Shown: positions 1-33,868 of the stretch, in pieces
How the letters are laid out: each line of letters starts with the position of its first letter
Position numbering within the stretch: the stretch's first letter is position 1
NCBI GenBank assembly: GCA_025965315.1
Contig: JAOPXD010000050.1
Coordinates: 1-33,868, forward strand
Reading direction: 5' to 3'
Length of the DNA stretch: 33,868 nucleotides
From: Marmoricola sp.
GTDB taxonomy: Bacteria > Actinomycetota > Actinomycetes > Propionibacteriales > Nocardioidaceae
The notes under the pieces: model-generated
Database searches by the model: none
What the model was told of the DNA's origin: nothing
The model's input: the letters and a program-made list of their open reading frames with translations, nothing else
Made by a program: the position numbers and the translations under genes

Positions 1-182
1 GTCACCACGACCACCCGCACCGAACGGTCGGCTGCGAGCTCGTCCACGGCAGCCACCCAGGAGGCCGTCATCGCGTCCGACATCGCGTTGCGCTGGGACG
101 GGTTGTCGAGCACGAGGCGGGCCACGCCGGGGGCGGGCCGTTCCAGGCGGAGGTCGATCAGGGCGGGGGTCTGTTCAGGCAT
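1..182 (-). CDS. Enoyl-CoA hydratase/isomerase family protein (N-terminal part, cut by window edge)
   Basis: Only the first 60 codons are present; the rest lies beyond the left edge. The visible translation starts MPEQTPALIDLRLERPAPGV and continues through VARLVLDNPSQRNAMSDAM. This is the typical first strand of crotonase-fold proteins (a short beta hairpin, then LNxPxxxNAxs), followed by a helix and a second strand ending DRSVRVVVV. Family members hydrate or isomerise acyl-CoA thioesters in fatty acid and branched-chain acid breakdown in the cytoplasm. The active-site residues of the oxyanion loop and later helices are outside the window, so the exact reaction cannot be told. The start is ATG at 182; TAGCCT sits 7 bases upstream of it, suggesting a leaderless transcript. 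Confidence 0.85.
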   Translation of the reverse strand, partial: MPEQTPALIDLRLERPAPGVARLVLDNPSQRNAMSDAMTASWVAAVDELAADRSVRVVVV

Positions 183-189
183 GGGCGCG

Positions 190-195
190 AGGCTA
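190..195 (-). promoter_or_regulatory. -10 element of a leaderless promoter for the enoyl-CoA hydratase gene
   Basis: On the minus strand TAGCCT is followed by exactly seven bases and then the ATG at 182. Actinobacterial -10 boxes fit TAnnnT, and this spacing places the transcription start at or next to the start codon. No Shine-Dalgarno sequence lies between. No convincing -35 hexamer was seen. Confidence 0.55.
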
Positions 196-399
196 CCGGG
201 GCCCGAGGGAGCTGAGCGGGGCACGCGAGCGATCTCACACGGTTTGCGACACGCGGGGACACGCTCACGCTGAGCGCCCCCGGTGCACCATTTGGGGCTA
301 CGCGTGGTCTAGGGTCGAATTGGTCCTGAACGGACCCCGGCGGGTCTTCCCCCAGACTCCCGCCGCGACGACCAGGCAACAGATATCAAGGAGGCCGTC

Positions 400-558
400 A
401 TGGCGGAGAGCTGGAGCGGCGAATTTTACTGCGTCAAGTGCAAGGCAAAGCGTGAGGCCGAAGGCCACATCGAGGTCAACGAGAAGGGCACCAAGATGGC
501 CAAGGCCGTCTGCCCCGTCTGCGGGACCAAGCTGAACCGGATCCTCGGTCGCGCCTGA
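400..558 (+). CDS. DUF5679 small zinc-ribbon protein
   Basis: This 52-residue protein reads MAESWSGEFYCVKCKAKREA and ends CPVCGTKLNRILGRA. Two CxxC pairs (Cys11/Cys14 and Cys38/Cys41), 23 residues apart, form an evident treble-clef or zinc-ribbon site, and the whole protein matches what I know of the DUF5679 family in length and spacing. That family is common in actinobacteria and some phages and has no settled function; binding of nucleic acid or a protein partner is a guess. The start is secure because AAGGAGG at 388-394 precedes the ATG by 5 bases. TAGGGT at 310-315 could be its -10 box, but I see no good -35. A strong hairpin follows the stop codon at 590-628. Confidence 0.85.
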   Translation: MAESWSGEFYCVKCKAKREAEGHIEVNEKGTKMAKAVCPVCGTKLNRILGRA

Positions 559-589
559 GGCATCGCCTCACTGCACCACGAGCAACGCT

Positions 590-628
590 GACGGCGGGAG
601 CTCCACCTTCGGGTGGGCGCCCGCCGTC
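590..628 (+). terminator. Hairpin terminator after the DUF5679 gene
   Basis: A 9-bp outer stem GACGGCGGG/CCCGCCGTC (590-598 with 620-628) encloses an inner stem CCACC/GGTGG closed by a TTCG loop. The sequence CGCTTT follows, so the U-tract is weak, as is usual in high-GC actinobacteria. It separates the DUF5679 gene from the leaderless gene starting at 693. Confidence 0.6.
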
Positions 629-678
629 CGCTTTGCCGCCCCTGTGGACTCGCGTTCGCGCCGTCGGGCCCGGGTCCC

Positions 679-684
679 TAACCT
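679..684 (+). promoter_or_regulatory. -10 element of a likely leaderless promoter
   Basis: TAACCT fits TAnnnT and lies 8 bases before the ATG at 693. No Shine-Dalgarno sequence is present in front of that ATG, which supports a leaderless or nearly leaderless transcript. Confidence 0.45.
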
Positions 685-692
685 CGGCTCGC

Positions 693-1559
693 ATGACCCA
701 TCACGGCAAGAGCCCCCGCCACGTCCTCGCTCCCGGTCTCTACGCGCACGCCGACGGAGCGGGCCGGATCCGGATCGGCAACGGGATCCGCGCGGTCCTC
801 GAGCTCCCCGCGAGCCCCGGCCTGCGACGGGCGCTCGCTGCGGTCGACCGCGGTGAGGCGCCGCCGGGTGACGCGAGCACGCGGCGGGCGGTCAGGCTGC
901 TCGCTCCCGTCCTGGTCGAGGCCGACCGGCTGATCCGTCCCGGCATCGACCCGGGAGACGCCGCTGCCGCTGCCGCTGACGAACCTGTTCTGTTCACCGA
1001 GCGGCTCCAGGCGCGGTGCGCGACCCGGGTCGCCGTCGTCGGCGACCTCGGCGCCCGTGCCGACCCCGGCGCGCTGCTGGCTTCCACCGGGATGGTGGTC
1101 ACCTCCGAGGACGACGGTCCCGACATCGTGCTGCTGCTCGCGCTCGGCGAGACCGACCGCGATCGCACCGACCCGTGGACCAGCGCCGGGGTCCCGCACC
1201 TACCCGTGCGCGCGATCGGCGCCGAGGTCGTCCTCGGGCCTCTGGTCGTTCCCGGGCGCACGGCCTGCCTGCGCTGCGTCGACGCCCACCGGATCGGCCA
1301 GGACCCGGGGCTGCGCCGCGCGCTCACGCTGCACCTCGACGCCGTGCGCCACGACGGGGTCGCCACGCCCCGGGACTCGGCGCTGGCCGCGCTCGCGACG
1401 GCGTGGGCGGTGCGCGACCTGGTCAGCCTGGCCGAGGGCCGGCAGCCGTCGACCTGGTCGACGACCCTGACCTTCGGTGCCGACCTGAGCGAGGTCGACC
1501 GGACCACCTGGCCACGCCATCCCGACTGCGGCTGCGTGTGGGCCACCGACGCCGCTTGA
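693..1559 (+). CDS. ThiF/cyclodehydratase-like protein (TOMM leader-binding-type), orphan
   Basis: This 288-residue protein resembles the N-terminal cyclodehydratase (ThiF-like) partner of thiazole/oxazole-modified microcin pathways. The features are an N-terminal small domain (about residues 1-95), a degenerate Rossmann segment TRVAVVGDLGA, then VVPGRTACLRCVDAHRIGQD with a CxxC pair, and a C-terminal CGC that would complete a zinc site. The glycine-rich ATP loop of true ThiF/MoeB enzymes is not intact, so it is probably a substrate-binding protein rather than an adenylating enzyme. No YcaO enzyme or precursor peptide is visible nearby. From memory, mycobacterial Rv3196 is the positional equivalent, next to the same AarF protein, which suggests a conserved non-toxin role. 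The start is ATG 693, supported by TAACCT upstream. Confidence 0.6.
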   Translation: MTHHGKSPRHVLAPGLYAHADGAGRIRIGNGIRAVLELPASPGLRRALAAVDRGEAPPGDASTRRAVRLLAPVLVEADRLIRPGIDPGDAAAAAADEPVLFTERLQARCATRVAVVGDLGARADPGALLASTGMVVTSEDDGPDIVLLLALGETDRDRTDPWTSAGVPHLPVRAIGAEVVLGPLVVPGRTACLRCVDAHRIGQDPGLRRALTLHLDAVRHDGVATPRDSALAALATAWAVRDLVSLAEGRQPSTWSTTLTFGADLSEVDRTTWPRHPDCGCVWATDAA

Positions 1560-1582
1560 GGGCGATCAGGGAGGATGGAGCC

Positions 1583-2926
1583 ATGACCGAACTCCCCCGC
1601 AGGGCTGTGGCCCGCACGGCGCGACTTGCAGCGCTTCCTCTGGGGTACGCCGGTCGCACCGCCATCGGGTTCGGCAAGCGGATCGGCGGAGCACCGGCCG
1701 AGGCGGTGATGACCGAGCTTCAGCAGCGCACCGCGGAGCAGCTGTTCCGGACCCTGGGCGAGCTCAAGGGTGGTGCGATGAAGATGGGGCAGGCGATGTC
1801 CATCTTCGAGGCCGCGCTGCCCGAGGAGCTCGCTGCGCCGTACCGGGACCAGCTGACCCGGCTGCAGGACTCGGCCCCGCCGATGCCGACCATCACGGTC
1901 CGCGAGATCCTCACCCGCGAGCTCGGCGCCGACTACCAGCAGCGCCTGGTCAGCCTCGATCCGGTGCCGGCCGCAGCAGCCTCCATCGGCCAGGTGCACC
2001 GTGCCCGGTGGCGGGACGAGGACGGGGTCGAGCGCGACGTCGCCGTGAAGGTCCAGTACCCCGGCGCCGGACAGGCGCTGCGCAACGATCTGCGCCAGCT
2101 CTCGCGGGTCGCCCGCGGCCTGGGTCCGGTCTTCCCCGGGATCGACGTGAAGGCACTGGTCGCCGAGCTCAAGGAGCGGGTGACCGAGGAGCTCGACTAC
2201 CGCCTCGAGGCGGAGGCTCAGACCGCCTTCGCCGCCGAGTACGCCGGTGACCCCGAGATCGTGGTGCCGGGGGTCGTGGCCGGTACCGAGCAGGTCCTGG
2301 TCACCGACTGGCTGGAGAGCACCAGCTCCCTGGCCCAGGTGATCCGCGACGGAACCCCTGCCGAGCGCGACCACTACGGCCAGATGTTCGTCCGGTTCCT
2401 GTTCGGTTCCCCGGCCCGCACCGGGATGCTGCACGCCGACCCGCACCCCGGGAACTTCCGGGTCGTCCCGGGCATCAACGGCGGGCCCGGTCGGCTCGGG
2501 GTGCTCGACTACGGCGCCGTGGCCCGGCTGCCCGAACGCGGACTACCGCGCTCGCTCGGGTCGTTGATCCGGATCGCCTGCATCGACGACTACGACGCGC
2601 TGGTCACGGCGTTCCGCGACGAAGGCTTCATCCGCGAACGCATCAAGATCGACGCCGATCAGCTCCGCGCCTACCTCGGACCGTTCGTGGAGCCCGCCAA
2701 GGTTTCCGAGTTCACCTTCACCCGGGAGTGGATGCGCGGCCAGTTCAAACGGCTCAACGATCCGAAGGGCGACGCCTACCCGGTGATGCTGCGCCTGAAC
2801 ATGCCGCCGTCGTACCTGCTGATCCACCGCACCTGGGTCGGTGGCATCGGGGTGCTGAGCCAGCTCGGCGCGACCGTGCCGTTCCGGGAGATCCTCACCG
2901 AGTCGCTGCCCGGCTTCGCTTCCTGA
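1583..2926 (+). CDS. AarF/ABC1/UbiB kinase-like protein
   Basis: This 447-residue protein carries the full ABC1 signature: the KxGQ motif in GGAMKMGQAMSI (about residues 63-74), the alanine-rich nucleotide loop AAAASIGQVHRA, the lysine of DVAVKVQYPG, ELDYRLEAEAQ, the catalytic loop HADPHPGNF and the metal-binding LDYG. Bacterial members of this atypical kinase family support quinone biosynthesis or lipid homeostasis, probably as ATPases that handle hydrophobic molecules. Which applies here cannot be read from sequence. GGGAGGA precedes the ATG by a normal distance, and the gene starts 23 bases after the ThiF-like gene, so the two are probably co-transcribed. From memory the same pair occurs upstream of whiB7 in mycobacteria (Rv3196-Rv3197). 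Confidence 0.9.
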   Translation: MTELPRRAVARTARLAALPLGYAGRTAIGFGKRIGGAPAEAVMTELQQRTAEQLFRTLGELKGGAMKMGQAMSIFEAALPEELAAPYRDQLTRLQDSAPPMPTITVREILTRELGADYQQRLVSLDPVPAAAASIGQVHRARWRDEDGVERDVAVKVQYPGAGQALRNDLRQLSRVARGLGPVFPGIDVKALVAELKERVTEELDYRLEAEAQTAFAAEYAGDPEIVVPGVVAGTEQVLVTDWLESTSSLAQVIRDGTPAERDHYGQMFVRFLFGSPARTGMLHADPHPGNFRVVPGINGGPGRLGVLDYGAVARLPERGLPRSLGSLIRIACIDDYDALVTAFRDEGFIRERIKIDADQLRAYLGPFVEPAKVSEFTFTREWMRGQFKRLNDPKGDAYPVMLRLNMPPSYLLIHRTWVGGIGVLSQLGATVPFREILTESLPGFAS

Positions 2927-2942
2927 ACGGTCCGGCTGGCGG

Positions 2943-3113
2943 TCACCACCACTCGCTGTCGAGCTTCGACTCCATCGCCCGCAGGTGCTCGCGCGAGCAC
3001 GAGTCGCAGAACCACTGCCGCCGGTCGCGCTCGACCGCGGAGATCCAGGTCAGCGGCGGTGGGTCCGACGCGGCCAAGCCGCAGAACGAGCAGTGCACGG
3101 CGGAGGTCCCCAC
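2943..3113 (-). CDS. Small zinc-finger-like protein ending DSEWW
   Basis: A 56-residue reading frame begins VGTSAVHCSFCGLAASDPPP, continues TWISAVERDRRQWFCDSCSR, and ends EHLRAMESKLDSEWW. Two CxxC pairs (CSFC and CDSC), about 30 residues apart, suggest one bound zinc. The PPLTW...WFC..CSREHLRxxExKLDSEWW pattern is one I associate with small uncharacterised actinobacterial proteins. A longer open frame in another phase covers the same DNA but has no family-like pattern. The start is uncertain: GTG 3113 has TACCGT 8 bases upstream (leaderless), GTG 3098 has GGGGA upstream, and GTG 3122 is also open. It converges on the AarF gene with a 16-base gap. Confidence 0.6.
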   Translation of the reverse strand: MGTSAVHCSFCGLAASDPPPLTWISAVERDRRQWFCDSCSREHLRAMESKLDSEWW

Positions 3114-3153
3114 GCAGCACACGGTAATCCCGCGCGGGCCCGGACATGACGAA

Positions 3154-3192
3154 GGCCGGGTCGACGACGAACGTGTCGTCGTCGACCCGGCC
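3154..3192. repeat. 17-bp perfect inverted repeat, likely bidirectional transcription terminator
   Basis: GGCCGGGTCGACGACGA (3154-3170) pairs perfectly with 3176-3192 around the 5-base loop ACGTG. It lies between two small minus-strand genes. There is no U-tract on either side, so it may also be a processing or pausing structure. Confidence 0.55.
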
Positions 3193-3234
3193 TCCTGGTT
3201 CCCGCGATCGAACGAGAAGTCAGGTGCTTCCTGC

Positions 3235-3399
3235 TCAGATCACGCGGGCGAGGGCCAGGCGCGCCTGTGCAGCGGCGCGCTCAGCCTTGCGGGAGAGGCG
3301 CCTGGCAGTCGCGAGCTGGTGCCCGCGCTGCTCACTTCGCGCCTGCTCGAGGCGCGCGGCCATATGGGCGCGCGCCAGTTCCTCGTGGATGAGGTTCAT
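3235..3399 (-). CDS. Small basic helical protein of unknown function
   Basis: The 54-residue product begins MNLIHEELARAHMAARLEQA and continues as one long amphipathic, Arg- and Ala-rich helix with no cysteine. I do not recognise a named family, although short proteins of this MNxxxHEELARAH type are frequent in Nocardioides-like genomes. ATG 3399 is preferred because GGAG lies 8 bases in front of it; an in-frame ATG at 3429 has no clear ribosome binding site. It sits directly downstream of whiB7 on the same strand, so it may be co-induced, but no function can be inferred. Confidence 0.55.
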   Translation of the reverse strand: MNLIHEELARAHMAARLEQARSEQRGHQLATARRLSRKAERAAAQARLALARVI

Positions 3400-3477
3400 C
3401 GTGGTGCTCCGTTCGAAGGTCTGGTTCATGTCTTCTGGGTTCCGTTCAGTGCTCGGTGGGCTCGGGTCGTGCCTGGA

Positions 3478-3753
3478 TCAGGCGGCGACCGGGTTCTTGC
3501 GCGGGCGTCCACGGGGGCGCTTGCGGGGGATCACCACTCCTTGCAGGAACAGCTCACCTCCCCAGACTCCCCACGGTTCGCGCCGCTCGAGCGCCCCGGC
3601 GAGGCACTCCACGCGAACCGGACATCCTTGGCACAAGGACTTGGCGAGCTCCACGTCGCTGGGCGATTCGGCGAAGAACAGCTCCGCGTCATTGACGTGA
3701 CACGGCAGCAGCTCCTCATCGAGCCCGACGGGGTCGAGAACGCTGATGCTCAT
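3478..3753 (-). CDS. whiB7: WhiB7 family iron-sulfur transcription regulator
   Basis: The 91-residue protein has the four WhiB cysteines (Cys18, Cys41, Cys44, Cys50) that hold a [4Fe-4S] cluster. It also has the EPWGVWGGE turn (59-67) that contacts the vegetative sigma factor, and the C-terminal AT-hook RGRPR (81-85) that defines WhiB7. WhiB7 with sigma-A switches on intrinsic resistance to ribosome-targeting antibiotics in mycobacteria and, as WblC, in Streptomyces. The start ATG 3753 follows a strong GGAGGTG ribosome binding site. The gene is preceded by a leader of about 395 bases with a small ORF and a terminator-type hairpin, arguing for translation-dependent attenuation. It lies next to uvrD2 as in mycobacteria. 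Confidence 0.95.
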   Translation of the reverse strand: MSISVLDPVGLDEELLPCHVNDAELFFAESPSDVELAKSLCQGCPVRVECLAGALERREPWGVWGGELFLQGVVIPRKRPRGRPRKNPVAA

Positions 3754-3811
3754 GGGGCACCTCCTTCACTTCTCTGCTTCGATCGCTGACTTGGTGCTTG
3801 TTTCGTGTCCG

Positions 3812-3856
3812 GAAAACACGAAGGCCGCGGATCCCTTGGTGGGATTCCGCGGCCTT
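3812..3856 (-). terminator. Attenuator hairpin in the whiB7 leader
   Basis: Read on the minus strand, a 15-bp stem (3841-3856 with 3821-3835, one bulged base) has the loop ACCAA and is followed by GTGTTTT. This is a good intrinsic terminator placed about 65 bases before the whiB7 start codon and 26 bases after the leader ORF stop. It would abort transcription unless an upstream alternative fold forms. Confidence 0.75.
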
Positions 3857-3907
3857 GGAGGTGCCGGTCACTGAGTGTCTACTCAGGTGACTGGTGGTCT
3901 CCAAGGC
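3852..3907 (-). promoter_or_regulatory. Candidate antiterminator/pause structure overlapping the leader ORF stop
   Basis: On the minus strand GCCTTGGAG (3899-3907) can pair with CTCCAAGGC (3852-3860). The latter's last five bases are also the first bases of the terminator stem. Enclosed within is a second stem, 3881-3891 with 3867-3876 (GTCAC.TGAGT/ACTCAGTGAC), which contains the UGA stop of the leader ORF (3883-3885). The outer stem and the attenuator compete for 3852-3856, so ribosome position on the last leader codons could choose between them. Confidence 0.55.
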
Positions 3908-4080
3908 TGGCGGGCCCACACCGGGTTTGCCTTGACGGCATTGGCGTGGCGCTTGAGCGAGGACGTACCGGACGTGACTCCGGCTGCCATCAGGCGCACC
4001 TCACCCATGCCAAAACCGTGGACGGGCACGACGGAGGTCGACCGCGTCACGGTCGTGTTGAGCCAGTTGATGTTGCTCAT
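3883..4080 (-). CDS. whiB7 leader peptide (upstream ORF)
   Basis: This 65-codon ORF lies in the whiB7 5' leader. It starts at ATG 4080 after an excellent AAGGAGGTG ribosome binding site, begins MSNINWLNTTVTRSTSVVPV and ends WARQPWRPPVT. The last codons (Arg-Gln-Pro-Trp-Arg-Pro-Pro-Val-Thr, including a rare AGA) lie within the competing RNA stems, as expected for a sensing leader where ribosome stalling changes folding. The frame stays open upstream to 4155, but the promoter at 4155-4184 puts transcription start near 4148, so the upstream ATG cannot be used. Upstream ORFs are established features of mycobacterial whiB7 and Streptomyces wblC leaders; this exact peptide I do not recognise. Confidence 0.7.
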   Translation of the reverse strand: MSNINWLNTTVTRSTSVVPVHGFGMGEVRLMAAGVTSGTSSLKRHANAVKANPVWARQPWRPPVT

Positions 4081-4154
4081 GTCGCACACCTCCTTCGGGG
4101 CTTCGGGCGCCAGCGTCGTCGACGCTGCGGCTGCGCATTCGTTCAAGTTCGGCA

Positions 4155-4194
4155 AAGGTACGCCCGGGCTAACACGGTCCGCAAATCATTTATC
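4155..4194 (-). promoter_or_regulatory. whiB7 promoter with WhiB7-type AT-rich upstream site
   Basis: The minus strand has -35 TTGCGG (4179-4184), an 18-base spacer and -10 TACCTT (4155-4160). Directly upstream of the -35 is the AT-rich stretch ATAAATGATT (4185-4194), standing out in GC-rich DNA. WhiB7 AT-hooks are known to bind AT-rich DNA just upstream of the -35 of target promoters, including its own, so autoactivation is likely. The promoter overlaps the last codons of uvrD2. Confidence 0.65.
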
Positions 4195-6285
4195 GACCGA
4201 ATATCTTCCGCCGAGGACGGCCAGGACGTCGTCGGCGTACTTCTCGAGCTTCGCGGCCCCGATGCCGTTGATCCGGAGCAGGGCCTTCCGGTCCGCGGGC
4301 TGCACCTCGGCGAGCGCTTCCAGCGTCGCGTCGGAGAACACCACGAAGGCCGGCACGCTCTCGGCGTCGGCGCGTTCCCGGCGCCAGACCTTCAACGACT
4401 CGAACAGCTCCTCGTCGTACGGGATCGGGCAGTCCGCGCAGAAGCCCCGGTTGCGTTCCTTCGAGGTCGCCAGCGGTCGCTGGCAGAGCTTGCAGGTCGA
4501 GGCCTTGCCGCGACGCCGGGCCTTCGGGTCGCGGGTCGCAGCCGGGGTCCTGTCCGTCACCGACTCCGGGCGCAGGCTGGCCAGGAACCGGGACGGCTTC
4601 CGACGGGCCTGACCGCCCGGGTTGCGGGCCAGCGACCACGAGATCATCAGGTGCGCGCGCGCCCGGGTGATCCCGACGTACAGCAGCCGGCGCTCCTCCT
4701 CGACCGCCGCCGGGGTGTCGGCGTACGTGATCGGCATCGAGCCCTCCTGCACCCCCACCAGGAACACGGCGTCCCACTCCAGGCCCTTCGCGGTGTGCAG
4801 GGTCGCCAGCGTGACACCTTCGGCGACCGGTGCGTGCTGCTCGGCGGCGCGGCGGTCCAGCTCGGAAACGAGGCCCTCCAGCGACGGCGCGAGCTCGGTG
4901 GTGGCGTACTCCTCGGCCTGGGAGACCAGCGCCATCAGCGACTCCCAGCGATCGCGGGCCTGGCCCCGGGCGGTCGGCGCCTCGGTGCTCCAGCCCATCC
5001 CGGCGAGCACCCCGCGGACCTGCTCGAGCATCCCGTCGCTGGCAGCCTCCCCGGCCCGCAGGCTGGCACGGAGCAGCGCCAGCGCCTGGCGGACCTCCGG
5101 GCGCTCGAAGAAGCGAGCCGCACCGCGGACGACGTACGGGATCGAGCGAGCGGTGAGCGCCTCCTCGAAGGTCTCGGACTGCGCGTTGATCCGGAAGAGC
5201 ACCGCCATCTCGCGCAGCGGCACCCCGGCCTTCACCAGCTCCGCCACCCGGGCCGCGACGGCATCGGCCTCAGCGACCTCGTCGGTCGCCTCGTGCCAGC
5301 GCACCTCCTCACCAGCAGGGCTCTGCGCGCGCAGCTGGACCGCGCCGGTGGCCGTGCCCGCGAGCAGACCGTTGGCCGCCAGGATCACCTGCGGCGTCGA
5401 GCGGTAGTTGCGGACGAGCTCGACGTTGGTGGCCTCGGGGTACTTCGTCCGGAACCCGGTCAGGTACGACGCCTTGGCGCCTGCGAAGGAGTAGATCGTC
5501 TGCGCCGGGTCGCCGACCACGCAGATCTCGTCGCGGCCACCGAGCCAGAGGTCGAGCAGCGTCGACTGGATCGGGCTGACGTCCTGGAACTCGTCGACGA
5601 CGAACCACCTGTACTGCTTGCGCACCTGCGCAGCCACCCGGTCGTCCTCGCTGAGCAGCGCGGCGCCGATCAGCAGCACGTCCTCCATGTCCATCCGGCC
5701 CTGCTCGCGCTTGAGCTCCTCGTACGTCGAGAACACGTGCGCGACCGTCGACGGATCGAGGCCGTTGACCTCGCGGCCGTGGACCGGGGCCAACCGCTCG
5801 TAGTCGTCGGGGCGGACGTTGGTGACCTTGGACCACTCGATCTCGCTGGCCAGGTCGCGCAGCCGTGCCTGGTCGACGTCGAGCCGGTTGCGGCGCGCCG
5901 CCCCGGCGACGATCGGGATCTTCGACGCGGTCAGCTCGGGCGGTTCGCCGCCGTACACCTTGGGCCAGAAGTACCGCAGCTGGCGCAGTGCCGCGGCGTG
6001 GAAGGTACGGGCCTGGACGCCCGGGGCACCGAGGGTCCGCAGCCGGTTGCGCATCTCACCGGCAGCCCGCGCGGTGAAGGTGACCGCGAGGACCTCGGCC
6101 GGGTTGTAGACACCGGTCGCGACGCCGTACGCGATCCTGTGCGTGATGGCCCGGGTCTTGCCCGTTCCGGCGCCCGCGAGCACCCGTACAGGCCCGCGGA
6201 GAGCCTCGGCGACCGCGCGCTGTTCGGGGTCGAGCGCCTCGAGCAGGCGGTCGGCGCTGCCGGGAAGTGTCACGGAATGATTCAC
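4186..6285 (-). CDS. uvrD2: ATP-dependent DNA helicase UvrD2
   Basis: This 699-residue SF1A helicase has Walker A AGAGTGKT (about 38-45), Walker B FVVDEFQDVSP, the Q-rich motif VVGDPAQTIYSFAGA, TLHTAKGLEWDAVFLVG and YVGITRARAHLMISW. After the motor come a four-cysteine motif (CKLC...CADC) and a C-terminal HRDC domain (ESLKVWRRERADAESVPAFV... to the end). The combination of UvrD motor, tetracysteine and HRDC is the hallmark of actinobacterial UvrD2, a 3'-5' DNA translocase essential in mycobacteria. The given start is GTG 6285; GTG 6273 has AGAGGGTG 9 bases upstream and is equally possible. It is divergent from mycoredoxin and ends inside the whiB7 promoter. Confidence 0.95.
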   Translation of the reverse strand: MNHSVTLPGSADRLLEALDPEQRAVAEALRGPVRVLAGAGTGKTRAITHRIAYGVATGVYNPAEVLAVTFTARAAGEMRNRLRTLGAPGVQARTFHAAALRQLRYFWPKVYGGEPPELTASKIPIVAGAARRNRLDVDQARLRDLASEIEWSKVTNVRPDDYERLAPVHGREVNGLDPSTVAHVFSTYEELKREQGRMDMEDVLLIGAALLSEDDRVAAQVRKQYRWFVVDEFQDVSPIQSTLLDLWLGGRDEICVVGDPAQTIYSFAGAKASYLTGFRTKYPEATNVELVRNYRSTPQVILAANGLLAGTATGAVQLRAQSPAGEEVRWHEATDEVAEADAVAARVAELVKAGVPLREMAVLFRINAQSETFEEALTARSIPYVVRGAARFFERPEVRQALALLRASLRAGEAASDGMLEQVRGVLAGMGWSTEAPTARGQARDRWESLMALVSQAEEYATTELAPSLEGLVSELDRRAAEQHAPVAEGVTLATLHTAKGLEWDAVFLVGVQEGSMPITYADTPAAVEEERRLLYVGITRARAHLMISWSLARNPGGQARRKPSRFLASLRPESVTDRTPAATRDPKARRRGKASTCKLCQRPLATSKERNRGFCADCPIPYDEELFESLKVWRRERADAESVPAFVVFSDATLEALAEVQPADRKALLRINGIGAAKLEKYADDVLAVLGGRYSVDK

Positions 6286-6309
6286 CCTCTGCTCTGGTTG
6301 GATGCTTGA

Positions 6310-6315
6310 AGCCTA
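6310..6315 (-). promoter_or_regulatory. -10 element for uvrD2 in the divergent uvrD2/mycoredoxin region
   Basis: TAGGCT on the minus strand fits TAnnnT and lies 24 bases before the annotated GTG. The whole region between the two divergent genes is only 51 bases, so the mycoredoxin promoter must overlap this one. Confidence 0.4.
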
Positions 6316-6336
6316 ATTGCGAGAGGGGACATCCCG

Positions 6337-6588
6337 ATGTCCGGTCAGTTCACGATGTACTCCACCCCGTGGTGCGGTTACTGCCACCGGCTGAAGGGAC
6401 AGCTCGATCGCGAGGGAATCGCGTTCGACGTCGTCGACATCGAGCAGGACCCCTCCGCCGCTGACCTGGTGATGGCGGCCAACAACGGCAACCAGACGGT
6501 GCCGACCCTGGTCTACTCCGACGGCAGCGCCCAGACCAACCCCTCGATCGCCCAGGTCAAGGCGAAGTTGGCTTCGCTGGCTTCCTGA
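6337..6588 (+). CDS. mrx1: Mycoredoxin-type glutaredoxin
   Basis: This 83-residue thioredoxin-fold protein has the active site CGYC (Cys13, Cys16) and the cis-proline loop TVPT, beginning MSGQFTMYSTPWCGYC. CGYC with this length and neighbourhood matches mycoredoxin-1, which uses mycothiol to reduce mixed disulfides between mycothiol and proteins in the cytoplasm. GAGAGGGGA at the right distance supports ATG 6337. It is transcribed away from uvrD2; from memory the same arrangement occurs in mycobacteria (Rv3198A). A small hairpin CCGCC-TGC-GGCGG followed by GCTTTC (6611-6628) may end the transcript. Confidence 0.9.
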   Translation: MSGQFTMYSTPWCGYCHRLKGQLDREGIAFDVVDIEQDPSAADLVMAANNGNQTVPTLVYSDGSAQTNPSIAQVKAKLASLAS

Positions 6589-6593
6589 GTTGT

Positions 6594-6622
6594 CGCCTGC
6601 GGCGAGATTTCCGCCTGCGGCG
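6594..6622 (+). repeat. Two direct copies of CGCCTGCGGCG, each a small hairpin
   Basis: CGCCTGCGGCG occurs at 6594-6604 and 6612-6622, and each copy is self-complementary around TGC. The second copy precedes GGGCTTTC and may serve as the mycoredoxin terminator. The rest of the gap to 6843 shows no gene, promoter or RNA that I can support. Confidence 0.4.
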
Positions 6623-6842
6623 GGCTTTCGGTGGCCGGGGGTGCGGGGGTGTCGGTCCGAGTCCCCCTCCGCCATCGGCTCACCGCGTCGCCCGTGACTC
6701 GGTGCGGTGCCCGAGCTGGTCTCGGGCGCCGCGCTTCGCTTTATGCTGGCCGATCGGCGGCCTCCGACCGCCACCCCCGCCTTCACGGTCACCACGGGTG
6801 TGGGGAAAAGGCGCGGAGAGGTCACCTTTGGCGGTGCTTGGC

Positions 6843-7730
6843 TCACCATTGGCCGGGAAGGGCCTCGCCGTACCAGTGCTCGATCAGGGAGCGCGAGATC
6901 GAGATACCCCCGGGCAGGACCAAGGTTCCTTCCTCGGCTTCTGCTCTCATCTGCTCGCGGGTGAACCAGCGGGCGTCCTCGATCTCCTCGCCGTCGACGT
7001 CCACCTCGGTGGAGGTGGCCTTGGCGAGGCAGCCGATCATCAGGCTCCTGGGGAGGGGCCAGGGCTGGCTCCCGAAGTAGCTGACCTCGCCCACGTGGAT
7101 GCCGGACTCCTCGTGGACCTCGCGGCGTACCGCCTGCTCGATGGACTCGCCGGGCTCGACGAAGCCGGCCAGGGTCGAGTAGCGGCCCGGGGGCCAGGCG
7201 GGGTGCCGGCCGAGGAGGCAGCGGTCGTCGGGGTACTCGCCGTCGGTGACGACCATGATCACCGCGGGGTCGGTGCGCGGGAACTCCTCGCGGCCGCAGT
7301 CGGTGCAGCGCAGCACGTGGCCCAGCAGCATCGGCTCGTACAGCCCCCCGCACCGGATGCAGTGCCGGGTGGCCCAGATCCACTCGGCGATGCCGAAGGC
7401 GTGCACCAGGAACGGGGCCTGGTCCTCGTCGATCACGGAGACCAGCCCGCGCAGGCCGGTCCAATCGTCCCCGGCGATGGAGCCCGACGCGATCACCGCG
7501 AAGTGGACGACGCCGTCGCGCTCGCCGAGCAGGACCTTGATCCCGTCCGGTGCCTCGTGCGGCGAGACCCAGGCGACCTTCCCGTCGTGGAGCTGGACGC
7601 GGGTGCCCGCGAGGACCAGGACGCGGGTGCCGGGGTCGGCCCACATCTCGGCGACCCAGCTCTCGTCGGTACGCCGGTGCCCGATCCGGTCGTGCGGGTG
7701 CTGGGAGAAGGCGATCTCGGTCCCGGTCAT
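6843..7730 (-). CDS. nudC: NAD+ diphosphatase (NudC, Nudix hydrolase)
   Basis: The 295-residue protein has a zinc ribbon (Cys124, Cys127, Cys142, Cys145). It also has a complete Nudix box GFVEPGESIEQAVRREVHEE (from about 189) and the SQPWP motif (221-225) that marks the NADH-pyrophosphatase subfamily, which hydrolyses NAD(H) to NMN(H) and AMP and can remove NAD caps from RNA. The frame is open further upstream, but the start is ATG 7730, overlapping the stop of the upstream peptidase gene as ATGA, so translation is coupled. It is the last gene of a four-gene minus-strand operon. From memory nudC also follows uvrD2/mycoredoxin in mycobacteria. Confidence 0.93.
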   Translation of the reverse strand: MTGTEIAFSQHPHDRIGHRRTDESWVAEMWADPGTRVLVLAGTRVQLHDGKVAWVSPHEAPDGIKVLLGERDGVVHFAVIASGSIAGDDWTGLRGLVSVIDEDQAPFLVHAFGIAEWIWATRHCIRCGGLYEPMLLGHVLRCTDCGREEFPRTDPAVIMVVTDGEYPDDRCLLGRHPAWPPGRYSTLAGFVEPGESIEQAVRREVHEESGIHVGEVSYFGSQPWPLPRSLMIGCLAKATSTEVDVDGEEIEDARWFTREQMRAEAEEGTLVLPGGISISRSLIEHWYGEALPGQW

Positions 7731-9649
7731 CGGTTCAACCACGCCGTGAAGGCCTCGGTGTCGTAGGGACGGCCCAGGAAGTCCGCGACCAGGTCCGCCG
7801 CGTCGCGGGACCCACCCGCGGTCAGCACGATGTCCCGGTACCGGTGCGCGCGGGTCTGGTCGAAGAGGTCGACGGGATCGAAGGCGCTGAACATGTCCTT
7901 CGCGATCACCAACGACCACATGTAGGTGTAATACGCCGAGGAGTAGCCCTCGAGATGTCCGAAGCCGGCGTGGAAGTGGGTGCCGGGCAGCGGCGCGACC
8001 AGGCTGTACTCGGGATAGAGCTCGTAGAGCCGGGCGGTCAGGTCGTCGGGGACCTCGAGGTGGAAGCGGTACGACAGCGCGGCGTAGAACATCTGGGTCC
8101 GGGCGCCGAAGGCCTTGCCGAACTCGTCTGCGGCGCGCATCTGCTCGACCAGCTCGCCCGGGATCGGGGTGCCGGCGTCATCGGTGGCGAACATCTGCAG
8201 CACCGAAGCATCCCAGGCCCACTCCTCGAGCATCTGCGACGGCGCTTCGACGAAGTCCCACTCGGTGGCAACACCGGAGAACGCGACCCAGTCGTGACGC
8301 CCGGCGAGCACGTGATGCATCAGGTGACCGAACTCGTGGAACAGGGTCACGACCTCGTCGTGGTCCATCAGGCCTCGGGGGAAGTTGCAGACCAGGACGC
8401 CTTCGGGCAGCTGCCGGTCGCGGACCCCGGGAACGAGGTCGAACTGGGCGGCGTGGTTGTACTTGCGGTCCCGCGGGTGCAGGTCGAGGTGGATCCGGCC
8501 GAGGTGCTGCGAGCTGCCGTCGGCGCCGGCCAGGTGGACGTCGTAGGAGGTGACGTCGTCGTGCCAGGTCGGGGCGTCGACGGCGACGTAGGTCAGCCCG
8601 AAGAGGCGACCGGTGACGTCGAGCAGACCCTGGTGGACCTTGGCGAAGTCGAAGTAGCGACGGACCTGCTGGGCGTCGACGCCGTACTGCTCGCGCTTGA
8701 CCGCCTCGAAGCAGTACCGCCAGTTGGAGACGTCGATGGTGGTGATCCCGTCGACCGCGCCGCGCTCGGCGAGGACCGCGAGCTCCCGCTGTCCGGCAAC
8801 GAGCGCGTCGGCGGCGATCCTGTCGATGAACTCGGCGATCGCGGCGCCCTTGCCGATCATCTTGAGCTCGGCGTCGAAGTCCGGCCAGCTGGCGTAGCCG
8901 ACCAGCTGGGCCTTGTCGCGACGCAGCCTCAACAGGTCGCCGAGGACCTGGTCGTTCTCGGGCCAGCCGATGTTGAAGTACTCGTTCGCCACCGCTCGTC
9001 GGGCCTCGTCGTCCTGGCTGTAGGTCAGGAACGGGTGCACGTCGGGGTACTCGGTGGTGACGACGACCGTGCAGTCGCGATCCACGGGATGGTCCGCGAC
9101 GTAGTCCTCCGGCAGACCGGCGAGCGCCGCTGCCGGCACCCGGGCCTCACGCCGGCCGTCCCGGATGTTCCGCGAGAAGGCCTGGCTCAGCTCGGTCTCG
9201 CGTTCGTTGAGGGCACGCACCCGGACCCGGGTCTCCTCGCCGCGGTCCACCCCGGAGCGCCGGAAGGTTCGCAACGCATCCTCCAGGACGCGGCGGGCGC
9301 CGGAACCGAGGGCGCCGGCATCGAGGGACGACAGCTGGTCGAACACGTCCCGGTCCAGGTGCAGGTCGTTGGCGAACCGGCGGACCTCGACCTCGAACTC
9401 CTCGGCACGGACGACGACCGAGGCGTCGGGGTGGACGGCGGAGAGCAGGCTGGTGATCGCATCGGCGTTCCTGAGCGCGATCTCGGCGTCGTTCCAGCGG
9501 TCGAGGATCGCGACGGCGGCCGGCGCGGTCGCCTTGAGCGCCGCGATCTGCGCCGCTGCCTGCTGCAACGAGCCGCGGACCCGGTCATCGAGCCAGGCAC
9601 CCCAGGCAGCCGGGTCGGTGGGCAGGGACAGCGGCTCGAGCGGCTTCAT
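7727..9649 (-). CDS. M3 family oligopeptidase (thimet/Dcp-like metallopeptidase)
   Basis: This 640-residue protein carries the M3 zinc site: HEFGH at 438-442 (zinc ligands His438 and His442, catalytic Glu439) and the third ligand within DFVEAPSQMLEEW (Glu468). The N-terminal 200 residues form the helical lid typical of thimet oligopeptidase and peptidyl-dipeptidase Dcp, which degrade short peptides. No signal peptide is present (it starts MKPLEPLSLPTDPAAWG), so it acts in the cytoplasm. Start ATG 9649 overlaps the sortase stop as ATGA, and its stop overlaps the nudC start in the same way. M3 peptidase length is usually about 640-700, so it is complete. The link to a sortase operon is unexpected and may reflect coupling of expression only. 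Confidence 0.93.
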   Translation of the reverse strand: MKPLEPLSLPTDPAAWGAWLDDRVRGSLQQAAAQIAALKATAPAAVAILDRWNDAEIALRNADAITSLLSAVHPDASVVVRAEEFEVEVRRFANDLHLDRDVFDQLSSLDAGALGSGARRVLEDALRTFRRSGVDRGEETRVRVRALNERETELSQAFSRNIRDGRREARVPAAALAGLPEDYVADHPVDRDCTVVVTTEYPDVHPFLTYSQDDEARRAVANEYFNIGWPENDQVLGDLLRLRRDKAQLVGYASWPDFDAELKMIGKGAAIAEFIDRIAADALVAGQRELAVLAERGAVDGITTIDVSNWRYCFEAVKREQYGVDAQQVRRYFDFAKVHQGLLDVTGRLFGLTYVAVDAPTWHDDVTSYDVHLAGADGSSQHLGRIHLDLHPRDRKYNHAAQFDLVPGVRDRQLPEGVLVCNFPRGLMDHDEVVTLFHEFGHLMHHVLAGRHDWVAFSGVATEWDFVEAPSQMLEEWAWDASVLQMFATDDAGTPIPGELVEQMRAADEFGKAFGARTQMFYAALSYRFHLEVPDDLTARLYELYPEYSLVAPLPGTHFHAGFGHLEGYSSAYYTYMWSLVIAKDMFSAFDPVDLFDQTRAHRYRDIVLTAGGSRDAADLVADFLGRPYDTEAFTAWLNR

Positions 9650-10407
9650 GGAGCGAGGCTAACGGGTGCCTGGTGCGCCCGGCCGGGCCGTTCCGGACGG
9701 GCGGTCACGACGAGGTTGGACGCGTAGTGGAATCCACCCCCGCTGGTGGTCCGCCGATCGGTGCAGGTGACCAGCCGGAGCAGGTGCGCACCGCCGGTGC
9801 TGAAGACAGCGGCCGGAACGCCGCGGGTCCGCGGATAGCGGTGCACGCGTACGACGACGAAGCGGTACGCACGACCGTCGGCAGCGGTCCACACGATCAC
9901 GGCGCCGAGCCGGATCCGGTCGAGGGTCCCCAGCGCGCCGGGGATGTCGTGGTCGTCGGAGACGTGCCCGGCCAGGACACTCGATCCGGTGCGGTCGGCA
10001 TCCGTCGCGGTGGTGCGCAGCCACCCGACCCGGTGCGGGTCGTCCGGGATCGCCATCGCACCGCCGTCGAGGCCGACCGCGTCCACCGGAGCCGCGATAC
10101 CGAGTCCCGGGATGCTCAGCGCGCCGCCGGCACCGGGGTCGACCAGAGCCGACGGCGCCCGGTAGTCGGCCCGGACGTAGCGCGGTTCGGCCCGACGTAC
10201 CGGCACCAGCCCGAGCAGGGTGTCGGAGATCAGTGCTGGAGCGCGCACCGGCGGCTCCCCCGGTCTCGCGGAGCCTCCGAACCGGGCGGGAGGGTCCGCG
10301 TCGCTGGCAGCGATCCCCAGGGAGGCGACCAGGACGGTGACGATCACGACCCCGAGGACCGGCCCGGGGCCCGGGGCCCGACGGCGGCGCCGGTGGGACG
10401 GCCTCAC
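9646..10407 (-). CDS. Sortase, class F-like
   Basis: The product has 253 residues. It has a basic N-terminus [10 protein letters not shown], one membrane segment (about 17-34, PVLGVVIVTVLVASLGIA), a proline-rich stalk and a sortase barrel. The catalytic histidine is in SVLAGHVS (His148) and the cysteine in LLRLVTC (Cys215). Class F sortases normally have an arginine a few residues before the last strand (pattern like YRDNVVV); here the aligned segment reads FHYASNLVVTA, without Arg, unless Arg218/219 after the cysteine takes the role. Start GTG 10407 overlaps the stop of the surface protein gene as GTGA. The upstream neighbour is the obvious candidate substrate. Extracellular, membrane-anchored transpeptidase. 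Confidence 0.85.
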   Translation of the reverse strand: MRPSHRRRRRAPGPGPVLGVVIVTVLVASLGIAASDADPPARFGGSARPGEPPVRAPALISDTLLGLVPVRRAEPRYVRADYRAPSALVDPGAGGALSIPGLGIAAPVDAVGLDGGAMAIPDDPHRVGWLRTTATDADRTGSSVLAGHVSDDHDIPGALGTLDRIRLGAVIVWTAADGRAYRFVVVRVHRYPRTRGVPAAVFSTGGAHLLRLVTCTDRRTTSGGGFHYASNLVVTARPERPGRAHQAPVSLAP

Positions 10408-12284
10408 CGATGCCGTCCCAGATGGCGCCGGCGCCGCGCCCGGGCGCTCGCCAGGGCCAGGGCCAGCAGTCCGAGGGCCCCGGTACCAGCTGCCGCTCCG
10501 TCGCCGCGGCGCCCGAACCACGGCGATCCCGCAGGCGTGGTCGCTCCGGCGTGGAACGGCCCCGACGGGATCTCGGGAACCAGCGGGGTCGGCGGCCGGG
10601 TCGCGAGCACCGTCTCCTCGACCGCGCCGGGAGTGGTGTCGACAGCAGCCGTCGTGTCCGTCGCGGCCAGGTGCTCGGCGTAGGTGAGACAGCCCGCCGT
10701 CCGCAGCACGGTCGCGCTGGTGACGAAGGATCCGTTCCGATCGGCGACCAGGGTCCCGCGGTCCACGACACGAGCCCGGCTCCAGTCGACGCCGGCACAG
10801 CTGGAGCCCCGGGGAGCGAGCGTTCCGAGCAGGCGCCAGGACACCGGCACCGACGACCCCTCGGCCAGTCCGGAGACGTGGACGGTGTCGTGCACCCGGT
10901 CGCCGACCAGGGCGCGCTGGGTGGAGGCAGTGGTGCGCACCGTCGGCACCGAGGGCCTGAGCACCGTCGTCTCCTCGACCACGCCGCACGGCGTACTGAC
11001 CGGGTTGGTCAGCGAGTCCCCCGGAAGGATCTCGGTCCAGACGTAGTAGCCGGGGTGCTCGATCCTGACTGAGGGAGTCTCGAGGGTGCCGTCGGCGGCC
11101 ACCGGGAAGGTCACCGCACCAACCTGCGCCGCCGGGATGCAGTCCTGGCTCGCCGGCTGTGCGGTGAACGGCCCGTAGAGGGTCGCCGTCGCGTGCTGGA
11201 CCGAGCCGGCCGGAAGACCGGTGACAGCGACGACGTCGTGCAGCAGCGCGCCGGGCGCGGTGGTGGCCGCCGATGTCGTCGTGGTGATCTTCGGCGTCCC
11301 CTTGACGATCTTCGCTGTCGCCGACACCTGGGCCGAGGCGTTCGCCCGCTCGGCGATCCAGCCGCGCTGGATCCCGTCGCCCGCTGCCGTGCCACCGCCG
11401 TGCACGTGCCAGCTACCGACCCGGTAGAGCCGACCGTCCGCGGCCGGTCCGGATGCCGTGGCTCGGATCGTGAACGAACCGATCGTCCTCGGCGTCACCG
11501 TGACCGGCACCGGGGAGGTCCGTGTGGTCACCGGCTTCGGGCAGCTGATCGGCCCGGTGCAGCGGAAGGTCATCCTGGTCCCGGGAACCGACCTGTCGGC
11601 ACCGGACAGGACCGCGGCACGGTAGGTACGCGACCGGCCGAGCGGGAGCGAGCCGGTCTGGTCGCTGGTCAGCCGGAGGCGGTAGCTGCCGTAGTAGCGC
11701 GACGCCTCGGCCCACATCGCGTTGGCCAGGCCGAGGACCGGACCGGTGAGCCCACCGATGGGCGGACGGACCCGGTCGCCCACCTTCAGACCGCGGGGAT
11801 AGATCACCTCACCACCGGGGCGCACTCCGTCCGACATCAGCTCCCGGATGGTCAACGCGATCGCCGCATCCCGGTCCGCGCTTCCCGTGGACCCGTGCGC
11901 GGCCCAGGTGGACACGATGTAGTTCAGCGCCGCCACCTCGTGGGGCCCGATCCGCTGGCCCAGCTGGTTGACCAGCGGGTGCGTCCCGATGATCGTCGGG
12001 GTCCCGGCGATCCGGGAGTCGTACAGGTAGTCGATGCAGAAGAAGACCCTCCCGTTCGCGGCGCGGAACGAGCCGATGAACGTGTACGACGTCGCTGATC
12101 CGGAGCTGTACGCCAGGCAGGCTCCCCGGACCAGGTTCGGATCGATGCTCCGGCAGTGGCTCGTCGACACCCGGGTGGCCGCCTCCGCGGCGGGGAGGCC
12201 GGACCAGAACGGCAGCCCGACCAGGACGGCAACCGCCGCCAGCAGGACCGACAGGGACACAGGACGTTTCGTTCGCAGGGCCAT
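10404..12284 (-). CDS. Secreted surface protein with two tandem beta-repeats, candidate sortase substrate
   Basis: The 626-residue protein starts at ATG 12284, giving a clear Sec signal peptide ([18 protein letters not shown]..., cleavage near AEA at 33-35). An N-terminal domain with Cys44, Cys56 and Cys83 ([13 protein letters not shown]) resembles thioester-type adhesin domains. Two related repeats of about 110 residues follow (about 330-441 and 447-560), each with V(A)VTGL/VSGL, a cysteine pair, and a closing (T)[11 protein letters not shown] / [10 protein letters not shown]. The C-terminus has a short hydrophobic helix (600-613) and a basic tail ([12 protein letters not shown]), like a sorting signal, but no LPxTG. 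The gene overlaps the sortase gene by 4 bases. Cell-wall attachment is inferred. No Shine-Dalgarno sequence is visible before ATG 12284, so the start rests on the signal peptide. Confidence 0.75.
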
Positions 12285-12383
12285 GGCCAGACCGTGCCGG
12301 TCGCGACGTCTCGGAACCACTACGGACCGCAGCACTGGGGAAAGCGACGCTCTGGCGGGTGCTGTGGATACATCGTCGAGTTG

Positions 12384-12389
12384 TAGGTT
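12384..12389 (+). promoter_or_regulatory. -10 element of a leaderless promoter for deoD
   Basis: TAGGTT is followed by exactly seven bases (CTCGGGC) and the ATG at 12397, with no Shine-Dalgarno sequence between. This fits the leaderless pattern repeated elsewhere in the window. Confidence 0.55.
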
Positions 12390-12396
12390 CTCGGGC

Positions 12397-13108
12397 ATGA
12401 GCATCCACATCGGCGCGCAGCCCGGCCAGATCGCGCCGACGGTGCTGCTCCCCGGAGACCCGTTGCGGGCGAGGTGGATCGCCGAGACGTTCCTCGACGA
12501 TGCCGCCTGCTACACCGAGGTCCGTGGCATGTACGGCTTCACCGGCACCTGGCACGGACGTCCGGTCTCGGTCCAGGGATCGGGGATGGGGCAGCCGTCG
12601 ATGGCGATCTACGTCAACGAGCTGTTCCGCGACTACGACGTCCAGCAGATCATCCGGGTCGGCTCCTGCGGAGCCCTCACCACCGAGCTCGGCCTGCGCG
12701 ACGTCGTCCTGGCCTCGGGGGCCTGCACCGATTCCAGCATGAACCGGATCCTCTTCGGCGGCCTCGACTACGCCCCGGTCGCCGACTTCGGTCTGCTCCG
12801 GGGCGGCACACGACGCTGCGGCAGCACGGACCGACGTGATCAGCCACGTCGGCCTGGTCTTCTCCTCCGACAGCTTCTACTCCCCGATGGCTGCCGAGCT
12901 GGCCAAGCCGTTGATCGCGCACGGCGTGCTCGCCGTCGAGATGGAGGCCTCCGCGCTCTACACCTTGGCGGCGGCGTACCAGCGCAGGGCCCTGGCGATC
13001 TGCACGGTCTCCGACCACATCGTCACCGGCGAGGAGACCACCGCCGTCGAGCGTCAGAACACGTTCGGGGCGATGGTCGAGATCGCGCTCGAGGCGGCGT
13101 TCAGCTAG
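12397..13108 (+). pseudogene. deoD: Purine nucleoside phosphorylase (DeoD type), frameshifted
   Basis: The first part ([20 protein letters not shown] to [12 protein letters not shown]) and the second part ([20 protein letters not shown] to [12 protein letters not shown]) are the two halves of a trimer/hexamer-type purine nucleoside phosphorylase, which splits purine nucleosides with phosphate for salvage. The halves are in different frames. Removing one G from the GGGG run at 12800-12803 restores [18 protein letters not shown], a normal DeoD sequence, and a total of 236 residues, against about 239 for E. coli DeoD. All other motifs ([26 protein letters not shown]) are intact. The intact remainder suggests a sequencing error or a very recent mutation. 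Its end overlaps the adnB end by 8 bases, tail to tail. Confidence 0.85.
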
Positions 13109-16100
13109 GCGCCAGCAGCGCCGTGAGCCGGGCCCGGTCCGGAAGGTCCTCGAGGACGACGGTCTCCGAGGTGCGCACGAACACGAACGCAGCCCGTACG
13201 TCGTCGAGCGGTACGCCGACCAGATCGGCCCACGCCAGCCGGTACAGCGCCAGCTGCAGCGGGTCGGCCACCGGCGCCCGGCTGGTCTTCCAGTCGACCA
13301 CCAGCCAGGTCCCGTCCGGCTCGGCGTAGACGGCGTCGATCCGACCACGGACCACCTGCCCGCCCAGGACCAGGCTGAACGGTGCCTCGACCGCGTGCGG
13401 GACCCGGTCCGCGAACGCGCCCGACTCGAAGGCTGCGATCACCGCGGCCAGGTCGCCGTCGTCCTCGATGCCGACGTCACCGCGGCCGGGCAGGTCGTCG
13501 GGGTCGAGCATCTGCTGCTGGTCGAAGCGTTGCTCGACCCAGGCGTGGAACCTGGTCCCGAACCTCGCGGCCGACGACGGCGCGTGCGGCGTCGGCCGCG
13601 CCAGGTCGCGCAGGAACGTCTCCGGATCAGCCTGCAGGCGGGCGAACGCCGTCGCCGACAGGCTCTCGGGCAGCGGCACCTCCAGGACGTCGCTGCGCTC
13701 GGCACGGGCCTCGACCAGGAGCCGCTCCAGCTCCAGGTCCCAGGTCTCCACCCGCGCCAGGTCGACCATGTCGAGGTCCTCGGTGTCGGACGTCGGATCG
13801 ATGCGGCGTACCAGGGCCGCTGCCTCGATCCGCCGGGCTGCCTCGACACCGGGTCCGGCCGCGGGCCACGGCCGGGAGGTGTCGGTGCCGTCGTACGGGT
13901 TGGGGCTGCCCTTCCCGGGTTTCTCCAGCCAGGGCGCCGGCGGCTCGCCGCAGGCGGCGAGCTCGTCGCGGATCGCGTCCTGGTACGGCGACGGGCCGAA
14001 GGCGGTGGCTCGCGGCGTCCACAGGTACGAGGTCACGCTGAGCAGGTGCTCGGCGCGGGTGAACGCGACGTACCCGAGCCGGAGCTCCTCGGTGCGGCCG
14101 TGGCTGCGGGTGTCCTCGCGGTACGCATCGAGGCCGGCCTTGTCGTAGGAGCCGAGCTGCGGCAGGTCGGCGGCGTCGCCGCGCAGCGGCGCCGGCAGCA
14201 CCGCCGGCGAGGAGGTCCACAGGGTCCGCGACCGGTTCGAGGGGAACCTGGTCTCGCAGGCGCCGACCACGAATACGCTGGCCCACTCCAGTCCCTTGGA
14301 GCGGTGCACCGTGAGCAGCTTGACCGAGTCGGCCTCGCTCGGCGTCGCCACGTCGAGCCCGTTGCCCTGGTCGTCCTCGGCCGTCAGGTAGGCGAGCAGG
14401 GCCGGCAGCGTGACGTCCCCGTCGACGGCCTGGAACTCCGCGACGCCCTTCACGAAGAGGTCCAGGTTGTCGCGACGCGCGGCCGCCGCCGGACTGTTCG
14501 AGGACGCCAGCTCGACGTCGACCCCGGTCACGTCGATGATCCGCCGTACGACGTCCAGCAACGGCTCGCCGACCGCCCGGCGCAGCAGCCGGAGCTCGGC
14601 GGCCAGGAGGGCGAACCGCTCCAGCGCCTGCGGCGAGTACGGCAGCTCGCCGGGGTCCTCGAGGGCGTCGGAGAGCGCCGGCAGCTCAGCCGGGTCCACA
14701 CCGTCGGCGATCTCGCCGAGCTGGTCGAGCAGGCTCTGGCCGGTGTCCCCGCGGCCGTTCCGCCCGGAGATCTCCTGCGCCCGCTGGGCCAGCAGCCGGA
14801 GGTCGCGCGGTCCGACCGCCCAGCGCGGGCCGGCCAGCAGCGTGACCAGGGCCGGGTTCGTCGTCACGTCGTGCAGCAGGTGCAGCACGGCCACGACCTC
14901 GGCGACCTCGGGCAGCCGCAGCAGTCCGGAGAGACCGACGATCTCGACCGGGACCGCGGCGGCGGTCAACGCGTCGAAGACCTCCTCGGCGTGGGAGTTG
15001 TCGCGGGTCAGCACCCCGATCTCCGACCAGGCCCCGGTGTGGGCCGCCAGCACCGCGTCGACCAGCCAGCTGAGCTCCTCGCGGTGCGTCTCGAACACGG
15101 CAGCCTGTACGCGTCCTTCGGCGGCGCCGGGGCTCGCCTCGAGCGGACGCACCTGCGGCAACGCGTCGTACAACGGTTGGGCCAGCCGGTTGGCGACGGC
15201 CAGGATCCGCCGGTCCGAGCGCCGGTTGACCGTCAGCGGCAGCACCGGGACCTCGGCTCCGCCAGCCGCCGGGAAGGTCTCGGCGAAGTTGAGGATGTTC
15301 GAGACCGAGGCTCCACGCCAGCCGTAGATCGCCTGGTTCGGGTCACCGACGGCAGTCACGGCGTGCCCGCGGCCGCTGGCCTGGTCGGCTCCGGAGAAGA
15401 GCCGCGCGAGCATCGTGGCCTGGGCCACCGAGGTGTCCTGGTACTCGTCGAGCATCACCACCTTGAAGCGGGCCCGTTCCAGGGCGCCGACCTCGGGCTG
15501 CTCGGCGGCCAGCCTGGCCCCCAGCGCGATCTGGTCGGAGAAGTCCATCAGCCCGAGGTCTGCCTTCAGCCGCCGGTACGACGCGACCAGGCCGAGCAGC
15601 TCGGCACGCCGGTCGATCGCGGAGATCGCGGTGCTGGCGGCATCGCGGTAGGTCTTGCGGTCCTTGCCGGCACGCTCGTCCTCGATCGCGCGCACGAAGC
15701 CGGCGCGCGCCTCGGCATCGACGCGGGCCACGTCCTGGGCCGCGACCAGGTGCTCGCTCATCGAGGACTCCAGGGCGAGCAGGTTCTGGATCACCGTCGG
15801 TGGATGGTCGGACAGGTACGCGACCTCGCCGGTGTAGCGGTCGACGGCGCGAGCCCCGAGCTGGAACCGGGACGCGTCGGTGAGCACCCGGGTGTCCGGC
15901 TCGTGCCCGATCCGCAGGCCGTGGTCGGTGAGCAGCGTCGCCGCGTACGCGTTGTAGGTCGCGACGGTCGGTTCGAGCACCTCCTCGACGTCGGGTCCGG
16001 GTCGTGGGAGCGCGCCGGCCTTCTCGAGCGCGGTACGGATCCGCTCGCGGAGCTCGGCCGCGGCCTTCGTGGTGAAGGTCAGCCCGAGCACCTCCTCGGG

Positions 16101-16310
16101 CCGCACCTGTCCGGTCACGACCAGGTAGACCACGCGCGCCGCCATCAACGTGGTCTTGCCGGAACCGGCACCCGCGATGACCACCGCAGGCGCGAGCGGG
16201 GCGGTGATCGCGGCCCACTGCTGCGGGCTCGACGGGAACGTCGCCTGCATCACCTGCTGGAGCTCCTCGGGCGTGCGGATCTGCACCCGGTCCACCGGTT
16301 CGGTGCTCAC
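13101..16310 (-). CDS. adnB: AdnB subunit of the AdnAB helicase-nuclease (UvrD motor plus RecB-type nuclease)
   Basis: This 1069-residue protein has an N-terminal SF1A motor (Walker A AGAGSGKT at about 47-54, [57 protein letters not shown]). It also has a C-terminal PD-(D/E)XK nuclease with GRIDAV (Asp992) and VVDWKTS (Asp1006, Lys1008). In mycobacteria AdnB is the driving motor of the AdnAB heterodimer, which resects double-strand DNA ends. Start GTG 16310 overlaps the adnA stop as GTGA, so the two subunits are translationally coupled. No iron-sulfur cysteines are seen in its nuclease domain. Length and domain order match mycobacterial AdnB. Confidence 0.92.
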
Positions 16311-19300
16311 GCGTCCAGCACCGCCCCTGCACTCTTGATCGGGCAGACCGGGACGAAGTCGCAGGACTCGCAGTGGCTGCCCGCCACCGCCGGGAAGCTC
16401 TCCGCACGCACCATCGCCGAGGTCTGGTCCAACCCGGCCCGCAGGCCGGTGCGCAGGTCGCCGTCAGGGTTCGCGGCCGCCTGTCCCTGGACGGTGACGC
16501 CGAGCGACTCGTCGAGCTGGCCGAGCTGGACCAGCTCGGCGCCGCCGCTGCGTGCCGGGACCTGGCTCGGATCCAGCAGGTCGTCGATCGCACCGGCCTC
16601 GACGGCGTACTGGTAGAGCGCGAGCTGGACGTTGCGCTCGACCGCCGGCGCCGACGGGAGGCCGCGGCCGGTCTTCAGGTCGACGACCACCACCTGGCCC
16701 TCGACGTCGAGCTCGATCCGGTCCGCGAACCCGACGAGCTTGACCTGGACGCCGTCGGCCACCTCGACCACGGTGCTGAAGCGCTGCTCCACACCCAGCA
16801 GCGTTCGCGGGTTGGCGTAGTGCCACTCCAGGAACCGACGCAGCGCGGCGCGCACCCGGGCGAGCTCGCGCGCCTGGGACCACGGCGTCCGGAACTGCAA
16901 CCGGTCCCAGACCAGGGCGACCTGCTCCATCAGGATCTCGACGTCGTCGGGACCGGTGGTGAGCTCACCGCGGGCCACCCGCTCGGCCAGGGCGTGCAGC
17001 AGCTGGCCGAGGTTCGCCGCCTGGTGCGCCGCGGTGACCCCGCCCGCCTCCCGGGTCAGGAACCACCGGGCCGGGCACTGCAGCACCGCCTCGAGCATGC
17101 TCGCCGAGACCGCCACCGGGAGGTCCGTCGGGCGTACCGGCTCGGCCGAGCGGCTCGGCGCGCGGGTCCCCCACCAGGTACCCGGGTCGGCCTGCGGCAC
17201 CAGCGCCCGTGCCCCGACCCGTTCGGCGGCCAGTCGCGCGAGGCGCCGCGCAGCCGCGGCGCGCAGCCCGTCGGCGGTGTCCGGGTCGGTGACCGTACGG
17301 CGGAGCTCCGCGACCAGCCCCGGCAGCGACAGCGGTCGCAGCGGTCGACCGATCACGTGCTGCGGGTCGAGTCCGAGCTCGGCGAGGAACCGCGACGGCT
17401 GTTCGCCCTCGTCGTCGGGCGACGCGACCGCGGTGACCACCAGCCGCTCCCGTGCCCGGGTGCAGGCGACGTAGAACAACCGGCGCTCCTCGGCGAGCAG
17501 CTCCCGGGTGGTCACGGGCGGCTGCATCATCGCGACGCCGTAGCCGTCGGTGCCGATCCGGTCGGCCTGCAGCAGCGTCGAGCGCCGGCGAAGGTCCGGC
17601 CAGCCCTGCTGCTGGACGTGGGCGACGACGACCAGGCGCCACTCGAGACCCTTGGAGCGGTGCGCGGTGAGCAACCGGACGGCGGAGCCGCGGACACCGC
17701 GCTCGGCCAGCGTGTCCGCCGGGATCCGCTGGGCGGCCAGCGAGGCCAGGAAGGCGCGGACGCCGAGGTGGCCGCGACGTTCCTCGGCCCGGCCCGCGGT
17801 CTCGAACAGCGCGCACAGCGAGTCGAGGTCCCGGTTGGCGCGACCGGCCGCAGGGCCACCGGACTCGGCCTGCCGTCGCAGCCGCTCGGGCCAGTACGTC
17901 GAGGACCACAGCAGCCAGAGCACCTCCTCGGCACTCCGGCCGTCGGCGACAGCCGCGGTGCCGTCCACGATCAACTGGTTCAGCGCCCGTGCTCGATCGG
18001 CCTCCGGGCCGTCGACGCCGTCGCAGAAGCCGGGCTCCAGGACGGCGGACCGGAGCAGGTCCCGGGAGGTCCGGTGCCGGTCGGTCGTCGCCCCCGGGTC
18101 GAGGGCACGAGCCTTCTCACGCGCACGGAGCAGCCGGCCGAGCCGACGGACGTCGCCGGCATCGAGTCCGGCCAACGGCCCGAGCAGGAGCGCCTCGACC
18201 CGGCCGGCATCGATGAAGTCGACGTGCTCGGGTTCGTCGTTGTCGTGGTTCAGCACGGCGCGGAGGGCATCGAGCAGCGGCATCACGGACGGGTCCGCGA
18301 CCAGCGGGACGTCATCGGCCGCGACCTCGACCGGGATCCCAGCCGCTCCGAGCCCGCGTCGCAGGCCGGGGATCGAGGTCCGGCCCGAGCGGACCAGCAC
18401 CGCCATCTCGTGCCAGGCGATCCCGTCCTCGAGATGTGCCCGCCGGAGCAGGTCGGCCAGGTGTTCCGACTCGGCCCGGTCGGTGTCGAAGGTGACCACC
18501 TGCACGCGCCCCTGATCCGCAGCATCCACCGCCTCGGGGGACCGGAAGGCCTCCCGGGCGGTCGCATCGATCGAGCCGCTCCAGGCCAGCTGACCGGCCA
18601 CCCGCTGGGAGGCGAGCAGGATCCGCGGCCCGAAGCGACGGGTACGACGCAGCACTGCCACCTCGGCCGGGGCCCCGGCAGTGGTCCGGAACTCGTCCGG
18701 GAAGTCCAGGATCCCGCGCACGTCGGCGCCGCGGAACCCGTAGATCGACTGGTGCGGGTCGCCGACCGCGATCAGGTCGCGACCGTCACCGGCGATCTCC
18801 CGCAGCAGCGCGACCTGGCCCGGATCGGTGTCCTGGTACTCGTCGACGAACACGTGCCGGAACCGCGCCCGGAGCTCGTCGCGGTGGGCCCGGGCCTCGA
18901 TCACCGCGCGCCTGATCAGGTCGGAGTAGTCGGTGGCGCCCTGGTCGTCGAGGTTGGTCAGGTACTGCTCGAGGAACAGCGCCGCCGCCACCAGCTCCGG
19001 GGCACCGGCCTCCTGCCCCAGGTCCCGCAGGGCCTCGGGTTCCAGTCCCTGGTCACGGGCCCGTCCGAGCACGGTGTGCACCTCGCGGGCGAACCCGCGG
19101 GTCCCGAGTGCGTGCCGGAGGTGGGCGGGCCAGGCGACCGCCTCGGGCGCGTCGTCGAGCAGCTCGCGCAGGATCACGTCCTGCTCGGGAGCCGAGAGCA
19201 ACCGCAACGGTCCGATGTACAGATCGGCCGGGGAGTACTGCCGGACCAGCCCGTAGGCGAACGAGTGGAAGGTCGAGCAGACCGCCGCCGACGTGGTGCG

Positions 19301-19567
19301 CTCCAGCCGAGCCGTGACCCGGTCGCGGACCTGCTCGGCCGCCTTGCGTCCGAAGGTCAGCGAGAGCACCGAGCCCGGGCCGGCCCCACGCCGCTCGATC
19401 CGGTCGACGATCGCCTCGACCAGCGTGGTGGTCTTCCCGGTCCCGGGACCGGCCAGGACCAGGAGCGGTCCGCCCGGATGGTCCACGACGCGCTGCTGGT
19501 CCTCGTCGAGGACCGGCGCCACCGGAGGACCACCGGGTCGCGCAAGGCGGTACGTCGGGCTGGTCAC
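16307..19567 (-). CDS. adnA: AdnA subunit of the AdnAB helicase-nuclease (UvrD motor plus Fe-S nuclease)
   Basis: The 1086-residue partner of AdnB has Walker A AGPGTGKT (39-46), [51 protein letters not shown] and YVACTRARERLVVTAV. Its C-terminal nuclease shows VVVDLKTGRG and an AddB/AdnA-type iron-sulfur cage, with one cysteine in LQCPARWFL and three in HCESCDFVPVC (Cys1066, Cys1069, Cys1075). The start is GTG 19567, with GATGAGGTGATC just upstream. The esterase gene ends 37 bases before it, suggesting co-transcription. From memory the order matches Rv3203-Rv3202c-Rv3201c, although in mycobacteria the lipase is on the other strand. Confidence 0.92.
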   Translation of the reverse strand: MTSPTYRLARPGGPPVAPVLDEDQQRVVDHPGGPLLVLAGPGTGKTTTLVEAIVDRIERRGAGPGSVLSLTFGRKAAEQVRDRVTARLERTTSAAVCSTFHSFAYGLVRQYSPADLYIGPLRLLSAPEQDVILRELLDDAPEAVAWPAHLRHALGTRGFAREVHTVLGRARDQGLEPEALRDLGQEAGAPELVAAALFLEQYLTNLDDQGATDYSDLIRRAVIEARAHRDELRARFRHVFVDEYQDTDPGQVALLREIAGDGRDLIAVGDPHQSIYGFRGADVRGILDFPDEFRTTAGAPAEVAVLRRTRRFGPRILLASQRVAGQLAWSGSIDATAREAFRSPEAVDAADQGRVQVVTFDTDRAESEHLADLLRRAHLEDGIAWHEMAVLVRSGRTSIPGLRRGLGAAGIPVEVAADDVPLVADPSVMPLLDALRAVLNHDNDEPEHVDFIDAGRVEALLLGPLAGLDAGDVRRLGRLLRAREKARALDPGATTDRHRTSRDLLRSAVLEPGFCDGVDGPEADRARALNQLIVDGTAAVADGRSAEEVLWLLWSSTYWPERLRRQAESGGPAAGRANRDLDSLCALFETAGRAEERRGHLGVRAFLASLAAQRIPADTLAERGVRGSAVRLLTAHRSKGLEWRLVVVAHVQQQGWPDLRRRSTLLQADRIGTDGYGVAMMQPPVTTRELLAEERRLFYVACTRARERLVVTAVASPDDEGEQPSRFLAELGLDPQHVIGRPLRPLSLPGLVAELRRTVTDPDTADGLRAAAARRLARLAAERVGARALVPQADPGTWWGTRAPSRSAEPVRPTDLPVAVSASMLEAVLQCPARWFLTREAGGVTAAHQAANLGQLLHALAERVARGELTTGPDDVEILMEQVALVWDRLQFRTPWSQARELARVRAALRRFLEWHYANPRTLLGVEQRFSTVVEVADGVQVKLVGFADRIELDVEGQVVVVDLKTGRGLPSAPAVERNVQLALYQYAVEAGAIDDLLDPSQVPARSGGAELVQLGQLDESLGVTVQGQAAANPDGDLRTGLRAGLDQTSAMVRAESFPAVAGSHCESCDFVPVCPIKSAGAVLDA

Positions 19568-19604
19568 GGGATCACCTCATCACCCGGGGCCGACAAGTTC
19601 CACG

Positions 19605-20488
19605 TCAGGCCAGGTGCTTGCCGACGAAGGCGAGCTGGGCCGGGAGCATCCGCCGCATGTAGCCGTAGTGGTGGCCACCGGCCTCGAACCCGCCGGCAGG
19701 CCGCGGCCGGATGTCGTCGACGTAGTCGCGCACGGTGAAGTAGAACGGGTCGCCCTTGCCGCCGTCGATCCGGACGGGCACATCCGGGAAGCTCGCGCCC
19801 TGGCCGCGCAGGCCGTTGGCCCGGAAGTCGGCAGCGTCGTCGAACGCACCGGGCGAGGTGGCGCCGTACGACGCGAACAGGGCCGGGCTGACCGCGGCGA
19901 CCACGTCGACCGCCGCCCCGCGCGTCGCCATCCCGAGGACGCCGTACCCGCCCATCGACCAGCCGTACAGGCCGAGCCCGTGGGCGAGGCCGAACTTCGT
20001 GCGCAGCATCGGGACGAGCTCCTCGGTGACCATCGCGCCGGCATCGGTACCGTCGGCACGCGGGTGCCAGTAGCTCGCAGAACCGCCGTCCACCGACGCC
20101 GCGACGAACGGCGGTACCCCGGCTGCGACCGCCTGGGCCAGGAACCGGTCGATGCCCATCGACGTGAACGCGGCGTTGTGGTCCGCCCGCGCGCCGTGCA
20201 GGCAGACCAGCAGCGGGAGGCCCTTCGGGTCGTGGCCCGGGGGCACCGTCAACGACCACCCGGTCCGGACCCCGCCCCGCGCCTTCGACGTGAACGAGCC
20301 GTCGTACCGCTTGCCCGGGGTCACGTCCGGGATCGGTGCCGAGGAACCGTCGAGGCCGAGGACCTCGTACATCCGGACCCGGCCCGGCAGCACCCCGTGA
20401 TCGATGAGGACTCCCCCGACGCCGGCGGCTCCCACGGCAGCAACGCCGGCACCTCCGAGCAGCAGGTGCGACGCGAGATGGCGGCCAT
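19605..20488 (-). CDS. Exported alpha/beta-hydrolase esterase with a one-base frameshift in the Tat signal peptide
   Basis: The mature part (LPGRVRMYEVLGLDG onward) has the hydrolase elbow YGWSMGGYG, an oxyanion LVCLHGARAD, an acid in RIDGGKGDPF and the histidine in GGHHYGYMRR. It is an esterase of the Fe/D or mycolyltransferase-like shape, probably acting outside the membrane. From the mature frame, LLLGGAGVAAVGAAGVGGVL reads upstream without a normal start codon. In the neighbouring frame MAAISRRT begins at ATG 20488, preceded by TAGCGT-N7. Adding one base at 20465-20466 joins them as MAAISRRT-LLLGGAGVAAVG, a textbook twin-arginine signal. Without that base the first in-frame start is GTG 20435, which would lack the signal. 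Restored length is 294 residues. Confidence 0.75.
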
Positions 20489-20495
20489 TCCCGGG

Positions 20496-20501
20496 ACGCT
20501 A
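20496..20501 (-). promoter_or_regulatory. -10 element of a leaderless promoter for the esterase gene
   Basis: TAGCGT on the minus strand lies exactly seven bases before ATG 20488. This independent signal supports that ATG as the true start and hence the frameshift interpretation. Confidence 0.5.
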
Positions 20502-20531
20502 GCGCACGAGCGGGTGCCTCCGGGGAAGGGT

Positions 20532-20568
20532 GAAGGCCCCGCGCAAGTATGAGTTGCACGGGGCCTTC
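20532..20568 (-). terminator. Strong hairpin upstream of the esterase, probable terminator
   Basis: GAAGGCCCCG (20532-20541) pairs perfectly with CGGGGCCTTC (20559-20568), and GCAA/TTGC continues the stem inside. No U-tract follows on either strand. It may end transcripts from the ATL side before the esterase promoter, or be part of a structured RNA together with further stems up to 20720. Confidence 0.5.
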
Positions 20569-20582
20569 GGTGTGATCTTCGG

Positions 20583-20720
20583 GTGATGCCTCCGATCGAC
20601 CTGCTCCTCCTCGCGGCTCCCTCCGGCACATCACTGCCGAAGCGGCGGGTTGCCCCGCCGGGTGGAACCTCGTCTCCGAGCCGATCCGCTCTCCCCGAAG
20701 GGATCGCTTGAGGAGAGTTC
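20583..20720. other. Stem-loop-rich non-coding stretch, function unknown
   Basis: The gap between the esterase start (20488) and the ATL gene end (20844) holds several paired segments. GTGATGCC (20583-20590) pairs with GGCACATCAC (20622-20631) around a pyrimidine-rich loop, and CGGCGGG/CCCGCCG forms a tight hairpin near 20650. A sequence with a good ribosome binding site follows. I cannot match this to a known riboswitch or small RNA family. It could be a regulatory leader read on the plus strand or an independent RNA. Confidence 0.3.
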
Positions 20721-20721
20721 T

Positions 20722-20940
20722 ATGCCTGCTGCGACCCCCGGCGCAAGAGGTTTCGCCAGTTATCTCAAGCAATTCTCGCCGTACGGCGTGTCCTCCACAG
20801 ATACGCCCCCGCTATCCACAGGAAGGACCGGGTTGTCCACCGGTCAGGGGTCGGGCCTGTGGATATCCGGGGGCAGCCAGACGGCCTCGGCGAGGTCGAC
20901 GGAACCGGACGGACGCAGCGGCGTGCCCTCGCCGAGGTAG
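20722..20940 (+). CDS. Possible small ORF with a strong ribosome binding site, hypothetical
   Basis: ATG 20722 is preceded at 6 bases by GAGGAG, one of the best ribosome binding sites in the window. The 72-residue product begins MPAATPGARGFASYLKQFSP and continues YGVSSTDTPPLSTG. I recognise no family. The second half runs antisense over the end of the ATL gene and through the DnaA-box-like cluster, and looks like chance coding there. The first 35 residues have a more protein-like composition than the rest. It could be a leader peptide rather than a functional protein. Confidence 0.25.
   Translation: MPAATPGARGFASYLKQFSPYGVSSTDTPPLSTGRTGLSTGQGSGLWISGGSQTASARSTEPDGRSGVPSPR
20791..20866. repeat. 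Cluster of DnaA-box-like 9-mers
   Basis: CTATCCACA (20812-20820), TTGTCCACC (20833-20841) and, on the other strand, ATATCCACA (20858-20866) each differ from a DnaA box (TTATCCACA or TTGTCCACA) at one base. TCCTCCACA (20791-20799) differs at two. All lie within 76 bases at the 3' end of the ATL gene. No dnaA or dnaN gene is near, so this is not an obvious replication origin. Confidence 0.4.
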
Positions 20941-21170
20941 GCCTGCCGAGCCTCAGGACCGTGCGAGTCCGGCAGCGAACCGTCGGCGCGCACGACCCGC
21001 CACCACGGCACCGGGCCGCCGTACAGGCTCATCACCTTGCCGACCTGCCGCGGCCCGCGGTGACCCACGGCCTCGGCGATCAGCCCGTACGTCGTCACCC
21101 GCCCGCGCGGGATCTGCTCCACGATCCGGAGCACCGACTCCACGTAGTCCTCGAAGTCAGGCTTCTCCAC
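20844..21170 (-). CDS. Alkyltransferase-like (ATL) DNA-binding protein, MGMT family
   Basis: This 108-residue protein has the DNA-binding half of O6-alkylguanine-DNA methyltransferase: PRGRVTTYGLIAEAVGHRGP (the helix-turn-helix region with the arginine finger) followed by MSLYGGPVPWWRVVRADGSL. In true methyltransferases the last part reads PCHRV; here tryptophan replaces the acceptor cysteine, which defines ATL proteins. These bind alkylated guanine and hand it to nucleotide excision repair instead of removing the alkyl group. The start is GTG 21170, with TAGGCT exactly seven bases upstream, so the mRNA is probably leaderless. From memory this corresponds in position to Rv3204 next to the AdnAB block. 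Confidence 0.88.
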   Translation of the reverse strand: MEKPDFEDYVESVLRIVEQIPRGRVTTYGLIAEAVGHRGPRQVGKVMSLYGGPVPWWRVVRADGSLPDSHGPEARQAYLGEGTPLRPSGSVDLAEAVWLPPDIHRPDP

Positions 21171-21177
21171 CTGCGGA

Positions 21178-21183
21178 AGCCTA
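21178..21183 (-). promoter_or_regulatory. -10 element of a leaderless promoter for the ATL gene
   Basis: TAGGCT on the minus strand is separated from GTG 21170 by seven bases. It overlaps the stop codon of the upstream S1 protease gene (21181-21183), so the promoter is embedded in that gene's end. Confidence 0.5.
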
Positions 21184-22032
21184 GGGCTTGAACCCCCGCG
21201 TCCCGTGGACGAGCACCAGGCCCTTGATGCCCGAGTACTTCTGCGCCCAGTCGAGCTCGGCGGTCAGGTTGCCCATCGTGTTGGTCACCGGCATCAGGGC
21301 GATCCCGACGTTGAGCGTGGACAGGACCCCGGTCACCCGGCCCTTGGAGTCCAGGAAGCCGCTCCCGGAGTCTCCGGGGACACCGGGGTTCCCGGTCCGC
21401 ACGTCGTAGGCGAACCCACCGCCGTCGACCGCGAGCACGGTGCCGGTCTTCGCTGCCGTGGTGCCGCGGAGCGAGGAGCTGCCGATCGTGTAGATCGGCG
21501 CGCCGACGGCGAGCAACGGCGCCACGCCGGTGGGGCCGCCGAAGGTCGGGACCGTCGGGTTCACCTTGCCGACGCTGCCCGGGTCGACCCGGACCAGCGC
21601 GAAGTCGTTGTAGGCGCAGCGGTTGACGTTGGTGGTCCTGCGCTGGTGCATCGTGACCCAGGAGCTGTACGCGAGCTTGCCCTTGCCGACCGTGGTCCCG
21701 GCGGAGAAGAAGTTTCCGCCGGTCACGAAGTCGACCTCGGTACCGATCTTCCTGCTCGAGGTCTTGCACCCGTTGGTCTGGCTGTCGCTCCCGGTGCCGG
21801 CGCAGTGCGCGGCGTACCCGACGTACACGTGGCCAGCCTTGTCCTTGAAGACGAAGTTGCCGGTGCACTGGGCGTCACCGGTGTACATCTGCACGCCCGG
21901 CTTGATCGTCGCCGTCGCTTCGGGCGCCCAGGCGCGCGAGGCATCGGCGGTCGGGGCGGCGACGAGCACCAGCCCGATCAACGGGACGACGCCGAGCAGC
22001 GTGGCGAGCAGACGGACGCGGACTACGGACAT
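21181..22032 (-). CDS. Secreted trypsin-like serine protease (S1 family)
   Basis: The 283-residue product starts at ATG 22032, giving a signal peptide (MSVVRVRLLATLLGVVPLIG..., cleavage near ADA). The chymotrypsin-fold triad is visible: His in GYAAHCAG, Asp in YNDFALVRV, and Ser in GNPGVPGDSGSGFL. Cysteines in AQCTG, AHCAG, NGCKTS and NRCAY suggest disulfides in an exported enzyme. GGGGG lies about 8 bases upstream. It sits between moeZ and ATL, where I recall a different gene in mycobacteria, so it looks like a lineage-specific addition. Substrate unknown; no extra domains, so a simple secreted peptidase is likely. Confidence 0.85.
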   Translation of the reverse strand: MSVVRVRLLATLLGVVPLIGLVLVAAPTADASRAWAPEATATIKPGVQMYTGDAQCTGNFVFKDKAGHVYVGYAAHCAGTGSDSQTNGCKTSSRKIGTEVDFVTGGNFFSAGTTVGKGKLAYSSWVTMHQRRTTNVNRCAYNDFALVRVDPGSVGKVNPTVPTFGGPTGVAPLLAVGAPIYTIGSSSLRGTTAAKTGTVLAVDGGGFAYDVRTGNPGVPGDSGSGFLDSKGRVTGVLSTLNVGIALMPVTNTMGNLTAELDWAQKYSGIKGLVLVHGTRGFKP

Positions 22033-22073
22033 GCGGAGGACCCCCGGTACAGACGATGAGATCCTGAACAACG

Positions 22074-22110
22074 ACAACGCCCGCCCCCGGGTCACGAGGG
22101 CGGGCGTCGT
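22074..22110 (-). terminator. Terminator after moeZ
   Basis: A perfect 10-bp stem, ACGCCCGCCC (22077-22086) with GGGCGGGCGT (22098-22107), can extend by two more pairs. On the minus strand it is followed by T-rich GTTGTCGTTGTT. It lies 8 bases after the moeZ stop. Confidence 0.65.
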
Positions 22111-22117
22111 GCTTGGA

Positions 22118-23317
22118 TCAGTACGTCGGCTGCGAGGGGTCGATCTGGTTGACCCAGGCCACCACGCCACCGCCGACGTGCACGGCGTCGGCGTACCCGG
22201 CACCCTTCACGATCGCGAGGCACTCGGCCGAACGGACGCCGCTCTTGCAGTGCAGCACGATCGGCTTGTCCGCCGGGAGCTGCTCGAGCGCGCTGCCGTT
22301 GAGGAAGTCGCCCTTCGGGATCAGCACCGAGCCCGGGATCGAGTTGATCTCGTACTCGTTGGGCTCGCGGACGTCGACGAGGACGAAGTCCCGGGTGCCC
22401 TCCTCGCGCTCCTTGAGCATGTGCGAGAGCGTCACCACCGAGATCGTCGAGTCGGCGGCGGCGTCAGCGGCCTCGTCGCTGATCGCACCGCAGAAGGTCT
22501 CGTAGTCGATCAGTTCGGTGACGGTCGCGTGCTCACCGCAGAGTGCGCAGTTGGGGTCCTTGCGGACCTTCAGCTTGCGGTACTCCATCTCCAGGGCGTC
22601 GTAGATCATCAGCTTGCCGACCAGCGGGTCGCCGATGCCGGTGAGCAGCTTGATGGCCTCGTTGACCTGGATCGAACCGATGCTCGCGCAGAGCACGCCC
22701 AGCACGCCGCCCTCGGCGCAGCTGGGAACCATCCCCGGCGGCGGAGGCTCGGGGTAGAGGCAGCGGTAGCAGGGCGCGTCGTCGGCGAGGTTCGGCGCGA
22801 ACACGCTGGCCTGGCCGTCGAAGCGGTAGATCGAGCCCCACACGTACGGGATCTTCAGGAAGTACGCCGCGTCGTTGACCATGTAGCGGGTCGCGAAATT
22901 GTCGGTGCCGTCGACGATCAGGTCGTAGCCGCGGAAGACGTCGAAGACGTTGTCGTTGTCGAGGCGGTCGGGGTGCAGGACGACGTTCACGTAGGGGTTG
23001 ATCTCGGCGATCGACTCCTTGGCCGACTGGCCCTTCGGCTTGTCGATGTCGCTCACGCCGTGGATCACCTGGCGCTGCAGGTTGGACTCGTCGACGGTGT
23101 CGAACTCGGCGATGCCGAGGGTGCCGACGCCGGCCGCGGCCAGGTACAGCAGCGCCGGGCTGCCGAGACCGCCGGCGCCGATCACCAGCACCTTGGCGTT
23201 CTTGAGCCGCTTCTGCCCGGTCATGCCCACGTCGGGGATGATCAGGTGGCGGCTGTAACGACGTACTTCGTCGATGGTGAGCTCAGCTGCTGGCTCGACC
23301 AGTGCGGGCAGGGACAC
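22118..23317 (-). CDS. moeZ: MoeZ: adenylyltransferase/sulfurtransferase (MoeB plus rhodanese domains)
   Basis: The 399-residue protein has an N-terminal E1-like domain with the ATP loop GAGGLGS, NLQRQVIHG, and two zinc CxxC pairs (CYRC, CALC). Its C-terminal rhodanese domain has the active cysteine in HCKSGVRS (Cys357). In actinobacteria MoeZ adenylates and then thiocarboxylates small sulfur carriers such as MoaD (molybdopterin), ThiS-like proteins and CysO (cysteine synthesis). It is cytoplasmic. The start is GTG 23317, with GAGGAG 5-6 bases upstream. From memory it is the equivalent of Rv3206c, in the same position relative to the TetR gene, with which it is divergent. Confidence 0.93.
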   Translation of the reverse strand: MSLPALVEPAAELTIDEVRRYSRHLIIPDVGMTGQKRLKNAKVLVIGAGGLGSPALLYLAAAGVGTLGIAEFDTVDESNLQRQVIHGVSDIDKPKGQSAKESIAEINPYVNVVLHPDRLDNDNVFDVFRGYDLIVDGTDNFATRYMVNDAAYFLKIPYVWGSIYRFDGQASVFAPNLADDAPCYRCLYPEPPPPGMVPSCAEGGVLGVLCASIGSIQVNEAIKLLTGIGDPLVGKLMIYDALEMEYRKLKVRKDPNCALCGEHATVTELIDYETFCGAISDEAADAAADSTISVVTLSHMLKEREEGTRDFVLVDVREPNEYEINSIPGSVLIPKGDFLNGSALEQLPADKPIVLHCKSGVRSAECLAIVKGAGYADAVHVGGGVVAWVNQIDPSQPTY

Positions 23318-23461
23318 GACGCTCCTCGGTGCTTGGGTTGCTGAGTGCTGGGTGGGCGCATCCGGAGAAGCGCCTCATGGATCCGAACAGCACGGACCCC
23401 TCCAGTGTTCCCGCGGGACACGCCCGTGAACCGCCCGGTCCGGCATCTGGAACCGACGGAG

Positions 23462-23467
23462 TAGGCT
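23462..23467 (+). promoter_or_regulatory. -10 element for the TetR-family gene
   Basis: TAGGCT fits TAnnnT, 37 bases before GTG 23505 and upstream of its ribosome binding site. The 187-base region shared with divergent moeZ is where a TetR protein could bind its own operator, but I found no clear palindrome. Confidence 0.35.
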
Positions 23468-23504
23468 CGCGCCCGACCAGCAGGCAAGAAGGAAGGCTCT
23501 CCCC

Positions 23505-24209
23505 GTGACCAGCCCGGCCACCCCCACGACCGGCGACCAGCCGGTCGTTCGCGGTGCCCGGCTGCCGCGTCGCGCACGCCGGGCCCAGCTGCTCGAGTCC
23601 GCGCTCGAGGTGTTCGTCGCGCAGGGGTACCATGCTGCCGCGATGGACGACATCGCCGAGAGTGCCGGCGTCTCCAAGCCGGTGCTCTACCAGCACTTTC
23701 CCGGCAAGCTCGACCTGTACCTGGCCCTGCTCGACCAGGCCGTGCAGAAGGTCATCGACGGGACCAGGGCAGCCCTGGAGTCGACCGACGACAACAAGCA
23801 GCGCGTGGCCGCGACGATGCACGCCTTCTACACCTACGTCGCCAGCGACCAGGGCGAGTTCCGATTGGTCTTCGAGTCCGACCTGACCAACGAGCCCGCC
23901 GTCCGCGAGCGCGTCGACCGGGTCACCACCGAGTGCGCCGACCTGATCGCGCACGTCATCCGCGACGACACCGGCCTGCCGGACGACGCCTCGAAGCTGC
24001 TCGCCGTGGCCCTGGTGGGAATGGGGCAGGTCAGCGCCCGGTTCTGGCTGCAGGACCGTTTGACCGCCAGTGACACGATCGGCAGTGACGGCACCATCCA
24101 AGCAGGAACGACCCAGGCCGGGATCACCCAGGCCGACGCCGCCAGCCTGGTCGCCGGCCTTGCCTGGCGGGGAATCCGCGGGTACCCGCGGTCCGACGAA
24201 CCCGCCTGA
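23505..24209 (+). CDS. TetR family transcription regulator
   Basis: The 234-residue protein has an N-terminal TetR helix-turn-helix: RRAQLLESALEVFVAQGYHA, then MDDIAESAGVSKPVLYQHFP and GKLDLYLALLDQ (about 25-75). A helical ligand-binding region follows. Near the C-terminus there is a Thr-Gln-Ala-rich stretch (GTIQAGTTQAGITQADA), an apparent short in-frame repeat expansion. AAGAAGGAAGG precedes GTG 23505. It is divergent from moeZ and 43 bases upstream of the DUF3107 gene, with which it probably forms a unit. From memory it matches Rv3208. The ligand and targets are unknown. Confidence 0.9.
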   Translation: MTSPATPTTGDQPVVRGARLPRRARRAQLLESALEVFVAQGYHAAAMDDIAESAGVSKPVLYQHFPGKLDLYLALLDQAVQKVIDGTRAALESTDDNKQRVAATMHAFYTYVASDQGEFRLVFESDLTNEPAVRERVDRVTTECADLIAHVIRDDTGLPDDASKLLAVALVGMGQVSARFWLQDRLTASDTIGSDGTIQAGTTQAGITQADAASLVAGLAWRGIRGYPRSDEPA

Positions 24210-24252
24210 CTTTCAGCAGCACCCCACCCGAACTACACAGGAGGTCCTCCTC

Positions 24253-24474
24253 ATGGAGGTCAAGATCGGCGTGACCTACGCCAACCGCGAGCTCACCGTC
24301 GACACCGACCTCGACGCCGCGGCGATCGAGGAGCAGGTGCGTACCGCCCTCGACAAGGGTGGCGTGCTGTCGCTGACGGACCTCAAGGGCCGCCGGATCG
24401 TCGTCCCGGTCGACAAGCTCGCCTACATCGAGATCACCACCAGCACGGTCGGCCAGGTCGGCTTCCGCTCCTAG
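24253..24474 (+). CDS. DUF3107 family protein (TB9.4-like)
   Basis: The 73-residue protein starts MEVKIGVTYANRELTVDTDL and ends LAYIEITTSTVGQVGFRS. Length, the KIGV opening and the VPxDKLAYIEI ending match the actinobacterial DUF3107 family, whose M. tuberculosis member (Rv3208A, TB9.4) is known as an antigen; the molecular function is unknown. AGGAGG lies 7-8 bases before ATG 24253 inside a perfect palindrome (AGGAGG-T-CCTCCT, 24239-24251) that could mask it. The gene follows the TetR gene as in mycobacteria and converges on the ferritin-like gene with 15 bases between them. Confidence 0.88.
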   Translation: MEVKIGVTYANRELTVDTDLDAAAIEEQVRTALDKGGVLSLTDLKGRRIVVPVDKLAYIEITTSTVGQVGFRS

Positions 24475-24489
24475 CCGGCGCGTTCCCGG

Positions 24490-25203
24490 TCAGCTGGCGA
24501 GGCCGAGCTCCGCCATCCGGTGGGTGTGGTTCTCGGTCAGCCGGTTGAACATCCGGCCTAGCGCCACCAGGTCGAGGCCCGGACGGTCGACGCCGCCGGC
24601 GAGCAGGGCTGCCAGCGAGTCGCGCTCAGCAGCGACCCGCTGCGCCTGGGACAGCGCCTCGCCCATCAACCTGCGCCCCCACAACGCGAGCGCACCGCCG
24701 ACACGGGGATCGTCGACGATCGCCTGGCGGACCCGGTCGACGACAAAGCCGGCGTGCCCGGCGTCGGCGAGCGAGGTGATGATCAGGTCGCGGGTGTCCG
24801 CATCGAGGAACGCGGCCACCTCGCGGTAGAAGTCCGCCGCCAGCCCGTCCCCCACGAACGCCTTGATCAGGCCCTCGAGCCAGCTGCTCGGCGCCGTCTT
24901 GGTGTGGAACGCGTCGAACGGCTCGACGAACGGCTCCATCGCGACCATCGGCTCGGAGCCGAGCGCCGCGATCCGCGCGATCAGCGGCTCGACGTGGTTG
25001 AACTGGATCGAGGCCATCTTCCCGAGCGCGAGCTTGTCGGCCAGCGTCGGCGCGAGCTTGGCGTCCTCGGCCAGCCGCTCGAAGGCCGAGATCTCGCCGT
25101 ACGCGATCGCCCCCAGCAGGTCGACGACAGCGGCGCGGTAGCCCGGGTCCTGGAAGGCCACCGGGACGTCGGTCGCAGCCTCTGATTCGCCGATTTCGGT
25201 CAT
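24490..25203 (-). CDS. Ferritin-like fold protein
   Basis: The 237-residue, all-helical protein begins MTEIGESEAATDVPVAFQDP. It contains paired Glu/His helices (GEISAFERLAEDAK, MASIQFNHVEPLI, FYREVAAFL) consistent with the ferritin-like fold proteins conserved in actinobacteria. From memory the positional equivalent is Rv3210c. Whether it binds iron or modifies a substrate such as tRNA is not known to me. The frame is open beyond, but ATG 25203 is preferred because TACGCT sits six bases upstream, giving a leaderless start. It is divergent from the DEAD-box helicase gene. Confidence 0.82.
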   Translation of the reverse strand: MTEIGESEAATDVPVAFQDPGYRAAVVDLLGAIAYGEISAFERLAEDAKLAPTLADKLALGKMASIQFNHVEPLIARIAALGSEPMVAMEPFVEPFDAFHTKTAPSSWLEGLIKAFVGDGLAADFYREVAAFLDADTRDLIITSLADAGHAGFVVDRVRQAIVDDPRVGGALALWGRRLMGEALSQAQRVAAERDSLAALLAGGVDRPGLDLVALGRMFNRLTENHTHRMAELGLAS

Positions 25204-25209
25204 GGGGGG

Positions 25210-25225
25210 AGCGTACCGATAGACT
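25210..25225. promoter_or_regulatory. Back-to-back -10 elements between the ferritin-like and DEAD-box genes
   Basis: On the minus strand TACGCT (25210-25215) lies 6 bases before ATG 25203. On the plus strand TAGACT (25220-25225) would start transcription near 25232, just past the in-frame GTG 25230, favouring the later start GTG 25314 for the helicase. The two -10 boxes are four bases apart, so the two promoters probably compete for polymerase. Confidence 0.45.
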
Positions 25226-25313
25226 GGGGGTGGCAGACGGCCCCCGTCAGCGCCCGGACACGACCGGGGAACAACACCTGGACGACACCGCTCAGGCGAA
25301 CGGGGAAGCAGCC

Positions 25314-26861
25314 GTGCCTTCGCCCCTCTCGAATTTTCGAGCCACACAGAACGGCAAGATCCTGACTACCTTCCGAGAGCTCGGGGTACTCCCCGAGATT
25401 TGCGACGCGCTCGAGCGCGGCGGCATCACCACCCCCTTCGCCATCCAGGAGATGACCCTGTCGGTCGCCCTGATGGGGACCGACCTGATCGGCCAGGCCC
25501 GCACGGGTACCGGCAAGACCCTCGCCTTCGGCATCCCGGTGCTGCAGCGCTCGGTCGCGCCGCACGACCCGGACTACGCGGAGCTGGTCGCGCCGGGCAA
25601 GCCGCAGGCCCTGATCGTCGCCCCGACCCGCGAGCTCGCGCTCCAGGTCTCCAGCGACCTGGCCCTGGCCGGCAAGGACCGCGGCATCCGCGTCCTGACC
25701 GTGTACGGCGGCGTCCCCTACGAGCCGCAGCTCGAGGCGCTCGAGACCGGGGTCGAGGTCGTCGTCGGTACGCCGGGCCGGCTCATCGACCTGATGAACC
25801 GTCGCGCCCTGGACATCTCGCACGTCAAGAGCCTGGTCCTCGACGAGGCCGACGAGATGCTCGACCTCGGGTTCCTGCCCGACGTGGAGCGGCTGCTCGC
25901 CAAGACTCCCGAGACCCGGCAGACGATGCTGTTCTCGGCGACGATGCCGGCAGCGATCGTCTCGCTGGCCCGCACGCACATGCGGCACCCGATGAACATC
26001 CGCGCGGAGTCGTCGTACGACAACCAGACGGTGCCCGCGACGGCGCAGTTCATCTACCAGGCGCACGACCTGGACAAGACCGAGATGATCGGCCGGATCC
26101 TGCAGGCCGAGGGCTCGGGCCTGACCATCGTCTTCACCCGCACGAAGCGCTCCTCGCAGCGGGTCGCCGACGACCTGACCGAGCGCGGCTTCGACGCGAG
26201 CCCGCTGCACGGCGACATGGCCCAGACCGCCCGCGAGAAGGCTCTGGCCAAGTTCCGCGAGGGCAAGCTCCGGGTGCTGGTCGCCACCGACGTCGCGGCC
26301 CGGGGTATCGATGTCACCGGGGTCACCCACGTCATCAACTACACCTGCCCCGAGGACGAGAAGACCTACATCCACCGGATCGGCCGTACCGGCCGCGCGG
26401 GTGCGACCGGCATCGCGGTGACGTTCGTCGACTGGTCGGACCTGCACCGCTGGAAGATGATCAACAAGGCGCTCGACCTGCCGTTCGAGGACCCGGCCGA
26501 GACCTACTCCAGCTCGGAGCACTTCGCCCACGACATGGGGATCGCGCCCGGCGTCAAGGGTCGGGTGATCCCCGAGGGCCAGGTCGTCATCCCGCGCCAG
26601 CCCCGCGACGATCGCGGAGGCGGCCGCAACGGCAGCTCCAGCGGTGGTTCGCGCGGCGGCCGTGATGGTGGCTCGCGTGACTCGCGCGGTGGTGGACGCG
26701 GTGGCCGCGACAGCGGCGGCGAACGTCCGGCCCGGTCAGAAGCGCCGGCTGGTGCCTCCGCCAGCGCGGACAAGCCTGCTGCCTCGCGCAACCGCAACCG
26801 TCGTCGTACCCGCGGTGGCGGCGAGGGCGGCGCTCCGGCGGCTCAGCAAGCTGCTGAGTAG
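25314..26861 (+). CDS. DEAD-box ATP-dependent RNA helicase (RhlE-like)
   Basis: The 515-residue protein shows all core motifs: Q motif (GITTPFAIQ), ARTGTGKT (62-69), PTRELALQ, GTPGRL, DEAD (177-180), SAT (208-210), IVFTRTK, ATDVAARGID and HRIGRTGRAG. A C-terminal tail of about 90 residues is rich in Arg, Gly and Ser, typical of RNA-binding RGG-like tails. It probably unwinds structured mRNA or rRNA during ribosome assembly or cold stress. GTG 25314 is chosen because GGGGAAG lies 6 bases upstream. GTG 25230 is in frame and would add 28 hydrophilic residues, but lies too close to the likely -10. It converges on the L,D-transpeptidase gene with only 3 bases between stop codons. Confidence 0.92.
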   Translation: MPSPLSNFRATQNGKILTTFRELGVLPEICDALERGGITTPFAIQEMTLSVALMGTDLIGQARTGTGKTLAFGIPVLQRSVAPHDPDYAELVAPGKPQALIVAPTRELALQVSSDLALAGKDRGIRVLTVYGGVPYEPQLEALETGVEVVVGTPGRLIDLMNRRALDISHVKSLVLDEADEMLDLGFLPDVERLLAKTPETRQTMLFSATMPAAIVSLARTHMRHPMNIRAESSYDNQTVPATAQFIYQAHDLDKTEMIGRILQAEGSGLTIVFTRTKRSSQRVADDLTERGFDASPLHGDMAQTAREKALAKFREGKLRVLVATDVAARGIDVTGVTHVINYTCPEDEKTYIHRIGRTGRAGATGIAVTFVDWSDLHRWKMINKALDLPFEDPAETYSSSEHFAHDMGIAPGVKGRVIPEGQVVIPRQPRDDRGGGRNGSSSGGSRGGRDGGSRDSRGGGRGGRDSGGERPARSEAPAGASASADKPAASRNRNRRRTRGGGEGGAPAAQQAAE

Positions 26862-26864
26862 GAC

Positions 26865-27575
26865 CTAGGCGACAACGACGACGTCGGTACCGACCGGCGC
26901 GAAGTCCCACAGCCTGATCGCGTCCGGCAGGTTCTGCCGGATGCAGCCGTGCGACTCGGGCGTCCCCAGCTGGGAGACGCTCTGCAACGGCTTGCCGTTC
27001 TGCGTCGGGATGCTGTGGAACCCGATCGCCGCGTTCACCCCGTGCGCGAACCGCACGAAGTACTGCATCACACCGGAGTCGTCGACGCCGACGGCCCAGC
27101 GGGACTTCGAGAACACCGCGTACTTCCCCGGGTCCAGGTTGTGGGTCAGGCTGCCCGAGACCAGGTAGGTCGAGAACGCAGTGTTCTTCGCATCGACCAA
27201 CCAGACCCGCTGGTCCTTGATCGAGAAGACGATCCGGCGTCCGGAGCCGCTGTCCGCAGGCAACGCTGCCGCGGTCGTCCGGGCCGAGCTGACCGTCCTC
27301 GACGGGGTCGTGCTCGCGGGTGTCGTGGAGGGCGCCTTGGTCGGCGTGGTGCGCACCGGAGCCTGCGGCGTCGGGACGGCTCGGTGCGTCGACGGGGTCC
27401 TGGTCGAGGCCGCGTTCGCCAGGTGCGAGCCCGCGGCCCCGGCTCCGCCGAGCGGGATCACGCCGATGCCGCCGAGCAGCGCGATCGAGGTCACGATCAG
27501 CGAGAGGCCCGCAGCCGCCATCCGGCCGAACCGCGGGCGTACCCGCTTCGGCGGCTCGAGGCGATGGCGGGACAC
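26865..27575 (-). CDS. L,D-transpeptidase (YkuD domain), membrane-anchored
   Basis: The 236-residue protein has a basic N-terminus, a membrane segment (about 19-47), a Thr/Pro/Ser-rich linker (about 55-105) and a YkuD domain. Its catalytic motifs are GFHSIP and SHGCIR (His209, Cys211). Such enzymes make 3-3 cross-links in peptidoglycan or attach proteins to it. The Thr/Pro linker suits crossing the wall. The start GTG 27575 lies 3 bases after the parA stop, so the two genes are co-translated or nearly so. Immunoglobulin-like domains typical of mycobacterial Ldt proteins are absent, making this a short version. Confidence 0.88.
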   Translation of the reverse strand: MSRHRLEPPKRVRPRFGRMAAAGLSLIVTSIALLGGIGVIPLGGAGAAGSHLANAASTRTPSTHRAVPTPQAPVRTTPTKAPSTTPASTTPSRTVSSARTTAAALPADSGSGRRIVFSIKDQRVWLVDAKNTAFSTYLVSGSLTHNLDPGKYAVFSKSRWAVGVDDSGVMQYFVRFAHGVNAAIGFHSIPTQNGKPLQSVSQLGTPESHGCIRQNLPDAIRLWDFAPVGTDVVVVA

Positions 27576-27578
27576 GGC

Positions 27579-28343
27579 TCAGGCCCTCGCCAGCAGGTTG
27601 GCGGCGACCTCGCGGTACGCGATCGCGCCCTTGTTGCCGGTCGCCGTCGTCAGGATCGAGCGGCCCGCAGCAGGTGCCTCGGCGAAGCGGATCGACTTCG
27701 GGATCGGCGGCTCGATGACGGCCAGGTCGTACGTCGCCGAGATCGTCTCCAGCACCGTCCGGGCGTGCGTGGTGCGGCCGTCGTACAGGGTCGGCAGCAC
27801 GCCCCAGACCTCGAGCTCGCGGTTCGTGAACCGGCGTACGTCGTGGACGGTGTCCAGCAGCTGGCCGACGCCGCGGTGGGACAGCGTCTCGCACTGGAGC
27901 GGGATCAGCACCCCGGTGGCAGCGGTCAGGGCCGCCACCGTCAGCACGCCCAGCGAGGGCGGGCAGTCCAGCAGCACCCAGTCGTAGTCGTCCTCGAGCT
28001 CCTCGACGACGGTGCGGATCACGTACTCGCGACCGGTACGGGTCAGCAGGTCGGCCTCGGCGCGCGCGAGCTCGATGGTCGCCGGCAGCAGGTCGACGCC
28101 GTCCTCGGTGGTGACCATCACCTCGGTCGCCGGGACGCCCTTGGTCAGGACGTGGTGGATCGAGAGGTCCAGGTCCTCGGGGTCGATGCCCAGGCTGAAC
28201 GTGAGGCAGGCCTGCGGGTCGAGGTCGATGAGCAGGACCCGCTGCCCGAGCTCGGCAAGAGCCGTTCCCAGGGAGGCAACTGTGGTTGTCTTCGCCACGC
28301 CACCCTTCTGGTTGGCGACGGCGAGCACGCGGGTCGTGGTCAT
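27579..28343 (-). CDS. ParA/Soj-like ATPase, orphan
   Basis: The 254-residue protein has the deviant Walker A KGGVAKTT (13-20), the LLIDLDPQAC motif and VLLDCPPSLG, so it belongs to the ParA/MinD ATPases that position chromosomes, plasmids or protein complexes. No parB gene or parS-like sites are near, and chromosomal parA normally lies by the origin with parB, so this is a separate Soj-like paralogue. From memory Rv3213c is the equivalent. It directly precedes the L,D-transpeptidase gene (3-base gap), which hints at a role in placing cell-wall synthesis. The start is ATG 28343; CATGAT lies 8 bases upstream as a possible -10. Confidence 0.88.
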   Translation of the reverse strand: MTTTRVLAVANQKGGVAKTTTVASLGTALAELGQRVLLIDLDPQACLTFSLGIDPEDLDLSIHHVLTKGVPATEVMVTTEDGVDLLPATIELARAEADLLTRTGREYVIRTVVEELEDDYDWVLLDCPPSLGVLTVAALTAATGVLIPLQCETLSHRGVGQLLDTVHDVRRFTNRELEVWGVLPTLYDGRTTHARTVLETISATYDLAVIEPPIPKSIRFAEAPAAGRSILTTATGNKGAIAYREVAANLLARA

Positions 28344-28405
28344 CAGGGTCCATCATGCCGCACCGGCCTTGCCTACGCCGACCACGGCCGTGGATGCTGT
28401 GCCGC

Positions 28406-29191
28406 ATGTCGCCTTCCCGCACCCGCGCAACCACGTCCTGGGCCCTGGTCACCGGAGCCACCGCTGGAATCGGTCTGGAGATCACCCGCCAGCTCGCAGA
28501 ACGGGGCCACGACCTGGTCCTGGTGGCCCGCAACGAGGACCGTCTCGGGGAGGTCGCCCTGGAGCTCGCGCAGGAGTTCGGGGTGCGCACCGAGGTGCTC
28601 CCAGCCGACCTGGCCGACCGGGTCGCGCTGGCGAGGGTGGAGGCCAGGCTGGCCGATCCGAGCCGGCCGATCGACCTGCTCGTGAACAACGCGGGCTTCG
28701 GCCTCAAGGGCCGGTTCCTGGACAACAGCATCGAGGCCGAGCAGGCGCACCTGGACGTGCTCGTGGTGGCCCCGATGCGACTGTGCCACGCGGCGCTGGG
28801 CCCGATGGCGGCCCGGGGCAGCGGCCAGATCGTCAACGTGTCCTCGGTGGCCGGGTTCCTGCCCCGCGGGACCTACTCGGCCGCGAAGGCCTACGTCACG
28901 AAGTTCAGCGAGTGGGCGCACCACGAGTACGGCCCCCAGGGCGTGCACGTGATGGCGCTCTGCCCCGGCTTCGTGCGCACCGAGTTCCACGAGCGGATGG
29001 AGGTCGGCCGGGACTCGGCGCCGGCGTTCCTCTGGCTCGACACCGAGGAGTTCGTGACGGCCGCGCTCGCCGATCTCGACGCCGGCAAGGCGATCAGCAT
29101 CCCGACCCTGCGCTACAAGGCGATCGTGGCCGGCGCCCGGTACATCCCCTCCGGGCTGCTCCAGCGGTTCCAGAGCTTCGGTCGCAGATAG
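28406..29191 (+). CDS. Short-chain dehydrogenase/reductase
   Basis: The 261-residue Rossmann enzyme has the cofactor loop TGATAGIG, LVARNEDRL (Arg after strand 2 suggests NADP preference), NNAG, and the catalytic Ser-Tyr-Lys in VSSVAGFLPRGTYSAAKAYV. The C-terminal tail (ARYIPSGLLQRFQSFGRR) is basic and may contact membranes, as in related YqjQ/DltE-like SDRs. The substrate is unknown. ATG 28406 is preferred; GATGCT seven bases upstream resembles the leaderless -10 pattern. It is divergent from parA and converges on marC. Confidence 0.87.
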   Translation: MSPSRTRATTSWALVTGATAGIGLEITRQLAERGHDLVLVARNEDRLGEVALELAQEFGVRTEVLPADLADRVALARVEARLADPSRPIDLLVNNAGFGLKGRFLDNSIEAEQAHLDVLVVAPMRLCHAALGPMAARGSGQIVNVSSVAGFLPRGTYSAAKAYVTKFSEWAHHEYGPQGVHVMALCPGFVRTEFHERMEVGRDSAPAFLWLDTEEFVTAALADLDAGKAISIPTLRYKAIVAGARYIPSGLLQRFQSFGRR

Positions 29192-29247
29192 CCCTCGGAG
29201 ATCGAGCAGGTCTCGACTGAGCTCGACCACCGTTCGATCAGTCGGGA

Positions 29248-29853
29248 TCAGCCCTTACCGGCGATGAAGGCCCGGACGGCGTCGGCGACCATCTGCACCG
29301 CGATCGCCGAGAGCAGCAGTCCGGCGATCCGGGTGACCAGCATGACGCCGCCCTCTCGGATCACCCGCAGGATCGGCAGCGAGAACCTCATCGCCAACCA
29401 GATCGTCAGGTGCACGCCGATCACTCCGAGGGCGACCGCCGCGAAGTCGGGGAACTCGTGCACCCGCTTGCTGAACACCATCGTGGCGACGATGGCGCCG
29501 GGGCCCGCCAGCAACGGCGTACCCAGCGGGACCAGGGCGACGTTCGTCTCCAGCGCCGCCGTCTCCTCGGACTGCTTGCCGGTGAGCAGCTCCAGCGCGA
29601 CCAGCAGCAGCAGCAGCCCGCCGGCGCACTGCAGTGCCGGGAGCGAGATGTGCAGGTACCCCAGGATCTGCTGACCGAAGAACGCGAACGTGACGATCAC
29701 GCCGAAGGAGACCGACACCGCCTGCCAGGCGAGACGTCGGGACGCCTGGGGCGAACGACCGCCGGTCAGGGACAGGAAGATCGGGATGGTCCCGACCGGA
29801 TCCATGATCACGAACAAGGTCACGAAGACCTCGGTAAGCATGGTCCACTCCAT
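29248..29853 (-). CDS. MarC family integral membrane protein
   Basis: The 201-residue protein has six predicted hydrophobic segments, beginning with MLTEVFVTLFVIMDPVGTIP, where the DPVGTIP motif is typical of MarC/YhcE proteins. The second half repeats the pattern with PLLAGPGAI. The family was named after E. coli marC, but its transport function is unproven. ATG 29853 is supported by TAGGGT eight bases upstream; ATG 29841 is an alternative. It lies downstream of DUF6758 on the same strand but has its own promoter signal. Confidence 0.87.
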   Translation of the reverse strand: MEWTMLTEVFVTLFVIMDPVGTIPIFLSLTGGRSPQASRRLAWQAVSVSFGVIVTFAFFGQQILGYLHISLPALQCAGGLLLLLVALELLTGKQSEETAALETNVALVPLGTPLLAGPGAIVATMVFSKRVHEFPDFAAVALGVIGVHLTIWLAMRFSLPILRVIREGGVMLVTRIAGLLLSAIAVQMVADAVRAFIAGKG

Positions 29854-29861
29854 GGGACCCC

Positions 29862-29867
29862 ACCCTA
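29862..29867 (-). promoter_or_regulatory. -10 element of a likely leaderless promoter for marC
   Basis: TAGGGT on the minus strand is separated from ATG 29853 by eight bases, with no Shine-Dalgarno sequence other than a G-run in the spacer. Confidence 0.4.
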
Positions 29868-29884
29868 GGGGTGTCGGGAGCCGC

Positions 29885-30514
29885 TCACCACGCCGGGCGC
29901 GGCCCGCCGAAGGGCATCTCCAGCGCCTCGGGCCCGAACCCGGTGACATCGGCGAGCAGCCACTCGTCACGCAGCAGCAGTGCGGCCGAGGCCGGCCGGA
30001 TCACCAGCCACAGCCAGCGGCCGTCCGCCTCACCGGCGAAGACCGACTTCGCGAGCAGGTCGTCCTCCAGCGAGGAGTCCACCGCCCACAGCGGCACCTG
30101 GCGGCCGCCGGCACGGACGTGGATCGCGTGCGGGCCGAGACCGATCTGCTCACCAGGATCGTCGTACGACGTCCCGGCGCAGCGGGCCCCGAGACCGACC
30201 CCGGGCTCCTCGGCGATCACCGTCACCTCGACCGGCCCGTCCAGGTCGCTCGATCCCACCGTCGTGGTCACGGTGGCGTAGGTGCGCTCGCCGGTGACGC
30301 ACCCGAAATCGGCGATCGACCAGCCCGGGCTCATCGGCCACGGCAGGTACGTCGGCAGGTCGTCGGTGCGGGAGACCAGCTGGGCGAACGTGCCGTAGTC
30401 GGCCTGCACCGGCCGCCAGAACGGGTGGATGGTCCCGTGCACGTGGCAGGAGAAGCTGCCGTCCGCCTCGGTGATCGGGGACGTGCAACGGGGGCAGGAA
30501 GCCGCGAGCGACAC
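29885..30514 (-). CDS. DUF6758 family protein
   Basis: The 209-residue protein begins MSLAASCPRCTSPITEADGS and continues FSCHVHGTIHPFWRP, a small zinc site (CPRC...C.VHG.IHP). Later come LPTYLPWPMSPGWSI, VTVIAEEPGVGLGARCAGT, and VFAGEADGRWLWLVIRPASA. These segments match the actinobacterial family DUF6758, sometimes mis-annotated as phosphotransacetylase. Its function is unknown; the tryptophan- and glycine-rich segments suggest a beta fold. The start is GTG 30514, with TACTCT exactly seven bases upstream. It lies between the histidine phosphatase gene and marC, all on the minus strand. Confidence 0.82.
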   Translation of the reverse strand: MSLAASCPRCTSPITEADGSFSCHVHGTIHPFWRPVQADYGTFAQLVSRTDDLPTYLPWPMSPGWSIADFGCVTGERTYATVTTTVGSSDLDGPVEVTVIAEEPGVGLGARCAGTSYDDPGEQIGLGPHAIHVRAGGRQVPLWAVDSSLEDDLLAKSVFAGEADGRWLWLVIRPASAALLLRDEWLLADVTGFGPEALEMPFGGPRPAW

Positions 30515-30521
30515 GCCCCAG

Positions 30522-30527
30522 AGAGTA
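30522..30527 (-). promoter_or_regulatory. -10 element of a leaderless promoter for the DUF6758 gene
   Basis: TACTCT on the minus strand is followed by seven bases and GTG 30514. It sits in the 17-base gap after the histidine phosphatase gene, so its -35 must lie inside that gene. Confidence 0.5.
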
Positions 30528-30531
30528 GTGG

Positions 30532-31104
30532 TCAGGCGTTCCAGCGCGCCACGGCGGGCCCGTCGTGCTCGTACCCGAGGACCGAGACGGTCGCGGTGTC
30601 GAGGCGGAACAGGCGGCCGTCGCCCACCGGTTGACCGAGCCAGCGGGCGGCCAGGACCCGGGTCGCGTGCCCGTGCCCGAAGACCAGCACCCGGCCTCCG
30701 TCGGCCCGCACCCGCGCGACCACCCGGTCCAGGCGCCCGGCCACGGCAGCAGCGTCCTCACCACCCGGACACGGGTGGCTCCAGATCGTCCAGCCGGGGA
30801 CGGTCTCCCGGATCTCCTCGGTGGTCACGCCCTCGTAGTCGCCGTAGTCCCACTCGGCGAGGTCCGGCTCGACCACCGCGTCCGGGAACCCCGCGAGCTC
30901 CGCCGTACGCCGGGCGCGGTCGCGCGGACTGGTCAGCACCAGGTCGAACGTGATCGCTGCCAGCCGCGGGGCGAGACCGCGAGCAGCCAGCTCTCCTGCG
31001 GGCGTGAGCGCGACCTCGGTGCTCGAGGTGTGCTTCCCGGCCAGGCTCCACGCGGTCTCGCCGTGGCGGACCGTCCAGAGCTCGCCCGCGGAACCGTCGG
31101 TCAT
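30532..31104 (-). CDS. Histidine phosphatase family protein (phosphoglycerate-mutase-like)
   Basis: The 190-residue protein carries the RHGE signature (about residues 13-16, phospho-accepting histidine), the second arginine in SPRDRARRTAELAG, EWDYGDYEG, and the second histidine motif VLVFGHGHATRV. These are the catalytic residues of the branch-1 acid phosphatase/mutase fold. The protein is shorter than cofactor-dependent phosphoglycerate mutase and is more likely a broad acid phosphatase. From memory Rv3214 (gpm2), which acts as a phosphatase, is the positional equivalent. ATG 31104 is preceded by AGAAGG at a somewhat long distance. It is divergent from the MFS gene with 28 bases between. Confidence 0.9.
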   Translation of the reverse strand: MTDGSAGELWTVRHGETAWSLAGKHTSSTEVALTPAGELAARGLAPRLAAITFDLVLTSPRDRARRTAELAGFPDAVVEPDLAEWDYGDYEGVTTEEIRETVPGWTIWSHPCPGGEDAAAVAGRLDRVVARVRADGGRVLVFGHGHATRVLAARWLGQPVGDGRLFRLDTATVSVLGYEHDGPAVARWNA

Positions 31105-31132
31105 GGGAGGCGCCTTCTGGGATCATCTGCTG

Positions 31133-32332
31133 GTGACAAGTCCTGCTCCCGCCACCGAGGTCCCGGTCACGCTACGCCGCGCCCGGCTGGCCGTCGCAGC
31201 CGCCTTCGCCACCCAGGGCATGGTCTTCATCAACCTGACCACCCGGCTGCCGGACTTCACCGACAAGTGGAACATCTCCGACAACCGGCTGACCCTGCTG
31301 CTGCTGATGATGGTGCTGCTGGCAGGTGCCGGGTCGGTCCTCGCCGAGACGCTGGCGAAGACCCGCGACTCGGCCCTGCTGCTGCGTTCCGGGCTGGCCG
31401 GGATCGCCGTCGCCGTACCGGTGATGTCGCTGGCCCCGTCCTTCGGGTTCTTCATGGCGGCGATGGCCGTCTACGGGCTCGCGCTGGGCATGGTCGATGC
31501 GACCACCAACATGCAGGCGGTCGCCCTGGAGCACCGCTACGGACGCCCGATCCTGCCGTCCTTCCACGGCGCCTGGACCTTCGGCGGGCTGCTCGGCGCC
31601 TCGGCCACGTTGGCGACCTCGCACCTGTCGCTCGGAGTCGGTGCTGCGCTGGCGGTCGTCCCGCTGGTGGTGCTGACCCGCCCGTTCCTGCGCCGCGTCG
31701 GCGACCCGGCCGCCGATGCTCCGAAGCTGGAGATCCCGTGGCGGCCGATCGTGCTCGTCGGCATCGGGATGGTGCTCTTCTACATGGTCGACACGGCCGC
31801 GTTCACCTGGGGCCCGCTCTACCTCGACCACGTCTTCGACAACACCCCGAAGGGGCTGTTCGCGCTCGCCGTCGTCCCGTACCTGCTCTCCAGCGGGGCG
31901 ATGCGGTTGGCCGGCGACGGCCTGGTCGCCCGGCACGGCGCCGTCACCGTGCTGAGGGTCGGCGGGGTGATCGCCTCGGTCGCACTGGCGATCGTGGTCT
32001 TCGCTCCGGCCTGGCCGGTCGCGGTCCTCGGCTTCCTGGTCCTCGGCAGCGGCGTCGGCGTGATCGCGCCGCTCAGCTTCTCGGCCGCGGGCCGGATCGC
32101 CGGCGGCACCGAGGAGGACCCGGCCACCCGCCAGGCGCGGGTGGACGCGGTGATCGGCCGGTTCAACCAGTTCAACTACCTCGGAGCGCTGTTCGGCTCC
32201 GTGCTCACCGGCGCGGTCGGCAACAACGACCTCCGGTACGGGTTCGCCGTACCGATGGTGCTGATCCTCGGGATCCTGCCGCTGGCACGAGCCTTCGCGC
32301 CGCGACCTGCGAATTCACATGGCGCCATGTGA
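31133..32332 (+). CDS. MFS transporter (YbjJ-like), last codons supplied by a terminal inverted repeat
   Basis: The 399-residue protein has about twelve hydrophobic segments in two halves. The first half contains QGMVFINLTTRLPDFTDKWN (typical of YbjJ-type major facilitator proteins) and GMVDATTNMQAVALEHRYGR; the second begins near IVLVGIGMVLFYMVDTAAF. The substrate is unknown. GTG 31133 gives the best N-terminus; an open frame continues upstream antisense to the phosphatase gene. The last codons (Ala-Asn-Ser-His-Gly-Ala-Met-stop) lie inside the perfect palindrome at 32311-32336, which is the left end of the islet. The original C-terminus may therefore have been replaced by insertion. Confidence 0.88.
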   Translation: MTSPAPATEVPVTLRRARLAVAAAFATQGMVFINLTTRLPDFTDKWNISDNRLTLLLLMMVLLAGAGSVLAETLAKTRDSALLLRSGLAGIAVAVPVMSLAPSFGFFMAAMAVYGLALGMVDATTNMQAVALEHRYGRPILPSFHGAWTFGGLLGASATLATSHLSLGVGAALAVVPLVVLTRPFLRRVGDPAADAPKLEIPWRPIVLVGIGMVLFYMVDTAAFTWGPLYLDHVFDNTPKGLFALAVVPYLLSSGAMRLAGDGLVARHGAVTVLRVGGVIASVALAIVVFAPAWPVAVLGFLVLGSGVGVIAPLSFSAAGRIAGGTEEDPATRQARVDAVIGRFNQFNYLGALFGSVLTGAVGNNDLRYGFAVPMVLILGILPLARAFAPRPANSHGAM

Positions 32333-32368
32333 ATTCGGCACTCTGAACATCAGATTCGATGTTCATCG
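32310..32368 (+). repeat. Left terminal inverted repeat of the islet
   Basis: The outer part is a perfect 26-bp palindrome with GAATTC at both ends and GGCGCC at its centre (32311-32336), containing the MFS stop codon at 32330-32332. The inner part is TGAACATC-N6-GATGTTCA (32344-32351 and 32358-32365), a perfect operator-like inverted repeat. Confidence 0.7.
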
Positions 32369-32479
32369 CGATGAAGTGATGTTGTTCGGATCAATCCACA
32401 TGTGACTCCTGCGATCGAGTTGTTCACAAGGTCGAAGGCTGCACTTTGAGTCGAAGGAGTGGAGCCCGAACCTTGTCGC

Positions 32480-33445
32480 ATGGATGAGCTAATGCGCCTG
32501 CACAGTCACGGAGTGTTCCTACGTCGAGAAGCACTGGAGGTCGGGTACGACGACCGAGCCCTGTACGCCGCCATTGCATCCGGTGTACTTTCGCGCGTTC
32601 GCCACGGTGCCTACGTGAGTTCCGAAACATGGCGTGCGTCGGACGAGAATCAACAACACCTCCTTCGGGCGCACGCCGCTGGATTGGTCCACAGTCAGCC
32701 AGCAGAGCTCAGTCACATATCGGCAGCGATCGCGCACGGTATGCGGGTGTGGGGTGTCGACCTGTCGCGGATCCATCTGACTCGCCCAGAGCACACAGTC
32801 GGTCGTAAGCACCGCGACATCGCGTACCACCGAGGTGCCGTGGGCGGGGGCGATCAGATCTCGGGGACGCCCGTCAGGCCCGCCGCAGAGGCGGCGTTCG
32901 GAGCGGCGTGCCACGCAAGCGTCGAAGCGGGAACGGTCATCCTCGACTCGGCGTACCACCTCGGGATCTGCTCGCAGGACCAGCTCCGAGAGCAGTACGA
33001 GACGCACCGTGGCTGGCCCGGAACGGCCCGGCTCAACGTCACACTTCGTTTCGCTCAGCCGGGATCGCAGTCGGTCGCTGAATCGCGCATGCGGTTTCTG
33101 TTTTACCAATACGGCCTGCCGAAGCCCCAGCTCCAGTACGTCGTACGCGATGGTTCCGACCTGATCGGCAACACGGACTTCGGCTGGCCCGAGTACGGCG
33201 TTCTCGGCGAGTTCGACGGCCGGGTCAAATACGAGAAGTACCTGCGACCCGGCGAGACCCCGGCCGATGCCGTCATCCGGGAGAAACTGCGTGAGGACCG
33301 TATGCGCGAAGCGACCGGCTACAGCTTCATCCGCTTCACGTGGGCGGATTTCTACAAGCCGGACCAAACTGCCGAACGCACACGGCGTGCGCTCAGTCGA
33401 GGCAACCGATTGGTTCTTCCAGGTGACATCAATTCTGCACGATGA
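32480..33445 (+). CDS. AbiEi-type winged-helix protein fused to a DUF559/Vsr-like PD-(D/E)XK nuclease
   Basis: In the 321-residue product, residues about 1-50 (LMRLHSHGVFLRREALEVGY ... VRHGAYVSS) match the AbiEi antitoxin N-terminal winged helix. A middle region with ELSHISAAIAHGM (77-89) matches the AbiEi-like domain. The C-terminal part from about 198 is a Vsr/DUF559 nuclease: Glu201 in ESRMRFLFYQYGL, Asp233 in GNTDFGWPEYG, and GEFDGRVKY supplying Glu244 and Lys250; then EKLREDRMREATGYSFIRFT. Solitary genes of this type are widespread in actinobacteria, and no AbiEii toxin gene accompanies this one. ATG 32480 is chosen; GTG 32459 (7 codons earlier) overlaps a GAAGGAG box and is possible. 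Codon choice is less GC-rich than in the neighbours, a sign of transfer. Confidence 0.8.
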   Translation: MDELMRLHSHGVFLRREALEVGYDDRALYAAIASGVLSRVRHGAYVSSETWRASDENQQHLLRAHAAGLVHSQPAELSHISAAIAHGMRVWGVDLSRIHLTRPEHTVGRKHRDIAYHRGAVGGGDQISGTPVRPAAEAAFGAACHASVEAGTVILDSAYHLGICSQDQLREQYETHRGWPGTARLNVTLRFAQPGSQSVAESRMRFLFYQYGLPKPQLQYVVRDGSDLIGNTDFGWPEYGVLGEFDGRVKYEKYLRPGETPADAVIREKLREDRMREATGYSFIRFTWADFYKPDQTAERTRRALSRGNRLVLPGDINSAR

Positions 33446-33474
33446 ACATCAAATCTGATGTGCATCGTGCAGAA
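33433..33474 (+). terminator. Long hairpin at the 3' end of the nuclease gene
   Basis: Arms of 19 bases (33433-33451 and 33456-33474) pair with a single mismatch around AATC. The left arm contains the nuclease gene's stop codon (33443-33445). It can act as a terminator, and its core TGAACATC-N6-GATGTGCA repeats the operator-like motif seen at the left end. Confidence 0.65.
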
Positions 33475-33498
33475 ACCTCATGCTGCCATGTGAATTCG
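33440..33498 (-). repeat. Right terminal inverted repeat of the islet
   Basis: The reverse complement of this stretch aligns without gaps to 32310-32368, with 49 of 59 bases identical by hand count. The outermost GCCATGTGAATTCG (33485-33498) also occurs as a direct copy at 32324-32337, because the left end is palindromic. Confidence 0.7.
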
Positions 33499-33506
33499 CG
33501 GCTCTC

Positions 33507-33868
33507 TTAGGCGGTCGGACCGGCCCAGTTCTTGTCCGGGACCGGAGTGGGCCGACCGGGCTGCTCGCCGCCGCGTGCAGTGAGGTAGCTGTCCTTGGGG
33601 ACCATCACCTTGCGGCGGAAGATGCAGACGACCTTGCCGTCCTGGTTGTAGCCGATCGTCTCGACGTAGACGACGCCCCGGTCGTCCTTGGACTTGCTCT
33701 CGGTCTTCTCGAGCACCGTCGTCTCGCCGTACAGCGTGTCCCCGTGGAACGTCGGCGCCACGTGGCGCAGCGACTCGACCTCGAGGTTGGCGATCGCCTT
33801 GCCGGAGATGTCCGGCACCGACATGCCGAGCAGGATCGAGTAGACGTAGTTGCCGACCACGACGTTCT
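33507..33868 (-). CDS. MaoC-like hotdog-fold dehydratase (C-terminal part, cut by window edge)
   Basis: The visible 119 residues include NVVVGNYVYSILLGMSVPDI, ESLRHVAPTFHGDTLYGETT and VYVETIGYNQDGKVVCIFRR. The pattern matches the C-terminal two thirds of MaoC-type (R)-specific enoyl-CoA hydratases, which hydrate acyl-CoA in fatty acid or mesaconyl-type pathways. The HAPTF/VAPTFHGDTL segment after the long helix is diagnostic. The N-terminus with the catalytic Asp/His is beyond the right edge. The TAA stop is only 9 bases from the outer end of the islet. With the hydratase fragment at the left edge, both edges carry acyl-CoA genes, but nothing connects them. Confidence 0.8.
   Translation of the reverse strand, partial: NVVVGNYVYSILLGMSVPDISGKAIANLEVESLRHVAPTFHGDTLYGETTVLEKTESKSKDDRGVVYVETIGYNQDGKVVCIFRRKVMVPKDSYLTARGGEQPGRPTPVPDKNWAGPTA

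Follow-up and report, generated by a model that had tools for sequence, protein, structure and literature searches.

What is a lone gene doing between two inverted repeats, exactly where two convergent genes meet? The question is raised by a locus near the right end of a stretch of 33,868 nucleotides from a Marmoricola genome, called the window in what follows. The sequence-only reading of this locus saw a single-gene islet, an AbiEi-type gene with a DUF559 nuclease enclosed by 59-bp terminal inverted repeats, and supposed that the nuclease might drive the movement of the unit. The reading that we propose, and to which comparisons of sequences lead us to give a probability of about 0.65, is that the unit is one resident copy of a mobile-DNA system in two parts: a nuclease gene between hairpin repeats, together with dispersed gene-less copies of these repeats. 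Such a system would be an analogue of REP/RAYT, with an unrelated enzyme.

The repeats are genuine, and they are longer than 59 bp: the arms, at 32304..32382 on the forward strand and, as an inverted copy, at 33426..33504 on the reverse strand, measure 79 nt and are 80% complementary. Aligning the two flanks of the locus yields a score of 35.6, whereas none of 30 shuffles exceeds 14.8, and the left flank, used as a query on the 4.07-Mb assembly, retrieves the right arm with E = 1.1e-13. The left arm, a REP-like repeat unit, contains two hairpins: the first is a perfect 28-bp palindrome at 32310..32337, detected as an inverted-repeat pair; the second, TGAACATCagattcGATGTTCA, is placed at about 32344..32365 by sequence reading and folding, and is followed by a partial third half-site that reaches about 32390. 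In the right arm, whose inner part codes for the end of the gene (the stop codon ends at 33445), the second hairpin is an inverted-repeat pair at 33433..33474, with 19-nt arms at 95%, and positions 33472-33505 hold the left palindrome in degenerate form. The inner hairpins of both arms are a structure absent from the sequence-only reading.

Between the arms lies one gene, as had been claimed, at 32480..33445 on the forward strand, with an ATG at 32480. Its product of 321 amino acids is described by its reading frame, by Pfam and by an AF2 model (pLDDT 93.7, pTM 0.90). The AbiEi-antitoxin-like part (32483..33058, forward strand, model residues 1-192) matches PF13338 with an E-value of 5.9e-8, which bears out the AbiEi label; PF13338 (AbiEi_4) is found in 17 of 18 members of the family, and a fold search matches this N-terminal part to the AbiEi structure 6y8q. 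The Pfam model of DUF559 has no match at E <= 1 in any of the 18 members, but a Vsr-like nuclease domain is supported: the C-terminal domain (33059..33415, forward strand, about model residues 193-311) resembles, in a fold search with the model, the Vsr / I-Bth0305I nuclease fold. Acidic residues are conserved in the protein family. Judging from the model, the protein is likely a DNA-cutting enzyme that joins an AbiEi-like DNA-binding part to a nuclease fold.

The neighbours are convergent, in agreement with the earlier description. On the left, an MFS-type gene (PF07690, E 3.2e-15, as labelled) extends over 31097..32332 on the forward strand, where 31097 is the limit of the frame rather than an assigned start codon, and its last codons are within the left arm. 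On the right, an open frame on the reverse strand, 33507..33868, is cut by the window edge and ends two bases outside the right arm; its name of maoC is that of the sequence-only reading, and Pfam assigns no family to the 120 residues that the window includes. Since the stop codon of the MFS frame is inside the left arm (32310-32332), the insertion apparently substituted its own sequence for the final residues and the stop of the MFS gene. The end of the MFS frame in a congener, G005, differs from that of the window. The unit was also said to be lower in GC than both its neighbours: the difference is plain relative to the left neighbour but small relative to the right one, because 200-base windows range from 0.52 to 0.70 in the unit, from 0.67 to 0.76 in the MFS gene, and from 0.65 to 0.67 in the two windows that lie wholly to the right of the right arm.

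Do such repeats travel with the homologues of the gene, as the sequence-only reading proposed to check? They do, at most loci. A search of 24 congeners for the gene yields 37 matches in 17 genomes (E <= 1e-30), and the flanking inverted repeats are well above shuffles at 25 of 30 congener loci, those without them being L002, L037, the two entries L038 and L048 of one split gene, and L041, at a contig edge. A scan of named genomes retained 80 loci, and 73 were assessed after 7 with short flanks had been set aside: the flank score is at least 20 at 56 of them, compared with 0 of 69 for far-flank controls, whose maximum is 16; for cross-locus controls the 99th percentile is 22.5 and the maximum 41. 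With flanks of 1500 bases, strong repeats appear in six of the 17 remaining loci: L063, where the reading frame is interrupted; L069, L070 and L074, where about 570 extra bases separate the gene from the right arm; L105; and L066, left out of the count, where a housekeeping gene of uppS type stands between the nuclease gene and the left copy. In total, inverted repeats bound 61 of the 73 named actinobacterial loci, which span Nocardioidaceae, Jiangella, Skermania, Pseudonocardia, Aeromicrobium, Hoyosella, Phytoactinopolyspora and others; convincing paired repeats are absent from at least 11 of the 73, even with flanks of 1500 bases.

Two of these loci have a further frame, placed after the nuclease gene and before the right arm. 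The one in L069, at 3927-4490, is 187 amino acids long and contains a GMPGVGKST stretch, which we take to resemble a P-loop kinase motif; with the gaps of the same size in L070 and L074, it is possibly cargo. The one in L105, at 3934-4584, is similar to mycothiol maleylpyruvate isomerases.

The repeat units are about 80-110 bp long. The arms are alike within a locus and unlike between loci, and the sequence of the repeat differs from genome to genome. Folded with RNA parameters, they do better than dinucleotide shuffles at z <= -2 in 48 of 56 loci, a level reached by 1 of 55 controls. The plan with two hairpins is not universal, since a strict measure of stems detects hairpin 1 (an early stem of at least 8 pairs) in 28 of 53 arms, with 1 of 52 in the control, hairpin 2 (a later stem of at least 10 pairs) in 15 of 53, with 0 in the control, and both in 9 of 53. 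A third partial half-site is visible by eye at the end of many arms, and the enriched outer 5-mers are TCCCC, CCCCG, CCCGG, CGGTT and TTCAC. The 16 copies of one gene-less family, that of G016, pair in 84.6% of cells, compared with 30-51% when slid; their base-pair covariation does not stand out, since 132 of 500 shuffles reach the observed value.

Repeats also exist alone, as gene-less or solo copies. In the window's own assembly, relatives of the left arm are found at C19:9216-9294, at C50:4788-4863 and, partially, at C104:39240-39278; a copy of the 28-bp palindrome with 2 mismatches lies at C19:9262-9287. When 18 left arms were searched together against 16 congeners, all 13 that bear the gene gave repeat matches: among the matches listed, 150 rows out of 150 correspond to the arm native to the genome searched, 17 of them being the query arms themselves. 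The congeners without the gene at E <= 1e-30, only three in number (G005, G007 and G013), gave no repeat matches. A wider search, of 15 arms against 14 genomes from many actinobacterial groups, again has 150 of 150 rows on the own arm among the matches listed, including 15 self rows. Still among the matches listed, the pairing of arm and gene is genome-specific in all 27 genomes with matches.

With a rough gene caller, 38 solos can be sorted by the gap in which they sit: 16 are in convergent gaps, 16 in tandem ones, 1 in a divergent one, 2 are possibly inside genes, and 3 are unplaced. Most of them, by the same caller, are behind stop codons. A comparison of 13 solos of G010 with its close relative G002 finds 5 present, 5 absent and the remaining 3 undecided; at one of the five absent sites, other repeats occupy the place. 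Similar gaps after stop codons contain, at L147 (G020), L144 (G019), L145 (G023) and L203 (G002), short arrays of a different sequence, tandem or hairpin, for example of GAGCGGGCTCAGATGTCCC units. Because the hairpin ends also exist alone, in many copies per genome, the system is better described as a family of repeats to which one cognate gene belongs than as only a single-gene islet.

The sequence-only reading proposed to look in a close relative for an empty site between the MFS and maoC genes. Filled in the window, this site is nearly closed in G005, with a gap of 8 nt only between the two genes; it measures 28-54 nt, without the repeat, in G012, G017 and G018; and in G006, G016 and G011 it bears a solo, a hairpin repeat like each genome's own arms (by eye, and for G016 also by arm search). 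These three relatives bear on a doubt expressed from the outset, that repeats present without the gene might be ordinary terminators: a hairpin repeat is indeed there, but ordinary terminators would not explain it, since each resembles the arm that flanks the gene elsewhere in that relative. The same site holds other things in two more congeners. In G013, which lacks the gene, it contains an unrelated double hairpin (GGTTGAGGAGG.../CTCGAAACC..., L134, G013:C24:4000-5200), perhaps another repeat family; in G022:C510 (L139), a different gene, ornithine cyclodeaminase-like by eye, stands beside a solo hairpin repeat. As for the copy that the window's genome has on contig C159, its site is closed in G013 and nearly closed in G017.

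In the gene tree, with sites assigned by eye, the window's gene groups in a clade (99/97) with four other members, all four at another site; the two other copies of the window's genome form a sister pair (100/98) and occupy different sites; and two separate clades share the thiolase/SDR site. As far as trees of sequences tell, the gene changes site along its tree. The initial idea of a unit that is bounded by repeats and carries a cutter of its own, perhaps driving its movement, thus survives the repeat and site comparisons, with ends that are longer than described, made of hairpins, and also found solo.

We infer from sequence and fold that the protein binds, cuts and mobilises the repeats. 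The AbiEi-like part would bind half-sites in the palindromes, and the domain with the Vsr / I-Bth0305I fold would cut at or near the hairpin, either as dsDNA or as an ssDNA hairpin at the replication fork. Through repair or strand transfer the repeat would then be copied or moved, for the most part to gaps that follow stop codons; movement would be rare for the unit with its gene and more frequent for solos.

Three other explanations can be put forward, each of which leaves main facts unexplained. It could be that another enzyme moves the repeats, and that the nuclease gene caught between two copies has a second role, such as holding down the number of copies or making its own loss harmful to the cell. 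The gene is indeed unlike a freely jumping transposon, since it is present in few copies and its site is often common to several species (by eye), and all the catalytic steps assigned to the AbiEi-Vsr-fold protein are deduced ones. We nevertheless hold this explanation to be unlikely: a cognate enzyme best accounts for the arm-gene pairing in all 27 of the 27 genomes that gave matches, and RAYT, Y1 being the family searched, is absent from 24 of 24 congeners. It is still less probable that the repeats are cis-regulatory and immobile, a combination of AbiEi-type operators and of terminators for the nuclease gene and its convergent neighbours. A precedent exists in an AbiEi antitoxin described as binding a pair of inverted repeats within the promoter that drives it (PMC3985639); in the window, about 100 bases separate the left arm from the start codon downstream of it, and most solos come after stop codons, 16 convergent and 16 tandem among the 38. 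However, regulation accounts neither for the presence downstream of a right arm that matches the left one, nor for the dispersed copies and their genome-specific identity to the arms of the gene, nor for the presence or absence of solos between close species.

A homing endonuclease element, finally, would cut the empty convergent gap, or the solo therein, and the repair of the break would copy the unit in. The sequence-only reading had mentioned homing-like movement, and we find it very unlikely: solos are scattered over many unrelated sites, which is not what simple homing does; neither an intron nor an intein comes into play; and the empty sites seen have, on an informal look, no obvious common sequence.

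The mobile two-part system that we favour has relatives in lifestyle among known elements. To our knowledge, REPs are known with one enzyme type only, Y1 HUH. In REPtrons, as the relevant passages of the literature present them (PMC6006769, PMC3733652, PMC3116915), one gene lies between palindromes, and every gene comes with a dispersed family of its own, which turns over between close genomes. On those passages the likeness is threefold: a single gene is flanked by palindromic repeats; it has its own family of repeats, dispersed in the intergenic gaps of its genome; and it is few-copy where the repeats are many and vary between close genomes. The enzymes differ, HUH/Y1 in the REPtron and an AbiEi part with a Vsr-like fold here. 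The search for alternative repeat-moving enzymes covered Y1_Tnp only (PF01797, RAYT-type): it found none in the 24 congeners, and was positive in 5 of 14 control genomes. The unit works like a REPtron and is not one by membership, because its enzyme is of another fold than Y1 HUH. The TIRtron, or TIRYT, places a RAYT-like gene within long terminal inverted repeats that also form a family in some genomes, in the partial account that we cite (PMC3733652): it shares with the unit the lone gene inside long inverted repeats and the repeat family, and differs by its tyrosine HUH enzyme, in place of the AbiEi and Vsr-like nuclease.

The unit has terminal inverted repeats in common with classical IS and MITEs, but shows no excess of target-site duplications: a match of at least 4 is found in 3 of 53 loci, compared with about 4.8 expected from a cross-locus control. 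Unlike a classical IS, it contains no DDE, HUH, tyrosine or serine recombinase, its sole protein matching AbiEi_4 and the AbiEi and Vsr-like folds. With the AbiE type IV toxin-antitoxin systems it shares the AbiEi-type DNA-binding antitoxin part, to which a nuclease domain is added; there is no adjacent AbiEii nucleotidyltransferase toxin, the unit having one gene between its repeats and an MFS gene as left neighbour. The sequence-only reading had likewise noted neither transposase nor toxin partner. The C-terminal domain, as modelled, would have the EDxHD catalytic fold of the homing endonuclease I-Bth0305I and of Vsr, but the window's protein has another DNA-binding part, lies outside any intron or intein, and is tied to dispersed repeats. 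We found no description of such a system in the open-access papers searched.

We see an even chance that these units form a new class of actinobacterial mobile DNA, in which a lone AbiEi-Vsr-fold nuclease, without HUH, DDE, tyrosine or serine recombinase, spreads its cognate hairpin repeats within the genome that bears it and occasionally moves itself, sometimes with a second gene, between those repeats, an independent invention in convergence with REP/RAYT. Nothing here speaks for the defence role that was also suggested for the unit. If an unrelated nuclease does support a REP-like lifestyle, systems of a repeat and its cognate enzyme have more than one origin, and the large class of actinobacterial genes now listed as orphan AbiEi antitoxins would acquire a function. 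The system also makes the spread of palindromes testable, with many natural pairs, cognate and non-cognate.
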